A program made the translations under genes and the position numbers. The notes under the pieces were generated by a model, which was not told where the DNA came from, searched no databases, and saw nothing but the letters and a program-made list of their open reading frames with translations. Below, piece by piece: positions 1 to 64,000 of a stretch of DNA of 64,000 nucleotides (its first letter is position 1; the number at the start of each line of letters is the position of its first letter). Origin of the DNA: Streptomyces sp. RPT161 (GTDB lineage: Bacteria > Actinomycetota > Actinomycetes > Streptomycetales > Streptomycetaceae); NCBI RefSeq assembly GCF_027533845.1, contig NZ_JAPZVN010000015.1, positions 1 through 64,000 of the forward strand, in the 5' to 3' direction.

Positions 1-86
1 CTGCCTTTCCGGCCTCTCGGCCCGTCCGGCGTGTTCACTACTTTAGCGGATTTCCCCGCCGGCTCATAATCGAGCCGATCGAATCG

Positions 87-106
87 AATTTCGGCATGCC
101 GAAATT
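87..106. promoter_or_regulatory. 20-bp perfect palindrome, candidate operator upstream of trpS
   Basis: The sequence AATTTCGGCATGCCGAAATT is a perfect 20-bp palindrome. Its last two bases are the first two of a TTGACC hexamer (105-110) that could be a -35 element reading toward trpS. A perfect dyad on a -35 is typical of a dimeric repressor site. No obvious -10 at ideal spacing follows (nearest is TAGTGG at 130-135, 19-nt spacer), so the promoter itself is inferred. It could instead be a terminator of an upstream gene outside the window, but there is no G+C-rich stem. Confidence 0.45.
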
Positions 107-265
107 GACCCTGAAGGGAGGCCGTGCAGTAGTGGTTTGCCGCGGAGCGGCGGAAGTGGCTGCCGTTGGACCTTGTTCGGCCCGCGGCAACTGTTCGACT
201 CTACACCAGGCCCGTATGGCGTACAAGCCGCGCCAGTTGGCTCGCCGCGCGCTACGCTGCCTGCC

Positions 266-307
266 ATGACTTCGCATGCGCTCACCCAGCAGTGGTGGCC
301 CGCCTGA
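266..307 (+). CDS. trpS leader peptide with tandem Trp codons
   Basis: This short frame encodes MTSHALTQQWWPA and stop TGA. The two consecutive TGG codons lie at 293-298, just before the stop, as in amino-acid biosynthetic leader peptides. It sits 115 bases upstream of trpS and immediately before mutually exclusive RNA hairpins. Ribosome-mediated attenuation through a Trp-containing leader peptide is known for the auxiliary, indolmycin-resistant TrpRS of Streptomyces coelicolor, and this arrangement fits that mechanism. The Shine-Dalgarno sequence is weak, so the start is assigned from the Trp codons and context. Confidence 0.8.
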   Translation: MTSHALTQQWWPA

Positions 308-362
308 CGGCGGCCGCCCCTCAGTGCATGCATCCAACGGCCGCCGCCTCGGCGGCCGTTGG
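297..362 (+). promoter_or_regulatory. trp-type transcription attenuator of trpS
   Basis: Three pairings compete. Hairpin 1:2 joins GG-CCGCC (297-304, C299 bulged) to GGCGGCC (309-315) across the loop TGAC. The antiterminator joins CGGCGGCCG (308-316) to CGGCCGCCG (338-346), nine perfect pairs. The terminator joins CCAACGGCCGCC (334-345) to GGCGGCCGTTGG (351-362), twelve perfect pairs with a 5-nt loop. A ribosome stalled on the Trp codons (293-298) would cover segment 1, freeing segment 2 to form the antiterminator; normal translation would let the terminator form. There is no U-tract after the stem, which is common for terminators in this high-G+C group. Confidence 0.75.
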
Positions 363-422
363 CGTATCTGCTCCCGCATCCGGCCGCCGCGGTAGGCGGC
401 CCGTATCCAGGGAGACAGCGAG

Positions 423-1421
423 ATGACGCGAATCTTCAGCGGTATCAAGCCGACCGGCCACCTCACCTTGGGCAACTACCTCGGCGCCGTACGCCGGTGG
501 GTGGAGGTGGACCAGCACCGGGCGGACGCCCTTTTCTGCGTCGTCGACCTGCACGCGCTGACCGTCGACCACGATCCCGGCCGGGTGCGGCGGCTGAGCC
601 GCCAGGCGGCCACCCTGCTGCTGGCGGCCGGGCTGGACCCCGCCCGGTGCACCGTGTTCGTCCAGAGTCACGTCGACGAGCACGCCCGGCTGTCGTACCT
701 GATGGAGTGCACCGCCACCGACGGCGAGATGCGGCGCATGATCCAGTACAAGGAGAAGGCGGCCCGCGAGCAGCAGCGCGGCGGGAGCGTACGGCTGTCG
801 CTGCTGACCTATCCGGCGTTGATGGCGGCGGACATCCTGGCGTACCAGGCGGACGAGGTGCCGGTCGGGGACGACCAGACGCAGCACGTGGAACTGGCCC
901 GGGATCTGGCGGTCCGGTTCAACCAGCGGTACGGGCACGCCTTCACCGTGCCGAGGGCGGTCCGTCCGCAGGTGGCCGCGCGGGTGATGGATCTCCAGGA
1001 TCCGACTTCGAAGATGGGCAAGTCCCATGCCGCGACGGCCGGGATCGTCTATCTGCTGGACGAGCCGGACGTGATCCGCAGGAAGGTGATGCGCGCGGTC
1101 ACGGACAGCGGCAGTGGGGTCGCGTACGAGCCCGACACGCGGCCGGGGGTGGCTAACCTGCTGGACATCCTGGCGGCGTGCACGGGGAGTTCACCGGAGG
1201 AACTGGCCGAGAGCTATGACTCGTACGGCGCGTTGAAGAAGGACACCGCGGAGGCGGTGGTCGAGGTGCTGCGGCCGTTGCGGGAGCGGCATGGCGAACT
1301 GTGCGCCGATCCGGGCCAGGTGGACCGGGTGTTGCGGGAGGGCGCCGAGCGGGCGCGGGCGCTGGCCCGCCCGACCGTTGACGCGGCGTACTCGGCGATC
1401 GGGCTGCTGCCAGCGCTGTAG
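423..1421 (+). CDS. trpS: Tryptophanyl-tRNA synthetase, auxiliary (TrpRS1-type)
   Basis: Charges tRNA-Trp with tryptophan in the cytoplasm; class Ic synthetase. The 332-residue length is normal for bacterial TrpRS. The HIGH-type signature is seen as TGHLTLGN at residues 11-18 and the KMSKS-type loop as SKMGKS at about residues 195-200. A GGAGA ribosome site lies 7 bases before the ATG. The gene is preceded by a Trp-Trp leader peptide and attenuator, and proC follows tail to tail 9 bases away. Streptomyces usually carry two TrpRS genes; the neighbourhood (next to proC and ilvD) and the leader match the inducible copy that resists indolmycin in S. coelicolor. Resistance itself is inferred from this orthology, not visible in the sequence. 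Confidence 0.93.
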   Translation: MTRIFSGIKPTGHLTLGNYLGAVRRWVEVDQHRADALFCVVDLHALTVDHDPGRVRRLSRQAATLLLAAGLDPARCTVFVQSHVDEHARLSYLMECTATDGEMRRMIQYKEKAAREQQRGGSVRLSLLTYPALMAADILAYQADEVPVGDDQTQHVELARDLAVRFNQRYGHAFTVPRAVRPQVAARVMDLQDPTSKMGKSHAATAGIVYLLDEPDVIRRKVMRAVTDSGSGVAYEPDTRPGVANLLDILAACTGSSPEELAESYDSYGALKKDTAEAVVEVLRPLRERHGELCADPGQVDRVLREGAERARALARPTVDAAYSAIGLLPAL

Positions 1422-1430
1422 GCCGGTGAA

Positions 1431-2240
1431 TCAGCCGTTCCCGGAGGCCAGTTCGCGACTGCGGTCGCGGGCGGCCTCCAGGGCGGCGAGCAGCGCGGCC
1501 CGTACGCCGTGGTTCTCCAGTTCGCGGATGGCGCTGATGGTGGTCCCCGCGGGGGAGGTGACGGCCTCGCGGAGCTTGACCGGGTGCTCGCCGCTGTCCC
1601 GGAGCATGACGGCGGCGCCGATGGCGGCCTGGACGATCAGGTCGTGGGCCTGGGCGCGGGGCAGGCCGAGCAGGATGCCCGCGTCGGTCATCGCCTCGAC
1701 CAGGTAGTAGAAGTAGGCGGGGCCGGAGCCGGACAGCGCGGTGGCCGCGTCCTGTTGGGACTCGGGGACCCGCAGCGTCTTGCCGACCGGCTTGAAGATC
1801 TCCTCGGTGCGGATCAGGTGCGCTTCGGTGGCGTGGCTTCCGGCGGAGATGACGGACATGCCCTCGTCCACCAGGACCGGGGTGTTGGGCATGACCCGTA
1901 CCACCGGGGTGCCGTCGGCGAGCCGCTCCTGGAGGAACGCGGTGGTGATGCCCGCGGCGGCGGAGACCACCAGGCGGTCGGCGGGGACGTGCGCGGCGAG
2001 TTCGTCCAGCAGGGCTGCCATGTCCTGCGGCTTGACGGTGAGGATGAGGGTGTCAGCGGCCTTGGCGGCTTCGACGTTGCTGACCGCGTCGACGCCGTAC
2101 CGGGTGCGCAGTTCCGCGGCGCGGTCCGCGCGGCGGGTGGTGACCAGCAGGTCCCCCGGGGCCCAACCGGCTCGGATCATTCCGGAGAGCAGCGCTTCGC
2201 CGATCTTTCCGGTGCCTAGTACGGCGACTTTCTGGGGCAT
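1431..2240 (-). CDS. proC: Pyrroline-5-carboxylate reductase
   Basis: Last step of proline synthesis: reduces 1-pyrroline-5-carboxylate to L-proline with NAD(P)H. The 269-residue length is typical. The N-terminus shows the dinucleotide fold VAVLGTGKIGEALLSGMI (GxGxxG at residues 8-13), and the C-terminal half holds the family signature SGSGPAYFYYLVEAM. An AAAGGTGAAG ribosome site precedes the ATG. It converges on trpS with 9 bases between the stops. The pairing of trpS with proC is conserved in streptomycetes; I infer no functional link. Confidence 0.94.
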   Translation of the reverse strand: MPQKVAVLGTGKIGEALLSGMIRAGWAPGDLLVTTRRADRAAELRTRYGVDAVSNVEAAKAADTLILTVKPQDMAALLDELAAHVPADRLVVSAAAGITTAFLQERLADGTPVVRVMPNTPVLVDEGMSVISAGSHATEAHLIRTEEIFKPVGKTLRVPESQQDAATALSGSGPAYFYYLVEAMTDAGILLGLPRAQAHDLIVQAAIGAAVMLRDSGEHPVKLREAVTSPAGTTISAIRELENHGVRAALLAALEAARDRSRELASGNG

Positions 2241-2319
2241 CGTGCTTCACCTTTCCGCTGCCGTTCTGGCTGGTTGCCGGGCCATCGTCGCATCTCGGGG
2301 TGCGCGTGTGCGGGCCGGT

Positions 2320-2350
2320 GGCGGGTACGCGTGGGTTTTCCCCACCCGCC
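2320..2350. terminator. Weak hairpin downstream of the ABC-2 operon
   Basis: Arms GTGGG (2331-2335) and CCCAC (2341-2345) close a TTTTC loop and are flanked by GGCGG and CCGCC. It lies just past the stop of the ABC permease gene (minus strand). The pairing is interrupted by 6 unpaired bases on one side, so the call is tentative. Confidence 0.35.
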
Positions 2351-2362
2351 CGCTTCGCTGTC

Positions 2363-3100
2363 CTACGGTGTGCGGCGCCGTAGTGTGGCCGAGCCGAGGG
2401 CCAGTACGAGCAGGGCGCTGCCCGCGATGACGGCGAGGTCGCGCAGCAGGTCCGCGTTGGCGGAGGCGTCGAGCGAGACGTGGGTCATGGCGTCGACGAC
2501 GTATGACATGGGCAGGGCGTCGGAGACGTAGGACAGCGCGGTCGGCATGGCGCCGCGCGGTACGAACAGGCCGCACAGCAGCAGTTGCGGGAAGATCACC
2601 GCGGGCATGAACTGGACGGCCTGGAACTCGCTGGCCGCGAAGGCGCTGACGAACAGCCCGAGCGCGGTGCCGAGCAGTGCGTCGAGCACGGCGACGAGCA
2701 GCAGTAGCCAGGTGGGTCCGGCGAGGCTGAGGTGGAGCAGTCCGACGGCGAGGCCGGTGGCGAGGGCGGCCTGGACGATGGCGAGCAGGCCGAAGGCGAG
2801 CGCGTAGCCGAGGATCAGCTCGGCCTTCCGCAGCGGCATCGACAGCAGCCGCTCCAGGGTGCCCGAGGTGCGTTCGCGCAGCGTCGCGATCGAGGTGACC
2901 AGGAACATCACGATCAGTGGGAAGACGCCGAGCAGTGCTGGCCCGATGTGGTCGAAGGTCTGCGGGGTGGCGTGGAAGGCCCAGTAGAGCAGGGTGAGCA
3001 GAACGAGCGGGACGCCCAGCATGAGGGCGATGGTGCGCGGGTCGTGGCCGAGTTGGCGCAGTACCCGGCGGGCGGTGGCGAGGGTGCGCTGGGCGGTCAT
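2363..3100 (-). CDS. ABC-2 type transporter permease
   Basis: Membrane half of an ABC-2 family exporter, 245 residues. It begins MTAQRTLATARRVLRQLGHDPRT, a short cytoplasmic stretch, followed by about six hydrophobic segments (starting near residue 25) and the YSDAL-type C-terminal region usual in drug or lipid efflux permeases. The start ATG overlaps the stop of the upstream ATPase gene by 4 bases (ATGA), so the two are translationally coupled and should form one complex. Substrate unknown; family members export antibiotics or other hydrophobic compounds. The divergent two-component system at 3981-5974 may sense the same stress, which is inference from position only. Confidence 0.85.
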   Translation of the reverse strand: MTAQRTLATARRVLRQLGHDPRTIALMLGVPLVLLTLLYWAFHATPQTFDHIGPALLGVFPLIVMFLVTSIATLRERTSGTLERLLSMPLRKAELILGYALAFGLLAIVQAALATGLAVGLLHLSLAGPTWLLLLVAVLDALLGTALGLFVSAFAASEFQAVQFMPAVIFPQLLLCGLFVPRGAMPTALSYVSDALPMSYVVDAMTHVSLDASANADLLRDLAVIAGSALLVLALGSATLRRRTP

Positions 3101-3861
3101 CGGGTCGCCTCCTGGTGGTCTGCGGCCTGGTCCACGAGGTGCAGGAAGGCGTCCTCGACGGTGGCGGTGCGGGTGCTGGCGCGTAGTGCGTCGGGGGTGT
3201 CGTCGGCGAGCAGTCGTCCGTCGCGCATGAGCAGCAGCCGTTCGCAGCGTTCGGCCTCGTCCATGACGTGGCTGGAGACCAGCAGGGTGGTGCCGTGGTC
3301 GGCGGCCAGGCGGTGGAAGAGGTGCCACAGCTCGCGGCGGAGCACCGGGTCGAGTCCGACGGTGGGCTCGTCCAGGACGAGCAGTTCGGGGGTGCCGAGC
3401 AGGGCGACGGCGAGCGAGGCCCGGGAGCGCTGGCCGCCGGAGAGGCGGCTGACGAGGTGGTCGGCGTGGGCGGTGAGGTCGACCTCGGCGAGTACCCGGC
3501 GAACGGTCGACCGGCGGTCGGCGCGGGCCGCGCCCGGGGCGAGCACGGTGGCGAAGTAGTCCAGGTTCTGACTTACCGTCAGGTCTGTGTACACCGAGGG
3601 CGCCTGGGTCACATAGCCGACGCGGGAGCGCAGTACGGGATGGCCCGCGGGGTGGCCCAGGACGTCGAGCCGCCCGGCGACCTTGGCCTGGGCGCCGACC
3701 AGGGCGCGCAGCAGCGTGGACTTGCCGCAGCCGCTGGGGCCGAGCAGGCCGGTGACCTGGCCGCGGGGAACGGTGAAGTCGAGGCCCTGGAGGACGGTAC
3801 GGGCACCGCGGGTCACGGTGAGGCCGGCGGCGCGTACGGCCGGTGGAGCCGAATTCATCAC
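3097..3861 (-). CDS. ABC transporter ATP-binding protein (ABC-2 exporter)
   Basis: Energises the exporter with the permease encoded just downstream. The Walker A motif GPSGCGKST, the signature LSGGQ and the Walker B LLVLDEPTVGLDP are all present in about 254 residues. I choose the GTG at 3861 (GTG-ATG-AAT) because a promoter TTGACG-N17-CATTAT ends seven bases before it, the geometry of a leaderless mRNA; the adjacent ATG (3858) is the alternative. An inverted repeat covers the start codon, suggesting tight repression of this operon. Unlike many such operons, no GntR- or TetR-type regulator gene is adjacent; a NarL-type two-component system is divergent. Confidence 0.87.
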   Translation of the reverse strand: MMNSAPPAVRAAGLTVTRGARTVLQGLDFTVPRGQVTGLLGPSGCGKSTLLRALVGAQAKVAGRLDVLGHPAGHPVLRSRVGYVTQAPSVYTDLTVSQNLDYFATVLAPGAARADRRSTVRRVLAEVDLTAHADHLVSRLSGGQRSRASLAVALLGTPELLVLDEPTVGLDPVLRRELWHLFHRLAADHGTTLLVSSHVMDEAERCERLLLMRDGRLLADDTPDALRASTRTATVEDAFLHLVDQAADHQEATR

Positions 3862-3870
3862 GCGATGAAT
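3853..3870. promoter_or_regulatory. Inverted repeat over the ABC operon start codon, candidate operator
   Basis: On the minus strand the sequence is ATTCATC-GCGT-GATGAAT, a perfect 7-bp inverted repeat with a 4-bp spacer. It covers the end of the predicted -10 element, the transcription start and both candidate start codons, so a bound protein would block transcription initiation. Confidence 0.55.
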
Positions 3871-3897
3871 AATGCGCGCCGGTGCCGCCGCCGTCAA
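3869..3897 (-). promoter_or_regulatory. Promoter of the ABC-2 operon
   Basis: On the minus strand TTGACG (3897-3892) and CATTAT (3874-3869) are separated by 17 bases, close to the vegetative (HrdB) consensus. Transcription should start about 7 bases beyond, at or next to the GTG/ATG start, giving a leaderless message. Confidence 0.65.
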
Positions 3898-3980
3898 GGG
3901 GCGCGGGGTGGGTCTGGCCCCACCCCGGATCGGGCCCTGGAGGCAGTGCCAGCGGCCCGGCGCTCGCCGAGACTGGTGCC

Positions 3981-5375
3981 ATGAGGGGACAAGGGCGAGT
4001 ACGACGGAGGACCCACGACCGCGAGCGGCTGGCCCGCCGGGTCCGGCGGGCCGAGCAGTGGCGGGCGCTGGGGCTCGGGCTGCGGATGTTCCGCAGGTCG
4101 CTGGGGACCGTGATGCCGCTGGCGGTGGCGCTGGCCGCCACCGCGCTGACGTTCTGCGTGGGACTGGTCTTCCTGGCACCGCCCGCGCTGCGGCTGACCC
4201 AGTGCATGGCCAGGCGCGAACGCCGGGTGCTGGCCGAGGAGTTCGGCATCGAGGTCCCGGAGGCGTACAAGCCGCAGGTCACCGTGGAGACGCTGCCCGA
4301 CGGGCGGTACCGCTTCGGCAGGCGCGTCAAGCGCACGGTGCCGGGCCAGTGGGAGCTCGACTTCCAGCAGTTCACCACCGATCCGGCGATCTGGCGTGAT
4401 CTGCGCTGGCTGTCCAGTGCCCTGGTGCTCGGGGTGCTGGCCGCGGTACCGGCGGCGCTGATCGGCTATGGACTGATCGGCCAGCTCATACCGGTGATCG
4501 CCTGGGGGGCGCACCATCTGGGACAGGGCGACAGCACCGTCTACACCTGGTTCCTGGCCGCGCCCGACGGGGAGCTGTCCTGGCCCGCGCACGTCCTGCT
4601 GGGCGCGACGTTCTTCGGCGGGTTCGGGCTGGCCCCGGCCCTGGTCCAACGCTACGGCGCCTGGTCGGCGAAGCTGCTCTCGCCGCCGCGGAACGCCCAG
4701 TTGCGGCAGCGGGTGCGGCGGCTCACCGAGACCCGGGCCGACGCCCTCGACGCACAGGCCGCCGAACTGCGGCGGATCGAAAGGGACTTGCACGACGGCG
4801 TCCAGGCCCGGCTGGTCGCGATGGGCCTGAACCTGGGCGCGGTCGAGCAGTTGCTGGAGCGCGACCCGGCCGCCGCCAAGGCGCTGCTGGCGCAGTCCCG
4901 GGAGGCGTCGGCGACGGCGCTGGGCGAACTGCGCGGCCTGGTGCGCGGGATCCATCCGCCGGTGCTCGCCGAGCGCGGCCTGGCGGACGCGATCAGGGCG
5001 CTCGCGCTGGACAGCCCGCTGGCCGTCGAGGTGACCGAGGACCTGCCGGGGCGGGCCGAACCACCGGTGGAGTCCGCGGTGTACTTCGCGGTGAGCGAGC
5101 TGCTGACCAACGCGGCCCGGCACGCGGCGGCCGACCGGGTGTGGATCGACGTGCACCACACCGGCGACGCGCTGCGGGTCCAGGTCACCGACGACGGCCG
5201 CGGCGGTGCCGACGCCTCCAACGGCAGTGGGCTGCGCGGTGTCGAGCGCAGGCTCGCTACGTTTGACGGCGTGCTGGCCCTGAGCAGTCCCAAGGGCGGA
5301 CCGACCATCGTGACCCTGGAGCTACCGTGCGCATTGTCCTCGCCGAGGACCTCTACCTCCTACGGGACGGCCTGA
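3981..5375 (+). CDS. Two-component sensor histidine kinase, NarL/DesK type
   Basis: Membrane sensor of about 464 residues. The N-terminal half holds three to four hydrophobic segments (one near residues 40-65 and others between about 145 and 240), resembling the putative sensor domain found in streptomycete kinases. The dimerisation/phosphoacceptor box reads RIERDLHDGVQARL, with the phosphorylated histidine in it. The ATPase domain follows, with an N-box-like ELLTNAARHA and the G-box DDGRGG. The ATG at 3981 is chosen because family homology starts there; the frame remains open upstream. It overlaps the response regulator gene by 49 bases. It is divergent from the ABC-2 exporter, a plausible target; the signal is unknown. 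Confidence 0.88.
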   Translation: MRGQGRVRRRTHDRERLARRVRRAEQWRALGLGLRMFRRSLGTVMPLAVALAATALTFCVGLVFLAPPALRLTQCMARRERRVLAEEFGIEVPEAYKPQVTVETLPDGRYRFGRRVKRTVPGQWELDFQQFTTDPAIWRDLRWLSSALVLGVLAAVPAALIGYGLIGQLIPVIAWGAHHLGQGDSTVYTWFLAAPDGELSWPAHVLLGATFFGGFGLAPALVQRYGAWSAKLLSPPRNAQLRQRVRRLTETRADALDAQAAELRRIERDLHDGVQARLVAMGLNLGAVEQLLERDPAAAKALLAQSREASATALGELRGLVRGIHPPVLAERGLADAIRALALDSPLAVEVTEDLPGRAEPPVESAVYFAVSELLTNAARHAAADRVWIDVHHTGDALRVQVTDDGRGGADASNGSGLRGVERRLATFDGVLALSSPKGGPTIVTLELPCALSSPRTSTSYGTA

Positions 5376-5974
5376 TCCGGCTGCTTGAGGCCCATGGCTT
5401 CGAGATCGCGGCGGCCGTGGAGAGCGGCCCCGAGTTGCAGCGGGCGCTGGTCGAACTGCGGCCGGACGTCGCGGTGGTGGACGTACGGCTGCCGCCGACG
5501 TTCACCGACGAGGGGCTGCAGGCCGCGCTGGCCGCCCGGCGCGAGGTGCCGGGCCTGCCGGTGCTCGTACTGTCCCAGCACGTGGAGCAGTTGTACGCGC
5601 GCGAGCTGCTGGCGGACGGCTCCGGCGGGGTGGGCTATCTGCTCAAGGACCGGGTGTTCAACGCCGAGCAGTTCACCGACGCGGTACGCCGGGTGGCCGC
5701 GGGCGGCACCGCGATGGACCCGGATGTCATCGCCAAGCTGCTGCGCAGCAACGCACGGGACGAGCCGCTGGCCGCGCTGACCCCACGGGAGCGCGAGGTG
5801 CTGGAGCTGATGGCGGAGGGCCGCTCCAACACAGCTGTGGCGGGGCGGCTGTTCATCAGCGAGGGGGCGGTCAGCAAGCACACCACCAGCATCTTCGCCA
5901 AGCTGGGCCTGGCCGCCTCGGACGACGACAACCGCCGGGTGCTGGCCGTGCTGGCCTACCTCAACGGGGCGTGA
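5327..5974 (+). CDS. LuxR/NarL-family response regulator
   Basis: Partner of the upstream kinase, with which it overlaps by 49 bases. It has 215 residues and a GTG start. The receiver domain shows the acidic pair near residue 8 (AEDLY), the phosphoacceptor aspartate in VAVVDVRLPP near residue 51, and the conserved lysine in YLLKDRV. The C-terminal LuxR helix-turn-helix begins LTPREREVLELMAEGRSN and continues through SEGAVSKHTTSIFAKLGL. It likely activates genes in response to the kinase, perhaps including the divergent exporter; that target is inference. Confidence 0.9.
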   Translation: MRIVLAEDLYLLRDGLIRLLEAHGFEIAAAVESGPELQRALVELRPDVAVVDVRLPPTFTDEGLQAALAARREVPGLPVLVLSQHVEQLYARELLADGSGGVGYLLKDRVFNAEQFTDAVRRVAAGGTAMDPDVIAKLLRSNARDEPLAALTPREREVLELMAEGRSNTAVAGRLFISEGAVSKHTTSIFAKLGLAASDDDNRRVLAVLAYLNGA

Positions 5975-5980
5975 CGCGGG

Positions 5981-6505
5981 TCAACGGCGCTTGCGCCTGC
6001 CGGAGTTGGCGGAGCGTGCCGCCGGGTTGCCGGTGCGTGTGGAGCGCCGCCGCTCGTACGCCTCACGGGCCCGCTCGTACTCGGTGCGGCGCAGCCGCTC
6101 CCCCGGCGCCTCGCGCAGGCAGCGCACGAAGTAGGCGAACAGCGAGCCGATGAAGCCGATCAGCAGCAGTCCGCGGTTGTCGCCCCTGGACTCGGGGCGG
6201 CGGTTGAAGCCGTCCCAGGTCTGCCGGAAGGCCAGCGCGGTGCAGATGGCGAGGGCCGCGACGAACAGGATCTTGACGAAGGCGCCCACATCGGCGGTGT
6301 CGAAGCCCTGGTAGGCGAAGCGCACCACGAACGCCCCGGCCGCCGCGGCGAGCAGCGAGCCGATCGCAAGACCGGCCCGCCGCCAGCCGTAGCCGCCGTC
6401 GTGGTGCACCCAGGTGGTACCGAAGAACCGGATGGGCTCGGGCTCCGGGCCACCCTCGTCGCTGCTGCGCTGCTGCTCTGCCTCGCTCACACCGGCAATT
6501 GTCAC
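5981..6505 (-). CDS. Conserved membrane protein of unknown function
   Basis: A 174-residue protein. After a charged N-terminus ([19 protein letters not shown]) there are two hydrophobic segments near residues 45-65 and 75-95 and a third near 112-128, then a very basic tail ([23 protein letters not shown]). I do not recognise a named domain. Its GTG start overlaps the ilvD stop as GTGA, so it should be expressed from the ilvD transcript. The in-frame GTG five codons downstream is an alternative start. The basic C-terminus suggests cytosolic contact with nucleic acid or lipid head groups, a weak inference. Confidence 0.75.
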
Positions 6506-8343
6506 CCGAGCTTGCTGACGTCCCGCACCGCACCCTTGTCGGCACTGGTCGCCATGGCCGCGTACGCCTTGAGCGCGGTGGAGACATGGCGGTCGCGGTC
6601 GGCCGGGCGGTACACCCCGCCGAGCGCCGCGCGCCGCTCGGCCAGCTCCGACTCGTCCACCTTCAGCTCGACGGACCGGGCCGGAATGTCGATGCGGATC
6701 AGGTCACCGTCCCTGACCAGCGCGATCGTGCCGCCGGCCGCCGCCTCCGGGGAGACATGGCCGATCGACAGGCCGGAGGTGCCACCGGAGAACCGGCCGT
6801 CGGTGATCAGCGCACACGCCTTGCCCAGGCCGCGGCCCTTGAGGAACGCGGTCGGGTAGAGCATCTCCTGCATGCCCGGCCCGCCCTTGGGCCCCTCGTA
6901 GCGGACGACCACCACGTCGCCCTCCTTGACCCGCTTGTTCAAGATCGCGTCGACCGCCTGCTCCTGGGACTCCACGACCACCGCGGGACCCTCGAAGACC
7001 AGGATCGACTCGTCCACCCCGGCGGTCTTGACCACACAGCCGTCCACGGCGAGGTTGCCGCGCAGCACCGCGAGGCCGCCGTCGGCGGAGTAGGCGTGCG
7101 CCACGTCACGGACGCAGCCGGACTCGGCGTCGGTGTCCAGCGAGTCCCACCGCTCGGACTGGGAGAACGCGGTGGCCGAGCGAACGCAGCCGGGCGCCGC
7201 GTGGAACAGCTCCACGGCCTCGGGGGACGGGGAGCCGCCGCGGACGTCCCACTTCTTCAGCCAGTCGGCGAGGGACGCCGAGTGCACCGCGTGCACGCTC
7301 TCGTCCAGCAGCCCGGCCCGGTGCAGTTCGCCGAGGATCGCCGGGATGCCGCCCGCCCGGTGCACGTCCTCCATGTGGTACGTGCCGTTGGGCGCCACCT
7401 TGCACAGGCACGGCACACCGCGGGAGAGCTGGTCGATGTCGGCCATCGTGAAGTCCAGCTCGGCCTCCTGGGCGGCGGCGAGCAGGTGCAGGATCGTGTT
7501 GGTCGAGCCGCCCATGGCGATGTCCATGGCCATGGCGTTCTCGAACGCGGCGCGGTTGGCGACGGCGCGCGGCAGGATGGTCGCGTCGTCCTGGTCGTAG
7601 TACCGCTTCGTGAGCTCGACGACGGTGCGGCCCGCGTCCTCGTACAGCCTCCTGCGGGCGGTGTGGGTGGCGAGCACCGAGCCGTTGCCGGGCAGCGCCA
7701 GGCCCAGCGCCTCGACCAGGCAGTTCATCGAGTTGGCGGTGAACATGCCGGAACACGAGCCGCAGGTCGGACAGGCGGCCTCCTCGATCCGGGCCAGGTC
7801 CTCGTCGGAGACCGAGTCCGATACGGCGTCGGACATCGCGGAGATCAGGTCGAGACCGGTGCGCACCGTGCCGTCCACCAGAACGGCCTTGCCGGCCTCC
7901 ATGGGGCCGCCGGAGACGAAGACCGTCGGGATGTTCAGGCGCAGCGCGGCCATCAACATGCCCGGAGTGATCTTGTCGCAGTTGGAGATGCAGACCAGGG
8001 CGTCCGCGCGGTGCGCCTCGACCATGTACTCCACGGAGTCGGCGATCAGGTCCCGGGACGGCAGGGAGTAGAGCATTCCGCCGTGTCCCATGGCGATGCC
8101 GTCGTCCACCGCGATCGAGTTGAACTCGCGCGGGATGCCGCCCGCCTGCTTGATGGCGTCGGAGACGATACGGCCCACGGGGGCGAGGTGGGTGTGGCCG
8201 GGCACGAACTCGGTGAAGCTGTTGGCCACCGCGATGATCGGCTTGCCGAAGTCCTCACCGGCTACGCCTGCCGCGCGCAGCAGCGCGCGGGCTCCCGCCA
8301 TGTTGCGGCCGTGGGTGACCGTACGTGACCTCAGCTCGGGCAC
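6502..8343 (-). CDS. ilvD: Dihydroxy-acid dehydratase
   Basis: Dehydrates 2,3-dihydroxy-isovalerate and dihydroxy-methylvalerate to the keto acids that precede valine and isoleucine; also feeds pantothenate through ketoisovalerate. It has 613 residues, a usual length. The iron-sulfur/substrate signatures [13 protein letters not shown] and [19 protein letters not shown] are intact. It ends in a GTGA overlap with the small membrane protein gene, and a TetR gene lies 89 bases upstream on the same strand. Branched-chain genes ilvBN and ilvC are not in the window. Confidence 0.96.
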
Positions 8344-8432
8344 GGGACCTCACTCCTCGAATTCGTGGGCGCCTTCCGAGGGTACGCCTACCGTGTCGGG
8401 ATGCGGACGTGCCGTCCGCGATCCGGACAGCC

Positions 8433-9056
8433 TCACTCGGCGGCGGTCAGGTAGCGCTGGATGGTGGGCGCCACGTACGCGACGATCTCCTCCTCCGTCG
8501 CCGAGGCCAGCGGCTCCACCTTGAGCACGTAGCGCACCAGCACCACGCCGATCAACTGCGCGGCGGCCAGTTCCGCGCGCAGCCGGGCGTCCGGCAGGTC
8601 CAGCTCGCCCGCCACCTTCAGCAGCACCCGGCGCAGTACGAAGCCGCGCAGTACGCCCGCCGCCGTCTCGTTGGTGACCGCCGAGCGCACAACGGCGAGC
8701 AGCGGGGCACGGGTCGCCGGGTTGTGCCACACCGACAGGAAGTAGCGGGCCAGCCGCTCCCCCACCTGGTCGGGACCCGCGGCCAGCACGTCGGGCACGC
8801 CCAGCGCGGGCGCGAAGCTGACCTCGATCGCCGCCTCGAAGATCTGCTCCTTGGCGCCGAAGTAGTGGTGGACCAGCGCCGGGTCGACCTCGGCGGCCTT
8901 GGCGATCGCCCGGATCGAGGTCTTGTCGTAGCCGCGCTCGGCGAACACGCCACGGGCGGCGCCCAGGATCCGCTCCCGGGTGCCGGAGTCACCGGCGCGG
9001 GCACCGGCGGGACGGCCACGGCGGCGTCGGGTGGGCGGCTGCTCGTGTTCGGTCAT
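8433..9056 (-). CDS. TetR-family transcriptional regulator
   Basis: A 207-residue repressor-type protein. The helix-turn-helix reads [28 protein letters not shown] at about residues 45-75, preceded by a basic, proline-rich N-terminus ([12 protein letters not shown]). The C-terminal domain is all-helical and would bind a small ligand. Its ATG overlaps the stop of the upstream isomerase-like gene by 4 bases, so both come from one transcript. The ligand and targets are unknown; control of its own operon or of ilvD downstream is possible but not shown by any operator I can see. Confidence 0.9.
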
Positions 9057-9883
9057 CGGGTGCGGCCGACCCCCGCCTCGGAGGCCAGGTGCAGCCGGGT
9101 GAAGGCCAGTGCCTCGGCCAGGTCGGCCTCACGTTCGGCGGCGGACATCGCCCGCCGGGTGTTGACCTCGACCACCACATGGCCGCTGAAGCCGCTCGCG
9201 GCCAGCCCCTCCAGCAGTTCGGCGCACGGCTGGCTGCCCCGGCCGGGGACCAGGTGCTCGTCCTTGGCAGAACCGTTTCCGTCGGCAAGGTGCACATGCG
9301 CCAGCCGGTCGCCCATCCGGTCGACCATCTCCAGCGCGTCGTTGCGGGCCGTCGCGGTGTGCGAGAGGTCGACCGTGAAGTGCCGGAAGTCCTCCTTGGT
9401 GGGGTCCCAGTCGGGGGCGTACGCCAGCATCTCGCGGTCGCGGTAGCGCCACGGGTACATGTTCTCCACCGCGAACCGGACATCGGTCTCGTCGGCCATC
9501 CGCCAGACGCCCCGCACGAAGTCCCGGGCGTAGTTGCGCTGCCACCGGAAGGGCGGATGCACCACGACCGTGGACGCGCCCAGCCGCTCGGCGGCGCTGC
9601 GGGCGCGTTGCAGCTTGATCCACGGGTCGGTGGACCAGACCCGCTGGGTGATCAGCAGACACGGCGCGTGGACGGCCAGGATCGGCACGCCGTGGTAGTC
9701 CGACAGGCGGCGCAGCGCCTCGATGTCCTGGCTGACCGGGTCCGTCCAGACCATCACCTCGACGCCGTCGTAGCCCAGCCGGGCGGCGATCTCGAAGGCG
9801 GTCGCGGTGGACTCCGGGTATACGGACGCGGTCGACAGGGCGACCTTGGCGTCCGGCACCGTCACGGCACGGCGCTTCGCCAT
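9053..9883 (-). CDS. Sugar phosphate isomerase/epimerase-like TIM-barrel protein
   Basis: A 276-residue xylose isomerase-like TIM barrel (AP endonuclease family 2 fold). Seen motifs are [20 protein letters not shown] near the N-terminus, [19 protein letters not shown], the metal-site-like [11 protein letters not shown] and [23 protein letters not shown], with Asp/His/Glu residues placed as metal ligands. The substrate is unknown. The ATG at 9883 is preceded by AGGAGG only one base away, which is too close to be ideal; a GTG further upstream (in VADPTHPH) is the alternative. It is coupled to the downstream TetR gene. Confidence 0.82.
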
Positions 9884-10040
9884 GCCTCCTGCGCGCGGGG
9901 TGCGCTGCGGGTGCGGGTGCGTTGGGTCGGCCACGGGCAACAGCGTACGGGGGCACCGGCGCACGGCGAGCGTGATCCCGGTTACCCCCGGGTGGGGGTG
10001 GTCCCGGGTAGGTGCGTCGACCCCGGGTGGAAGTGCCGGA

Positions 10041-10964
10041 CTAGATCCGGTCGAGCCGCCGCAGGATGACTCCCTCCCGCAGCGCCCAGGGGCAGATCTC
10101 CAGCTCGTCCAGCTCGAACAGGTCCATCGCGCCCTCCGCCACCAGCGCGCCCGCCAGCAGCTGGCGGGCACGCCCCGCGGACACCCCGGGCAGCATCGCC
10201 CGCTCGGCCGCGGTCATGTTCGCCAGCCGCGGCACCCACTCCTCCAGCGCCCGCCGCCCCAGCGTGCGCTGCACGTACAGCCCCTCCGCGGAGCGGGCCG
10301 CGCCCGCGATCCGGGCGAGTTGCTTGAACGTCTTGGACGTACCGACCACATGGTCCGGCGTGCCGAGCCGGGCGAACTCGGAGACCGTCCGGGCGATCTC
10401 CGCCCGGACGTGCTTGCGCAGCGCCCGTACGTCCTCCGCCGAAGGCGGATCACCGGGCAGGCCGGCGGCCGTGAGCCGCCCCGCGCCCAGCGGCAGCGAG
10501 ACCGCCGCGTCCGGCTGCTCGTCGATCCCGTAGGCGACCTCCAGCGAGCCGCCGCCGATGTCCAGCACCAGCAGCCGTCCGGCCGACCAGCCGAACCAGC
10601 GGCGGGCGGCGAGGAAGGTCAGCCGGGCCTCGTCCTCGCCGGAGAGCACGGCCAGCTCGGTGCCGGTCTCCTGGGCGACCCGGGCCAGCACCTGCTCACC
10701 GTTGGCCGCCTCCCGTACCGCCGAGGTGGCGAACGGAAGGACCTCCTCCACGCCCTTGTCCTCGGCGACCTGCCGGGCCTCCAGGATCTGCGCGATCAAC
10801 TGCTCGACGCCCGCGTCGTCGATGGCCCCCTTCTCGTCGAGCAGTTCGGCCAGCTTCAGCTCCGCCTTGTGGGAGTACGCGGGCTGTGGCCGCGCGCCCG
10901 GATGCGCGTCCACCACCAGCAGGTGGACGGTGTTGGACCCCACGTCGAGTACTCCGAGTCGCAT
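10041..10964 (-). CDS. Ppx/GppA exopolyphosphatase/pppGpp phosphatase family protein
   Basis: A 307-residue member of the actin-fold family that hydrolyses polyphosphate or converts pppGpp to ppGpp. The phosphate-binding motif [17 protein letters not shown] is at the N-terminus and the second glycine-rich motif [14 protein letters not shown] is near the middle, both needed for nucleotide or phosphate binding. Only the core two domains are present, as in the short actinobacterial Ppx proteins; the C-terminal extension of long Ppx is absent. It is divergent from the cysteine-rich gene at 11027. Which substrate it prefers cannot be read from the sequence. Confidence 0.88.
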
Positions 10965-11026
10965 AGCCAAGACGCTAGCGCGTCCGTACGCCGCGGTGAG
11001 CGGGGGCAGCACCTACCCTGGACCGC

Positions 11027-11830
11027 GTGGCAAAGGCGGCAAAGGTGAAGAAGTCGAAGAAGAAGCAGCAGCGGGACGCGGCCGACGAGGTCGGTCTGGA
11101 CTTCCCGCGGGCCTGGGTCGAGTTTCCCGACCCGGCCGATGACGAGCAGGTCTTCCGATGTGATCTGACCTGGCTCACCTCCCGCTGGACGTGTGTGTTC
11201 GGCCGCGGTTGCCAGGGCATCGAGGCGGGCCGGGCCAGCGACGGCTGCTGCACGCTGGGCGCGCACTTCTCCGACGAGGACGACGAGGCGCGGGTCGCCA
11301 AGCACGCGGCCCGGCTGACCCCGCAGACCTGGCAGCTGTACGAGATCGGTACCGGCCCGGAGGGCTGGGCCGAGGTCAACGAGGACGGCGACCGGCAGAC
11401 CCGCCGGGTGGACGGCGCGTGCGTCTTCCTGAACCGGCCGGGGTTCCCGGGCGGCGAGGGCTGCGCACTGCACACGCTGGCGCTGCGCGAAGGCCGCGAG
11501 CCGCTGGAGACCAAGCCGGACGTGTGCTGGCAGCTGCCGATCCGCAGGACGTACGAGTGGGTGGACCGGCCCGATGACAGCCGGGTGCTGGTGGTGTCGA
11601 TCGGCGAGTACGACCGGCGCGGCTGGGGCCCGGGCGGGCACGACCTGCACTGGTGGTGCACCAGCGCCACCTCCGCGCACGGAGGCGGCGAACCGGTCTA
11701 CGTGTCGTACCGGCCGGAGCTCACCGAGCTGATGGGTTCGGCCGGATACGGCAAGCTGGCGGAGCTGTGCGAGGCGCGGCTGGCCGCGCAGCTGCCCCTG
11801 GTGGCCCCCCACCCGGCGGATCCGGCGTAG
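11027..11830 (+). CDS. Cysteine-rich protein of the YkgJ/DUF3109-like type
   Basis: A 267-residue protein of unknown function. After a lysine-rich N-terminus come eight cysteines, C45, C56, C62, C74, C75, C132, C146 and C167, spaced like the iron-sulfur or zinc-binding cysteine cluster of the YkgJ family; the later part reads GCALH and KPDVC, the usual end of that domain. The GTG start is preceded by TACCCT and seven bases, the pattern of a leaderless gene. It is divergent from the Ppx/GppA gene. Metal binding is inferred from the cysteine pattern. Confidence 0.75.
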
Positions 11831-11913
11831 CCCCTGCCGGGGCGGGGGTACGGGTCGGTGTCTTTCGGTGCCGCCGAACCCCGGCTTATTCGGGGCAAGC
11901 CCCCGGGCCCCGG

Positions 11914-13464
11914 TTATGACGCCGACGCCCGAGGTGTCGGCGTCGTGGTGGCGGAGGGGGTCGGGGAGGGCTGGCCCTGGCCCTCGATGGTGACCATGGC
12001 GCCGGAGGGCGTGAAGACGATGCGGCCCCGCCAGGGGCCGGCCGGTTCCGCTTGGCGGTTCACGGTGACCGTCACCGTGACGCTCTCGCCGGGGCTCAAC
12101 TGGCCTGCCGCGAGACTGAGTTGGAGCCAGGACGCGCCCGTCGAGGCGGCCCAGTGGATCGGCGAGCCGCCCTCGTTGGTCAGTGTGATCAGTGTGTCGG
12201 TGCCGGCCGGCTGGGCACTGACGGTGAGTCGGCCCGGGGACGGCGCGCCGCTGCCGCCGGAGCCGGACGGGGACGGTGAACCGGGCGCGCCGGGTGCGGA
12301 CGACACGCTGCCCGTACCGCTCGGCGAGGCGCCCGGACTGCCGGGCAGCGCGCTGGGGCCGCCGCTGCCGTCCTTGCGTCCGCGCTCCTCCGCGAGCCGC
12401 CCGCTGCTGCCCGCCTTCTGGTACGAGTAGCCGTCACCGCCGTCCGCCTCGGTGGCGGAGACGGTGGTGGCGTCCTGGCTCTCCCCGGTGTGCGGGGCGC
12501 TGCGGTACGCGGCCCACAGCGCCAGGGCCGGGGCGGCCACCACGGCCGCGACCACCGTGGTGGTCACCGCGCGGTGCCGGATCAGCGCACGGCGGGCGGC
12601 CCGGTCCTTGCTGTCCACCGGGAAGCCCCGCCGGTCGAAGTGCGGTACCGGACGGTGCCCACCGGCGCGCATGGCGCGCAGCGAGTGCTGCATGGCGCTG
12701 TGCGCGGCCTGCCGCGGCGCCTCCAGTACGGAGAGCACGGACGGGGTGGCGGTGCCCGGCCACGGTCCGGCGGCCACCGCCTGTTCCGCGGTGAGGCGGC
12801 ACGCCGGACACTCGTCGACGTGCCGTACGAGTTCCCGGCGCAGCGCCGTACCGAGCAGCACCTGGGTGTCCCCGGCGAGCCGGGCGACGGCCGGGCAGCT
12901 GCCGAGTTCGACCACCGCCAGCGCGGTGCGGGTGCGTTCGATCTCGCAGGCGGCTCGGGAAAGCAGGGCGCGGGCGATCTCCCGGTCCATTCCGGTGACC
13001 ATCGCGATCTCGCGTTCGGACAGCTGGTGGCGTACGGCGAGTTCGATGGCCTCGCGCTGCTCCGGGCTGGTTCCGGCGGCCTCCGGCCAGGCGAGGGCGG
13101 CGAGTTCGCGGCGGCGCTCCTGGGCGGCCTGCTGCGAGGTCTCCGGTGAGCCGACGGCGGGGCGCCCCTCGGCGAGGCGGCGCAGGCAGGCCCAGCGGGC
13201 GATGGCGTACAGCCAGGGGCGGCGCAACTCGGGGTCGCGCAGCCGTCCCCGGTAGCGCTCGGCGACGGCGAGGGTGTCGCCGAGCGCGGCGACGGCGGTG
13301 TCGCGTTCGCACAGCACCGACAGGCAGTAGGTGAACAGCCCGTCCAGATACGGCTCGTACGGCGAGGGAGCGGGGCTGGGCACGCGGCGGCCGACTCGCG
13401 GCACGGCCCGGTGCGCACCGGTGATGGTGGGGGGCGACTGGGGGTGTTCGGGCCTGCTCATCAC
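11914..13464 (-). CDS. Sigma-70-like / zinc-finger / BACON fusion protein
   Basis: A 516-residue protein with an unusual domain order. Residues about 35-195 resemble an ECF sigma factor (helical region 2-like FTYCLSVLCERDTAVAALGDTLAVAERY; region 4-like AIELAVRHQLSEREIAMVTGMDREIARALLSRA). Next comes a zinc-finger anti-sigma-like motif, HVDECPACR. A transmembrane segment near residues 295-315 (VVAAVVAAPALALWAAY) precedes a Ser/Gly/Pro-rich linker and a C-terminal BACON-type beta domain outside the cell (PIHWAASTGASWLQLS). GTG at 13464 is chosen because TACCGT stands six bases before it (leaderless geometry); the next codon is ATG. It may act as a membrane-tethered regulator, which is inference. 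Similar proteins occur in streptomycetes. Confidence 0.8.
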   Translation of the reverse strand: MMSRPEHPQSPPTITGAHRAVPRVGRRVPSPAPSPYEPYLDGLFTYCLSVLCERDTAVAALGDTLAVAERYRGRLRDPELRRPWLYAIARWACLRRLAEGRPAVGSPETSQQAAQERRRELAALAWPEAAGTSPEQREAIELAVRHQLSEREIAMVTGMDREIARALLSRAACEIERTRTALAVVELGSCPAVARLAGDTQVLLGTALRRELVRHVDECPACRLTAEQAVAAGPWPGTATPSVLSVLEAPRQAAHSAMQHSLRAMRAGGHRPVPHFDRRGFPVDSKDRAARRALIRHRAVTTTVVAAVVAAPALALWAAYRSAPHTGESQDATTVSATEADGGDGYSYQKAGSSGRLAEERGRKDGSGGPSALPGSPGASPSGTGSVSSAPGAPGSPSPSGSGGSGAPSPGRLTVSAQPAGTDTLITLTNEGGSPIHWAASTGASWLQLSLAAGQLSPGESVTVTVTVNRQAEPAGPWRGRIVFTPSGAMVTIEGQGQPSPTPSATTTPTPRASAS

Positions 13465-13807
13465 TGGGCGACGGTAGGGCGGTGATTAGCGCCATCCCAC
13501 CCCCGATCGCAAGGTTTAACCCTTTCGGGTGCACTTCACCCGCAAAGGCGGACACCAGGTTCGGCCATATGGGTGACGCCGTGCCGGGTCAACGGCGCAC
13601 CACCCGGGTGCCGGCGGTGCCAGGCCGTCCTGCGGCATGCCGCCGCGAGTGAGCCGAAGAGCGCGCCGGTCCCGACAGCGACGAGGACGGCGGACGGAGC
13701 GACAGGGGACCGACTGCTCGACGTGGAGTGCCGAGACCGGGGCAAAGCGCCCGGAGGCGAGTGAGCCCGGACCAGGGTTGTCGGACCCCACCGCTACGGT
13801 GGCGGCC
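13465..13807. other. 343-base intergenic region with an inverted repeat, no gene
   Basis: Divergent promoter region between the sigma-like fusion gene (minus) and radA (plus). A hairpin-forming repeat at 13521-13548 pairs CCTTTCGGGTG with CACCCG-C-AAAGG (one bulge); its core CGGGTG-CACTT-CACCCG is perfect. It stands about 57 bases upstream of the fusion gene start and could be an operator. The last part ends in TACGGT (13795-13800), a -10-like element seven bases before the radA ATG. No convincing reading frame is present. Confidence 0.5.
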
Positions 13808-15196
13808 ATGGCTGCCCGTACGCGTACGACCGCAAAGGACCGACCGTCCTATCGCTGCACCGAGTGCGGCTGGACCACCGTCAAGTGGGTCGGCCGGTGC
13901 GGGGAGTGCCAGACGTGGGGCACCGTCGAGGAGTACGGCGCCGCCCCCGCCGTGCGCACCACCGCGCCGGGCCGGGTCACCGCACCGGCGCGGCCCATCG
14001 GGCAGGTCGACGGGCGGCAGGCGACCGCACGCGGCACGGGCGTGCCGGAGCTGGACCGGGTGCTGGGCGGCGGTCTGGTGCCGGGCGCCGTGGTGCTGCT
14101 GGCGGGCGAGCCGGGGGTCGGCAAGTCGACGCTGCTGCTGGACGTGGCGGCGAAGGCGGCCAGCGGCCAGGCCAGGACGCTGTATGTGACGGGAGAGGAG
14201 TCCGCCGGGCAGGTGCGGCTGCGGGCGGACCGGATCGGGGCGATCAGCGACCATCTGTACCTGGCCGCGGAGACCGATCTGAGCGCGGTCCTCGGCCATC
14301 TGGACGACGTCAAGCCCGCGTTGCTGGTGCTGGACTCGGTGCAGACCGTGGCCTCGCCGGAGATCGACGGCGCGCCGGGCGGGATGGCGCAGGTCCGCGA
14401 GGTGGCCGGGGCGCTGATCCGGGCGTCCAAGGAGCGCGGGATGTCCACGATCCTGGTCGGCCACGTCACCAAGGACGGTGCGATCGCGGGTCCCCGGCTG
14501 CTGGAGCACCTGGTCGACGTGGTGCTGCACTTCGAGGGCGACCGGCATGCCCGGCTGCGGCTGATCCGCGGAGTGAAGAACCGGTACGGCGCGACCGACG
14601 AGGTGGGCTGCTTCGAACTGCACGACGAGGGCATCACGGGCCTGGCCGACCCGTCGGGCCTGTTCCTGACCCGGCGGGACGAGGCGGTGCCGGGCACCTG
14701 TCTGACCGTCACGCTGGAGGGCCGCCGCCCGCTGGTCGCCGAGGTGCAGGCGCTCACCGTCGCCTCGCAGATCCCCTCGCCGCGGCGGACCACCTCGGGG
14801 CTGGAGACCTCGCGGGTGTCGATGATGCTGGCGGTGCTGGAGCAGCGCGGCCGGATCCACCAGATCGGCAAGTGCGACATCTACAGCGCCACGGTGGGCG
14901 GGGTGCGGCTGTCCGAGCCGTCCGCCGACCTGGCCGTGGTGCTCGCGCTGGCCAGCGCGGCCAGCGACACACCACTGCCCAAGAACCTGGTGGCGATCGG
15001 CGAGGTGGGCCTGGCGGGCGAGGTCCGGCGGGTCACCGGGGTGCAGCGGCGGCTCGCGGAGGCGGCCCGGTTGGGCTTCACCCATGCCCTGGTGCCGCAG
15101 GATCCGGGCAAGGTCCCGGCGGGCATGCGGGTGACCGAGGTGGCCGACGTCAGCGAGGCCCTGCGGGTCCTTCCGGCCCGGGGCCGCACGCGCTAG
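13808..15196 (+). CDS. radA: DNA repair protein RadA
   Basis: RecA-like branch-migration helicase that processes recombination intermediates. It has 462 residues. The N-terminal zinc finger (CTECGWTTVKWVGRCGEC) begins near residue 17, the Walker A motif is GEPGVGKST, the RadA-specific KNRYG motif follows, and the C-terminal part is the inactive Lon-protease-like domain. The ATG at 13808 matches the family N-terminus and is preceded by TACGGT plus seven bases, so the mRNA may be leaderless. disA lies 92 bases downstream; the radA-disA pair is conserved in Firmicutes and Actinobacteria, where RadA modulates DisA activity. Confidence 0.95.
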   Translation: MAARTRTTAKDRPSYRCTECGWTTVKWVGRCGECQTWGTVEEYGAAPAVRTTAPGRVTAPARPIGQVDGRQATARGTGVPELDRVLGGGLVPGAVVLLAGEPGVGKSTLLLDVAAKAASGQARTLYVTGEESAGQVRLRADRIGAISDHLYLAAETDLSAVLGHLDDVKPALLVLDSVQTVASPEIDGAPGGMAQVREVAGALIRASKERGMSTILVGHVTKDGAIAGPRLLEHLVDVVLHFEGDRHARLRLIRGVKNRYGATDEVGCFELHDEGITGLADPSGLFLTRRDEAVPGTCLTVTLEGRRPLVAEVQALTVASQIPSPRRTTSGLETSRVSMMLAVLEQRGRIHQIGKCDIYSATVGGVRLSEPSADLAVVLALASAASDTPLPKNLVAIGEVGLAGEVRRVTGVQRRLAEAARLGFTHALVPQDPGKVPAGMRVTEVADVSEALRVLPARGRTR

Positions 15197-15288
15197 CGGG
15201 CACCGGCAGCCCTCGGCGGCGGTGGCGTGGCCGGTAGACTTTGCCCTGGTCTCGCCCGTCCGGGCATCCGTACGACCGGAGGAGAGCA

Positions 15289-16413
15289 GTGGCAGCCAAC
15301 GACCGGGCAGCGGCTTCCGGCAGGTCTGGCGGAGGTTCCGGCACCGACGGGCTCATGCGCGCCTCGCTCAGCGCGGTAGCGCCCGGTACGGAGCTGCGGG
15401 ACGGTCTGGAGCGGGTGGTCCGCGGCAACACCGGCGGGCTGATCGTGCTGGGCATGGACAAGACCGTGGAGTCGCTGTGTACCGGGGGCTTCGTACTGGA
15501 CGTGGAGTTCACCGCGACCCGGCTGCGCGAGCTGTGCAAGCTGGACGGCGCGGTGATCATGGACCGGGACATCACCAAGATCCTGCGCGCGGGCGTCCAG
15601 CTCGTCCCGGACCCGACCATCCCCACCGAGGAGACCGGCACCCGGCACCGCACCGCGGACCGGGTCAGTCGGCAGGTGGGCTTCCCGGTGGTCTCGGTCA
15701 GCCAGTCGATGCGGCTGATCGCGCTGTACGTCGGCGGGCAGCGCCGGGTGCTGGAGGACTCGGCGGCGATCCTGTCCCGCGCCAACCAGGCGCTGGCCAC
15801 GCTGGAACGTTACAAGCTGCGGCTGGACGAGGTGGCGGGCACGCTGTCCGCGCTGGAGATCGAGGACCTGGTCACCGTGCGGGACGTGACGGCGGTGGCG
15901 CAGCGGCTTGAGATGGTGCGCCGGATCGCCACCGAAATCGACGAGTACGTGACCGAGTTGGGCACCGACGGACGCCTGCTGTCGCTCCAGCTGGACGAGT
16001 TGATCGCGGGCGTGGAGCCGGAGCGCGAGCTGGTGGTGCGTGACTACGTGCCGGAGCCCACCGCGAAGCGCACCCGTACCGTCGGCGACGCGCTGGCCGA
16101 GCTGGACTCGCTGCCGCAGAGCGAACTGATCGAACTGACCACCGTGGCCCGGGCGTTGGGCTACACCGGCTCGCCGGAGTCCCTGGACACCGCGGTCAGC
16201 CCGCGCGGCTACCGGCTGCTGGCCAAGGTGCCCCGGCTGCCGAACACCGTCATAGAGCGGCTGGTCGAGCACTTCGGCGGTCTGCAGAAGCTGCTGGCGG
16301 CCAGCGTGGACGACCTGCAGATGGTGGAGGGCGTCGGCGAGGCCCGGGCCCGTTCGGTCCGCGAGGGCCTCTCCCGTCTGGCGGAGTCCTCCATCCTGGA
16401 GCGGTACGTCTAG
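15289..16413 (+). CDS. disA: DNA integrity scanning diadenylate cyclase DisA
   Basis: Makes the second messenger c-di-AMP from two ATP molecules and scans DNA for branched structures. It has 374 residues with a GTG start behind a strong GGAGGAGAG site. The diadenylate cyclase domain shows the catalytic DGA (in KLDGAVIM) and RHR (in GTRHRTADR) motifs. The C-terminal helix-hairpin-helix domain reads VPRLPNTVIERLVEHFG and DLQMVEGVGEARARSV. The GTG is chosen over an upstream ATG in the same frame for its ribosome site and fit to family length. A TAGACT -10-like element lies at 15235-15240. It follows radA, its known regulator partner. Confidence 0.95.
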   Translation: MAANDRAAASGRSGGGSGTDGLMRASLSAVAPGTELRDGLERVVRGNTGGLIVLGMDKTVESLCTGGFVLDVEFTATRLRELCKLDGAVIMDRDITKILRAGVQLVPDPTIPTEETGTRHRTADRVSRQVGFPVVSVSQSMRLIALYVGGQRRVLEDSAAILSRANQALATLERYKLRLDEVAGTLSALEIEDLVTVRDVTAVAQRLEMVRRIATEIDEYVTELGTDGRLLSLQLDELIAGVEPERELVVRDYVPEPTAKRTRTVGDALAELDSLPQSELIELTTVARALGYTGSPESLDTAVSPRGYRLLAKVPRLPNTVIERLVEHFGGLQKLLAASVDDLQMVEGVGEARARSVREGLSRLAESSILERYV

Positions 16414-16422
16414 TTCCGGCCC

Positions 16423-17226
16423 TCAGGAACCCCCGTTGAGGGTGAACGTGGTCTGCGCGGAACCGATTCCGCCCGTGGTGACCTTGACCTGGTAGTTGCC
16501 GGAGGGCGCGGTCTGCGCGCCGGACGGCGAGGCGCACTGCGGGACGCTCAGGGTGCGGTCCCACTGGACGTAGAAGCTGGTCGAACCACCGGCCGGGACC
16601 TGGAGCGGATAGGCCTCACGGGTGGGCGGGCAGTCGTCCGAGGCCCACACGTGGTGGCCGGAGCCGTCCACGATGGTGACCACCGCGGCGGTGCTGCCGA
16701 AGTCCACCTTGCAGGCGCTGCCACCGGAGTTGACCGCCGTCAGCTCGAACTTGGGCTTGTCGGTGAGGTCGTAGGTGCTCTTCACGCTGCGCAGCTTCAA
16801 CTGCACCTGTGCGGAAGCGCAGTCGGGCAGCGCGGAGTCCGCCGGAAGCGGCGGCGGGTTGCCACCGGAACCGGGACCACCGCCCGACGAGCCGCCGGAG
16901 GAACCGGAGTTGGCGCCCCCGGCGCCCGCGGTACCCGCGTTGCCGCCGGAGCCTCCGGACGAGCTGGTGCCGCCGGTGTCGCGACCGCCCGGCCGTGCGG
17001 TGATGCCGCTCTGGCTGCTCGTCGGACCTGGGGTGATGGAAGGAACCGGAGTACGGCCGCCGGGCCCCTGCGCCTCGCCCTTGTGCCCGGCGTTGCTGTC
17101 ACCGCCGGGCAGCAGCATCCAGACTATGAGCCCGACGAGGAGCACGAACAGGCCCAGCACAACTGCCCGCCGCCGCCAGTAGATGGAGGAGGGCAGGGGG
17201 CCCACCGGGTTGCGCAGATTGCCCAC
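16423..17226 (-). CDS. Membrane-anchored protein with extracytoplasmic C-terminal domain
   Basis: A 267-residue protein of unknown function. One transmembrane segment (VVLGLFVLLVGLIVWMLL, about residues 22-39) follows a short cytoplasmic N-terminus. A long Gly/Ser/Pro-rich linker (residues about 45-135) leads to a C-terminal domain of about 130 residues with paired cysteines (for example in PDCASAQVQLKL and CKVDFGSTAAVV) and a beta-rich, immunoglobulin-like look. It converges on disA and is divergent from mutY. The layout suggests a domain displayed outside the membrane across the cell wall. Confidence 0.75.
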   Translation of the reverse strand: MGNLRNPVGPLPSSIYWRRRAVVLGLFVLLVGLIVWMLLPGGDSNAGHKGEAQGPGGRTPVPSITPGPTSSQSGITARPGGRDTGGTSSSGGSGGNAGTAGAGGANSGSSGGSSGGGPGSGGNPPPLPADSALPDCASAQVQLKLRSVKSTYDLTDKPKFELTAVNSGGSACKVDFGSTAAVVTIVDGSGHHVWASDDCPPTREAYPLQVPAGGSTSFYVQWDRTLSVPQCASPSGAQTAPSGNYQVKVTTGGIGSAQTTFTLNGGS

Positions 17227-17349
17227 GCACCAAACTCTATGGGAGATCCGACGCCGCTCTGTGCACCACCCGCCGCACGGACCTCAACTCTTTGCAGCTC
17301 TTCATATGTTTCGACGCCGCCGGAACGGTGTGGAAGGATCGAACACGCC

Positions 17350-18258
17350 ATGACCACCGATACCGCCCGTACCGCCGAGAACGCCGCCGCCACGCTGCAC
17401 CTGCCGGTGAACGCCTGGTACGAGGCCAACGCCCGCGATCTGCCCTGGCGCCGCCCGGAGGCCGGTGCGTGGGGGGTCATGGTCAGCGAGTTCATGCTCC
17501 AGCAGACTCCGGTCTCGCGGGTGCTGCCCATGTACGAGCAGTGGCTGGCCCGGTGGCCTCGCCCGGCCGACCTGGCCGCCCAGCCGCCCGGCGAGGCGGT
17601 GCGAGCCTGGGGGCGGCTCGGCTACCCGCGCCGTGCGCTGCGGCTGCACGCCGCCGCGAACGCCATCACCGAGCGGCACGGCGGTGAAGTCCCCAGTGAC
17701 CACGCCGAGTTGCTGGCGCTGCCCGGGGTCGGCGAGTACACGGCGGCCGCGGTCGCCTCGTTCGCCTACGGCCAGCGGCATCCGGTGCTGGACACCAACG
17801 TGCGCCGGGTGTTCGCCCGTGCGGTCAGCGGCCTGCAGTACCCGCCGAACGCCACCACGGCGGCGGAGCGGCGCCTGGCGCGGCAGTTGCTGCCGGACGA
17901 AGAGGCCACGGCGGCGCGTTGGGCGGCGGCCACGATGGAACTGGGTGCGCTGGTCTGCGTGGCACGCGGTCCGCAGTGCGGGCGGTGCCCGATCGCGCCG
18001 CGGTGTGCATGGCGGCTGGCCGGGTTCCCGGAGCACGACGGTCCGCCGCGGCGCGGCCAGTCGTACGCGGGGACCGATCGGCAGGTGCGCGGCAAGCTTC
18101 TTGCCGTACTACGCGAATCTCATGAACCCGTGACACAAGCCACACTTGATGCGGTTTGGGACGAACCGGTACAACGAGCCCGGGCGTTGGACGGTCTGGT
18201 GGCCGACGGTCTGGTGGAGCCCGTCGAACCGGGCGTGTACCGCCTGCCCGTTGAGTGA
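17350..18258 (+). CDS. mutY: A/G-specific adenine DNA glycosylase
   Basis: Removes adenine mispaired with 8-oxoguanine, preventing G:C to T:A mutations. It has 302 residues. The helix-hairpin-helix motif LPGVGEYTAAAVASFAYG is followed by the catalytic aspartate in VLDTNVRR. The four cysteines of the [4Fe-4S] cluster are spaced C-x6-C-x2-C-x5-C (CVARGPQCGRCPIAPRC). It is shorter than E. coli MutY and appears to lack most of the C-terminal MutT-like 8-oxoguanine recognition domain; a winged-helix-like tail replaces it. A GAAGGA ribosome site precedes the ATG; a long upstream extension of the frame lies antisense to the neighbouring gene and is discounted. Confidence 0.93.
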   Translation: MTTDTARTAENAAATLHLPVNAWYEANARDLPWRRPEAGAWGVMVSEFMLQQTPVSRVLPMYEQWLARWPRPADLAAQPPGEAVRAWGRLGYPRRALRLHAAANAITERHGGEVPSDHAELLALPGVGEYTAAAVASFAYGQRHPVLDTNVRRVFARAVSGLQYPPNATTAAERRLARQLLPDEEATAARWAAATMELGALVCVARGPQCGRCPIAPRCAWRLAGFPEHDGPPRRGQSYAGTDRQVRGKLLAVLRESHEPVTQATLDAVWDEPVQRARALDGLVADGLVEPVEPGVYRLPVE

Positions 18259-18310
18259 GCGGCTGTCAGCGCGCTGTGACCGCGCAGTGATCGTCAGGGC
18301 CGTTGGTTCC

Positions 18311-18327
18311 GGTTGTTACACAACCGA
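18311..18327. promoter_or_regulatory. Inverted repeat upstream of sigE (distal copy)
   Basis: CGGTTGT-TAC-ACAACCG is a perfect 7-bp inverted repeat, followed by ATGGG. A related dyad lies at 18417-18428, GGTTG-AC-CAACC followed by GATCGG. The shared core is AACCGAT-N-GG. In S. coelicolor sigE transcription needs the response regulator CseB; these dyads are candidate binding sites, although OmpR-type regulators more often use direct repeats. Confidence 0.45.
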
Positions 18328-18416
18328 TGGGTTCCTGTGAAACCGCTGTGCGCCCAAGGTCGGGGAATCCGCAACAGCCGGTCCCTAGCGTCCTTCCCTG
18401 CGTCCTTCCTTTCTTG

Positions 18417-18434
18417 GGTTGACCAACCGATCGG
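18417..18434. promoter_or_regulatory. Inverted repeat upstream of sigE (proximal copy)
   Basis: GGTTG-AC-CAACC (18417-18428) is followed by GATCGG. The tail matches AACCGAT-N-GG of the distal dyad about 105 bases upstream. It lies between the likely transcription start region and the sigE ribosome site, so a bound protein here could block rather than activate. Confidence 0.4.
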
Positions 18435-18478
18435 ACGCGAACGGTGACACCACGGCAACGGGACGTTTGGAGGCGGCC

Positions 18479-19036
18479 ATGGCGGCGGACTCGGCGATCG
18501 ACGGCAAGACGCTGGACTTCGAGGAGTACGTGCGAGCCCGGCAGGACTCGCTGCTCCGCAGCGCGCGCCGGCTGGTCCCCGACCCCGTGGACGCCCAGGA
18601 CCTGGTGCAGACCGCGCTGTGCCGTACGTTCCCGCGCTGGGAGCGGATAGCGGACAAGGGCTTGGCCGACGCCTACATGCGCCGGGTGATGATCAACACC
18701 CGGACCGAGTGGTGGCGCGCCCGCAAACTGGACGAGGTGCCCACCGAGAACCTCCCGGACGCCAGCATCGACGACGGAACCGAGCAGCACGCGGACCGCG
18801 CCATGCTGCTGGGCGCGCTCGCGGTGCTCGCCCCCAAGCAGCGGCAGGTCGTCGTACTGCGACACTGGGAGCAGATGAGCACCGAGGAGACCGCCAAGGC
18901 GCTGGGGATGTCCATCGGGACGGTCAAGAGCACCCTGCACCGCGCCCTGGCCCGGCTGCGCGAGGAGCTTGAGCGCACCGCGTACGGCCAGGAGCACGTC
19001 GAAGGGGAGCCAGGGGAGGGCGCGTGCGCCGCATAG
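18479..19036 (+). CDS. sigE: ECF RNA polymerase sigma factor SigE (cell-envelope stress)
   Basis: Directs transcription of cell-wall and envelope genes. It has 185 residues. Region 2 reads FEEYVRARQDSLLRSARRLVPDPVDAQDLVQTAL and region 4 reads LAPKQRQVVVLRHWEQMSTEETAKALGMSIGTVKSTLHRAL. The ATG at 18479 is chosen for its GGAGG site; a GTG at 18419 in frame gives a non-homologous extension. The order sigE-cseA-cseB-cseC identifies it with the S. coelicolor system, in which sigE has no anti-sigma factor and is switched on by the CseBC two-component system in response to cell-wall antibiotics. It overlaps cseA by 13 bases. Confidence 0.93.
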   Translation: MAADSAIDGKTLDFEEYVRARQDSLLRSARRLVPDPVDAQDLVQTALCRTFPRWERIADKGLADAYMRRVMINTRTEWWRARKLDEVPTENLPDASIDDGTEQHADRAMLLGALAVLAPKQRQVVVLRHWEQMSTEETAKALGMSIGTVKSTLHRALARLREELERTAYGQEHVEGEPGEGACAA

Positions 19037-19614
19037 CCCCGTCCCCTTGGCGATGCGCACTGCTGACCGCCGCGCTCGCGCCGCTGGTGCTGATCACCGG
19101 CTGCGCCGAGGGCGGCGGTGTGCGTGTCGAGGGGACCGCCGGCACCGCCGCGGTGAGTTCCTCGCCCTCGCTACGGCCGACGCCGGCCACCAAGGTCGAT
19201 CCGGTCGCACTGCTGAGCAACGACCCCAAGGTCGGCACCGACATAAAGCGGAACCTCAAGCCGTGCGCGGGCCACGAATACCCCATCGACACCAGCTACG
19301 GGAACCTGACCGGGAACTCTGTGCCCGATGTGGTGATAAACGTCCAGACTTGCGCGGATGGCGTGGGACTGGGTAGTTACGTCTACCGTATGGAGAACGG
19401 CGAATACACCGATGTCTTCGGGGACGAGCAGCCGCCTGTCTACATTGACATCGACAAGGGCGACCTGGTGCTGACGCGGCAGGTCTACGGGCCCGAGGAC
19501 AAGGTGTGCTGTCCGTCCGGTGAGGACGTGATCACGTACCACTGGACGGGCGACCGGTTCGCCGAGACCACCCGCACCCACAGCGACTACGGAAAAAAGG
19601 CCGCCGATGGCTGA
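19024..19614 (+). CDS. cseA: CseA lipoprotein, negative modulator of the SigE system
   Basis: A 196-residue exported lipoprotein. The N-terminus MRRIAPSPWRCALLTAALAP ends in the lipobox LITGC, with the lipidated cysteine at about residue 27. The mature part has a Ser/Thr/Pro-rich start and three further cysteines (NVQTCAD, KVCCPSG). CseA in S. coelicolor sits on the outer face of the membrane and dampens the sigE response. The GTG start lies inside the sigE 3' end (13-base overlap) and no later start exists before the signal peptide. Its own 3' end overlaps cseB by 8 bases. Confidence 0.88.
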   Translation: MRRIAPSPWRCALLTAALAPLVLITGCAEGGGVRVEGTAGTAAVSSSPSLRPTPATKVDPVALLSNDPKVGTDIKRNLKPCAGHEYPIDTSYGNLTGNSVPDVVINVQTCADGVGLGSYVYRMENGEYTDVFGDEQPPVYIDIDKGDLVLTRQVYGPEDKVCCPSGEDVITYHWTGDRFAETTRTHSDYGKKAADG

Positions 19615-20302
19615 CACTCATGTCCTGTTCGTGGAGGACGACGACGTGATCCGCGAAGCGACGCAGCTCGCCCTGGAGCGCGACGGCTTCAAGGTGACCG
19701 CCGTCCCGGACGGGATCGTCGGCCTGGAGGCGTTCCGCGCCCGGCAGCCGGACATCGCGCTGCTCGACGTGATGGTGCCCGGCCTCGACGGCGTCAGCCT
19801 GTGCCGCCGGATCCGGGACGAGTCCACGGTTCCGGTGATCATGCTGTCGGCACGCGCCGACTCCATCGACGTGGTGCTGGGCCTGGAGGCCGGGGCCGAC
19901 GACTACGTCACCAAGCCGTTCGACGCCGCGGTCCTGGTGGCCCGGATCCGTGCCGTGCTGCGCCGCTTCGGGCACGCCACCGCGCACGGCGGAAGGGAAT
20001 CCTCCGCCGAGGACGACGGATCGCTGCGGTTCGGCGACCTGGAGATCGACACCGACGGCATGGAGGTACGGCGCGGTGGTGAGCCGGTATCGCTCACCCC
20101 GACCGAGATGCGGCTGCTGCTGGAGTTCTCCGCCGCGCCCGGCTCGGTGCTCTCCCGTGACCGGCTGCTGACCAGCGTCTGGGACTACGACTGGGGCGGC
20201 GACACCCGGGTCGTGGACGTCCATGTGCAGCGGCTTCGCACCAAGATCGGCCAGGACCGGATAGAGACGGTGCGTGGCTTCGGATACAAGCTCAGGGCCT
20301 GA
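19607..20302 (+). CDS. cseB: Response regulator CseB
   Basis: OmpR/PhoB-family regulator of 231 residues that activates the sigE promoter when phosphorylated by CseC. The receiver domain shows VEDDDVIREATQL, the phosphoacceptor aspartate in ALLDVMVPGLDG and the lysine in DDYVTKPFD. The C-terminal winged helix reads LTPTEMRLLLEFSAAPGSVLSRDRLL and ends with TVRGFGYKLRA. The gene lies between cseA (8-base overlap) and cseC (6-base gap). Identification rests on the family plus the sigE operon context. Confidence 0.92.
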   Translation: MADTHVLFVEDDDVIREATQLALERDGFKVTAVPDGIVGLEAFRARQPDIALLDVMVPGLDGVSLCRRIRDESTVPVIMLSARADSIDVVLGLEAGADDYVTKPFDAAVLVARIRAVLRRFGHATAHGGRESSAEDDGSLRFGDLEIDTDGMEVRRGGEPVSLTPTEMRLLLEFSAAPGSVLSRDRLLTSVWDYDWGGDTRVVDVHVQRLRTKIGQDRIETVRGFGYKLRA

Positions 20303-20308
20303 GCGACC

Positions 20309-21592
20309 GTGGCCCCCTTGAACCGTGCCGCGCTCCGCCGCGCTGGGCTGCGCTGGCCCGGGCTGCGCTGGAAGCTGACGGTGGCGATAGCGGCGGTCTC
20401 CGCGCTGGTCGCGCTGGCCATGGCCGTGGTGGTGCATAACGCGGCGCACCTCAGCATGCTCAACAGCGCCCGGGAACTACAGGACCAGCGGGTGCAGGTC
20501 GCGGCGCGGATCTACGAGTCCAACCACCGGCTGGTGATCTCGGCCAAGATCAACGACCCCAATCTGCCCGCGCCGCTCAAGGCCGCTGCGGCGAAGGGAC
20601 TTCGCGCCACCTACATCAAGAAGGTCAGCGGGGAGCCCATCGTCTGGGCCGAGATGCCGCTGCCCAACAACAAGGTCATCTCGCTCTACGACCGCTCCCC
20701 CGACCTCGCCCAGGTGCTCTCCGACCTGGACGGGGTGCTGATCGCGGGCTCGGTCGCGGTGGTGCTGGCCGGGGCGGCGCTGAGCGTGATCGTCGGCGGA
20801 CAGCTCTCCCGGCGGCTGCGCAAGGCGGCGGTCGCGGCGCGCGCGGTGGCCAACGGCGAGCCCGACGTACGGGTACGGGACGCGGTGGGGCGCCGGGTAC
20901 GGGACGAGACCGACGAGTTGGCGCGGGCGGTGGACGAGATGGCCGACGCGCTGCAGAAGCGGCTGGAGGCGGAGCGACGGGTCACCGCGGACATCGCGCA
21001 CGAGCTGCGTACTCCGGTCACCGGCCTGGTCACCGCCGCCGAACTGCTGCCGCCGGGCCGCCCCTCGGAGCTGGTACGGGACCGGGCGCAGGCGCTGCGC
21101 ACGCTGGTCGAGGACGTGCTGGAGGTCGCCCGGCTGGACGGCGCGGAGGAGCGCGCCGACCTCCAGGAGGTGGCGCTGCCGGAGTTCGTCCGCCGCCGGG
21201 TGCGCGGGCTCGCGCCGGAGGCGACCGTCGAGGTGGTACGGGACGCGTGGGTGCAGACGGATCCGCGGCGCCTGGAGCGCATCCTGGGCAATCTGCTGGC
21301 CAACGCGGTCCGGCACGGCAAGGGGCCGGTCGAGGTGATGGTGGACGGCACGGTCGTGCGGGTCCGCGACCACGGGCCGGGGTTCCCTGACGTGCTGCTC
21401 CAGGACGGGCCGAGCCGGTTCCGCACCGGCAGCAGCGACCGGGCGGGCCAGGGCCACGGCTTGGGCCTGACCATCGCCACCGGCCAGGCCCGGGTCCTGG
21501 GCGCCACCCTCTCCTTCCACAACGCCGCCGACGACGATGGCGGCGGCGCCATAGCCGAACTCCACCTTCCACCCGCCCAGCCGGACGCCTAG
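20309..21592 (+). CDS. cseC: Sensor histidine kinase CseC
   Basis: Membrane kinase of 427 residues (GTG start) that senses cell-wall damage and phosphorylates CseB. Two transmembrane segments flank an extracytoplasmic sensor region (about residues 20-40 and 145-168). A HAMP-like linker (RRLRKAAVAARAVANGEPDVRV) leads to the phosphoacceptor box DIAHELRTPVTGL, followed by the N-box LGNLLANAVRHG and the G-boxes DHGPGF and GHGLGLTIA. It appears shorter than the S. coelicolor protein as I recall it. A weak hairpin CGGCCC-CTA-GGGCCG directly follows the stop. Confidence 0.9.
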   Translation: MAPLNRAALRRAGLRWPGLRWKLTVAIAAVSALVALAMAVVVHNAAHLSMLNSARELQDQRVQVAARIYESNHRLVISAKINDPNLPAPLKAAAAKGLRATYIKKVSGEPIVWAEMPLPNNKVISLYDRSPDLAQVLSDLDGVLIAGSVAVVLAGAALSVIVGGQLSRRLRKAAVAARAVANGEPDVRVRDAVGRRVRDETDELARAVDEMADALQKRLEAERRVTADIAHELRTPVTGLVTAAELLPPGRPSELVRDRAQALRTLVEDVLEVARLDGAEERADLQEVALPEFVRRRVRGLAPEATVEVVRDAWVQTDPRRLERILGNLLANAVRHGKGPVEVMVDGTVVRVRDHGPGFPDVLLQDGPSRFRTGSSDRAGQGHGLGLTIATGQARVLGATLSFHNAADDDGGGAIAELHLPPAQPDA

Positions 21593-21789
21593 CGGCCCCT
21601 AGGGCCGGTTTACGGGCGGGGGTGCGGTCGGCTTGCACAGGCGGCGTCCGCGCCGAGGGGGTTACGGGGATATACCGCCCCTTTTGGGAAATTTTTCCTA
21701 ATCAGGCCACAACTTCCGGGTGCCGCGGATCGGTAGGCAGGACGCATGTCCATCGGGCACCGTTGTGCCCCAGTTCGGCGAGGAGTTTC

Positions 21790-22041
21790 ATGTCGTCCCT
21801 CAAGCGTCGGATCGCCCAGGTCACCCTGCTGGCCACCGCAAGCACCCTGCCCGTCATCGCCTCGGCGGGCTCCGCCAGTGCTGTGGGGGCCGACCTCGGC
21901 CCGCTGGTGGAGCGGGTGGCCAAGACGGCCGTACCGCTCGTCGCCAACACGCTGAACGGCTTGCAGGGCCGCCATGGCGCGGCACCGCTGAGCAACGCCA
22001 TCGGCCAGAGCGGCGGCATGGCCTCCCCGGGCGGCCTGTGA
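21790..22041 (+). CDS. Small secreted protein of unknown function
   Basis: An 83-residue protein. Residues 1-32 form a Sec-type signal peptide (basic MSSLKRR, a hydrophobic stretch, then an ASA-type cleavage site before VGADLG). The mature part of about 52 residues is small and has no cysteines (GPLVERVAKTAVPLVANTLNGLQGRHG). An AGGAG site lies 5-9 bases before the ATG, with a 6-bp hairpin (GGGCAC-CGTT-GTGCCC, 21755-21770) upstream. The preceding 21665-21715 stretch is notably A+T-rich for this genome. I do not recognise the family; its position between cseC and clpC hints at an envelope role. Confidence 0.72.
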   Translation: MSSLKRRIAQVTLLATASTLPVIASAGSASAVGADLGPLVERVAKTAVPLVANTLNGLQGRHGAAPLSNAIGQSGGMASPGGL

Positions 22042-22052
22042 CCGACGCGCGA

Positions 22053-22101
22053 AGAAGGGGTCGGCCCCGGAACCACATGGGTTCCGGGGCCGACCCCTTC
22101 T
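22053..22101. terminator. Strong bidirectional terminator between the small secreted protein and clpC
   Basis: A 22-bp perfect stem (22053-22074 with 22080-22101) closes the 5-base loop ACATG. It lies between two convergent genes and should stop transcription from both sides. Confidence 0.9.
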
Positions 22102-22114
22102 GTGTCCGCGTCTG

Positions 22115-24646
<2,532 letters not shown>

Positions 24647-25059
24647 CGTTAATCGCTCCTCAGAGCGGTCAGGCAGATCGGGGCCGGTCCCCTCCCTGTC
24701 CTTCCGCATGCTAGTCCCGACGAGCGGGACAGCTCACTTCAACCGTCGACACCCGTGAGAAGCTTCGCTGCCCTCACAGCCGACAACAGCTCCAACCCGA
24801 TGGTGCGAGACGATGTTCCCGCAGGCCAGGTGGATGAACACTTATCGCGTACGCCCGTGGCGAACGCCCACCTCACCTGCGATCGCGCCATCCCTCCCCA
24901 CTAGGTATTTCTTACCCGCTCACACCGACAATCCATGCGGCGCACATCCGTCATGTCTGCTACCAGCGAACAACCTTGCGCCGGGTCGGCGCCGAATGCG
25001 CCCCGATGAACCATCACTCTTCGTATTGCCCGTACAGCTTTCCGTAACCCTTCTCGGGG
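24647..25059. other. 413-base divergent promoter region upstream of clpC
   Basis: Holds the control regions for clpC (minus) and the primase/polymerase-like gene (plus). The clearest element is the ClgR-type box at 24852-24865. On the minus strand the box is followed by GATAAG-like bases that could form a -10 element. No convincing small gene is visible. Confidence 0.6.
24852..24865 (-). promoter_or_regulatory. ClgR-type operator upstream of clpC
   Basis: On the minus strand the sequence is GTTCGC-CACGG-GCG, an exact match to the GTTCGC-N5-GCG motif bound by the activator ClgR in Streptomyces. It is 206-219 bases upstream of the clpC start, which implies a long 5' untranslated region. Confidence 0.75.
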
Positions 25060-25698
25060 ATGGCAGTTGCTACGGGCATGGGACACGGCACGCTCGACTG
25101 GTACGAACGCGAGCTGGGGTGGGCCACATCCGGCCACACACCGGTGGAACTGCTCACCGGGCTGCGCTTCGACGTGCTCGACGTGCCCGCCGCCGCGGGG
25201 CTCGCGGTGCTGCGCAGGATCGCCCGCACCGGACCGGCCGCGTTGGCCGGGGAGAGGATCCTGCTGCTGGTCGCCGCGGGCAGCGCGGACGAGCTGCCAG
25301 GGCTGCTCGACTGGCTGGAATGGGGCGGTATCGAGCTGGATCTGACGGTGCGCGGCGCGGGCGGACGCGTCCCCGCGCCAGTCGTCCCGGGGGAGGCCGG
25401 CTACCGGTCGGACACGGCCCCGGCTACGGCGACCGCCGGTGACCGGCACCGGCCGATGTGGCTACGGCCTCCCGAGCCGGGTCGCGAGGTGGAGCCGACA
25501 CTGCCGTCGCTTTCGGTGTGCGCGGGCGGCGGCGGGCCGGGCGGCACCGGCCCGGTAGGTCTGGTGCCGCTGGTTGGGGCGGTGGCCACCGAGTGCCACC
25601 GGACCCGGATCCTGTCGGCGCGGACGGATCAGCCGTGCGCCTTCTCGTACGCCTCGCGGATGGTGGCGGGGACGCGGCCACGGTCGTTGACCTCGTAG
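25060..25698 (+). CDS. Primase/polymerase-like protein (SCO3374-type)
   Basis: A 212-residue protein. The first 100 residues (LDWYERELGWATSGHTPVELLTGLRFDVLDVPAAAGLAVLRRI) resemble the N-terminal part of bifunctional primase/polymerase proteins of actinobacteria, but no catalytic aspartate pair is evident, so enzyme activity is doubtful. The rest is Pro/Gly-rich and looks disordered. Its 3' end overlaps the lsr2 coding region by 70 bases on the opposite strand. ATG 25060 is used; ATG 25078 is an alternative. Confidence 0.65.
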   Translation: MAVATGMGHGTLDWYERELGWATSGHTPVELLTGLRFDVLDVPAAAGLAVLRRIARTGPAALAGERILLLVAAGSADELPGLLDWLEWGGIELDLTVRGAGGRVPAPVVPGEAGYRSDTAPATATAGDRHRPMWLRPPEPGREVEPTLPSLSVCAGGGGPGGTGPVGLVPLVGAVATECHRTRILSARTDQPCAFSYASRMVAGTRPRSLTS

Positions 25699-25964
25699 CC
25701 GTTCTCCTTCGCCCAGGCGCGGATCTTGGCGGTGTCCTGGCTGCTGCTGGCGGCGGCGCGCACGGTCCGGCCACGGCCACGGCTGCGGCCACCGGTCTTC
25801 CGGCCCGCGTCCACGTACTCCGCGAGCAGGCCGCGCAGCTTGTCCGCGTTCTCCGTGGTGAGGTCGATCTCGTACGTCGCGCCATCGAGGGCGAACGTCA
25901 CGGTCTCGTCGGCCTCGCCGCCGGTGATGTCGTCAACGAGAAGGACCTGGACCTTCTGTGCCAC
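25629..25964 (-). CDS. lsr2: Nucleoid-associated protein Lsr2
   Basis: Xenogeneic silencer that coats A+T-rich DNA; in Streptomyces it represses many specialised-metabolite clusters. It has 111 residues. The N-terminal oligomerisation domain begins AQKVQVLLVDDITGGEADETVTFALDG and the C-terminal DNA-binding domain ends RAWAKENGYEVNDRGRVPATIREAYEKA, with the RGR hook that enters the minor groove. The GTG at 25964 is chosen over the in-frame ATG at 25979 because it gives the family N-terminus and has AAAGGGA in front. A 6-bp hairpin (CCGGGG-ACT-CCCCGG, 25990-26004) lies in the 5' untranslated region. Confidence 0.95.
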   Translation of the reverse strand: MAQKVQVLLVDDITGGEADETVTFALDGATYEIDLTTENADKLRGLLAEYVDAGRKTGGRSRGRGRTVRAAASSSQDTAKIRAWAKENGYEVNDRGRVPATIREAYEKAHG

Positions 25965-26189
25965 GGGCTTCCCTTTCATCGATATGGTTCCGGGGACTCC
26001 CCGGGATAAAGCAGTACGAGAAAAGGAAACCGCTTTTCCCGGAAAAACTCAAACCCTTGGGCAGCGGTCGACCGCGCACCAGTACGGAGGTAGCGCGTTC
26101 CGCATGGCGCGATTCGGACATACCCGTACCGGGAGCGGGGCCATGCCGGTGGCAACATCTAGCGGAAAATACACCTCGGGGTGCGGCGG

Positions 26190-26741
26190 TCACAGATGCA
26201 AGAGCATCCGGCTGTTGCCCAGGGTGTTCGGCTTCACTCGTTCGAGACCCAGGAACTCCGCGACGCCCTCGTCATAGGAACGCAGCAGCTCGCTGTAGAC
26301 ATCGCCGTCCACCGGAGTCTCGCCGATCTCGACGAAGCCGTGCTTCGTGAAGAAGTCGACTTCGAAGGTGAGGCAGAAAATACGGCGCACTCCCAGCCAG
26401 CGCGCGGTCTGCAAGAGCTTGCCGAGCACCAGGTGTCCAACGCCTTTGCCGTGCTGGTCCCGCCGCACCGCAAGAGTTCGCACCTCGGCGAGGTCCTCCC
26501 ACATCACGTGGAGCGCGCCGCAGCCCACCACCTCGGCGTCGGTGTCCTGTTCGGCGACCCAGAACTCCTGGATGTCCTCGTAAAGCGTCACGGTGGGCTT
26601 GTCGAGCAGGATGCGTTCGTGTACATAGCCGTCGAGCAACCGCCGGATCGCGGCCACATCACTGGTCCTGGCCCGGCGGACGGTGACGTCATTTGCGGCG
26701 CGGGGCGTTGTGGACGATGACGGCGAAGGCGCAGAGGACAT
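26190..26741 (-). CDS. GNAT-family amino-acid N-acetyltransferase (probable N-acetylglutamate synthase)
   Basis: A 183-residue acetyltransferase. Motif A for acetyl-CoA reads EVRTLAVRRDQHGKGVGHLVLGKLL, and the C-terminal part has the GNAT beta-strand region FCLTFEVDFFTKHGFVEIGE. This short form resembles the single-domain N-acetylglutamate synthases of actinobacteria, which start arginine synthesis. The assignment to arginine is from overall resemblance; substrate residues were not checked. It ends 225 bases from lsr2 and is followed closely upstream by a BlaI-type regulator gene (9-base gap) on the same strand. Confidence 0.78.
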   Translation of the reverse strand: MSSAPSPSSSTTPRAANDVTVRRARTSDVAAIRRLLDGYVHERILLDKPTVTLYEDIQEFWVAEQDTDAEVVGCGALHVMWEDLAEVRTLAVRRDQHGKGVGHLVLGKLLQTARWLGVRRIFCLTFEVDFFTKHGFVEIGETPVDGDVYSELLRSYDEGVAEFLGLERVKPNTLGNSRMLLHL

Positions 26742-26750
26742 AGCCGGACG

Positions 26751-27158
26751 CTATCGCCCGGGCGCTTCCCGGGTACCGGCGGGTTCGCCGGGAGCGGCTT
26801 CCGGCTGGACGATCCTGGACGCGTCCCGCAAGGCTTCGCGTTGTTCCGGCGACATCATGCTGAAGAACTGCACGAGAGCCGCGGCCGGGTTCTCGCTCGC
26901 GGCCCATGCCTCGTGCATCAGTGCGGCCGAGTACGCGTCCCGGGTGGAAACGGCCTCATAGCGATAGGCGCGGCCTTCGTGTTCCCGGCGGAGCATGCCC
27001 TTCTGATGCAGGTTGTCCATTACCGTCATCACCGTCGTGTAGGCGATGGACCGTTCCTGCTGCAAGTCTTCCAGCACTTCGCGGACCGTGACCGGGCGGT
27101 TCCACTGCCACACCCTGGTCATGACCGCGTCTTCGAGATCGCCCAATCGACGTGCCAC
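26751..27158 (-). CDS. BlaI/MecI/CopY-family transcriptional repressor
   Basis: A 135-residue winged-helix repressor. The N-terminal domain reads MARRLGDLEDAVMTRVWQWNRPVTVREVLEDL and ERSIAYTTVMTVMDNLHQKGMLRREHEGRAYRY, the recognition helix and wing of the family. BlaI-type repressors are usually cleaved by a BlaR1-type metalloprotease; no such partner is adjacent here. The GTG start at 27158 lies six bases after TACTAT (minus strand), so the mRNA is probably leaderless. A GTGGCA-AA-TGTCAC dyad with one mismatch at 27171-27184 upstream could be its operator. Confidence 0.86.
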   Translation of the reverse strand: MARRLGDLEDAVMTRVWQWNRPVTVREVLEDLQQERSIAYTTVMTVMDNLHQKGMLRREHEGRAYRYEAVSTRDAYSAALMHEAWAASENPAAALVQFFSMMSPEQREALRDASRIVQPEAAPGEPAGTREAPGR

Positions 27159-27209
27159 AGCAGAATAGTAGTGGCAAATGTCACGGATGCGGCATTTTCA
27201 GGGCCGATT

Positions 27210-27239
27210 GGAGCCCCGAGACATTAACTCCGGGGCTCC
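27210..27239. terminator. Hairpin at the 3' end of the 60-residue membrane protein gene
   Basis: GGAGCCCCG (27210-27218) pairs with CGGGGCTCC (27231-27239), nine perfect pairs with a 12-base loop that contains the gene's TAA stop. It probably ends that transcript. Confidence 0.6.
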
Positions 27240-27406
27240 GCTGAAGCGGCTTGGCGGGTCGCCTCGGCGCGGGCGAGCGCCGCGTCGACGGCGGCGTCCT
27301 CCTTGGACTTGTTGACACCACCCTGGTTCTTGATGATCGTCACGACGAGGTACGTGAAGGCCACCGCCATTACGATCGGCGGAACCAGCGCGGAGACGTA
27401 GCCCAC
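27224..27406 (-). CDS. Small single-pass membrane protein
   Basis: A 60-residue protein beginning at GTG with GGAGTGAGG in front. Residues 4-26 (VSALVPPIVMAVAFTYLVVTIIK) form one transmembrane helix; the remaining 34 residues are charged and probably a cytoplasmic helix (SKEDAAVDAALARAEATRQAASAEPRS). No domain is recognised. It is on the same strand as the 212-residue gene upstream, 88 bases apart. Confidence 0.75.
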   Translation of the reverse strand: MGYVSALVPPIVMAVAFTYLVVTIIKNQGGVNKSKEDAAVDAALARAEATRQAASAEPRS

Positions 27407-27494
27407 GATTGCCTCACTCCTTCTACGGGAAACCGTGCCAAGGCTCCCAGAGTAGGCCAGTGGGTTTTCCCGTCCGGCCCCGAGGGGCCATAAG

Positions 27495-28133
27495 TCAGCC
27501 GATGGCGCGCCGTTCCTGTTCAGGCGTGGTGTCCCGGCGGCGCGGCGGCCAGATTTCCGCCGGGGTGGGCACCCGCCGCTCCGGGTCGGGGGATTGCGGC
27601 GGCTGCGGCGGCTCCTCGACGGGCCCGCCCGCCCGGCGGCCGCCGGGGAGCGCCAGCAGCTTGCGGTCGGCCGGTCGCGCCCAGCCCCATTCCGCGGGCC
27701 TCGGACGCGGCGTACGGCCGTCGAGCCGGGCGCGTGCGGCCCGTTCGGCGAGGTCTTCACAACGTCGGCGCATACCTTCCCTCCGGTACGACTCGGCGGG
27801 TCCGCAGGGCAGCCCGCACAACTCCCCCAGCGCGGTGAGGTCTTCGGGGCGCGGCAGATAGCCGCTGTCCAACGCCTCACCGAGCAGCTCCAGGTAGTCC
27901 GCCGCCGTGCCGGGCAGGGCCGCCCGGTACCGCGCCAGGTCGGCGCGGAGGAAGGAGCGCAGGCGGTCGCCCTCGCGAGCCGCCTCGTCCAGCGCTTCGG
28001 CGAGCCGCAGATAGTTGTGCACGGCGCCCGCCCGGTGGGCGGGCTCGGCCGGGAGTTCCGCGGTGGGTGCGGTGCGGGCGGCCTCGGCGAGGGCGCGCCG
28101 GAGCACACGCAGCTCGTCCGCGCTGAACGCCAT
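27495..28133 (-). CDS. Conserved hypothetical protein, streptomycete type
   Basis: A protein of about 212 residues with no domain I can name. The N-terminal 130 residues are helical and rich in Ala, Arg and Glu (MAFSADELRVLRRALAEAARTAPTAELPAEPAHRAGAVHNYLRLAEALDEAAREGD is the start, given here only as far as recognisable blocks such as FSADELRVLRRAL and AVHNYLRLAEAL). The C-terminal 80 residues are Pro/Arg-rich and likely disordered. ATG 28133 is chosen for the GAGG four bases upstream; ATG 28163 in frame is the alternative. Confidence 0.68.
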   Translation of the reverse strand: MAFSADELRVLRRALAEAARTAPTAELPAEPAHRAGAVHNYLRLAEALDEAAREGDRLRSFLRADLARYRAALPGTAADYLELLGEALDSGYLPRPEDLTALGELCGLPCGPAESYRREGMRRRCEDLAERAARARLDGRTPRPRPAEWGWARPADRKLLALPGGRRAGGPVEEPPQPPQSPDPERRVPTPAEIWPPRRRDTTPEQERRAIG

Positions 28134-28356
28134 GCCGCCTCGGGACCCGTGTGGCGTGGGCATGGCCTGACTTTACGTACTTAACGGACAAATGCCGCGC
28201 ATTTGTCCGTGACGGCGCGGCGGACTGCCCTTCCGGCGGGTTCCCGGACGGGGACGGGTGGTTTGGCGCCGCCGGACTCCGCGGTCGTGGTCGCTCACAA
28301 TTCCCGCGGTTTCCTTGTCGGGGGCAAGCCTCCGAACCCCGAGCGCCAAGAAGCCG

Positions 28357-28374
28357 GGCGGTGCCGAAACCGCC
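28357..28374. terminator. Weak hairpin downstream of the NAD/CoA operon
   Basis: GGCGGT (28357-28362) pairs with ACCGCC (28369-28374) across GCCGAA, 26 bases beyond the coaX stop on the minus strand. Six pairs only, so tentative. The rest of 28164-28399 shows nothing else. Confidence 0.35.
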
Positions 28375-28399
28375 GTACCCCCAAAGCCCGCCGGGAGGG

Positions 28400-29197
28400 C
28401 TACGTCACCGAGACGTTGCGTTCATAGACCAGGCGGAGGCCGATCAGCGTCAGCCACGGTTCGTGGGCGTCGATGATGGAGGCCTCGCCCAGGACCAGGG
28501 GAGCGAGGCCACCCGTGGCGATGACCGTCACGTCGTCCGGGTCGTCGGCCAGCTCCCGGGCCATCCGCTCACCGATGCCGTCCACCTGGCCGGCGAAGCC
28601 GTACAGGATGCCGGACTGCATCGCCTCGACCGTGTTCTTGCCGACGACGCTGCGCGGCCGGGCCAGCTCGATCTTGCGCAGCTGCGCACCCCGTACCCCG
28701 AGCGCGTCCACCGAGATCTCGATGCCGGGGGCGATCGCGCCGCCCAGGTACTCACCGCGCGCGGAGACCGCGTCGAAGGTCGTGGCGGTGCCGAAGTCCA
28801 CCACGATGCAGGGGCCGCCGTAGAGATGGACCGCGGCCAGCGCGTTGATGATGCGGTCCGCGCCGACCTCCTTGGGGTTGTCGGCCAGCACCGGAACCCC
28901 GGTCTTGACGCCCGGTTCCACCAGGACCGACGGCACGTCCCCGTAGTACCGCCGGGTCACCTCGCGCAGCTCGTGCAGCACCGAGGGGACGGTCGAGCAG
29001 ATGGAGATGCCGTCGATGCCGTCGCCCAGGTCGTCGCCGAGCAGCGGGTGCATGCCCATCAACCCCTGGAGCAGCACGGCGAGTTCGTCGGCGGTGCGCC
29101 GGGCGTCGGTGGAGATGCGCCAGTGCTCGACGATCTCCGCGCCGTCGAACAGGCCGAGCACCGTATGGGTGTTGCCGACGTCGATGGTGAGCAGCAT
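28400..29197 (-). CDS. coaX: Type III pantothenate kinase
   Basis: Phosphorylates pantothenate, the first committed step to coenzyme A; this type is not inhibited by CoA. It has 265 residues. The ATP-binding motif TIDVGNTHTVLGLFDG begins at residue 4, the active-site region VGADRIINALAAVHLYGGPCIVVDFGTATTFD includes the conserved aspartate, and a Gly-rich segment GGAIAPGIEIS follows. The ATG shares one base with the nadC stop (TGATG). It is the last gene of an operon that also makes pantothenate (panC) and NAD (nadB, nadC). Confidence 0.94.
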   Translation of the reverse strand: MLLTIDVGNTHTVLGLFDGAEIVEHWRISTDARRTADELAVLLQGLMGMHPLLGDDLGDGIDGISICSTVPSVLHELREVTRRYYGDVPSVLVEPGVKTGVPVLADNPKEVGADRIINALAAVHLYGGPCIVVDFGTATTFDAVSARGEYLGGAIAPGIEISVDALGVRGAQLRKIELARPRSVVGKNTVEAMQSGILYGFAGQVDGIGERMARELADDPDDVTVIATGGLAPLVLGEASIIDAHEPWLTLIGLRLVYERNVSVT

Positions 29198-30216
29198 CAG
29201 TCCTGCTCCGCCCTGAAGTCCAGGCCGATGTCGAGGATCGGCGAGGAGTGGGTGAGCGCGCCTACCGCGAGGTAGTCGACCCCGGTCTCGCCGTAGGCGC
29301 GGGCGTTGTCCAGCGTCAGTCGGCCCGAGGACTCCAGCAGGGCCCGACCCGCGTTGATCGCGACCGCCTCCTCGGTCTCGACCGGGGTGAAGTTGTCCAG
29401 CAGCACCAAGTCGGCCCCGGCGTCGAGGACTTCGCGCAACTGGTGCAGGGTGTCCACCTCGACCTCGATGGGCAGCTCGGGGAACTCCGTGCGCACCGCG
29501 CGGAACGCCTCGGTGACGCCACCGGCCGCGACCACGTGGTTGTCCTTGACCAGTGCCGCGTCGGACAGCGACATGCGGTGGTTGACGCCGCCGCCGCAAC
29601 GCACCGCGTACTTCTCCAGCGAGCGCAGGCCCGGAGTGGTCTTGCGGGTGTCGCGGACCTTCGCCTTGGTGCCCTCCAGCGCGTCGGCCCAGGCACGGGT
29701 GGCGGTGGCGATGCCGGAGAGCCGGCACAGCAGGTTGAGCGCGCTGCGCTCGGCGGTGAGCAGGTCGCGGGTGCGGGTGCGTACGGTCAGCAGCACCTGG
29801 TCCGCCTCGACCCGGTCGCCGTCCTCCACATGCCGTTCGACCTCGAACTCGTCGGTGCAGACCACCGACAGGACCGCCTCGGCGATCCGCAGACCGGCCA
29901 CCGTGCCGGGCTGGCGGGCGGTGAAGTCGCCCACGCAGACGGCGTCTTCGGGGACGGTGGCCACCGTCGTCACGTCGACGCCGTTGTCCAGGTCTTCCTC
30001 GATCGCCATGTGCGCGATGTCCTCGACCTGTACCGGGTCCAGTCCGGCGTCGGCGAGCAGCTGCGCCAGATCGGGGTCGAGGCCGCACTCCAGCGGGTCG
30101 ACGTCGTACACCTCGGACTCTCCGCAGCCGCAGGCGTCACCGCAGCCTCCCGCGGCGTCGACCGGCACTTGCCCCGGGCGGCCGATCTGGAGGAGTGGCA
30201 GGTCTGGCGTGCTCAT
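29197..30216 (-). CDS. nadC: Nicotinate-nucleotide pyrophosphorylase (carboxylating)
   Basis: Converts quinolinate and PRPP to nicotinate mononucleotide in NAD synthesis. It has 339 residues, longer than the usual 280-295. The catalytic parts are seen as ERSALNLLCRLSGIATATR, the RDTRKTTPGLRSLEKYAVRCGGGVNHRMSL region (with TRKTTPG and HRM), and the C-terminal strand DYLAVGALTHSSPILDIGLDF. The extra N-terminal 45 residues carry cysteines at 25, 29, 31 and 44 (GCGDACGCGE), not needed for the fold. It overlaps nadB by 4 bases and touches coaX. Confidence 0.94.
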   Translation of the reverse strand: MSTPDLPLLQIGRPGQVPVDAAGGCGDACGCGESEVYDVDPLECGLDPDLAQLLADAGLDPVQVEDIAHMAIEEDLDNGVDVTTVATVPEDAVCVGDFTARQPGTVAGLRIAEAVLSVVCTDEFEVERHVEDGDRVEADQVLLTVRTRTRDLLTAERSALNLLCRLSGIATATRAWADALEGTKAKVRDTRKTTPGLRSLEKYAVRCGGGVNHRMSLSDAALVKDNHVVAAGGVTEAFRAVRTEFPELPIEVEVDTLHQLREVLDAGADLVLLDNFTPVETEEAVAINAGRALLESSGRLTLDNARAYGETGVDYLAVGALTHSSPILDIGLDFRAEQD

Positions 30217-31910
30217 GAGCGGGGCTCCCTGTTGCTGTGGACGGGCTTGGGGAAGTCGGCGGTCGCGGTCAACGACACGGACAGCGTCCGCTCGGGGGTG
30301 AGGCGGACCACCAGGTGGCGGCGCCAGTTGGTGTCGTCGCGGTCCGGGCGGTCCTCGCGCCAGTGGCAGCCGCGGGTCTCCTCGCGGCGGCGGGCGGCGG
30401 CGACCAGCACCCGGGCGACCAGGTTGAGGTTTGTGGCCTCCCAGGTCTCCACGCAGGGTTCGGCGGTCTTCTCGTCCCGCTCCAGGTCCTCCACGGCCCG
30501 GGCGTGGATCCCCTCCAGCGCCTCGGCCGCCCGCGCCAGGCTCTCGGCGCTGCGCAGCACGCCCGCGCCGCGGGTCATCACACGCTGGATCTCGTAGCGC
30601 GCGGAGTGCTCCAGCAGCGGGTCGCGGGACGGTCCCGGCGGCACCGGAGCACCGGCGGCCGGGGGGTTCGCCCGGATGTCGTCGGCGATCCGCTCGGCGA
30701 ACACCAGCCCTTCCAGAAGGGAGTTGGACGCCAGCCGGTTCGCGCCGTGCACCCCGGTGCAGGCCACCTCACCGCACGCGTACAGACCGGGGACGGTGGT
30801 ACGGCCGCGCAGGTCGGTGCGTACGCCGCCGGAGGCGTAGTGCGCGGCGGGCGCGACCGGGATGGGCTGGGTCACCGGGTCGATGCCGTTGGCGCGGCAG
30901 GCGGCGAGGATGGTCGGGAAGCGGTGCGCCCACATCTCGGCGCCGAAGTGCCGGGCGTCGAGGTACATGTGCTCGGTGCCGGTCTCCCGCATGCGGCGCA
31001 TGATGCCCTTGGCGACGATGTCGCGCGGTGCCAACTCGGCCAGTTCGTGCTGTCCCCGCATGAACCGCACGCCGTCCGCGTCCACCAGGTACGCGCCCTC
31101 GCCGCGCACCGCCTCGGAGACCAGCGGCTGTTGGCCTTCGGCCTCCGGGCCGAGCCACAGCACGGTGGGGTGGAACTGGACGAACTCCAGATCGGAGACC
31201 TCGGCTCCGGCCCGCAGCGCCAGCGCGACGCCGTCGCCGGTGGACACCGCCGGGTTGGTGGTGGCGGAGAACACCTGGCCCATGCCGCCGGTGGCCAGCA
31301 CCACGGCGGGTGCGTGCACCGCGCCGACGCCGTCGCGCTGCCCCTCGCCCATCACATGCAGGGTGACTCCGGCGGTACGGCCCTCGGTGTCCGTGAGCAG
31401 ATCGAGGACCAGCGCGTTCTCGATGGTCTCGATGCCCTTGTCCCGTACCGCGCCGACCAGGGTGCGGGAGACCTCGGCCCCGGTGGCGTCGCCGCCGGCG
31501 TGCACTATCCGGCTGCGGTGGTGGCCGCCCTCGCGGGTCAGCAGGATCTCGCCGCTGTCCTGCGAGGTGTCGAACCGGGCGCCGGAGGCGATCAACCGCC
31601 TTACCGCGTCCGGGCCTTCGGTGACCATGGCGCGCACCGCGGGCTCGTCGCACAGCCCGGCGCCCGCGACCAGCGTGTCGTCCAGGTGCTGCTGCGGGGT
31701 GTCGCCGTCGCCGAGGGCGGCGGCGATGCCGCCCTGCGCCCAGCGGGTGGAGCCGTCGTCCAGCTTCGCCTTGGTGACCACGGTGACCCTGGCGCCCGCG
31801 GCGGCGCAGCGCAGCGCTGTGGTCAGTCCCGCGACGCCGGAGCCGACGACGACCACGTCGGCCTCGATGGCCCAGCCGGGCGCCGGAGCGAGCAGCCGTA
31901 TGCCGGTCAT
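30213..31910 (-). CDS. nadB: L-aspartate oxidase
   Basis: FAD enzyme that oxidises aspartate to iminoaspartate, the first step of de novo NAD synthesis. It has 565 residues. The dinucleotide motif [20 protein letters not shown] is at about residues 18-37, the substrate region contains [48 protein letters not shown], of which the blocks SGGVRTD and [10 protein letters not shown] are diagnostic. The C-terminal helical domain completes the succinate dehydrogenase-like architecture. It is coupled to panC upstream and nadC downstream (4-base overlaps). The quinolinate synthase gene nadA is not in the window. Confidence 0.95.
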
Positions 31911-32758
31911 GGGCGGACTCCGAACTCCAGGGGGATGTTGTCGATCAGCCGGGTGGTGCCGACCCCGGCCGCGACCGCGAGCACCGCCGGGCCAGTGTGG
32001 CCGGTCGCGGCCTCGGTGAAGTCCGCCGGGTCGACCAGGGCAACGTAGTCCACCGCCACCCCGTCGGCCGCGTCGAGTACCGTGCGGGCCGCCTTGCGTA
32101 CCGCGTCCGGCCCGTCGGCGAGCGCGTCCCGCCCGGCGAACAGGGCGCGGGACAGCGCCAGGGCACGTCGCCGCTCGTCGTCGGAGAGATAGCGGTTGCG
32201 GCTGGACAGGGCGAGGCCGTCCGGTTCACGGACGGTCGGTACGCCGACGATCTCCACCCCGAAGTCGAGGTCGGCCACCATGCGGCGGATCAGCGCCAGT
32301 TGCTGGGCGTCCTTCTGGCCGTAGAAGGCGATGTCCGGACGGGTGAGGTGGAGCAGCTTGGCGACGACGGTGAGCATGCCGTCGAAGTGGCCGGGGCGCG
32401 AGGCGCCCTCGTAGCCCTCGCCCATCGGCCCGGCGGTGATCCTCACCCGCGGCTCGCCGCCGGGGTAGACCTCGTCGGTGCCGGGGGCGAACACCACGTC
32501 GGCACCGGCCTTTTCGGCGACCTTCACATCCGCCTCCAGGGTGCGCGGATAGCGGTCGAAGTCCTCGCTGGGGCCGAACTGCAGGGGATTGACGAAGACG
32601 GTGACGACGACCTGGCCGTCCCGCACCCGCTCGCGGGCCGCGCGGATCAAGGCGGCGTGCCCCTCGTGCAGGGCGCCCATCGTCATGACGACGGCACGCG
32701 CACCGGACGCGGCCGGCAGCGCGTCCAGTCCGCGCGAGGTGTGGACCAGCTCCGTCAT
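31907..32758 (-). CDS. panC: Pantoate-beta-alanine ligase (pantothenate synthetase)
   Basis: Joins pantoate and beta-alanine with ATP to give pantothenate. It has 283 residues. The HIGH-like motif reads [13 protein letters not shown] at about residues 27-39, the substrate region [22 protein letters not shown] follows, and the KMSKS-like loop is seen as [11 protein letters not shown]. The ATG overlaps the stop of the Rossmann-like gene upstream (ATGA) and the 3' end overlaps nadB by 4 bases. With coaX at the end of the operon, pantothenate synthesis and its phosphorylation are transcribed together. Confidence 0.95.
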
Positions 32759-33669
32759 ACGTTCCCTCCATCGGCGAGCACGCCGAGCAGCGCCTCGGCC
32801 TGTTCCGCCTTCAGCATCCCGTTGGCCAGCGCCCGGTCGGCTGTCGCCCGGGCCATCGCCAGATACGAGTTGACGGCCTGCGGGGCGGCCTTGCGCAGTT
32901 CGGCGACGTGCGCCGCGACGGTGCCTGCGTCGCCGCGGGCGACCGGGCCGGTGAGCGCCTGGTCGCCGGAGCGCAGCGCGTTGTCCAGTGAGGCGCCCAG
33001 CAGCGGGCCGAGCATCCGGCCGGGGTTGGCCACCCCGGCGGCGCTGAGCAGTTCGCGGGCCTGTGCCACCAGGGTGACCAGGTGGTTGGAGCCGATGGCC
33101 AGCGCCGCGTGGTAGAGCGGGCGGGCCTCCTCGGCGATCCACTCCGGTTCGCCGCCCATCTCCACCACCAGTGCCTCGGCGGCCAGCCGCAGTTCCTCGG
33201 GGGCGGTGACGCCGAACGAGCAGCCGGCCAGCCGCTGCACGTCGACGGCGGTGCCGGTGAAGGTCATGGCGGGGTGCAGCGCGAGCGGCAGCGCACCGGC
33301 GCGCAGCGCGGGGTTGAGCACGGCGGTTCCGTACCGCCCGGAGGTGTGCACCAGCAGTTGCCCGGGGCGGACGGCTCCGGTCTCGGCCAGCCCTGCGACC
33401 AGGCCGGGCAGCACGTCGTCCGGGACGGTGAGCAGGACCAGGTCGGCGCGGGCCAGCACCTCGGCGGGCTCGACCAGCGGTACGCCGGGCAGCAGCGCTT
33501 CGGCTCGGCGGCGGGACGCCTCGGACACCCCGGACACGGCGACCGGCCGGTGCCCGGCCAGTCGTAGCGCGGCGGCGAGCGCCGGGCCGACCCGCCCGGC
33601 TCCGACCACACCAACGGCGAGCCGCGCCGGGCGCGACTCGGCGGACTCGGTGATTCGGTGGGTGTTCAC
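32755..33669 (-). CDS. Rossmann-like / DUF2520 oxidoreductase, candidate ketopantoate reductase
   Basis: A 304-residue protein with an N-terminal NAD(P)-binding motif [22 protein letters not shown] and a C-terminal helical DUF2520 domain ([50 protein letters not shown]). Its coupling to panC by a 4-base overlap suggests a role in pantoate supply, for example ketopantoate reduction, but this family has not been assigned that activity by anything I can see. The GTG start has a GGAAGG site; TAGCAT (33726-33721, minus strand) may be the -10 element of the operon. Confidence 0.82.
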
Positions 33670-33899
33670 TCGGCTGCGGCCTTCCGTTCCAGTCCGCGGG
33701 GGTACCGGACGTCTCTCATCATGCTACGCGAGACGGTTTCTCCCACCCCCCACCCGTTTTGCCTCGCCCCGTGCGCTGCGGGTGCGCGGTCGGGCCCCTT
33801 TGCCGCCCGCCCACCCGTTCGTCCTCGGCCCTCGCTTTCCGTTGCGCACGGGCGTTCGCGCGCCGGGTTGTGCCCTGGACAGGGGGCGGGCGGTCAGCG

Positions 33900-34586
33900 T
33901 CAGGCGCCGCCAGCTCTGACCAGGCCCGTTTCGTAGGCCAGCACGACCGCCTGGACGCGGTCGCGCAGATCCAGCTTGGTCAGGATGCGGCCGACATGCG
34001 TCTTCACCGTCGCCTCCGACAGCACCAGCCGCTGGGCGATCTCCCCGTTGGACAGCCCCTGTGCCACCAGCAGCAGCACCTCGCGCTCGCGCTCGGTGAG
34101 CCGGGACAACTCGGCGGTTGTGGGCTGGTCGCCGCTGGGCGGCAGCATCGGCGCGAAGCGGTCCAGCAGCCGCCGGGTGGTGCTGGGGGCGACCACCGCG
34201 TCGCCGCTGTGCACGGCGCGGATCGCGGCGAGCAGTTCGCTGGGCGGCACGTCCTTGAGCATGAACCCGCTGGCCCCCGCCTTGAGCGCGGCGAACGCGT
34301 ACTCGTCCAGGTCGAAGGTGGTCAGGATCAGCACCCGGGGGCCGCCCGCGTCCGGGTCGTGGTCGGGGCCGCCGCAGATCCTGCGGGTGGCCTCGACCCC
34401 GTCGAGCTTCGGCATCCGCACGTCCATCAGCACCACGTCGACATCCGTGGCGCGCAGCACGTCCAGCGCCTCCGCGCCGTCGCCCGCCTCGGCGACCACC
34501 TCCATGTCCGGCTGCGCCTGGAGCACCATCCGGAAGCCGGTGCGCAGCAGTACCTGGTCGTCGACGAGCATGACCCGGATCGCCAT
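33900..34586 (-). CDS. LuxR/NarL-family response regulator
   Basis: A 228-residue regulator. The receiver domain begins [21 protein letters not shown], with the phosphoacceptor aspartate in [15 protein letters not shown] and the lysine in GFMLKDVPP. The LuxR helix-turn-helix reads [40 protein letters not shown]. It follows its kinase gene by 46 bases on the same strand. ATG 34586 is chosen from the family N-terminus; the frame is open further upstream. The signal and targets are unknown. Confidence 0.9.
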
Positions 34587-34632
34587 TCCCTCAGCCCTCA
34601 ATCCCTCTGTTTCCACCAAATCTGACGTTCCG

Positions 34633-35853
34633 TCAGCTAACTGGTTTGAGCGGCAGCTCCGCGCTGATCCGGAAGCCACCGCCAGGACGCGGCCCGGCGG
34701 ACAGCGTGCCGCCCACCATGGCGATGCGCTCCCGCATGCCGATCAGGCCCTGACCGAGGCCGTCGGCGCCGCCCTCCTCGTACAGCTCGTGCTGCGCGCC
34801 GCGCCCGTCGTCCTCGATCAGCATCTTCAACTCGCTGTCGCCGTAGGTGAGGTGCACGGTGGCCCGCGCGTCCGGGCCGCCGTGCTTGCGGGTGTTGGTC
34901 AGCGCCTCCTGCACGATGCGGTACGCGGTCAGCTCCACCCCGCTGGACAGCGGCCGCGGGGCGCCGTCCACGGCGAAGTCCACCGGAAGGCCCGCGCCGC
35001 GCACCTGGTCTATGAGGTCGCCGAGCTGGTCCACGCCGGGCTGCGGTACGTACTCGCCGCCGCTGTCGTCCGAGGCGCGCAGCAGCCCGAGCAGGCGGCG
35101 CATCTCGGCCAGCGCCAGCCGCCCGGTCTGCGAGATGGTGGACAGCGCCTGCTTGGCCTGCTCCGGCGAGGCGTCCAGCACATACGCGGCGCCGTCGGCC
35201 TGGACCACCATCACCGAGACGTTGTGCGCCACCACGTCGTGCAGCTCCCGGGCGATGCGGGCCCGCTCGGCGGCGACCGCGGCCTTCGCCTGCGCCTCGC
35301 GCTCGCGCTGCAGCCGCTCGGCCCGCTCCTCCAGCTGCGCGTAGTAGGCGCGACGGGTGCGCAGGCTGTCGCCGATCACCCAGGCGAGGAAGAACGGAAT
35401 GGTCATGAAGACGACGGCGAGGGCGATGTTGACCAGATGCCCGCTGCTCTCCGCGCTGGTCGGCCACCGCAGCTGGTACAGCCCCGCCGCGCTCAGCGAT
35501 CCGACCAGCGCCAGCCTGCGGGCCCACTGGGCGCCGACCGAGGCGACCGTGTAGACGATCACCAGCATCGCGAAGTTGGCCAGAGTGGGCGTGACGCGCC
35601 AGACCAGCTGCGCGATGCCGGTGGCGATGGCCAGCAGCAGCAGCTTCTCCGGCGCCCGTCGACGCAGCGCCACGACCAGGCACAGCGCCACCGCGACCGG
35701 AAGCTCCATCAGCCGCTCACCGCGCGACCCGGACTCCGAGACGATCTGCAGCGCCCCGAACCCGAGCAGGACGAACGCCCAGAAGCTGTCGACCATGGTC
35801 GGGTGACGGCGGAGGAAGTCGTAGAGGCGCTGCACGTAACCCAGCGTAGGCAC
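34633..35853 (-). CDS. Two-component sensor histidine kinase, NarL type
   Basis: A 406-residue kinase. Residues about 20-160 hold five or so hydrophobic segments with short loops, so the sensor is largely within the membrane. The phosphoacceptor box reads [26 protein letters not shown] and the ATPase domain shows the N-box [11 protein letters not shown] and the G-boxes EDDGRGA and [11 protein letters not shown]. It starts at GTG 35853 and is followed by its response regulator gene. The divergent methyltransferase gene is about 105 bases away. Confidence 0.89.
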
Positions 35854-35958
35854 GGGTCATACGTGATGGGGTCAACCAGTAGAGCGATCCTGGGCGGCAC
35901 CCGCTACTCCGCAGGGTGGATGGCCGATCAATCCACCGTCACCGCCTACGGTGGAGCG

Positions 35959-36972
35959 GTGACGACGCGGTGGCAGGGGTGGCGGCAGGCGACGGAGGCG
36001 GCGCTGTACGGGCCGAACGGGTTCTTCCACCGGCCCGAGGGGCCTGCCGGGCACTTCAGCACGTCCGTGCACGCCTCACCGAGGTACGCCGCCGCCGTCG
36101 CGGAACTGCTCGCGCGGGTCGACCGGGCACTGGGCGGACCGGCCGAGCTGGCCCTGGTGGACGTCGGCGCCGGACGCGGCGAGCTGCTGACCGGGGTGCT
36201 CGGGTGCGTACCGGCCGAGCTGTCCGGGCGGTTGACGCCGTACGCCGTGGAGCGCGCGGCGCGGCCGGAGGGCCTGGATCCGCGGATCCGCTGGTGCGCG
36301 GAGCCGCCGCGCGGTGTGACCGGGCTGCTGTTCGCCAACGAGTGGCTGGACAACGTCCCCGTCGAGGTGGCCGAGTCCGACGAGCACGGTGTGCCCCGCT
36401 ACGTCCTGGTGCGCGCCGAGGACGGCGCACAGCGGCTGGGCGAGCCGGTGGCCGGGGCGGACGCGGAGTGGCTCGACCGCTGGTGGCCGATCGCGGGCGC
36501 GCCGGGCGCCCGCGCCGAGATCGGTCGGCCCCGGGACGCGGCGTGGGCGGAGGCGGTCGGCTCGCTGGCCCGCGGGCTCGCGGTGGCGGTGGACTACGCG
36601 CACCAGCGGGCCACCCGGCCGCCGTTCGGCACCCTGACCGGCTACCGCGCCGGGCGGGAGGTCGATCCGGTGCCGGACGGCTCGTGCGATCTGACCTCGC
36701 ACGTGGCGCTGGACGCCTGCGCCGCGGCGGTCGGCGAGACCGGGTGCCTGCTGCTCTCCCAACGGGAGGCGCTGCGCGACCTGGGGGTCGGCGGGGCACG
36801 GCCGCCGCTTTCCCTGGCCGCCACTGATCCGGCGGGCTATGTGCGCGCGCTGGCCGAGGCGAGCCGGGCCGCGGAGCTGACGGCCGCGGGTGGGCTGGGT
36901 GACTTCGGCTGGCTGGTGCGGTCGGTCGGCGTTCCGGTGGAGGCGGCTTTCACCACCGCGCCGCCCTCGTAG
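35959..36972 (+). CDS. SAM-dependent methyltransferase, MidA/NDUFAF7 family
   Basis: A 337-residue COG1565-type methyltransferase. The SAM-binding motif I reads [19 protein letters not shown], and the family blocks [19 protein letters not shown] and [17 protein letters not shown] are clear. In mitochondria NDUFAF7 dimethylates an arginine of the complex I subunit NDUFS2. Here the gene stands 12 bases upstream of a NuoD (NDUFS2-like) gene on the same strand, which strongly suggests NuoD as substrate. The GTG at 35959 is six bases after TACGGT, so the mRNA may be leaderless; an ATG at 35920 in frame is the alternative. Confidence 0.86.
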
Positions 36973-36984
36973 GAGACTGTCCCC

Positions 36985-38127
36985 ATGACGGAGACGACGG
37001 TCGGCATCGGCGGCGCCGCGGAAGGCACCGACATGGTGCTCAACATCGGCCCCCAGCACCCCTCCACGCACGGCGTACTGCGGCTGCGGCTGGTCCTGGA
37101 GGGAGAGCGGATCAGCCACGCCGAACCCGTCATCGGCTATATGCACCGCGGCGCGGAGAAGCTGTTCGAGGCGCGCGACTACCGCCAGATCATCATGCTC
37201 GCCAACCGGCACGACTGGCTGTCCGCGTTCTGCAACGAACTCGGCGTCGTCATCGCCGTCGAGCGGATGCTGGGCATGGAGGTGCCGGAGCGCGCGGTGT
37301 GGACGCGCACCCTGCTCGCCGAGCTGAACCGGGTGCTCAACCATCTGATGTTCCTCGGCTCGTACCCGCTCGAACTCGGCGGCATCACCCCCGTCTTCCA
37401 CGCGTTCCGCGAGCGCGAGGAGTTGCAGAACGCCATGGAGGAGGTCTCCGGCGGCCGGATGCACTACATGTTCAACCGGGTCGGCGGCCTCAAGGAGGAC
37501 CTGCCCAACGGCTGGCTGGGGCGGGCCCGCCAGGCCATCGCCGACGTGCGCTCCCGGATGGACGTCTTCGACCGGCTGGTGCTGGGCAACGAGATCTTCC
37601 GCGGCCGCACCCGGGGCGTCGGCCACCTCACCCCGCAGACGGTGCACGCGTACGGGGTGAGCGGGCCGATCGCCCGCGCCTCCGGCGTCGACTTCGACCT
37701 GCGGCGGGACGAACCGTACCTGGCGTACGGGGAGTTGGCGGACACCCTGAAGGTGGTCACCCGCACCGAGGGCGACTGCCTGGCGCGGTTCGAGTGCCTG
37801 CTGGAGCAGACGCACAACTCCCTCGACCTGGCGGACGCCTGCCTGGACCGGATCGCCGAGCTGCCGCCCGGGCCGATCAACCAGCGGCTGCCGAAGGTAC
37901 TCAAGGCACCCGAGGGGCACACCTACGCGTGGACCGAGAACCCGCTCGGCATCAACGGCTACTACCTGGTGTCCAAGGGCGAGAAGACCCCCTACCGGCT
38001 CAAGTTGCGCTCGGCCTCGTACAACAACATCCAGGCGCTGACCGAGCTGCTGCCGGGCACGCTGGTCGCCGACATGGTGGCGATCCTCGGCTCGATGTTC
38101 TTCGTGGTGGGCGACATCGACAAGTAG
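36985..38127 (+). CDS. nuoD2: NADH-quinone oxidoreductase subunit D, orphan copy
   Basis: The 49-kDa subunit of complex I at the quinone site, 380 residues. The quinone-site histidine motif [13 protein letters not shown] is at residues 22-34, and [13 protein letters not shown] contains R75, which aligns with the arginine that NDUFAF7 methylates in mammals, next to cluster N2. No other nuo genes are nearby, so this is a second or stand-alone copy as in S. coelicolor. An AGGAGA site precedes the ATG. A strong terminator follows the stop after 13 bases. Confidence 0.92.
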
Positions 38128-38140
38128 CCGTCGCAAGGAG

Positions 38141-38175
38141 AAGGCCCGGCACCCGCTGAGCGGGTGCCGGGCCTT
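38141..38175. terminator. Bidirectional terminator after nuoD2
   Basis: A 16-bp perfect stem (38141-38156 with 38160-38175) closes a TGA triloop. It separates nuoD2 from the convergent coiled-coil protein gene. Confidence 0.9.
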
Positions 38176-38195
38176 CGGCCGCCTTGGGTACGCGA

Positions 38196-39131
38196 CTACT
38201 GGGCGCGCAGTGCCCGAACGTCGATCTGCTCTGTCTCGTCGTGCGCGGTCAGGTCGATGACCGCGGGGTCGTCGTCGTGGTCCTGGCCCGCCCTGTGCTC
38301 GGCGTAGGCCTCGTCACCGATCACATCGGCGAGGTCGGGGGCGGCGGAGGTCTTGTGCACACCGAAGAAGTCGAAGCCGCCCTGCGGGCGCTTGGCCGCC
38401 GTGCCCCGGGCCTGTGCGTAGGGCAGTACGGCGGCCGAGGCCGGGACGAGGCGCGGCTGCTCGGGGAGCGGCGCGTGGTCCTCGGCGGTGGTGGCCCGCG
38501 GCGGCACGGCCGGGGCCCGGTCCTCCGCCTCGGCGGCTTCGGCGGCGCGCTGCCTGGCGGCGTTGCGCTCGAAGTTGCGCAGCGCGTTGGCGGCCTTCAG
38601 ATACGCGGCCGGGGACACCGAGCTGCCGCCGGACGGCGTCGCGGAGGCGATGGCGCCGCGCGGTACGGCGGCCTCGATCGCCAGCCTGCGGCGGCTCTCC
38701 AGGGCGCGGGCCCGCTCGCTCTCCGCGGTGGCGTACCGGCGCAGCAGGTCGGCGTGCTCTCCGCGCAGTCGGGACAGCTCGCCGCGCTTGGCGCGCAGCG
38801 CGCTCTCCAGCCGGCGGCGGATCTCGCGGGACTCCTCCACATCGGTTTCCAGCTCGGCTATGCGCTCGTCGGTGCGCCACTCGTCGCGCACCCGGGCGGC
38901 GGTCAGCTCGGCGACCCGCTTGCCCGCGGCGCGGTCCCAGCTGCGCAGCAGCACCGCGCCGGCGCACGCGGCGGCGGCCGCCGCGGTGACGAGCGCACGC
39001 AGGACGACCGCATGTTCACCACTGGGACTGAACCAGGCACCCACGGCCAGGGCCGTGGCCGACCCGGCGACCGTCAACGAGGGAAGGAGCCTGTGCAGCG
39101 GCGGTGAATGGCGGTGTCGTCCACGTGGCAT
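38196..39131 (-). CDS. Membrane protein with cytoplasmic coiled coil
   Basis: A 311-residue protein of unknown function. Two transmembrane segments lie at about residues 17-65 (SLTVAGSATALAVGAWF and ALVTAAAAAACAGAVLL). A long Arg/Glu-rich coiled coil follows (RIAELETDVEESREIRRRLESALRAKRGELSRL and beyond, seen as heptads to about residue 160), then an Ala/Pro/Glu-rich tail with QGGFDFFGVHK. The ATG at 39131 is chosen because it begins the basic PRGRHRH stretch before the first membrane helix; the frame is open upstream. A role in cell shape or wall growth is possible but unproved. Confidence 0.75.
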   Translation of the reverse strand: MPRGRHRHSPPLHRLLPSLTVAGSATALAVGAWFSPSGEHAVVLRALVTAAAAAACAGAVLLRSWDRAAGKRVAELTAARVRDEWRTDERIAELETDVEESREIRRRLESALRAKRGELSRLRGEHADLLRRYATAESERARALESRRRLAIEAAVPRGAIASATPSGGSSVSPAAYLKAANALRNFERNAARQRAAEAAEAEDRAPAVPPRATTAEDHAPLPEQPRLVPASAAVLPYAQARGTAAKRPQGGFDFFGVHKTSAAPDLADVIGDEAYAEHRAGQDHDDDPAVIDLTAHDETEQIDVRALRAQ

Positions 39132-39221
39132 GGCTTGAAACCTAGCGTGCGAAAGAGGCCAGTGGGAGGGGACTGTCCGATTCGTCCCTTCCTGTTCTGT
39201 CACATATCGGATTGATCTTGC

Positions 39222-40205
39222 TCAACTCTTGATCAATCCCTTCGATTTGAGGTAATCCGTGGCGACATCCGACGGCTTCTTCCGCTCCGCGTCCACCTGC
39301 TTGTCGAGCGCGGTGAGATCGGCGGTGGTGAGCACCTTCGTGAGCCTGTCCAACGCGTCGGCGATCTGCGGCGATCCCGCGTGCTTGGCGTTCACCACCG
39401 GCAGCACGTTGTCGGCGTTCTGGACCTTCTTGTCGTCCTGGAGCAGGACCAGGCCGAACTGGTCCAGGGTCGCGTCGGTGGTGGTGGTCAGCACCAACTG
39501 GTCGGCGCCGTCCTTGACCGCCTGCTTGGACTGCGGAGTGCCCACGCCCTTGGGGTCGATGCCGGTCACATCGATGCCGTAGGTCTGCTTCAGTACCGGC
39601 TCGCAGTACGGCCGGTCCGGGCACTCGTCCCCGGCGGCCAGCTTCACCGGCAGCTTGGACCTGCCCAGATCGCTGAGCGTCTTCAGATGGTGCTGTTCCG
39701 CGAACGCCTTGGCCACCGCGAACGCGTTCTGGTCCACCGCGTCGCCGGCGGCGAGCACCTTCAGCCCGCGCGGTCCGGCGAGCTTGGTCAGCGCGGCTAC
39801 GGTCGCGGTCACGTCGGAGGAGGCGACCGGCTTGGCCTTCGAACCGTTCACCTTGGCGTTGAGGAACTCCGCCAGCGTCGCCGCGTACTCCGGGACCACA
39901 TCGATCTGCCCCTTCTCCAGGGCGGGTTCGTACAGCTCGCGGTTGTTCAGCGTCTGGACCGACGTGGAGTACCCCGCGTCGCCGAGCACCTTCGCGTACA
40001 ACTGCGCCAGGACCGCGCTCTCGGTGAACCCGGCGGAGCCGATCACCAGCGAGCCCTTGCCGCCGGACCCGGACGACGGGCTGCCGCCGTTCTGCTCCAG
40101 GCTCTTGCCACCGCAGGCGGACACTCCCGCGGCCAGTACCACCACGGCCGAGGCCGCGCCGACGGCGCGTATGCCGCGCAGACCCTTGCTCATTCGGTTA
40201 CCCAT
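39222..40205 (-). CDS. Osmoprotectant (glycine betaine/choline-type) ABC substrate-binding lipoprotein
   Basis: Binds the osmolyte outside the cell for the importer encoded next door. It has 327 residues. The signal peptide ends in a lipobox VSAC, with the lipidated cysteine near residue 31. The OpuAC/ProX-type domain follows (GSAGFTESAVLAQLYAKVLGDAGY; YEPALEKGQIDVVPEYAATLAEFL). It overlaps the permease gene by 16 bases at its 5' end. ATG 40205 is used; an ATG at 40193 would also fit. Confidence 0.9.
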   Translation of the reverse strand: MGNRMSKGLRGIRAVGAASAVVVLAAGVSACGGKSLEQNGGSPSSGSGGKGSLVIGSAGFTESAVLAQLYAKVLGDAGYSTSVQTLNNRELYEPALEKGQIDVVPEYAATLAEFLNAKVNGSKAKPVASSDVTATVAALTKLAGPRGLKVLAAGDAVDQNAFAVAKAFAEQHHLKTLSDLGRSKLPVKLAAGDECPDRPYCEPVLKQTYGIDVTGIDPKGVGTPQSKQAVKDGADQLVLTTTTDATLDQFGLVLLQDDKKVQNADNVLPVVNAKHAGSPQIADALDRLTKVLTTADLTALDKQVDAERKKPSDVATDYLKSKGLIKS

Positions 40206-40918
40206 CTCTTAGGCGTTCCACGGGAGTTGACGGATCGGCGACCGACGCGGCGCCGGTGCCGCAGCGGGTCGGCGATCCGGGACGCGACCGCGAACGCGCC
40301 CTCGACCAGCAGCGCGAGCAGCGCCACCAGCAGCGCGCCCGCCACCACCTGCGCGGTGTCATAGCGGTTGAACCCGGCCGTGATCAGCCGGCCCAGGCCG
40401 CCGCCGCCCGGCAGCGCGGCGAGCGTGGCGGTCGCCACCACCTGCACCGCGGCGGTGCGCACCCCGGTCATGATCAGCGGAAAGGCCAGCGGGAGCTCCA
40501 CCCGTACCAGCAGCTGCCCGCCGGTCATCCCCATGCCGCGGGCCGACTCCACCACGTCCCGGTCGACCTCGCGCATACCGACGTACGCGTTGGTCAGCAC
40601 CGGCGGAACCGCGAACAGCACCAGCGCGATGATCGTCGGCCACTGCCCGTACCGCCCCAGCGGGCTGAGCACCAGCAGCACCAGCACCGCGAACGTCGGC
40701 ACCGCGCGCCCGGCGTTGGAGATGTTGACGGCCAGCGCACCGCCCCGACCGAGATGGCCCAGCAGCAGCCCGACCGGCAGCGCGATGGCACAACTGATCA
40801 CCAGACACACCGCCGTGAGGTACAGGTGCTCCCCCAGCCGGTGCCAGACTCCGTCCGTTCCGGCCCAGTTGGCGCCGGTGGTCAGCCAGGCCCACGCTCC
40901 GGTGACCGCGCCCATCAC
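40190..40918 (-). CDS. Osmoprotectant ABC transporter permease (second)
   Basis: A 242-residue inner-membrane permease with about five to six hydrophobic segments. The EAA-type loop that contacts the ATPase reads ESARGMGMTGGQLLVRVELPLAFPLIMTGVRTA. It overlaps the first permease by 4 bases and the binding-protein gene by 16, so all three should be made from one mRNA. It pairs with the other permease as a heterodimer, as in OpuB/OpuC systems. Confidence 0.9.
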   Translation of the reverse strand: MMGAVTGAWAWLTTGANWAGTDGVWHRLGEHLYLTAVCLVISCAIALPVGLLLGHLGRGGALAVNISNAGRAVPTFAVLVLLVLSPLGRYGQWPTIIALVLFAVPPVLTNAYVGMREVDRDVVESARGMGMTGGQLLVRVELPLAFPLIMTGVRTAAVQVVATATLAALPGGGGLGRLITAGFNRYDTAQVVAGALLVALLALLVEGAFAVASRIADPLRHRRRVGRRSVNSRGTPKRWVTE

Positions 40919-41646
40919 ACCGCCGCCTTCCCGGCTCGCATCCGTATTCGGCGTCCGGCACGCGCGGGCCTTCGTCCCCGCGTCCAGGGCGTGAGCAGCC
41001 GCTGCGCGCCGAGCAGCAGCAGATCGGCGGCGATCGCCAGCACCACGCAGATCGCCGAGGCGGTGAGCACCTGGGCCTTGAACAGGCTGTTCATGCCCTC
41101 GTAGATGAGGTTGCCCAGCCCGCCGTAGCCGACGATGGCGCCGACCGTGGTGAGCGAGACCGCGGAGACCGTGGCGATGCGCAGCCCCGCCATCACCGCG
41201 GGCAGCGCCAACGGCAGCTCGACGCCGAACAGCAGCCGCAGCGGCCCGTACCCCATCCCGCGGGCCGCCTCCCGGGCGTCCTCGGGCACCGACTCAAGCC
41301 CCGCCAGTATGTTGCGCACCAGGATCGTCAGCGAGTACAGCACCAGACCGGTGACCACCACCGCGGCCGAGATTCCGAAGACCGGCAGCAGCAGTGAGTA
41401 CATCGCCAGCGACGGCACCGTGTAGAGCACCGTGGTGAAGCCCAGCACCGGCCCGGCGGCCGGGCGCCAGCGCCGGGCCACCAGCGCCAGCGGAAAGGCC
41501 AGCAGCAGCCCGATCGCCACCGAGACGCCGGTGATCCACACGTGTTGCAGCGTGGCGTCGGTCAACTCCTGGGCCCGGGAGCGCACATACTCCCCGCAGA
41601 TCCAGTCGTTCGCCGCCAAGCAGTCCGCACCGGCCATCTCGCTCAC
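40915..41646 (-). CDS. Osmoprotectant ABC transporter permease (first)
   Basis: A 243-residue permease of the same family. The EAA-type loop is EDAREAARGMGYGPLRLLFGVELPLALPAVMAGLRIA. The N-terminus ADCLAANDWICGEYVRSRAQEL precedes the first membrane segment near residue 33. It is the first gene of the minus-strand part of the transporter; the matching ATPase gene is divergent, 243 bases away. Confidence 0.9.
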   Translation of the reverse strand: MSEMAGADCLAANDWICGEYVRSRAQELTDATLQHVWITGVSVAIGLLLAFPLALVARRWRPAAGPVLGFTTVLYTVPSLAMYSLLLPVFGISAAVVVTGLVLYSLTILVRNILAGLESVPEDAREAARGMGYGPLRLLFGVELPLALPAVMAGLRIATVSAVSLTTVGAIVGYGGLGNLIYEGMNSLFKAQVLTASAICVVLAIAADLLLLGAQRLLTPWTRGRRPARAGRRIRMRAGKAAV

Positions 41647-41889
41647 CTCCCCCGTCTATCCCGCAACGCGGGCCCAATGCCTGGTTCGAGCGCTGATTTC
41701 GCCCGACACCCCGTTCCACACCCACCCGCGTTCGATGTCTGACGACCCTAACCCGAGGCACCGACAATCGCCCGGGGCCGTCACACGGCGGCAACGCCGC
41801 CTTCACAACTCGCGTGCAGTGTCGGCGGGGCGGGGTACGGTCGAAAGCACCGGCCATCGCGGCACCACGAGCCGACCCAATGAGGACGC
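41647..41889. other. Divergent promoter region of the osmoprotectant transporter
   Basis: Separates the ATPase gene (plus) from the permease gene (minus). A GTACGGTCG stretch at about 41838-41846 could be the -10 region of the ATPase gene. I see no convincing inverted repeat for a shared regulator. Confidence 0.4.
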
Positions 41890-43041
41890 ATGATCCGATT
41901 CGAGCACGTCACCAAGGGCTACCCGGACGGCACCGTCGCCGTGGACGACCTGTCCTTCGAGGTCGCCGAGGGCGAACTGGTCACGCTCGTCGGTCCGTCC
42001 GGCTGCGGCAAGACCACCACCATGAAGATGGTCAACCGGCTCATCGAGCCCACCAGCGGCCGGATCCTCCTCGACGGCGAGGACATATCCACCCTCGATC
42101 CGGTGGTGCTGCGCCGCCGGATCGGCTACGTCATCCAGCAGGTCGGCCTGTTCCCGCACAAGACCGTGCTGGAGAACACCGCGACCGTTCCGCATCTGCT
42201 CGGCTGGTCGCGCCGCAAGGCCCGCGAGCGCGCCGCCGAACTGCTCGACCTGGTCGGCCTCGACCCGGCCACGCACGGCGCGCGCTATCCCGACCAGCTC
42301 TCCGGCGGCCAGCGGCAACGGGTCGGCGTGGCCCGCGCGTTGGCCGCCGATCCGCCGGTGCTGCTGATGGACGAGCCGTTCGGCGCGGTCGACCCGGTGG
42401 TCCGCGAGCACCTGCAGTCCGAGTTCCTCCGGCTGCAACAGCAGGTGCGAAAGACGATCCTGTTCGTCACCCATGACATCGAGGAGGCGGTACGGCTCGG
42501 CGACCGGATCGCGGTCTACGGCAGCGGGCGGATCGAGCAGTTCGACACCCCCGCGACCGTGCTGGGCGCCCCGGCCACCCCGTACGTGGCCGACTTCGTC
42601 GGCTCCGACCGGGGGCTCAAGCGGCTCTCGGTCACTCCCATCGAGTCGGATGACCTCGAACAGCCGCCCGTGGTACGGCTGGACGACTCGGCCCCGCAGG
42701 CCGCCCGACGGCTCGCGGACGAGGGCGCCCGGTGGGCGGTGGTGCTCGACGGGGGCGGCGCGCTGCACGGCTGGGTCGCCGCCGACACGCTCGGCGAGGG
42801 AGCGGTGCGCGATCACGCGCGGCGCATGGAGGCGTGGCTTCCGGTGGGAGCCAGCCTGAAGCAGGCGTTCAGCGCGATGCTCCAGCATGACGCGGGATGG
42901 ATCGCCGTCCTCGACGGCGACCGCTTCCTCGGCGTGCTCACGCCCGGGCGGTTGCACGTGGCGCTGCGGCGCTCGGTGGGGGCGGGCTTGCGGGACGTGG
43001 CCCGGGCCCAGGTGGAGTTGGAGACGGTGCCGGGGGCGTGA
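41890..43041 (+). CDS. Osmoprotectant ABC transporter ATP-binding protein
   Basis: ATPase of the betaine/choline-type importer, 383 residues. The Walker A is GPSGCGKTT, the signature is LSGGQRQR and the Walker B is VLLMDEPFGAVDP. The segment after residue 250 (RLADEGARWAVVLDGGGALHGWV; LQHDAGWIAVLDGDRFLGVLTPGRL) is a pair of CBS domains that in OpuA-type proteins sense ionic strength or nucleotides. A GAGGA site is 4 bases before the ATG. The gene is divergent from the permease and binding-protein operon. Confidence 0.92.
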   Translation: MIRFEHVTKGYPDGTVAVDDLSFEVAEGELVTLVGPSGCGKTTTMKMVNRLIEPTSGRILLDGEDISTLDPVVLRRRIGYVIQQVGLFPHKTVLENTATVPHLLGWSRRKARERAAELLDLVGLDPATHGARYPDQLSGGQRQRVGVARALAADPPVLLMDEPFGAVDPVVREHLQSEFLRLQQQVRKTILFVTHDIEEAVRLGDRIAVYGSGRIEQFDTPATVLGAPATPYVADFVGSDRGLKRLSVTPIESDDLEQPPVVRLDDSAPQAARRLADEGARWAVVLDGGGALHGWVAADTLGEGAVRDHARRMEAWLPVGASLKQAFSAMLQHDAGWIAVLDGDRFLGVLTPGRLHVALRRSVGAGLRDVARAQVELETVPGA

Positions 43042-43166
43042 GGAGGCTTCTCCCTCCTGCATGCCCGTCGGCGGATCGGTGGGGGCGTCTGACACCGCCG
43101 GTCAGCGCCGTCGTGGTCGCTCGCCGTTGCGGAGGGACCTACCCGGCGCTCCGCCCCCTCGTTCCG

Positions 43167-43631
43167 TCAGCTGTCGTCTTCCGGGAGGCGGCAGATGCGT
43201 TCCAGCCACATCGCGGCCGCGCAGACCGCGATGCCGGTCAGCACGGACAGGCCCGCGTACACGGCCTGGTCGTGACGGGCCGGGGTGTCGATCGGCGAGG
43301 TCAGCAGGAGGATCCCGACGCCGCCGTAGAGTCCGGCCACCAGGGCGGCGACCAAGGCGCTCGCATGGCCGAAGACCACCGCGCGGGCCGCCACCAGCGG
43401 GTCCACGCCCTTGGCCCCCGGGCGCCGCTCACGCTGGGCGCGCAGCCTGGCGCGCAGCGACAGCGCCGCGGCGGCCAGCACCACGGCGATCAGCCCGAGC
43501 ACGATGGGCGCCGCGGCCGGCACACCGGGCAGCGTGCCCAGCGAGTCCCACATCCGGGCACCGGCCCACCCCAGCACTACGGCCACCAGGAACAGCCCGC
43601 CCAGCACCCGGAACCGAAGCTGCTTCAACAA
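43167..43631 (-). CDS. DUF3180 membrane protein
   Basis: A 154-residue protein with four hydrophobic segments (FRVLGGLFLVAVVLGW; PIVLGLIAVVLAAAALSL; ASALVAALVAGLYGGVGILLL; GLSVLTGIAVCAAAMWL). The family, DUF3180, is common beside folK in actinobacteria; its function is unknown. The start is TTG: TTG 43631 and TTG 43628 are adjacent, and the second has better spacing from GAGGAG. It lies 43 bases downstream of folK on the same strand. Confidence 0.82.
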   Translation of the reverse strand: MLKQLRFRVLGGLFLVAVVLGWAGARMWDSLGTLPGVPAAAPIVLGLIAVVLAAAALSLRARLRAQRERRPGAKGVDPLVAARAVVFGHASALVAALVAGLYGGVGILLLTSPIDTPARHDQAVYAGLSVLTGIAVCAAAMWLERICRLPEDDS

Positions 43632-43674
43632 GGTCTCCTCATCACGACGTCGCCCCCAACCCGAAGGGCAACGT

Positions 43675-44265
43675 CTACTCCGGCAGGCGCAGTTCCACGT
43701 CCGAGCGCGGTGTCACGCCCTCCCGGCCGACGTGCGCCAGCAGTTCCTCGACCGGTCCACGGCCCGGCAGTTCGGCCGCCGGGTCCACGTCGTGCCACGG
43801 TACGAGAACGAACGCCCTCTCGTGTGCGCGCGGGTGCGGAAGGGTGAGCAGCGGGTCGGTGGAGACCACGTCCTGATAGGAGACGATGTCCACATCGATG
43901 GTGCGCGGGCCCCAGCGCTCGTCCCGTACCCGGACGAACGCCTCCTCGATGGCGTGGGCGCGCTCCAGCAGCGAGCCCGGCGGGAGGGTGGTCTTCACCA
44001 GCACCACGGCGTTGAGGTAGTTGGGCTGGCTGCCCGGCTCAACGCCCCACGGCTCGGTCTCGTAGACCGGGGAGACCGCTTTGACCCGCATGCCGGGCGT
44101 GTCGGCGAGGGCGTCGATCGCGCCCTGGAGCGTCTCCAGCCGGTTGCCAAGATTGCTCCCCAGCGAGACCACCGCCCATTTGGGGTTGTGCAAGGTCGTG
44201 TCGGCGGCATCGACGCGCTCCTCCACGGAGGCGGGTACCGGCTGGACGGTGGGGTCGGAACTCAC
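43675..44265 (-). CDS. folK: 2-amino-4-hydroxy-6-hydroxymethyldihydropteridine pyrophosphokinase
   Basis: Transfers pyrophosphate from ATP to hydroxymethyl-dihydropterin before FolP acts. It has 196 residues with an N-terminal extension of about 30. The family motifs are AVVSLGSNLGNRLETLQGAI, YLNAVVLVKT and the signature RWGPRTIDVDIV. The GTG start overlaps the folB stop as GTGA, so folB and folK are coupled. Confidence 0.94.
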   Translation of the reverse strand: MSSDPTVQPVPASVEERVDAADTTLHNPKWAVVSLGSNLGNRLETLQGAIDALADTPGMRVKAVSPVYETEPWGVEPGSQPNYLNAVVLVKTTLPPGSLLERAHAIEEAFVRVRDERWGPRTIDVDIVSYQDVVSTDPLLTLPHPRAHERAFVLVPWHDVDPAAELPGRGPVEELLAHVGREGVTPRSDVELRLPE

Positions 44266-44621
44266 GGGCGCCTCCTATGGATGGTGATGGTCACGTCGTC
44301 AAACGGAACGTCGATCGGGGCGTGCGGCTTGTGCACGGTCACCTCGACCTCCCGCACCGGCGGGTGGGTCAGACACTGGGTGGCGATGCGCTCGGCGAGC
44401 GTCTCGATGAGGTTGACCGGCTCTCCCTCGACGACCCGTACGACCTCCTCGGCCACCACGCCGTAGTGCACGGTCTTGGTCAGGTCGTCCTCGGCGGCGG
44501 CGGGCGCCGTGTCGAGCCCGAGCACCAGGTCCACCAGGAAGTCCTGGCCGTTCTCCCGCTCCTCGGGGAAGACCCCATGGTGCCCGCGGCCCTTCAAGCC
44601 GCGTAGCGCGACGCGATCCAC
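44262..44621 (-). CDS. folB: Dihydroneopterin aldolase
   Basis: Splits 7,8-dihydroneopterin to hydroxymethyl-dihydropterin and glycolaldehyde. It has 119 residues, usual for the family. Motifs are DRVALRGLKGRGHHGVFPEER, QDFLVDLVLGLDT and the conserved lysine in VTVHKPHAPI. The GTG at 44621 is chosen to fit the family start; the open frame upstream has no homology. AGGAG lies 9 bases before it. Confidence 0.93.
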   Translation of the reverse strand: MDRVALRGLKGRGHHGVFPEERENGQDFLVDLVLGLDTAPAAAEDDLTKTVHYGVVAEEVVRVVEGEPVNLIETLAERIATQCLTHPPVREVEVTVHKPHAPIDVPFDDVTITIHRRRP

Positions 44622-44942
44622 GAGACACCACTCCTGCTGGTCGTCGGACAACGGTCGTAGGTCCCGCCGATCATGTACGGGCCCGCCCGGTTCGAGGCTC
44701 CACGTCGGAACCACGAGTCGAAGCTACATATCGAATCTACCTGCGAGCACCGACAACCCTTGCTAACGGGGTGCCGCGCGACGCCTCGGCAGCGGCGCCG
44801 ACCGCCAGGCGACGCCCGCATTGCAGGCGCCCATACCCGACACTCGGGCGGCCACTCCTACCTTGGGAAGTTCTTGCCTCGAACGGGTGGCTGGCCGTGT
44901 TCCGGCTGACCGCTGGCCACCCCACGGCCACCACCCGTACCG
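44622..44942. other. 321-base intergenic region between folB and the SnoaL-like gene
   Basis: Contains a long hairpin next to the SnoaL-like gene and the promoter region of folB. No open frame with a believable start or codon pattern was found. Confidence 0.5.
44884..44937 (-). terminator. Terminator-like hairpin after the folP-SnoaL genes
   Basis: CGGGTGG (44884-44890) pairs with CCACCCG (44931-44937), and GGCCGTG (44893-44899) with CACGGCC (44923-44929). A 2x1 internal loop separates the two helices. It lies just past the SnoaL-like gene stop on the minus strand. Confidence 0.6.
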
Positions 44943-45428
44943 CTAGACGCCCGCGGCACCGTCCCCGTACTCGTCGTCCTCCTCGTCCTCGGTCTCCTCG
45001 GCCATCACCGGAGATCCGTGGTGCGACCACAGCTTCCAGCCACCCGAGGTGTGCCGGAACACGTTCGTGGCCACCACCAGGCCGCCGACCAGCTCGCCCG
45101 CGGAGCCGTCCGGCTGGGCGGGCCCGCCGCTGAGGATGTTCTCGCTACAGGTCACCAGCGCGGTGTCGCCCGCCACCGCGACCTCGACGTCGGTGAGGAA
45201 GAACTGCATGTAGTCGGTGTTCGCCATGATCAGCGCGTACGACCGCAGTACGTGCCCGCGCCCGCGCAGCACCGGCCACCCCGGGTGCACCACGGTCACC
45301 GAGTCCGCCAACGGGCCGTCGAGCAGGATCTCCTCCAGAGCCGCCAGGTCGCCGGACTCCACCGCGTCGTAGAAGTCCTGGTTGACGCGCTCGACCGCCT
45401 CCCGCTGGTCGTCTGATCCGATGGTCAC
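44943..45428 (-). CDS. SnoaL-like / NTF2-fold protein
   Basis: A 161-residue protein of the nuclear-transport-factor-2 fold. It begins with two helices (EAVERVNQDFYDAVESGDLAALEEIL) and strands ADSVTVVHPGWPVLRGRGHVLRSYALIM, typical of SnoaL-like domains, with an acidic C-terminal tail. Members act as small hydrolases, isomerases or binding proteins; no function is assigned. Its start overlaps the folP stop by 4 bases, so it is co-translated with folP. Confidence 0.85.
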   Translation of the reverse strand: MTIGSDDQREAVERVNQDFYDAVESGDLAALEEILLDGPLADSVTVVHPGWPVLRGRGHVLRSYALIMANTDYMQFFLTDVEVAVAGDTALVTCSENILSGGPAQPDGSAGELVGGLVVATNVFRHTSGGWKLWSHHGSPVMAEETEDEEDDEYGDGAAGV

Positions 45429-46279
45429 ACGGCACCCTCGATCGCCCGGGCAACCCGTACCGCGTCGGCGGTCGGCCGCACGTCGTGCACCCGCACCGCC
45501 CAGGCGCCCTCGCGGGCGGCGATGGCCGAGACGGCCGCGGTCGCCGCGTCCCGCTCGCGGGCGGGCGGCGGGTCGCCCCCGTCACCGGCGAGCACCCGGC
45601 CCAGGAACCGCTTGCGGGAAGCGGCCACCAGCAGCGGACGGCCCAGCTCGCGCAGCCGGTCCAGATGCGCCACCAGCGCCAGGTCGTGTTCGGCCTCCTT
45701 CGCGAAGCCGAGCCCCGGGTCGATCACAACGCGCTCCGGGTCGACGCCCGCCGCGACCACGGTGTCAAGGCGCTGCCGCAGTTCGTCCACCACCTCCGCG
45801 GTGACGTCCTGGTAGACCGCCCGGCTGATCATGTCGATGCTGGCGCCGCGCCAGTGCATCACCACGAACGGGATACGGGCGGCGGCGGCCATCGGCACCA
45901 TGGCCGGGTCGGCGAGGCCGCCGCTGACGTCGTTGACCAGACGCGCACCGGCCTCGACGGCGCGCTCGGCGACCGACGCCCGCATGGTGTCCACACTCAC
46001 CAGCGCCCCGGCGGCGGCCAGTTCCCGTACCACCGGGATCACCCGGCGGATCTCCTCCGCCTCCTCGACCCGCCGTGCCCCCGGCCGGGTGGACTCACCG
46101 CCCACGTCGACCAGGTCGGCGCCGGAGGCGATCAGGTCGAGGCCGTGCTTGACGGCGAGTTCGGGGTCGAACCACAAACCGCCGTCGGAGAACGAATCGG
46201 GCGTGACGTTGACCACGCCCATCACCGCGCACCGGTCCCATTCGGGCAGACCGGCCACCCGGCCTCGCACATTCACCAT
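45425..46279 (-). CDS. folP: Dihydropteroate synthase
   Basis: Condenses pterin pyrophosphate with p-aminobenzoate; the target of sulfonamides. It has 284 residues. The signatures are CAVMGVVNVTPDSFSDGG and LVDVGGESTRPGARRV, with VVIDPGLGFAKEAEHDL and the C-terminal VRVHDVRPTADAVRVARAI. It overlaps the SnoaL-like gene by 4 bases. A terminator separates it from lysX upstream. Confidence 0.95.
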   Translation of the reverse strand: MVNVRGRVAGLPEWDRCAVMGVVNVTPDSFSDGGLWFDPELAVKHGLDLIASGADLVDVGGESTRPGARRVEEAEEIRRVIPVVRELAAAGALVSVDTMRASVAERAVEAGARLVNDVSGGLADPAMVPMAAAARIPFVVMHWRGASIDMISRAVYQDVTAEVVDELRQRLDTVVAAGVDPERVVIDPGLGFAKEAEHDLALVAHLDRLRELGRPLLVAASRKRFLGRVLAGDGGDPPPARERDAATAAVSAIAAREGAWAVRVHDVRPTADAVRVARAIEGAV

Positions 46280-46292
46280 GCCCCAAAGCGTA

Positions 46293-46323
46293 GGGCCGGT
46301 CCCCCGTTTCGGGAGACCGGCCC
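46293..46323. terminator. Terminator downstream of lysX
   Basis: GGGCCGGTC (46293-46301) pairs with GACCGGCCC (46315-46323) and, after one mismatch, CCCG (46303-46306) with CGGG (46310-46313), with a TTT loop. It lies 17 bases beyond the lysX stop on the minus strand. Confidence 0.75.
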
Positions 46324-46339
46324 ACAGGAGCCCCGGGTG

Positions 46340-48181
46340 TCAGGCGGCGCGACCGCTCGCCGCGGCCATCCGCTTGTGCTCGGGGTGCGCGCAGTCCCGG
46401 CGCTGCGGCTCCTTGCTGACGAACGGGATCCACCGCCGTACCCGGGCGGGCAGCTCCAGGGTGATGAACGCCTCGGCCTGCATCACGGCGAACCCGATCC
46501 GAGGCAGGTCGCGGTGGGTCGGGAAGACCATGAACCGCGGCTCCCAGACCGGCTGGAACTTGGCGTTGAACTTGTACAGCGACTCGATCTGGAACCAGCG
46601 GGAGAGGAACACCAGCAGCCCGCGCCAGAAGCGCAGCACCGGACCGGCGCCGATCCGCTCACCGCGGGCGAGCGCCGAGCGGAACATCGCGAAGTTCAGC
46701 GACGCCCGGGTGATGCCCAGCTCCGGCGCGTTCTGCAGGGCGTGCACGATCAGCAGTTCGTTCATGCCCCCGTCGGCCGAGCGGTCGCGACGCATCAGCT
46801 CCAGCGAGATGCCGTCCTCGCCCCACGGGACGAAGTGCAGCACGGCCTTGAGGTCACCGTGCGGCGACGGGTCGTCCTCCACCGTCTTGTGCGCGGTGAC
46901 GACGACGCAGTTGCCGTCCTCCGGGTCACCGAAACGGCCCAGCGCCATGGAGAAACCGCGCTCGGTGTCGGTGCCGCGCCAGTCGGCGGCTGCGGCGCGG
47001 ATCCGGGCCCGCTCCTCCTCGTCCAGGTCGCTGACCCGGCGCATCCGGCAGCTGTAGCCGTTGCGCTCGACGCGCTTGACCATCTGGCGGACGTTGCGCA
47101 TCGCCCGGCCGGACAGCGAGAAGGAGTCGGTCTCGACGATCGCCTCGTCGCCCAGCTCCAGCGCGTCCAGGCCGGTCTCCCGGGTCCAGACCTCACCGCC
47201 GGTCTCCGAGCAGCCGACCACGGCCGGGATCCAGGCGTGCGCCCTGGCCTCCTCCATGAACCGCTCGATGGCGCCCGGCCAGGCCTCCACGTCGCCGATC
47301 GGGTCGCCGCTGGCGAGCATCACGCCGGAGATCACCCGGTACGAGATGGCGGCCTTGCCGGTCGACGAGAAGATCACGCTCTTGTCCCGGCGCAGCGCGA
47401 AGTGGCCGAGGGAGTCGCGCCGTCCGTGCTTCTCCAGCAGGCCGCGGATCTGCTCCTCGTCCTCCGGGCTGAGCACGGCGGTCGGGTGCTCGGGGCGCAG
47501 CACCAGGTACGCGGTGCTGAGCAGGATCAGGAAGCCGAGGCCGCCGAGGGAGTAGCCGACGATGTCGGCGGTGCGGTCGTGCGCGTAGTGCACCGGGCCG
47601 CCGAAGCCGAACAGGCCGTACAAGACGGTCTTCACCCGGTCGAGGAAGGTCGGGTTCCCGATCTCCGAGTTCGGGTGGGCGCTGACGATCAGCAGCCCGA
47701 TGCCGAAGCTGACGACGGACAGCAGCACGAAGTTGAACGCCGCCCGCCAGCGGGTACGTGGGTCGGACAGCGCCGTGAACTGGCTGCGGTGGGTGAGCAG
47801 CACCACCATCAGACCCGCCGACAGGACGGTGTCGACTATCGACAGCCGGTGGTGCAGCACCTCCGCGAGTATCCCGGCGGGCAGCAGCACGACGGCGGCC
47901 GTCCAGGCCCGCCGCTTGCGGCGCTTGAGCCCGTGCGCGAGCATCAGCATCAACAGGCCCAGGATGATCGAGGCGGCTGCCGCGATGCTGCTCACCGCAC
48001 CGGGCAGATAGCCCGTCCAGGTGTGCACCCGGCTGTGCCTGAGCTGCGGGATGATCCCGGTCGCCAGGTCCAGCAGCCCGATCACGGCGCCTACGGTGCC
48101 CACGAGTGCGGGCACCTTGCTGCTCGGGGTGAACCTCGGGAGGCGTGCGCGTGAATCCTGTGTGGCGGACGACTCAGTCAT
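46340..48181 (-). CDS. lysX: MprF/LysX-type phosphatidylglycerol aminoacyltransferase
   Basis: Transfers an amino acid (probably lysine) from charged tRNA to phosphatidylglycerol, reducing the negative charge of the membrane. It has 613 residues. Six or seven hydrophobic segments occupy residues about 20-240. The C-terminal DUF2156 domain follows (SYRVISGVMLASGDPIGDVEAW; GFSMALGRFGDPEDGNCVVV; MNELLIVHALQNAPELGITRASLNFAMF). There is no lysyl-tRNA synthetase domain, unlike mycobacterial LysX, so it depends on a separate LysRS. ATG 48181 is preceded by AGGGGG. A sigma-E-type promoter lies 132-158 bases upstream of it. Confidence 0.88.
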   Translation of the reverse strand: MTESSATQDSRARLPRFTPSSKVPALVGTVGAVIGLLDLATGIIPQLRHSRVHTWTGYLPGAVSSIAAAASIILGLLMLMLAHGLKRRKRRAWTAAVVLLPAGILAEVLHHRLSIVDTVLSAGLMVVLLTHRSQFTALSDPRTRWRAAFNFVLLSVVSFGIGLLIVSAHPNSEIGNPTFLDRVKTVLYGLFGFGGPVHYAHDRTADIVGYSLGGLGFLILLSTAYLVLRPEHPTAVLSPEDEEQIRGLLEKHGRRDSLGHFALRRDKSVIFSSTGKAAISYRVISGVMLASGDPIGDVEAWPGAIERFMEEARAHAWIPAVVGCSETGGEVWTRETGLDALELGDEAIVETDSFSLSGRAMRNVRQMVKRVERNGYSCRMRRVSDLDEEERARIRAAAADWRGTDTERGFSMALGRFGDPEDGNCVVVTAHKTVEDDPSPHGDLKAVLHFVPWGEDGISLELMRRDRSADGGMNELLIVHALQNAPELGITRASLNFAMFRSALARGERIGAGPVLRFWRGLLVFLSRWFQIESLYKFNAKFQPVWEPRFMVFPTHRDLPRIGFAVMQAEAFITLELPARVRRWIPFVSKEPQRRDCAHPEHKRMAAASGRAA

Positions 48182-48312
48182 TGATGCCGCCCCCTGACGG
48201 AACCCTTTTAAGGCGTTCGGCATCTTTGTGTGCAGACATCGGTCTCCCAGCCCCGATAAATGGATCTTCCGGCCCGATGTGCGTCGGCCGTGCGAGCTCT
48301 GTGCGTCCTCTA

Positions 48313-48339
48313 GGACGAGAGCTTTGGCCGTGAGGTTCC
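48313..48339 (-). promoter_or_regulatory. Candidate sigma-E promoter of lysX
   Basis: On the minus strand GGAAC (48339-48335) and CGTCC (48317-48313) are 17 bases apart, matching the -35 and -10 pattern described for SigE promoters in S. coelicolor (AAC ... CGTC). Transcription would start near 48306. sigE itself is encoded at 18479 in this window. Confidence 0.6.
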
Positions 48340-48384
48340 ACTTGGCGGGGCTGGACGGCCGGTCCACCGAACGGAAAGCGCCTC

Positions 48385-49506
48385 ATGGGTCTCACTAGTA
48401 AGAAACTCCTGGTCTTGGTCATCGTGCTGGCGGTGGCCTTCTTCGTCGCCACCATCTGGCTGTGGCCACGGCTGTCCCGCCAAGGGGTCAAGCCCATAGC
48501 GGGCCGCGTCGGGCTGCTGTTCGGTGGCCAGCTGGCGATCCTCGCCGCATTGGGGCTGTCGATCAACTCGTACTTCGGGTTCTACTCCTCGTTCGCGGAC
48601 CTGTTCGGGACGAACCAGGACCCGGGCCAGGTCGTGGACTACACGGCGGGCGCCACGAACGGCAAGGACGGCCTGGAGCACCTCGGCTCCCAGGGCGTCG
48701 GCGTGCCGGGCGGCGGGTCGCCGGAGAAGGCCGGCCGGATCGACAAGGTGCAGATCAAGGGTGCCAAGACCGGCATCACCACCCCCGCCTATGTCTACCT
48801 GCCGCCGCAGTACTTCCAGAAGGGTTTCAGCAAGCAGAACTTCCCCGCGTCGGTGATACTCACCGGTTACCCGGGCACCGCCGAGTCGCTGATCACCCGG
48901 ATGAAGTATCCGCAGACGGCGACGGAGCACATCCAGCAGGGCAAGATGCAGCCGATGATCATGGTCATGATGCGGCCGACCGTGGTGCCCCCGCGTGACA
49001 CCGAATGCATGGACGTCCCCGGCGGCCCCCAGGTGGAGACCTTCTTCACCAAGGAGCTGCGGCAGGTCATCTCGGCCAACTACCGGGTCGGCAACGCACC
49101 CCAGAACTGGGGCGTCATGGGCGACTCCACCGGTGGCTACTGCGCCCTGAAGATGTCGATGCGGCACCCCGACGCCTTCTCCGCGGCCGTCTCGCTGTCG
49201 GGTTACTACAACACCCACAACGACCCGACCACCGGCGACCTGTTCGGCGGCAGCAAGCAGCTGCAGAACGAGAACGACATGATGTGGCTGCTGAAGAACA
49301 AGCCCGCCCCGAAGGTCTGGGCGCTGGTCACCAGCAGCAAGCAGGGCGAGTGGGACTACAGCCGCACGGTGGCGTTCATGAAGGCGGTCAAGCCGCCGAT
49401 GCAGATCGCCTCGATCATCCTGCCCAGCGGCGGTCACAACTTCACCACCTGGAACCGGGAGGTGCCGAGCGCGCTCGACGCGCTGAGCCAGCACCTCACC
49501 CAGTAA
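48385..49506 (+). CDS. Membrane-anchored alpha/beta-hydrolase esterase
   Basis: A 373-residue esterase of the esterase D / mycolyltransferase-like type. Two hydrophobic segments (residues about 7-26 and 36-60) anchor it. The extracytoplasmic catalytic domain starts near residue 110 (TPAYVYLPPQYF). The nucleophile elbow is GDSTGGYCA and the histidine is in LPSGGHNFTTW. It is divergent from lysX. In other actinobacteria and enterococci such hydrolases beside aminoacyl-lipid synthases remove the amino acid from the lipid, so this may reverse LysX; this is inference. A GGAAAG site precedes the ATG. Confidence 0.82.
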   Translation: MGLTSKKLLVLVIVLAVAFFVATIWLWPRLSRQGVKPIAGRVGLLFGGQLAILAALGLSINSYFGFYSSFADLFGTNQDPGQVVDYTAGATNGKDGLEHLGSQGVGVPGGGSPEKAGRIDKVQIKGAKTGITTPAYVYLPPQYFQKGFSKQNFPASVILTGYPGTAESLITRMKYPQTATEHIQQGKMQPMIMVMMRPTVVPPRDTECMDVPGGPQVETFFTKELRQVISANYRVGNAPQNWGVMGDSTGGYCALKMSMRHPDAFSAAVSLSGYYNTHNDPTTGDLFGGSKQLQNENDMMWLLKNKPAPKVWALVTSSKQGEWDYSRTVAFMKAVKPPMQIASIILPSGGHNFTTWNREVPSALDALSQHLTQ

Positions 49507-49541
49507 CACCCCACCACCCCCCACGGGGGCGCACCGTTCAA

Positions 49542-49576
49542 CGCGGCCGGGAGGACAGGACGTCCTCCCGGCCGCG
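49542..49576. terminator. Bidirectional terminator between the esterase and folE
   Basis: A 15-bp perfect stem (49542-49556 with 49562-49576) closes a 5-base loop, between convergent genes. The remaining 167 bases to folE show nothing else. Confidence 0.85.
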
Positions 49577-49743
49577 GCGCGTTCGTCCTTCGGACGGATC
49601 CGCCGGGCTGGGCGGGTGCGGCACGTCGCGACGCCGACGGGCGGCGCTGCGGGGGCGCGAGCCGTCGTGGCGGAGGAATCAGCGCCGAAGCGGCCAAGGG
49701 CGCGCCCGACGGCGCCGGAACCGCCCGCAGGTCCCCGGCGGCC

Positions 49744-50349
49744 CTAGCGGGCCAGTATGAGGCTCATAGCCTCGGCGCGGGTCGCCGGGTCCCGCAGCTG
49801 GCCGCGCACCGCCGAGGTGGTGGTCTTCGCGCCGGGCTTGCGGATGCCGCGCATCGACATGCACATGTGCTCGCACTCGACGACCACGATCACGCCGCGC
49901 GGCTCCAGGATGTCCATCAGGGAGTCGGCGATCTGCGTGGTGAGCCGTTCCTGCACCTGGGGGCGGCGGGCGAACACGTCGACCAGCCGGGCCAGCTTGG
50001 ACAGCCCGGTGATCTTTCCGCTGGTGGCGGGGATGTAGCCGACGTGCGCGACGCCGTGGAACGGCACCAGGTGGTGCTCACAGGTGGAGTAGACCTCGAT
50101 GTCCTTGACCAGCACCATCTCGTCATGGCCGAGGTCGAAGGTGGTGGTGAGCACCTCTTCCGGGGTCTGCCAGAGGCCCGCGAAGATCTCCTTGTACGCC
50201 CGCGCCACGCGTGCCGGGGTCTCCCGCAGGCCCTCGCGGTCCGGGTCCTCTCCCACCGCGATCAGCAGTTCGCGGACGGCGTTCTCGGCCCGCTTCTCGT
50301 CGAACTCGCCGGCGGGGGCCGCGTCGACCAGCGTCACCGGGTCGGTCAT
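49744..50349 (-). CDS. folE: GTP cyclohydrolase I
   Basis: Opens GTP to dihydroneopterin triphosphate, the first step of folate synthesis. It has 201 residues. The zinc and active-site motifs are [20 protein letters not shown] and [19 protein letters not shown], with the C-terminal [13 protein letters not shown] 50349 has GAGG six bases upstream and gives the family length; a longer frame is open. A strong terminator separates it from ftsH upstream, so it has its own promoter. Confidence 0.95.
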
Positions 50350-50393
50350 ATGCGCCTCGTTCCTGCTACACGTAACACCTGGCAAAGCGAAAT

Positions 50394-50429
50394 GCCGCGC
50401 CTCCCAGGCTAGAACCTGGGAGGCGCGGC
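50394..50429. terminator. Terminator of the ftsH gene
   Basis: GCCGCGCCTCCCAGG (50394-50408) pairs with CCTGGGAGGCGCGGC (50415-50429), 15 perfect pairs with loop CTAGAA. It lies just past the ftsH stop on the minus strand. Confidence 0.85.
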
Positions 50430-50463
50430 GTTCATTCCGGGCCGATGGGCCCCGGTGGGACCG

Positions 50464-52548
50464 TCAGCTGTCGCTCGGGCCCTGCGGGCCGTCCTCCGGC
50501 AGCTCGACCGTGTCGGTCGGCTGCGCCTGCGGCTGCTTCACCGTGGAGACCGTGGGCTGGGCGCTGCCGTTGGCCGTGCCCGCGCCGTTGGCCAGCGCCA
50601 GCTCGCGCGGCGAGAGCACCGGCGGGCGGGTCGACGGCGTACGGCGCGAGGAGCCGGTCCACGCCGGGCGCGCCGGGCGCTTGACCACCGGCTTGAAGAT
50701 CTCCGCGACCTCCTCCTTGTTCAGCGTCTCCTTCTCCAGGAGCGCCAACACCAGGTTGTCCAGGACGTCGCGGTTCTCGACCAGGATCTCCCACGCCTCG
50801 TTGTGGGCGTTCTCGATCAGCTTCTTGACCTCTTCGTCCACCAGGCCCGCGACCTCTTCCGAGTAGTCGCGCTGGTGACCCATCTCACGGCCGAGGAACG
50901 GCTCGGAGTTGTCGGTGCCGAACTTGATCGCGCCGAGCCGCTCGGTCATGCCGTACTGGGTGACCATCGCGCGGGCGGTGGCGGTCGCCTTCTCGATGTC
51001 GTTGGCGGCGCCGGTGGTCGGGTCGTGGAAGACGAGTTCCTCGGCCGCCCGGCCGCCCATGATGTAGGCGAGCTGGTCGAGCATCTCGCTGCGCGACTGG
51101 GAGTACTTGTCCTCGTCCGGCAACACCATGGTGTAGCCCAGGGCACGGCCGCGCGGCAGGATCGTGATCTTGTGGACCGGGTCGCTGTTGGGGCAGGCCG
51201 CGGCGACCAGGGCGTGTCCGCCCTCGTGGTACGCGGTCGCCTTCTTCTCCTTCTCGCTCATGATCCGGGTCCGCTTCTGCGGTCCGGCGACAACGCGGTC
51301 GATCGCCTCGTCCAGCATCTTGTTGTCGATGAGCTTGCGGTCGCTACGGGCGGTGAGCAGCGCGGCCTCGTTGAGGACGTTGCTCAGGTCGGCGCCGGTG
51401 AAGCCCGGGGTACGGCGGGCGACGGCCTGCAGGTCGACGTCCGGGGCGACCGGCTTGCCCTTCTGGTGGACCTTGAGGATCTCCAGACGGCCCTGAAGGT
51501 CCGGGCGGTCCACCGCGATCTGGCGGTCGAAGCGGCCCGGGCGCAGCAGCGCCGGGTCCAGGATGTCCGGCCGGTTGGTGGCCGCGATCAGGATGACGCC
51601 GCCCTTGACGTCGAAGCCGTCCATCTCGACCAGCAGCTGGTTGAGCGTCTGCTCGCGCTCGTCGTGGCCGCCGCCGAGACCCGCGCCGCGGTGCCGGCCG
51701 ACGGCGTCGATCTCGTCGACGAAGACGATCGCCGGGGCGTTCGCCTTGGCCTGCTCGAACAGGTCACGGACCCGGGAGGCACCGACACCGACGAACATCT
51801 CGACGAAGTCGGAACCGGAGATCGAGTAGAACGGCACGCCCGCCTCGCCCGCGACGGCGCGTGCGAGCAGCGTCTTACCGGTTCCGGGCGGGCCGTAGAG
51901 CAGCACGCCCTTGGGGATCTTGGCGCCCACGGCCTGGAACTTGGCCGGCTCCTGGAGGAACTCCTTGATCTCCTGGAGCTCCTCGACCGCCTCGTCCGCG
52001 CCCGCCACGTCGGTGAACGTGGTCTTGGGCGTGTCCTTGGTGATCAGCTTGGCCTTGGACTTCCCGAAGTTCATCACCCGGGAGCCGCCGCCCTGCATCT
52101 GGTTCATCAGGAACAGGAAGACGACGACGATCAGGACGAAGGGCAGCAGCGAGAGCAGCACACCGACGAACGGATTCTGCTTCGACGGCGAGATGGTGTA
52201 GCCGTCGGGCAGCTGCGTGCCGCCGCGCTGGTGGTCGTCGACCTGGGTCTGCAGCTTCGCCGCGAGGTCGGCGCCCTGGCGGCCGATGTAGCTCGCCTTG
52301 ATCTTGTCGCCGAGGTCCTTGCCGTCGACCTTGGCGCCCGGCTTCAGCTGGACCGAGATGGTCTGCTCGTCACCGGTGGTGATTTTGGCTGACTGGGCGA
52401 GCCCCTGGTCGACCGCGGCGACGACCTGGCCGGTGTCCACCGTCTTGTAGCCGCCCGTCGAGCCGACGACCTGCATCAAGACGACCACGGCAAGGACGGC
52501 CAGCACGATCCACATGACCGGCCCACGGAAGTAGCGTTTGACGTCCAT
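50464..52548 (-). CDS. ftsH: ATP-dependent zinc metalloprotease FtsH
   Basis: Membrane AAA protease that degrades misfolded and regulatory proteins. It has 694 residues. Two transmembrane segments (about residues 11-30 and 110-130) flank the extracytoplasmic domain. The AAA domain has [17 protein letters not shown] and the second region of homology [13 protein letters not shown]. The zinc site HEGGH and the third ligand region complete the peptidase. The C-terminus is a Pro/Ala/Ser-rich tail. ATG 52548 is chosen as the family start; the frame continues to GTG 52584. A direct repeat at 52631-52656 lies upstream. Confidence 0.94.
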
Positions 52549-52630
52549 CCATGCGGGGCGGCGACGCCCCGTCCCTCCTGCCACAGTGAGAGCACTTCGG
52601 CCCCATCGGCCGATGTGCGCTAGCTAGGTG

Positions 52631-52656
52631 TATGACCCGACGGTTTATGACCCGAC
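52631..52656. repeat. 11-bp direct repeat upstream of ftsH
   Basis: TATGACCCGAC occurs twice, at 52631-52641 and 52646-52656, with a GGTT spacer (period 15). It lies 47-108 bases upstream of the possible ftsH starts and may be a regulator binding site or part of the promoter. Confidence 0.7.
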
Positions 52657-52802
52657 CTTCGGACGGTACCTCAGCATTGTCACCCGATGCTGCCGAGGAC
52701 CGTTAACAAACCCCTCTTCCCTTGCTCCAACGGCAGGAAACCGGGGTCGGTTCCCCGGCTCCGACACCGGGTTTCCGAAATCTGGCCCAGCCGGTCGGCG
52801 TG

Positions 52803-53357
52803 TCAGCCGCCGTAGACGTGCGGGGCGAGTGTGCCCACGAACGGCAGGTTGCGGTACTTCTCCGCGTAGTCCAGCCCGTAGCCCACCACGAACTCGTTCG
52901 GGATGTCGAAACCGACATACGTCACATCGATGTCGACCTTGGCCGCCTCCGGCTTGCGCAGCAGGGTGCACACCCGCAGCGAGGCCGGGCCGCGCGAGCT
53001 GAGGTTGGACAGCAGCCAGGACAGGGTCAGGCCGGAGTCGATGATGTCCTCGACGATCAGCACATCGCGGTCGGCGATGTCGGTGTCGAGGTCCTTGAGG
53101 ATGCGGACCACGCCGGAGGACTTGGTTCCGGCGCCGTACGAGGACACCGCCATCCAGTCCATGGTGACGTCGGAGGACAGTGCGCGGGCCAGGTCCGCCA
53201 TCACCATCACGGCACCCTTCAGGACACCGACGATCAGCAGGTCCTTCCCGGCGTAGTCCCTGTCGATCTCCGCGGCCAACTCGGCCAGCTTGAGGTCGAT
53301 CTCTTCCTTGCTGATGAGCACCTTCTCGAGGTCGGTGCCCATGTCCTTCTCGTTCAC
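52803..53357 (-). CDS. hpt: Hypoxanthine-guanine phosphoribosyltransferase
   Basis: Salvages hypoxanthine and guanine to IMP and GMP with PRPP. It has 184 residues. The PRPP-binding motif is [17 protein letters not shown], the flexible loop region contains [11 protein letters not shown], and KYVGFDIP-type residues ([18 protein letters not shown]) close the site. The GTG at 53357 is chosen for the AGGAAG site 8 bases upstream; ATG 53342 is too close to its purine-rich stretch. tilS is 33 bases upstream on the same strand. Confidence 0.95.
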
Positions 53358-53390
53358 CCGCGCTACTTCCTGCAAGGCCTACCGGCTACG

Positions 53391-54473
53391 TCATTCGGCT
53401 GCGGTCGTCCGCCGGAAAACCAGTTTGCCATTCGACCGACGGGCCTCGACGCCCCCGGGCAGGTTGATGGGGCCCTGACCGCGCCAACCGGTGATCAGCC
53501 GGTCGGTCTCCTCGATGTGCCGGGAGAACAGCGATCCGGCCGGGCTGCCCGCCGTGATGGCCGCGCGGCGCAGGACCCGGCGGCGTACGGCGGAGGGCAG
53601 GGGGAAGAGTTTGGCGGGGTCCAGCGCGTGGTCCGGGTCACCGTCCACCGTGGCCTCCCGGGTGGCGGCCGCGGCCCACTGGTCGAGCGCGTCGGCGTCG
53701 TCCCGGAACAGCTGGGCGGTACGGGCCAGCGAGGCGACCACCCCGCGGCCCAGCGACTTCTCCAGTACGGGCAGCGCCTCGTGCCGGACCCGGGCGCGGG
53801 TGTACGCCGGGTCGGCGTTGTGCGGGTCCTCCCAGACGTCGATGCCCTGGGCGACGCAGGCCTTGCGGGTGGTCTCCCGGTCGAGCAGCAGGAACGGGCG
53901 GCGGTAGCGGCCGCCGGGGCCGGAGACGGCGGCCATGCCGGACAGCGAGCGGGTGCCGGAGCCGCGGGCGAGCGCCAGCAGGACGGTTTCCGCCTGGTCA
54001 TCACGGGTGTGGCCGAGCAGCACGGCGGCGGCGCCCAGCGAGCTGGCGGCGGCGTCGAGGGCGGCGTACCGGGCGTCGCGGGCGGCGGCTTCCGGGCCGC
54101 CCTGGCGGCCGACGGTGACGCCGAGGGCCTCCACGGGGTCGAGGCCGAGGTCGCGCAGTCGGTGCACGACGTCGAGGGCGCGGGCGGTGGAGCCGTTCTG
54201 CAGGCCGTGGTCGACGGTGACGGCGCCGGCCCGTACGTCGAGCTTGCGGGCCTCGAAGGCGAGGGCTGAGGCGAGCGCCATGGAGTCGGCGCCGCCGCTA
54301 CAGGCCGCGAGGACCAGCGGCCGGTCCATCAGGGCGCGGGTGCCGGCGGCGGTGGGGGTGGTCGGCGTGGAGGCTGCGGCGGGGGTGCGGGCCAGGTCGT
54401 TGAGCACGTCGTGCAGTACGCGGCGGACCGCCAGGCGTATCGCGGCGACCGCGGGGTGGGGACCCATATCCAT
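53391..54473 (-). CDS. tilS: tRNA(Ile)-lysidine synthetase
   Basis: Adds lysine to C34 of the minor tRNA-Ile so that it reads AUA. It has 360 residues. The PP-loop ATPase motif is [14 protein letters not shown] and the second half of the catalytic domain is seen in [30 protein letters not shown], the HxxDDxxET-type motif. It lies upstream of hpt and ftsH in the conserved tilS-hpt-ftsH-folE order. ATG 54473 or 54467 (two codons later) could be the start. Confidence 0.93.
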
Positions 54474-54633
54474 TCCTCCTGAAATACACAGCCCACCTGA
54501 GGATTTTGGGAGGGCCGCGGGGGGATGACGGAGCGTGGCTAGATGGTGACAGATATGGAGCGCTACCCGAGCATCGCACGCCTACCCATCGGCCATGGTC
54601 CCTCGGATGGGTGAACTGTGGGGCGCTCAGGGT

Positions 54634-55791
54634 TCATGAATCAGTGCGACGATGCACCCTTGCGATCCAGTCCGCCGGTTTGGCGATCTCCGTCTTGGTG
54701 GGCAGGGTGTTGGGCGAGGTCCAGATCCGGTTGAAGCCGTCCATGCCGACCTCGTCGACCACGGAGCGCACGAAGCGTTCGCCGTCGCGGTACTGGCGCA
54801 GCTTGGCGTCCAGCCCGAGCAGCTTGCGCAGCGCCTGGTCGAGCCGACCGGCGCCGGTGGCACGGCGCTTCTGGAACTTCTCCCTGATCTCCGCGACGGA
54901 CGGCACGACGTCCGGTCCCACGCCGTCCATCACATAGTCGGCATGGCCTTCGAGCAGCGACATCACGGCGGTCAGCCGGGCCAGGATCTCCCGCTGGGCC
55001 GGGGTCTGGACGATCTCGACCAGACTGCGGCCCTCGCTCTCCTCGCCCTCGGGACGGGCGCCGACGAACGACTGTGCGGCCTCGCGGACCCGCTCCAGCA
55101 GGGTGGCGGGGTCGACGTCGGTCTGCGACAGGAACTCCTGGATCTCCGATTCGATGTGGTCGCGCAGCCAGGGCACGGCGGTGAACTGGGTGCGGTGGGT
55201 CTCCTCGTGCAGGCAGACCCACAGCCGGAAGTCGTGCGGATCCACGTCGAGTTCACGCTCCACGTGCACGATGTTCGGCGCGACCAGCAGCAGTCGCCCG
55301 GTGCGCGGCGCGCCGGGCTCGGGGAGCACCGGACCCGCGGGCATCTCGCGGGTGGCCGGGGCGAAGGTCTCGTACTGGCCGAGCACCCGGGAGGCGAGGA
55401 ACGACAGCAGTGCGCCGACCTCGACGCCGGTGACCTTGCCGCCGACCGCGCCGAGCACGGCACCGCCGGGGAGCGTGCCGCGGCGCGCCTGCATCTTGTC
55501 GAGCAGCGGCTTGAGGATCTCCCGGAAGCCCGCCACGTTGGCCTTGACCCAGCCCGCGCGGTCCACGACCAGGACCGGGCTGCCGTTCTGCGGCTCGTCG
55601 GGGCCGCCGGCGCCGTACATCTGCGTGAAGGACCGTACGTGTTCCTCGGACGACCTGGCGTGGCGGCGCAGTTCGGTCACCACGGTCCGCGCCTCCTCAC
55701 GGCTGACCTCGGGACCCGGGCGTACCAGCCGGGTCGCGGTCGCCACCGCGAGGTTCCAGTCGACCATCTCCGCACCACCGATGCTCGTCAT
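54634..55791 (-). CDS. Zinc-dependent metalloprotease-like protein (DUF2342 zincin)
   Basis: A 385-residue protein of the Zincin_2 family. The zinc-binding HExxH reads VCLHEETHRTQF near residue 195, and a glutamate-containing downstream helix (EGHADYVMDGVG) supplies a third-ligand candidate. The N-terminus has WNLAVATATRLVRPGPEVS. The family is widely annotated as coenzyme F420 biosynthesis-associated, but no F420 gene is here. It is on the same strand as tilS, 160 bases upstream of it, and 77 bases downstream of dacB. Confidence 0.85.
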   Translation of the reverse strand: MTSIGGAEMVDWNLAVATATRLVRPGPEVSREEARTVVTELRRHARSSEEHVRSFTQMYGAGGPDEPQNGSPVLVVDRAGWVKANVAGFREILKPLLDKMQARRGTLPGGAVLGAVGGKVTGVEVGALLSFLASRVLGQYETFAPATREMPAGPVLPEPGAPRTGRLLLVAPNIVHVERELDVDPHDFRLWVCLHEETHRTQFTAVPWLRDHIESEIQEFLSQTDVDPATLLERVREAAQSFVGARPEGEESEGRSLVEIVQTPAQREILARLTAVMSLLEGHADYVMDGVGPDVVPSVAEIREKFQKRRATGAGRLDQALRKLLGLDAKLRQYRDGERFVRSVVDEVGMDGFNRIWTSPNTLPTKTEIAKPADWIARVHRRTDS

Positions 55792-55868
55792 GGCTTCACG
55801 GTACGTGGCGCCGGGCGGCTTTCGCCGCCCGGCGCTGATTTTGGGGCCCGCCCCCTGCCCCCGGCGCC

Positions 55869-57452
55869 TTACCGGCAGCCGCAGTTCGTCACGGTGGCGG
55901 CCAGCCGGTCCAGCGCGGTGACCGCGTTCGTGGCGTTCTGGGTGCCGGAGGCCATGAACGCGAAGACCAGCAGGCGGCCGTCGGCGTCCACCGCCGTCCC
56001 GGCGAGGGTGTTGACGCCGGTGAGGGTGCCGGTCTTGGCGTGCACCAGGCCCGCCGCGTCGGAGGTGGCACCGCTGAAGCGGTCGCTGAGGGTCCCGGTG
56101 AAACCGGCGATCGGCAGCCCGCTGAGCACCGGCCGCAGTTGCGGGTGGGCCGGGTCGGCGGCGGTGTACAGCAGCCGGGCCAGCAACTGCGCGGTGAGCC
56201 GGTCGTCGCGGTCCAGACCGCTGCCGTCGTTGAAGCTGGTGCCGGCCAGCGGCAGCCCGATCCTGCCCAGTTCCTCGCTGATCGCCTGCGCCCCGCCGGC
56301 GAAGCTCACCGGCTTGCCGAGGCTGATCGCGGTCTGCCGGGCCAGTGCCTCCGCGATGTCGTTGTCGCTGTTGGTCAGCATCCGCTCGACCAGTGCGGAC
56401 AGCGGCATGGAGTCCACCTCGGCGAGCCGGGCCTCCTCGCCCGCGGGCGCGCTGCCCGGCCGTACGTCGCCGTCCACGGTGATCCCGCGGTCGCGCAGCA
56501 TCCCGGCGAAGGCCTGGGCGGCGGAGTCGGCCGGATCGGCGACCCTGGGGGCGTTCTCGGTGGAGTTGGGGTCGACCCGGCCCTCGTCCACCATGAGCGG
56601 GGTGACCGGGGCGATGTTGGGGTCGACGCCGATGGGGTGCAGCAGCGGGCCGGTGTAGAGCGAGGTGTCGTAGCTCAGTTGGACCTTCGTCCAGCCCCGC
56701 TCCTTGAGCGTCCTGGCGGTGGCGTCGGCGAGGTCGCTCAGGCTGGCCGGGGTGGCGTCCGGGTCGGTGCCCGGCGGCGTGGGCCGCGCGGTGAGGGTGG
56801 GGTCGCCGCCGCCGACCAGGACGATGCCGCCCGGTGCGGCGCCGGGGACGACGGTGGTGGGGATCCGGTAGTCGTCGCCGAGGCTCTGCAGGGCGGCGAC
56901 CGCGGTGGCGATCTTGGTGGTGGAGGCGGGCGTGGAGGGGGCGTCCGGGTCGTGGCCGTACAGCTGGCGCCCGGTGGCGGCGTCCAGTACCACTCCGGCC
57001 CGCACCGCGCCGAGCGCCGGGTCGTCGAACAGCGGGGAGAGCGCGTTGTCCAGGCCCTGCCCGGTGGGCAGCGGTACGGTCTGCGGCGAGAGGCCTGGCC
57101 CGAGCCCGGCCAGCACCGGGGGCGCGCTGGGCGCCGTTGCGGGGGTACGGCCGGTGCGTCCCGCGCCTTCCCGGGCGGCGGCCCAGTTCCGTTCCGCCAC
57201 CCGCTGGCCGTCCGCCCAGGGGCCCGCCGCGGTGACGGCGACCAGCGCGACGGCCAGCCCGACGCCCCCCGCGCCGACCGCCACCCGTGTGGCGCCGCCC
57301 TCGAAGGTCGCCCTGCGGGCGGCAGCGAGAACCGGCCGCAGCCCGGCCACCGCCCGGACCGCGCCCCGGTCCAGACCCGCGCGGCGGGACACGCTGACCG
57401 CCCAGCGCCGAACACGGTCAGAATTGCTATGGCTCCAGTCACGACCGATCAT
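55869..57452 (-). CDS. dacB: D-alanyl-D-alanine carboxypeptidase/endopeptidase (PBP4-type)
   Basis: Low-molecular-mass penicillin-binding protein that trims or cuts peptidoglycan stem peptides. It has 527 residues with one N-terminal membrane segment (about residues 55-78). The active-site motifs are STTK (in [10 protein letters not shown]), SDN (in [12 protein letters not shown]) and KTG (in [10 protein letters not shown]). ATG 57452 is used. It is divergent from ppa. The N-terminal basic stretch of about 50 residues before the membrane helix is longer than in most relatives, so a downstream start is possible. Confidence 0.9.
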
Positions 57453-57621
57453 TAACGGACGCCTCCGCGACAGCGGTGGATCACCTGAACGGTCGCTGTT
57501 CGGGCGGCTGCCAGCCCCCGTCGTCGCACCCTGGACCAGCCCCTTTCGCGACCACACACCTGCGTGGGGGACACTTAATCATCCGAAGTATGTGCTGATC
57601 ATGGCTGATGTTGGAGGAGCC

Positions 57622-58113
57622 TTGGAGTTCGACGTCACGATCGAGATCCCGAAGGGTTCGCGGAACAAGTACGAGGTGGACCACGAGACCGGTCGTATCC
57701 GCCTGGACCGTCGGCTTTTCACCTCGACCATGTACCCCGCCGACTACGGCTTCGTTGAGGACACCCTGGGTGAGGACGGCGACCCGCTGGACGCGCTGGT
57801 CCTGCTGGACGAGCCGACCTTTCCGGGCTGCCTGATCAAGTGCCGCGCGATCGGCATGTTCAGGATGACCGACGAGGCGGGCGGCGACGACAAGCTGCTG
57901 TGCGTCCCGGCCTCCGACCCGCGGGTGGAACACCTGCGTGACATCCATCACGTGAGCGAGTTCGACCGCCTGGAGATCCAGCACTTCTTCGAGGTCTACA
58001 AGGACCTGGAGCCGGGCAAGTCCGTCGAGGGCGCCAGCTGGGTCGGCCGCGCCGAGGCGGAGGCCGAGATCGAAGCCTCCTACAAGCGGCTGCGGGAGCA
58101 CGGCGGCCACTGA
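57622..58113 (+). CDS. ppa: Inorganic pyrophosphatase
   Basis: Hydrolyses pyrophosphate, driving biosynthetic reactions forward. It has 163 residues. The metal-binding signature is [12 protein letters not shown], with [17 protein letters not shown] at the N-terminus and [25 protein letters not shown] in the C-terminal half. The TTG at 57622 is chosen over the ATG at 57601 because GGAGGAG lies just before it and the protein then has the exact family start. A strong terminator follows 19 bases after the stop. Confidence 0.95.
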
Positions 58114-58132
58114 GGCCCCCGCGACGCGTCGT

Positions 58133-58170
58133 TGAAGGCCCCCGCCGCCATCAGGCGGCGGGGGCCTTCA
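58133..58170. terminator. Bidirectional terminator after ppa
   Basis: A 17-bp perfect stem (58133-58149 with 58154-58170) closes an ATCA loop. It lies between the convergent ppa and ThrE-like genes. Confidence 0.9.
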
Positions 58171-58250
58171 CCAACTGCGGGAACCACCGGCTCATCAGGC
58201 GCCGGACGCCTGCAACACACCTGCCCTGACAGCCGGTTGGCGGGTGCGGT

Positions 58251-59894
58251 TCAGAACCCGCGGGTGCGCTTGGCGGCGCGCCGCACCGGGCCGCCGCCCG
58301 GGAACTTGATGACCATACGGGCGACCTCGCCACCGAGGTTGACCCCGATCGCGACCGCCAGTGCCAGCGCCGCGGCCTTGGCGAGGGACGCCACGCCCAC
58401 GTCCTGCTTCCCCTGTGTGAAGGCGAGCAGCCCGAAGTACGTGGCGCTACCCGGCAGCAGCGGCCCGATGGCCGCGGTGACGTACGGCAGCGCGGAGGCG
58501 AACCGGTACCGCGAGAGCAACTGGCCGAACAGGCCGACCAGACCGGCGGCGACCGCCGTCGCGGCGATCGGCGAGAGTCCCGCCTGGTAGTGCAGCGCCC
58601 CGTAGACCACCCAGGCCACACCGCCGTTGAGCGTGACGATCGGCAGCACCGAGCGCTCGCACTGGAGCAGCACCGCGAAGGCGAGCGTCAGCGTCATCGC
58701 CGCCACCAGTTGCACCGGCGCGTTCTGATAGGTGTGCAGGGCCTCGTCGGGATTGAGCTGGGCGTGCAGGCTCACCCCGACGTACAGCACCATCGTCACG
58801 CCGAAGACGATGCCGACGATCAGGTACATGACCTCCAGCAACCGGGCGGAGGCGGTGATGTAGAAGCCGGTCAGCCCGTCCTGCACCCCGGCCACCAGCG
58901 CCCGTCCCGGGATCAGCGCGTACAGCCCACCGGTGATCACCGCGGAGGACTGCACATGGCCGCCGCCCGGCAGGTAGGAGCCGTAGAGGTTCATCAGCAC
59001 GCCCATGGCGGCGGCGGGCATCGCGGCGGCGACGAACTGGTAGAACTCCGGCAAGCCGCGCCCCGCGCACAGCCAGGCGAGCCGGTCGCCGAGCATCGCT
59101 CCGACGGCCGCCGCCACGAAGACCGTCGGGCCACCGCCGACCAGCATGCTCGCCGCACCAGCCAGCACTCCGGCGCCGAGCGTCAGCAGCCAGCCGGGGT
59201 ACGGGTGCCGGTTGCGGCGCATCTCGGCGAGCCTGCCGTAGGCGTCCTCAAGGGTCGCCTCGTGCGCCGTGATGTCGTCGATCAACCGGAAGACGGCGGC
59301 GAGCCGGGTGTAGTCGGTGCCGCGGCGGCGCACCGTGCGGCTGGCCGTGATCGGGTCGTCGACCAGGGACGGCTGATGGGTGATGGACAGCAGGGTGAAG
59401 GTGACGTTGGGCTCGACCCGGTCGAGCCCGTAGGCGTGGGCGACGCCGAACATCGCCGCCTCCACGTCCTCCGCGCCCTCACCCCCGGCCAGCAGCAGCT
59501 CGCCGATACGCAGCGTCAGGTCGAGGACGCGGGGCACGGACGGGCCTTCGGACTCGGGCTTGCCGGCCCGCTCCGGCGCCGGGCGTTCGGCGACCGGCAT
59601 CCGCAGCATGGCGCGCATCCGGTCCTGCCAGGGGGCGTCACTGGGCAGCCGGACCACGGGAATGCCCTCGGGCGGCGTGAAGGCGGGCAGGGTGTGGTTG
59701 CCGGTGGTGCTGCCGTTGGTGGCGGACGCCGGGCGGGTGGGCGGCAGGAACGCGGAGCCCTCGGGCTCCGGTGCGGGCGGGAGCGGCACTCCCAGGGGTG
59801 GGGTGAACGCGGAGCGCGACTCGTCGGACTCGGGCTTGGCGTCCTGCGGGCTGGTGCCCAGCACACTGCCGTCAGTCCGCTTGCTCTCCGTCAC
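58251..59894 (-). CDS. Threonine/serine exporter family protein (ThrE-like)
   Basis: A 547-residue membrane protein. The first 100 residues are Pro/Ser-rich and probably disordered. The cytoplasmic DUF1212 domain follows (VLDLTLRIGELLLAGGEGAEDVEAAMFGVAHAYGLDRVEPNVTF). Ten or so hydrophobic segments come next, in two halves (from WLLTLGAGVLAGAASMLVGG and again from VAAMTLTLAFAVLL), the ThrE topology. Corynebacterial ThrE exports threonine and serine. Substrate is inferred from the family. Confidence 0.87.
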   Translation of the reverse strand: MTESKRTDGSVLGTSPQDAKPESDESRSAFTPPLGVPLPPAPEPEGSAFLPPTRPASATNGSTTGNHTLPAFTPPEGIPVVRLPSDAPWQDRMRAMLRMPVAERPAPERAGKPESEGPSVPRVLDLTLRIGELLLAGGEGAEDVEAAMFGVAHAYGLDRVEPNVTFTLLSITHQPSLVDDPITASRTVRRRGTDYTRLAAVFRLIDDITAHEATLEDAYGRLAEMRRNRHPYPGWLLTLGAGVLAGAASMLVGGGPTVFVAAAVGAMLGDRLAWLCAGRGLPEFYQFVAAAMPAAAMGVLMNLYGSYLPGGGHVQSSAVITGGLYALIPGRALVAGVQDGLTGFYITASARLLEVMYLIVGIVFGVTMVLYVGVSLHAQLNPDEALHTYQNAPVQLVAAMTLTLAFAVLLQCERSVLPIVTLNGGVAWVVYGALHYQAGLSPIAATAVAAGLVGLFGQLLSRYRFASALPYVTAAIGPLLPGSATYFGLLAFTQGKQDVGVASLAKAAALALAVAIGVNLGGEVARMVIKFPGGGPVRRAAKRTRGF

Positions 59895-59962
59895 CTGCTG
59901 CGATCCCTTTCCCGCTCCTCTTCGCCGGTTACCCAGACAAGGCTACGTGTAGACCGCAAGGT

Positions 59963-60694
59963 TCAGCGCTTGGCCGCTCGATGCCGGCCACGCTGCTGCG
60001 GAGCCGGGGCCGGCATCGGTCCGGCGTCCCGGCGGCCACCGCCGGTCGCTGTGGCCGCCTTCGCCGACTTGCGCCGCGAGCGCAGGTACTCGAAGGCGAT
60101 CGGGATCACCGAGACGAACACGATCACGATGAAGATCGCCTCGACGTTGTCACGGATGAACGCGATCTGGCCGAGGAAGTAGCCGAGCACGGTCACGCCC
60201 GCGCCCCACAGCGTGCCGCCGATGAGGTTGAAGACGAAGAACGAGCGGTAGTTCATCCGGCTCACCCCGGCGATGATCGGGGTGAAGGTCCGTACGATCG
60301 GCACGAAGCGGGCCAGGATGATCGACTTCGGGCCGTGGTGCTCGAAGAACTCGTGCGCCTTCTCGACGTTCTCCTGTTTGAAAAGCTTCGAGTCCGGCCG
60401 CCGGAACAGCGCCGGGCCGACCTTGCGGCCGAACAGATAGCCCGCCTGGTCGCCGAGCACGGCGGCGACCGCCACCAGCAGGCACACCAGCCACAGCGGA
60501 TAGTGCAGGTACTGGCCGTTGGCTATCAGCAGACCGGTGGTGAACAGCAACGAGTCACCGGGCAGGAAGAAACCGATCAGCAGACCCGACTCGGCGAACA
60601 CCACCAGCAGGATCCCGACCAGCGCGAAGCCGCCGAAGTTCTCGATCAGCTGCTGGGGGTTGAGCCAGGCGGGGCCCAAGGCGAGAGTCGTCAC
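59963..60694 (-). CDS. DedA-family membrane protein
   Basis: A 243-residue membrane protein of the DedA/VTT family, members of which act in lipid carrier recycling and envelope integrity. The signature parts are VVFAESGLLIGFFLPGDSLLFTTGLL, LGDQAGYLFGRKVGP and ARFVPIVRTFTPIIAGVSRMNYRSFF, with the conserved Arg and Pro residues. The basic tail is RRKSAKAATATGGGRRDAG. GTG 60694 is chosen as the family start; AGGAG lies 10 bases upstream. Confidence 0.9.
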   Translation of the reverse strand: MTTLALGPAWLNPQQLIENFGGFALVGILLVVFAESGLLIGFFLPGDSLLFTTGLLIANGQYLHYPLWLVCLLVAVAAVLGDQAGYLFGRKVGPALFRRPDSKLFKQENVEKAHEFFEHHGPKSIILARFVPIVRTFTPIIAGVSRMNYRSFFVFNLIGGTLWGAGVTVLGYFLGQIAFIRDNVEAIFIVIVFVSVIPIAFEYLRSRRKSAKAATATGGGRRDAGPMPAPAPQQRGRHRAAKR

Positions 60695-60835
60695 GGGTGG
60701 CGTGCTCCTGGTCGTGGGCTCCGGACTGGCTCCTGCCACTTCCGGACTGGTCAAGTCCCCACCAGTATGAACGTAGGCCCGATACGGCGGGTTCCCCATG
60801 TGCCGCGGCCTGCCGGGCGGGGCAGGCTCAAGGGC

Positions 60836-61204
60836 ATGAGCATCGATGACTACGGCGGCGGCCAGCCCACCCAGTCCGACATCCTGGTGGTCACCACCAA
60901 CGACGTGCCCGGGCACCGTGTGGAACGGGTGATCGGCGAGGTCTTCGGACTGACCGTGCGCTCCCGGCACCTGGGCAGCCAGATCGGCGCCGGACTGAAG
61001 TCCATGATCGGTGGCGAGCTGAAGGGGCTGACCAAGACCCTGGTGCAGACCCGCAACCAGGCCATGGAGCGCCTGGTGGAGCAGGCGAGGGCGCGCGGGG
61101 CGAACGCGGTGCTGATGATGCGCTTCGACGTGACCGAGGCCGCCGACGTGGGCACCGAGGTCTGTGCCTACGGAACCGCCGTGGTGCTGGTCCGGGAGGG
61201 CTGA
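60836..61204 (+). CDS. YbjQ/DUF74-family protein
   Basis: A 122-residue protein of the YbjQ family, small pentameric-ring proteins sometimes annotated as heavy-metal binding. Motifs are DILVVTTNDVPGHRVERVIGEVFGLTVRS, MIGGELKGLTKTLVQTRNQAMERLVEQARARGANAVLMMRFD and the C-terminal EVCAYGTAVVL. It has no membrane segment. It is divergent from the DedA gene. The ATG 60836 is preceded by a weak purine-rich stretch (AAGGG). Confidence 0.88.
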   Translation: MSIDDYGGGQPTQSDILVVTTNDVPGHRVERVIGEVFGLTVRSRHLGSQIGAGLKSMIGGELKGLTKTLVQTRNQAMERLVEQARARGANAVLMMRFDVTEAADVGTEVCAYGTAVVLVREG

Positions 61205-61271
61205 GCGCGGCCGGATCCGCGCCCTGCGGCTGCGCCCGGTCAGCGTCCGCGCGTCGGGCGCGGTGCGGCGC

Positions 61272-62960
61272 TCAGGCCGGGCGCTTGCGCAGCCGGGCGG
61301 CGAGCACCGCCACGTCGTCCTCGGCGGTGCTGGTCACCAGCTTGGCCAGCACCCGGTCCAGCAGGGCGTCCAGGCTGATGTCGACGGGCGCGGCCAGCTC
61401 CGTCAGCCGGCGCAGCGAGCGGTCGATGTCCTCGCCGCGCCGCTCCACCAGGCCGTCGGTGAACAGCAGCAGCACCGGACCGGGCAGCGCCCGCCGCTCG
61501 ACCGCGACGTAGCCGCCGATGCCGGTGCCGAGCGGGGGTCCGGGCGGGACCGGCAGCAGTTCGAAGTGGCCGTCCATGTGCAGTGCGGCGGGCGGCAGAT
61601 GGCCCGCGCTGGCATAGGTCACCGTCTCCCGCTCCGGGTCGGCGACCGCCAGCAGGCAGGTGGCGGGGCGGTCGGTGCCGGTGCCGATGATCAGGGCGTC
61701 GAGTTGTTCCAGGATCTGGTCCGGCGGCAGGTCGGCGGCGGCCAGCACCCGCAGCATGGAGCGGTAGTGCCCCATGTCGACGGCCGCCTCCACGCCGTGG
61801 CCCATCACGTCGCCCATCGCCAACAGGGTGCGCCCGCCGGAGAGTTGGACGGTGTCGAACCAGTCGCCGCCGACCAGGGCGGTGCTCCCGGCCGGGAGGT
61901 AGCGGGAGGCTACCTCGACGGTGGGCTGCGGGGTCGCGGGCTCGGAGAGCAGGGCGCGTTGCAGTTCCAGGGCGATGCCGTGCTCCCGGGTGTAGCGGCG
62001 GGCGTTGTCCAGGCTGATCGCGGCGCGCCCGGCCAGGTCCTGTGCGATGACCACGTCCTCGTCGGCGAAGTCCGGGGTGTCCCCGGCCCTCATCAGCGTC
62101 ACGGTGCCGATCGGGTGCCCCCTGGCGGCCAGCGGCACCACCATGCCGGAGTGGATCCCGGCGGCCCGGTAGCGGACGACGCGCTCGGCGTTCGCCGGGG
62201 ACCGGCCGCCCTCGGGGTGGCTGAAGCGGTTGTCGACCAGCGGCCGTCCGCTCTCCATGCTGCGCGGTATCGCCGAGCCGCTGCGGAACCGCACGTACTC
62301 CCCCGGCCCCTCGAACACCGCGGCGGCGCCCCGCAGTTCGGGCACCACCGAGATCGCCGCCCGGCGCAGCCGCAGCGTCCCGCGGGGCGACTGCCACGCC
62401 CCGTCCGCCTGCTCGGGGGGTATGACGTCGACGGTGACCGCGTCGGCGAGCACGGGCACCAGGAAATCGGCCAGTTCCGCGCAGGTGGTGTCGATGTCCA
62501 GGGTGGTGCCGATCCGGGTGGCGGCGGTGTCCAGCAGGGCGAGCCGTTCCCGGGCCTTCTCCAGGTCGTGCTGGACCTGACGGGAGGCGCTGACCTCCAG
62601 CACTATGCCGACCAGGCCGGTGACCTCGCCGTCGCGTTCCAGCCGGTGGTAGGCGCCGTGCCAGTAGCGGCGCTCATGGCCGGAGGCGGCCCGGGTGTGG
62701 CCGCTGGAGGTGGTCTCCCGGGGTATGCCGTCGGCCAGTACCTGGCGCAGCACGTCCTCCCTGGCCTCCAGGGCGGGCAGCACGTCGGGGATGGTCCGGC
62801 CGGTGTGCTCGGCGGCGGGGACGCCGTTCATCCGGGCCAGCGCGGGGTTGACGTAGACGTACCGCAGATCGGCGTCCAGCACCACGACCCCGGCTTCCGT
62901 GCCCTCCAGGATCTGGCGCAGCACCTCGCTGTCCAGCGGCTCTGGAGGATCGGCGGCCAC
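61272..62960 (-). CDS. PAS-GAF-PP2C (SpoIIE-type) serine phosphatase
   Basis: A 562-residue signalling protein. A PAS domain occupies about residues 12-125 (EGTEAGVVVLDADLRYVYVNPAL), a GAF domain about 145-320 (LALLDTAATRIGTTLDIDTTCAELADFL), and the C-terminal PP2C domain about 340-560 with the metal-binding aspartates in GGDWFDTV and MGDVMGHGVEAA and the later DDVAVLAARL. Such proteins in streptomycetes usually act on anti-sigma factor antagonists. No anti-sigma partner is adjacent. It is divergent from the asparagine synthetase gene. Confidence 0.9.
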   Translation of the reverse strand: MAADPPEPLDSEVLRQILEGTEAGVVVLDADLRYVYVNPALARMNGVPAAEHTGRTIPDVLPALEAREDVLRQVLADGIPRETTSSGHTRAASGHERRYWHGAYHRLERDGEVTGLVGIVLEVSASRQVQHDLEKARERLALLDTAATRIGTTLDIDTTCAELADFLVPVLADAVTVDVIPPEQADGAWQSPRGTLRLRRAAISVVPELRGAAAVFEGPGEYVRFRSGSAIPRSMESGRPLVDNRFSHPEGGRSPANAERVVRYRAAGIHSGMVVPLAARGHPIGTVTLMRAGDTPDFADEDVVIAQDLAGRAAISLDNARRYTREHGIALELQRALLSEPATPQPTVEVASRYLPAGSTALVGGDWFDTVQLSGGRTLLAMGDVMGHGVEAAVDMGHYRSMLRVLAAADLPPDQILEQLDALIIGTGTDRPATCLLAVADPERETVTYASAGHLPPAALHMDGHFELLPVPPGPPLGTGIGGYVAVERRALPGPVLLLFTDGLVERRGEDIDRSLRRLTELAAPVDISLDALLDRVLAKLVTSTAEDDVAVLAARLRKRPA

Positions 62961-63230
62961 CGGGTTCCTCCTCGTCAGCGGTAGCGCCCGCGGCTGTGGG
63001 CCCCTCCATCCTCAGCCGTGGCCGGATCACCCGCATCCGGGCATCGGCGGCCGGGCGACGGGGTGGCCTGATCTATACGTTGCCTCAGGCGACGGATGCC
63101 ACTTACAACTAGATGGGCGTACAGTGATCAGCGTGGTCCGGTGGCCGGACGTGCCGCGGGATCGCGCCCAAACGGGGGCAGAGCCGAGCCCCGGACCCGG
63201 GGCCGCCGACCGGAGGAGGGGAGACCGCCT

Positions 63231-64000
63231 ATGTGCGGGATCACCGGATGGATCTCCTACGAAAGTGACCTCACCCGCGAGCGGGCCACGCTCGACGCGA
63301 TGACGCAGACCATGGCCTGCCGCGGCCCGGACGCCTCGGGCGTCTGGCTGGACCGGCACGCGGCGTTCGGGCACCGCCGCCTCGCCGTCATCGACATCGA
63401 GGGCGGCAAGCAGCCGATGTCCGTCGAGGCCGACGGACGCACCGTGCTCGTCACCACCTACAGCGGCGAGATCTACAACTACCGAGAGCTTCGCGCCGAG
63501 TTGACATCCCTCGGCCACACCTTCCGCACCAGCAGCGACACCGAGGTGGCGCTGCACGCGTACCTGGAGTGGGGCGAGGACTTCACCGAGCGCCTCAACG
63601 GGATGTACGCCTTCGCGCTGTGGGACCCACGCTCGGAGGAACTGCTGCTGGTCCGCGACCGGATGGGCATCAAGCCGCTGTTCTACTACCCGACTTCGGA
63701 CGGCGTGCTGTTCGGCTCCGAGCCCAAGGCGATCCTCGCCCACCCCTCGGTACGGCCGGTGGTGGACGCCGAGGGGCTGGCCGAGCTGGTCGCCTTCTGC
63801 AAGACGCCGGAGCAGGCGATCTACAAGGGCATGAAGGAACTCAGGCCCGGCCATGTGCTGCGGGTGCGACGCGGCGGGCTGACCGTCAAGCGGTACTGGG
63901 CGCTTGAGGCCCGCGACCACACCGACGACCTGGACACCACCATCCGTACGGTGCGCGAACTGCTCGACGACATCGTCGCCCGCCAGCTGATCGCCGACGT
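63231..64000 (+). CDS. asnB: Asparagine synthetase (glutamine-hydrolysing), 3' end outside the window
   Basis: Transfers the amide of glutamine to aspartate with ATP. Only the first 256 residues are visible: the glutaminase domain with the nucleophile C2 (MCGITGWISY), CRGPDASGVWLDRHAAFGHRRLAVIDIEGGKQPM blocks including RGPDASG and GHRRLAVID, and EIYNYRELRAEL, then the start of the synthetase domain (RMGIKPLFYY). The usual NGEIYN is SGEIYN here, one residue changed beside the glutamine pocket. A GGAGGAGGGGA site lies about 6-10 bases before the ATG. No stop is seen before the window ends. Confidence 0.9.
   Translation, partial: MCGITGWISYESDLTRERATLDAMTQTMACRGPDASGVWLDRHAAFGHRRLAVIDIEGGKQPMSVEADGRTVLVTTYSGEIYNYRELRAELTSLGHTFRTSSDTEVALHAYLEWGEDFTERLNGMYAFALWDPRSEELLLVRDRMGIKPLFYYPTSDGVLFGSEPKAILAHPSVRPVVDAEGLAELVAFCKTPEQAIYKGMKELRPGHVLRVRRGGLTVKRYWALEARDHTDDLDTTIRTVRELLDDIVARQLIAD

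Follow-up and report, generated by a model that had tools for sequence, protein, structure and literature searches.

A probable tryptophan attenuator with an additional covarying helix in front of an auxiliary trpS gene of Streptomyces

The trp attenuator of Escherichia coli has two adjacent Trp codons, four segments (1–4) and a stop codon next to segment 2. It controls a biosynthetic operon and its 5′ leader carries a ribosome-binding site, whereas the element described here, found in a 64,000-nucleotide stretch of DNA from Streptomyces sp. RPT161 (the window), would control a synthetase. In 2010, Vecchione and Sello reportedly showed that the auxiliary trpS of S. coelicolor is regulated by ribosome-mediated transcriptional attenuation. 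The title of their 2010 paper, as cited in the accessible part of PMC4787780, names an auxiliary antibiotic-resistant TrpRS gene. According to the accessible part of PMC7157823, SCO3334 and SCO4839 are two TrpRS paralogues of S. coelicolor, and SCO3334 belongs to the WblC regulon.

Attenuators of this kind have been described in other members of the genus. In 2005 one of the classical type was predicted in front of trpS2 of S. avermitilis, and the same study predicts attenuators in front of the trp operons of Streptomyces and Corynebacterium, whose leader peptides contain two or three Trp residues and whose core triple is given as gGCC-rGCy-GGCC (PMC1262725, accessible part). These predictions concern other species, and the accessible part of the paper names no helix like the one we call P0 below. 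In S. lividans TK24 a trpL2-trpS attenuator was annotated from RNA-seq, with a leaderless leader of 13 residues, MMTRTCTQLWRAA, and two hairpins; a uridine-rich stretch was not found (PMC8079986, accessible part).

The leader in the window resembles S. lividans trpL2 in having 13 residues and in standing before trpS, and leaders near-identical to trpL2 occur at two related loci (L034, ending in TTRTCTQLWRAA, and L050, MMTRTCTQCWWAA). The two differ in the number of Trp codons, which is one in S. lividans trpL2 as given in the accessible text of PMC8079986 and two in the window. They also differ in a Pro codon of the window, which puts a bulge into the 1:2 pairing. P0 goes unmentioned for trpL2-trpS in the same accessible text. 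An earlier note on this DNA had called the mechanism known for the auxiliary TrpRS of S. coelicolor; what is accessible of PMC1262725 and PMC8079986 bears this out for the genus. The attenuator in the window is a further case of a switch already known in Streptomyces. Its trpS is probably orthologous to SCO3334, judging from the leader and from the identity within the genus.

The leader peptide ORF (MTSHALTQQWWPA*) lies on the plus strand at positions 266–307. Direct reading of the sequence finds its 13 codons just where the earlier note had put them, with ATG at 266, TGG TGG at 293–298 and the stop codon TGA at 305–307. To compare it with relatives, a search by TrpRS protein was used, which gave 477 confirmed relatives; the loci of the best 80 and the window make up 81 rows. 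A leader ending in W(W/R)(A/P)A-stop precedes trpS in 80 of the 81 rows (the window and GTDB loci), where the pattern searched was Trp, then Trp, Arg or Ser, then any codon, Ala and a stop, at most 420 nt upstream. The endings are WWAA in 71 rows, WWPA in five and WRAA in four, and the sole miss is a run of Ns. A looser pattern, a mini-ORF ending in W(W/R) within 300 nt, is found at 78 of the 80 loci, and both misses have Ns beside trpS. Because it is kept in front of trpS in so many rows, the leader is not a product of chance. In the 64-kb window just one Trp-Trp mini-ORF, that of the leader, is followed by a hairpin of 10 bp or longer; none of 50 shuffles made with 3-base blocks contains such a combination.

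Two sets of elements were derived from these rows. Leaving out L037 and L045 (Ns), L077 (the element is visible and its terminator was missed by the search expression) and L019 (identical to L016) gives 77 elements; removing ten near-duplicates by hand gives a 67-row alignment, A1. Every one of the 77 elements has a TAnnnT hexamer before the start codon, at a gap of 7 nt in 61 and of 6 nt in 16, and the hexamer is invariant in all 67 aligned rows. In the window it reads TACGCT (253–258, plus strand), 7 nt before the leader start, and is a probable −10 element of the leader promoter. The spacing is that of a −10 box if transcription begins at the first base of the leader. Hence, the sequence suggests that the leader is leaderless, with the transcript starting at or adjoining ATG 266. 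A general promoter scan of positions 1–1500 called no promoter, and no −35 consensus was recognised before the leader. The WblC box GAAAWY, which does not define attenuation, is present in none of the 77 elements within 140 nt before the leader start on the same strand.

The mutually exclusive pairings 1:2, 2:3 and 3:4 are all present, as in trp-type attenuators, by sequence, fold and energies. Segment 1 (294–304, plus strand, as are the others) overlaps the Trp codons; segment 2 occupies 308–318, segment 3 334–346 and segment 4, the 3′ arm of the terminator, 350–362. Two pairings proposed in the earlier note can be read directly as perfect helices: the antiterminator 2:3 (308–316 with 338–346, 9 bp) and the terminator 3:4 (334–345 with 351–362, 12 bp), to which the computed fold adds a 13th pair, 346:350, around a 3-nt loop. 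The predicted 3′ end lies just after 362. The third pairing, 1:2 (297–304 with 309–315), has seven pairs with C301 bulged out, and it can extend outwards through 294–296:316–318, so that 309–318 of segment 2 pair with segment 1. Folding, which had been put forward as a check, was run on positions 260–420 and gave −89.4 kcal/mol versus −71.8 ± 4.2 kcal/mol for 200 shuffles (z −4.2), none of which was as low.

Conservation of these pairings is high. In all 67 aligned rows 1:2 has seven pairs in either of two registers. In 62 of them a GCC (Ala) codon follows Trp-Trp or Trp-Arg, which makes 1:2 an unbulged helix of 7 bp; five rows, that of the window among them, have CCC (Pro) there. In 2:3 no aligned row departs from standard pairing at the inner seven positions, whereas the end pair 316:338 is unpaired in 11 of 67. 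A further set of 21 elements, made up of 20 family elements found by the covariance model and the window, has A-G at 308:346 in 11 and C-C at 316:338 in 17. The eight-pair core of 3:4 consists of standard pairs in every row with letters there, and its outer pairs 334:362 and 335:361 are rarely kept among relatives. Comparison with relatives, another check raised in the earlier note, shows the Trp codons kept (80 of 81 rows). For 1:2, 2:3 and 3:4 covariation is uninformative in close relatives and counts neither for nor against them, because their cores are nearly invariant within the family. The tail after 3:4 has four Ts in nine nucleotides in the window and five to seven in 56 of 67 rows, and a terminator scan called no terminator-like site at 3:4 in the window. 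Termination near 362 is the least secure step of the model.

The regulated gene is trpS (423–1421, plus strand), encoding a tryptophanyl-tRNA synthetase of 332 aa (TIGR00233, E 5.1e-94; solved TrpRS relatives). By its TIGR00233 assignment it belongs to the metabolism of the same amino acid that the leader codons specify. The genome has a second TrpRS gene besides it, and PF00579 is found there in three places; the third place is a 451-aa frame on C52, which we take to be TyrRS by its length. A second TrpRS gene and a leader of the trpL2 type are both present, as for the auxiliary trpS of Streptomyces. The stretch examined upstream of the other TrpRS gene has no Trp-Trp mini-ORF. The covariance model matches its own genome convincingly at one place only, the site in the window (118 bits); the next match, at 28 bits, is the opposite strand of the same site. 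Own-genome matches below 29 bits at L086 and L088 were inspected and are not leaders. A chorismate-binding (trpE-like) locus of this genome has a leader, MLACRTAWWWTADPAAH, that is absent from the matches of the model. Among the best 80 loci the closest relatives are from Streptantibioticus, with 92 and 90% identity, the second having an identical leader peptide; by this comparison the organism probably belongs in or close to Streptantibioticus.

Element and gene go together across the family. Among 40 Streptomycetaceae genomes, our own included, 25 have a strong match to the model (E at most 4.5e-18), and all 25 have a full-length trpS of the window type, which in the 24 other genomes is at least 77% identical to that of the window. 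Twelve genomes are without a window-type trpS and have no strong match; three of these have weak ones, and at one of the three (L140) the match is a leader that precedes an anthranilate-synthase-like gene. The remaining three are ambiguous: two have a partial trpS with an unreadable upstream region, and one has trpS fragments without the element. At L156, trpS fragments sit at the same place beside promoter motifs of the rRNA side, with no leader and no hairpins, as in a decayed copy. A larger draw of 200 family genomes, which overlaps the first, has 77 with a match at E 1e-8, at one place each.

The neighbourhood of trpS is also recurrent. Six of the seven loci with 3 kb upstream were searched, and in five of the six (L013, L016, L055, L057 and L080) trpS lies divergently beside an rRNA operon, with a 16S rRNA gene on the opposite strand; at L010 a tRNA-Asp takes its place. 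The contig extends less than 3 kb upstream in 73 of the 80 loci and the window itself begins at a contig end, probably because trpS adjoins an rRNA operon. Between trpS and the rRNA side we noticed by eye a promoter-like pair on the minus strand, TTGACA-17-TAGTGT; the window version, within positions 1–265, is TTGTAC-17-TAGAGT. On the plus strand, TGTCAA occurs in 61 of 77 elements, in 41 of them at a distance of 47 nt upstream of the leader. The gene after trpS (1431–2240, opposite strand) resembles proC by eye. Further inside, ARAGORN calls a probably spurious tRNA-Ala at 7526–7599 (plus strand), which lies within and opposite a long ORF at 6502–8343 (minus strand; ilvD-like by eye).

Related leaders are found beyond the family. 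A class-wide scan with the covariance model covered 394 genomes, the 40 of the family among them. Matches with E up to 0.01 came from 91 genomes, and many were weak or partial. We read 25 further matches (L116–L140), picked by hand from the better scores, 24 outside Streptomycetaceae and one inside. Each of them comes with a mini-ORF that contains W-W or, in three cases, W-R. The downstream gene is trpS in 16 (by tblastn), trpD in three and anthranilate-synthase-like in five, and there is L128, which agrees with L126 in its leader peptide and in the size of its ORF. Among the five anthranilate-synthase-like genes only that of L126 passes the curated anthranilate-synthase cut-off. The three trpD cases (L116, L117 and L124, from three other actinomycetes) have the gene, for anthranilate phosphoribosyltransferase, directly behind the Trp leader. 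A distant, third type of TrpRS, 36–39% identical to that of the window, occurs in six Streptomycetaceae genomes (L149–L154). All six stretches have a Trp-Trp leader of their own (MTSVPCRNWWRSS and similar) with other core letters, and in the 40 genomes this type is never together with an intact window-type trpS. Two distant auxiliary synthetases share the same kind of switch.

The earlier note had called the attenuator complete. Its three pairings stand, and its completeness does not, because it left out a covarying fourth helix. This helix, P0, joins leader codons 3–6 (274–282, plus strand) to the linker between segments 2 and 3 (323–331, plus strand) and encloses 1:2 in the minimum-energy fold. 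We know of no P0-like clamp in the Escherichia coli trp attenuator. Neither P0 nor a class-wide family is mentioned in the literature searched, which was mostly non-subscription and was not queried for the helix by name. Because that search was limited, P0 may well be in print.

In the 67-row alignment P0 alone among the helices of the element shows strong covariation. Pairing is kept in 98.1% of the cells of its seven-pair core and in 82.7% of those of the two outer pairs; 58 rows have all seven core pairs and the other nine have six. The pair 278:327 is A-U in 43 rows and G-C in 22, 281:324 is U-A in 42 and C-G in 15, and 282:323 is G-C in 31, A-U in 11 and U-A in five. For P0 and 1:2 taken jointly, 59 cells, every one in P0, are changed on both sides, versus 20.8 in shuffles. 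The joint covariation score of 0.206, versus 0.135, is reached by none of 500 shuffles. By two other measures on the same joint set P0 and 1:2 are not outstanding: five pairs change on both sides versus 3.8 (48 of 500 shuffles as high), and 281 of 500 shuffles do as well in further pair types. Sliding the partner by one to three columns lowers pairing from 87.6% to 20–53%. When pair states are mapped by parsimony on a tree of trpS nucleotide sequences, there are 14 changes at 276:329, six at 277:328, three at 278:327, 11 at 281:324 and 21 at 282:323, where every change of a pair is counted, including those to and from G-U and mismatches. In the further set of 21 elements 140 of 147 core cells are paired and 17 of 42 in the outer two pairs, a test that is only partly independent because the model includes P0 and because one element, L177, has the same sequence as part of L006 in the first set.

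Outside Streptomycetaceae the picture is less sharp, and group means and a few folds, rather than covariation, suggest that P0 is present there. We compared the duplex of each sequence with its own and with shuffled partners, a test that is noisy in GC-rich RNA. At the 5% level own partners win in three of 15 family elements (15 of the 77 were used), one of six of the third type and eight of 26 others; against partners swapped in from the other 46 rows, 11 of 47 are in the best 5%. The group means, own versus shuffled, are −16.3 versus −12.8, −14.9 versus −11.4 and −14.5 versus −11.7 kcal/mol. The duplex test fails outright in some rows, including L129, L136 and the trpE-like leader of our own genome (L146), whose P0 pairing is worse than the shuffled mean. 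Three of the six leaders of the distant TrpRS type were folded, and in these a P0-like helix encloses 1:2 (z −1.6, −3.5 and −1.8).

Taken together, we consider it very likely that the element is a ribosome-mediated transcription attenuator that raises transcription of the auxiliary trpS when charged tRNA-Trp is scarce. The earlier idea that the logic of attenuation here governs a synthetase is supported: leader, Trp codons, spacing from the stop codon to segment 2 and pairings are conserved, and the downstream gene is trpS. The analysis provides the anatomy of the element, its conservation, the covariation of P0, computed energies and the linkage to trpS; from these we infer a start site, stalling, termination, the response to charging and the role of P0 as a clamp. 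Transcription would start at or beside the leader ATG at 266. With ample Trp-tRNA, a ribosome would reach the stop codon at 305–307 and cover segment 2, 3:4 would form and transcription would end near 362. With Trp-tRNA scarce, through starvation or a TrpRS inhibitor such as indolmycin, the ribosome would stall at 293–298. Segment 2 would then lie just past its leading edge and could pair with segment 3, allowing read-through into trpS. The footprint of a ribosome is some 15 nt. By the geometry we assume, a ribosome whose A site holds the first Trp codon would reach to about 306, and segment 2, which begins at 308, would be free.

Without a ribosome on the leader, P0 and 1:2 would form one long hairpin, 3:4 would follow and trpS would stay off. 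The computed energies are −19.1 kcal/mol for 1:2, −18.8 for 2:3, −27.5 for 3:4, −11.7 for P0 and −31.3 for P0 and 1:2 together. Hence, the switch should be off by default, and 2:3 should need the help of a stalled ribosome. Leaving P0 aside, 1:2 and 2:3 are about equal; with P0 the terminating fold would be strongly favoured unless a ribosome opens segment 1 and the 5′ arm of P0. In this sense P0 would be a default-off clamp.

One could also argue that the leader acts on translation, instead of or besides transcription: a hairpin 3′ of 362 would hide the ribosome-binding site of trpS, and the leader would switch access to it. The fold of 260–420 does pair a C-rich stretch just past the terminator, CTGCTCCC, with GGGAG-ACAG before trpS (window 369–419), and in 64 of 77 elements the best Shine-Dalgarno-like stretch has at least four of six bases paired, with three of six in the window itself. 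However, when the spacers of 26 of the 77 elements were shuffled 20 times each, 371 of 520 shuffles reached the same level, so the excess is small, and a GC hairpin of 12–13 bp right behind the leader suits termination better. We regard translational control as improbable. Nor do we claim a cascade, with segment 4 releasing the ribosome-binding site of trpS from a hairpin, since the count in the real elements is little above that in the shuffles.

A still smaller chance goes to a constitutive terminator, or insulator, behind a promoter region shared with the divergent rRNA operon, the mini-ORF being incidental. The divergent 16S rRNA gene upstream of five of six relatives searched would fit such an arrangement. 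An incidental frame, however, would not be expected to keep its Trp codons and the place of its stop in as many as 80 of 81 rows, nor letters in codons 3–6 that change together with their P0 partner, and related Trp leaders precede trpD and anthranilate-synthase-like genes as well. We therefore think an insulator very unlikely. T-boxes control most synthetase genes of Firmicutes (PMC1262725, accessible part), which brings up a T-box or another RNA that binds a ligand or a tRNA. Such an RNA we give almost no credence, since the 5′ region carries a conserved mini-ORF with Trp codons and positions 1–3000 of the window have no match up to E 1 to any Rfam family (T-box, Trp leader and others). In seven related loci Rfam gives one tRNA and two sub-threshold matches, one of them an sRNA family (25.8 bits, threshold 79) that overlaps the L118 element on one strand.

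Ribosome-mediated attenuation of trpS leaves room for a broader reading, which we offer tentatively and hold to be rather less probable than not: P0 may be shared by actinomycete Trp attenuators as a timer, with the N-terminus of the leader as a by-product of pairing. P0 would then be common to the leaders before two distant kinds of TrpRS, before trpD and before anthranilate-synthase-like genes, and would join the first codons of a leaderless leader to the linker between segments 2 and 3. A timing role comes to mind because a leaderless leader has no ribosome-binding site. A ribosome would have to load before the 3′ arm of P0 exits the polymerase, or else the transcript would lock in the terminating fold. 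The N-terminal residues of the leader could vary freely as long as the helix is kept.

The attenuator itself is in line with what is known of these soil bacteria, which respond to failed charging of tRNA with Trp by switching on a spare synthetase. What our analysis adds is a covarying helix outside the usual 1-2-3-4 scheme, with exact coordinates, and a covariance model by which Trp leaders can be recognised in other actinomycetes. No family in the Rfam copy searched matches the element in the window. If it is true that P0 times the loading of ribosomes on leaderless leaders, this would help to explain how attenuation can work without a ribosome-binding site.
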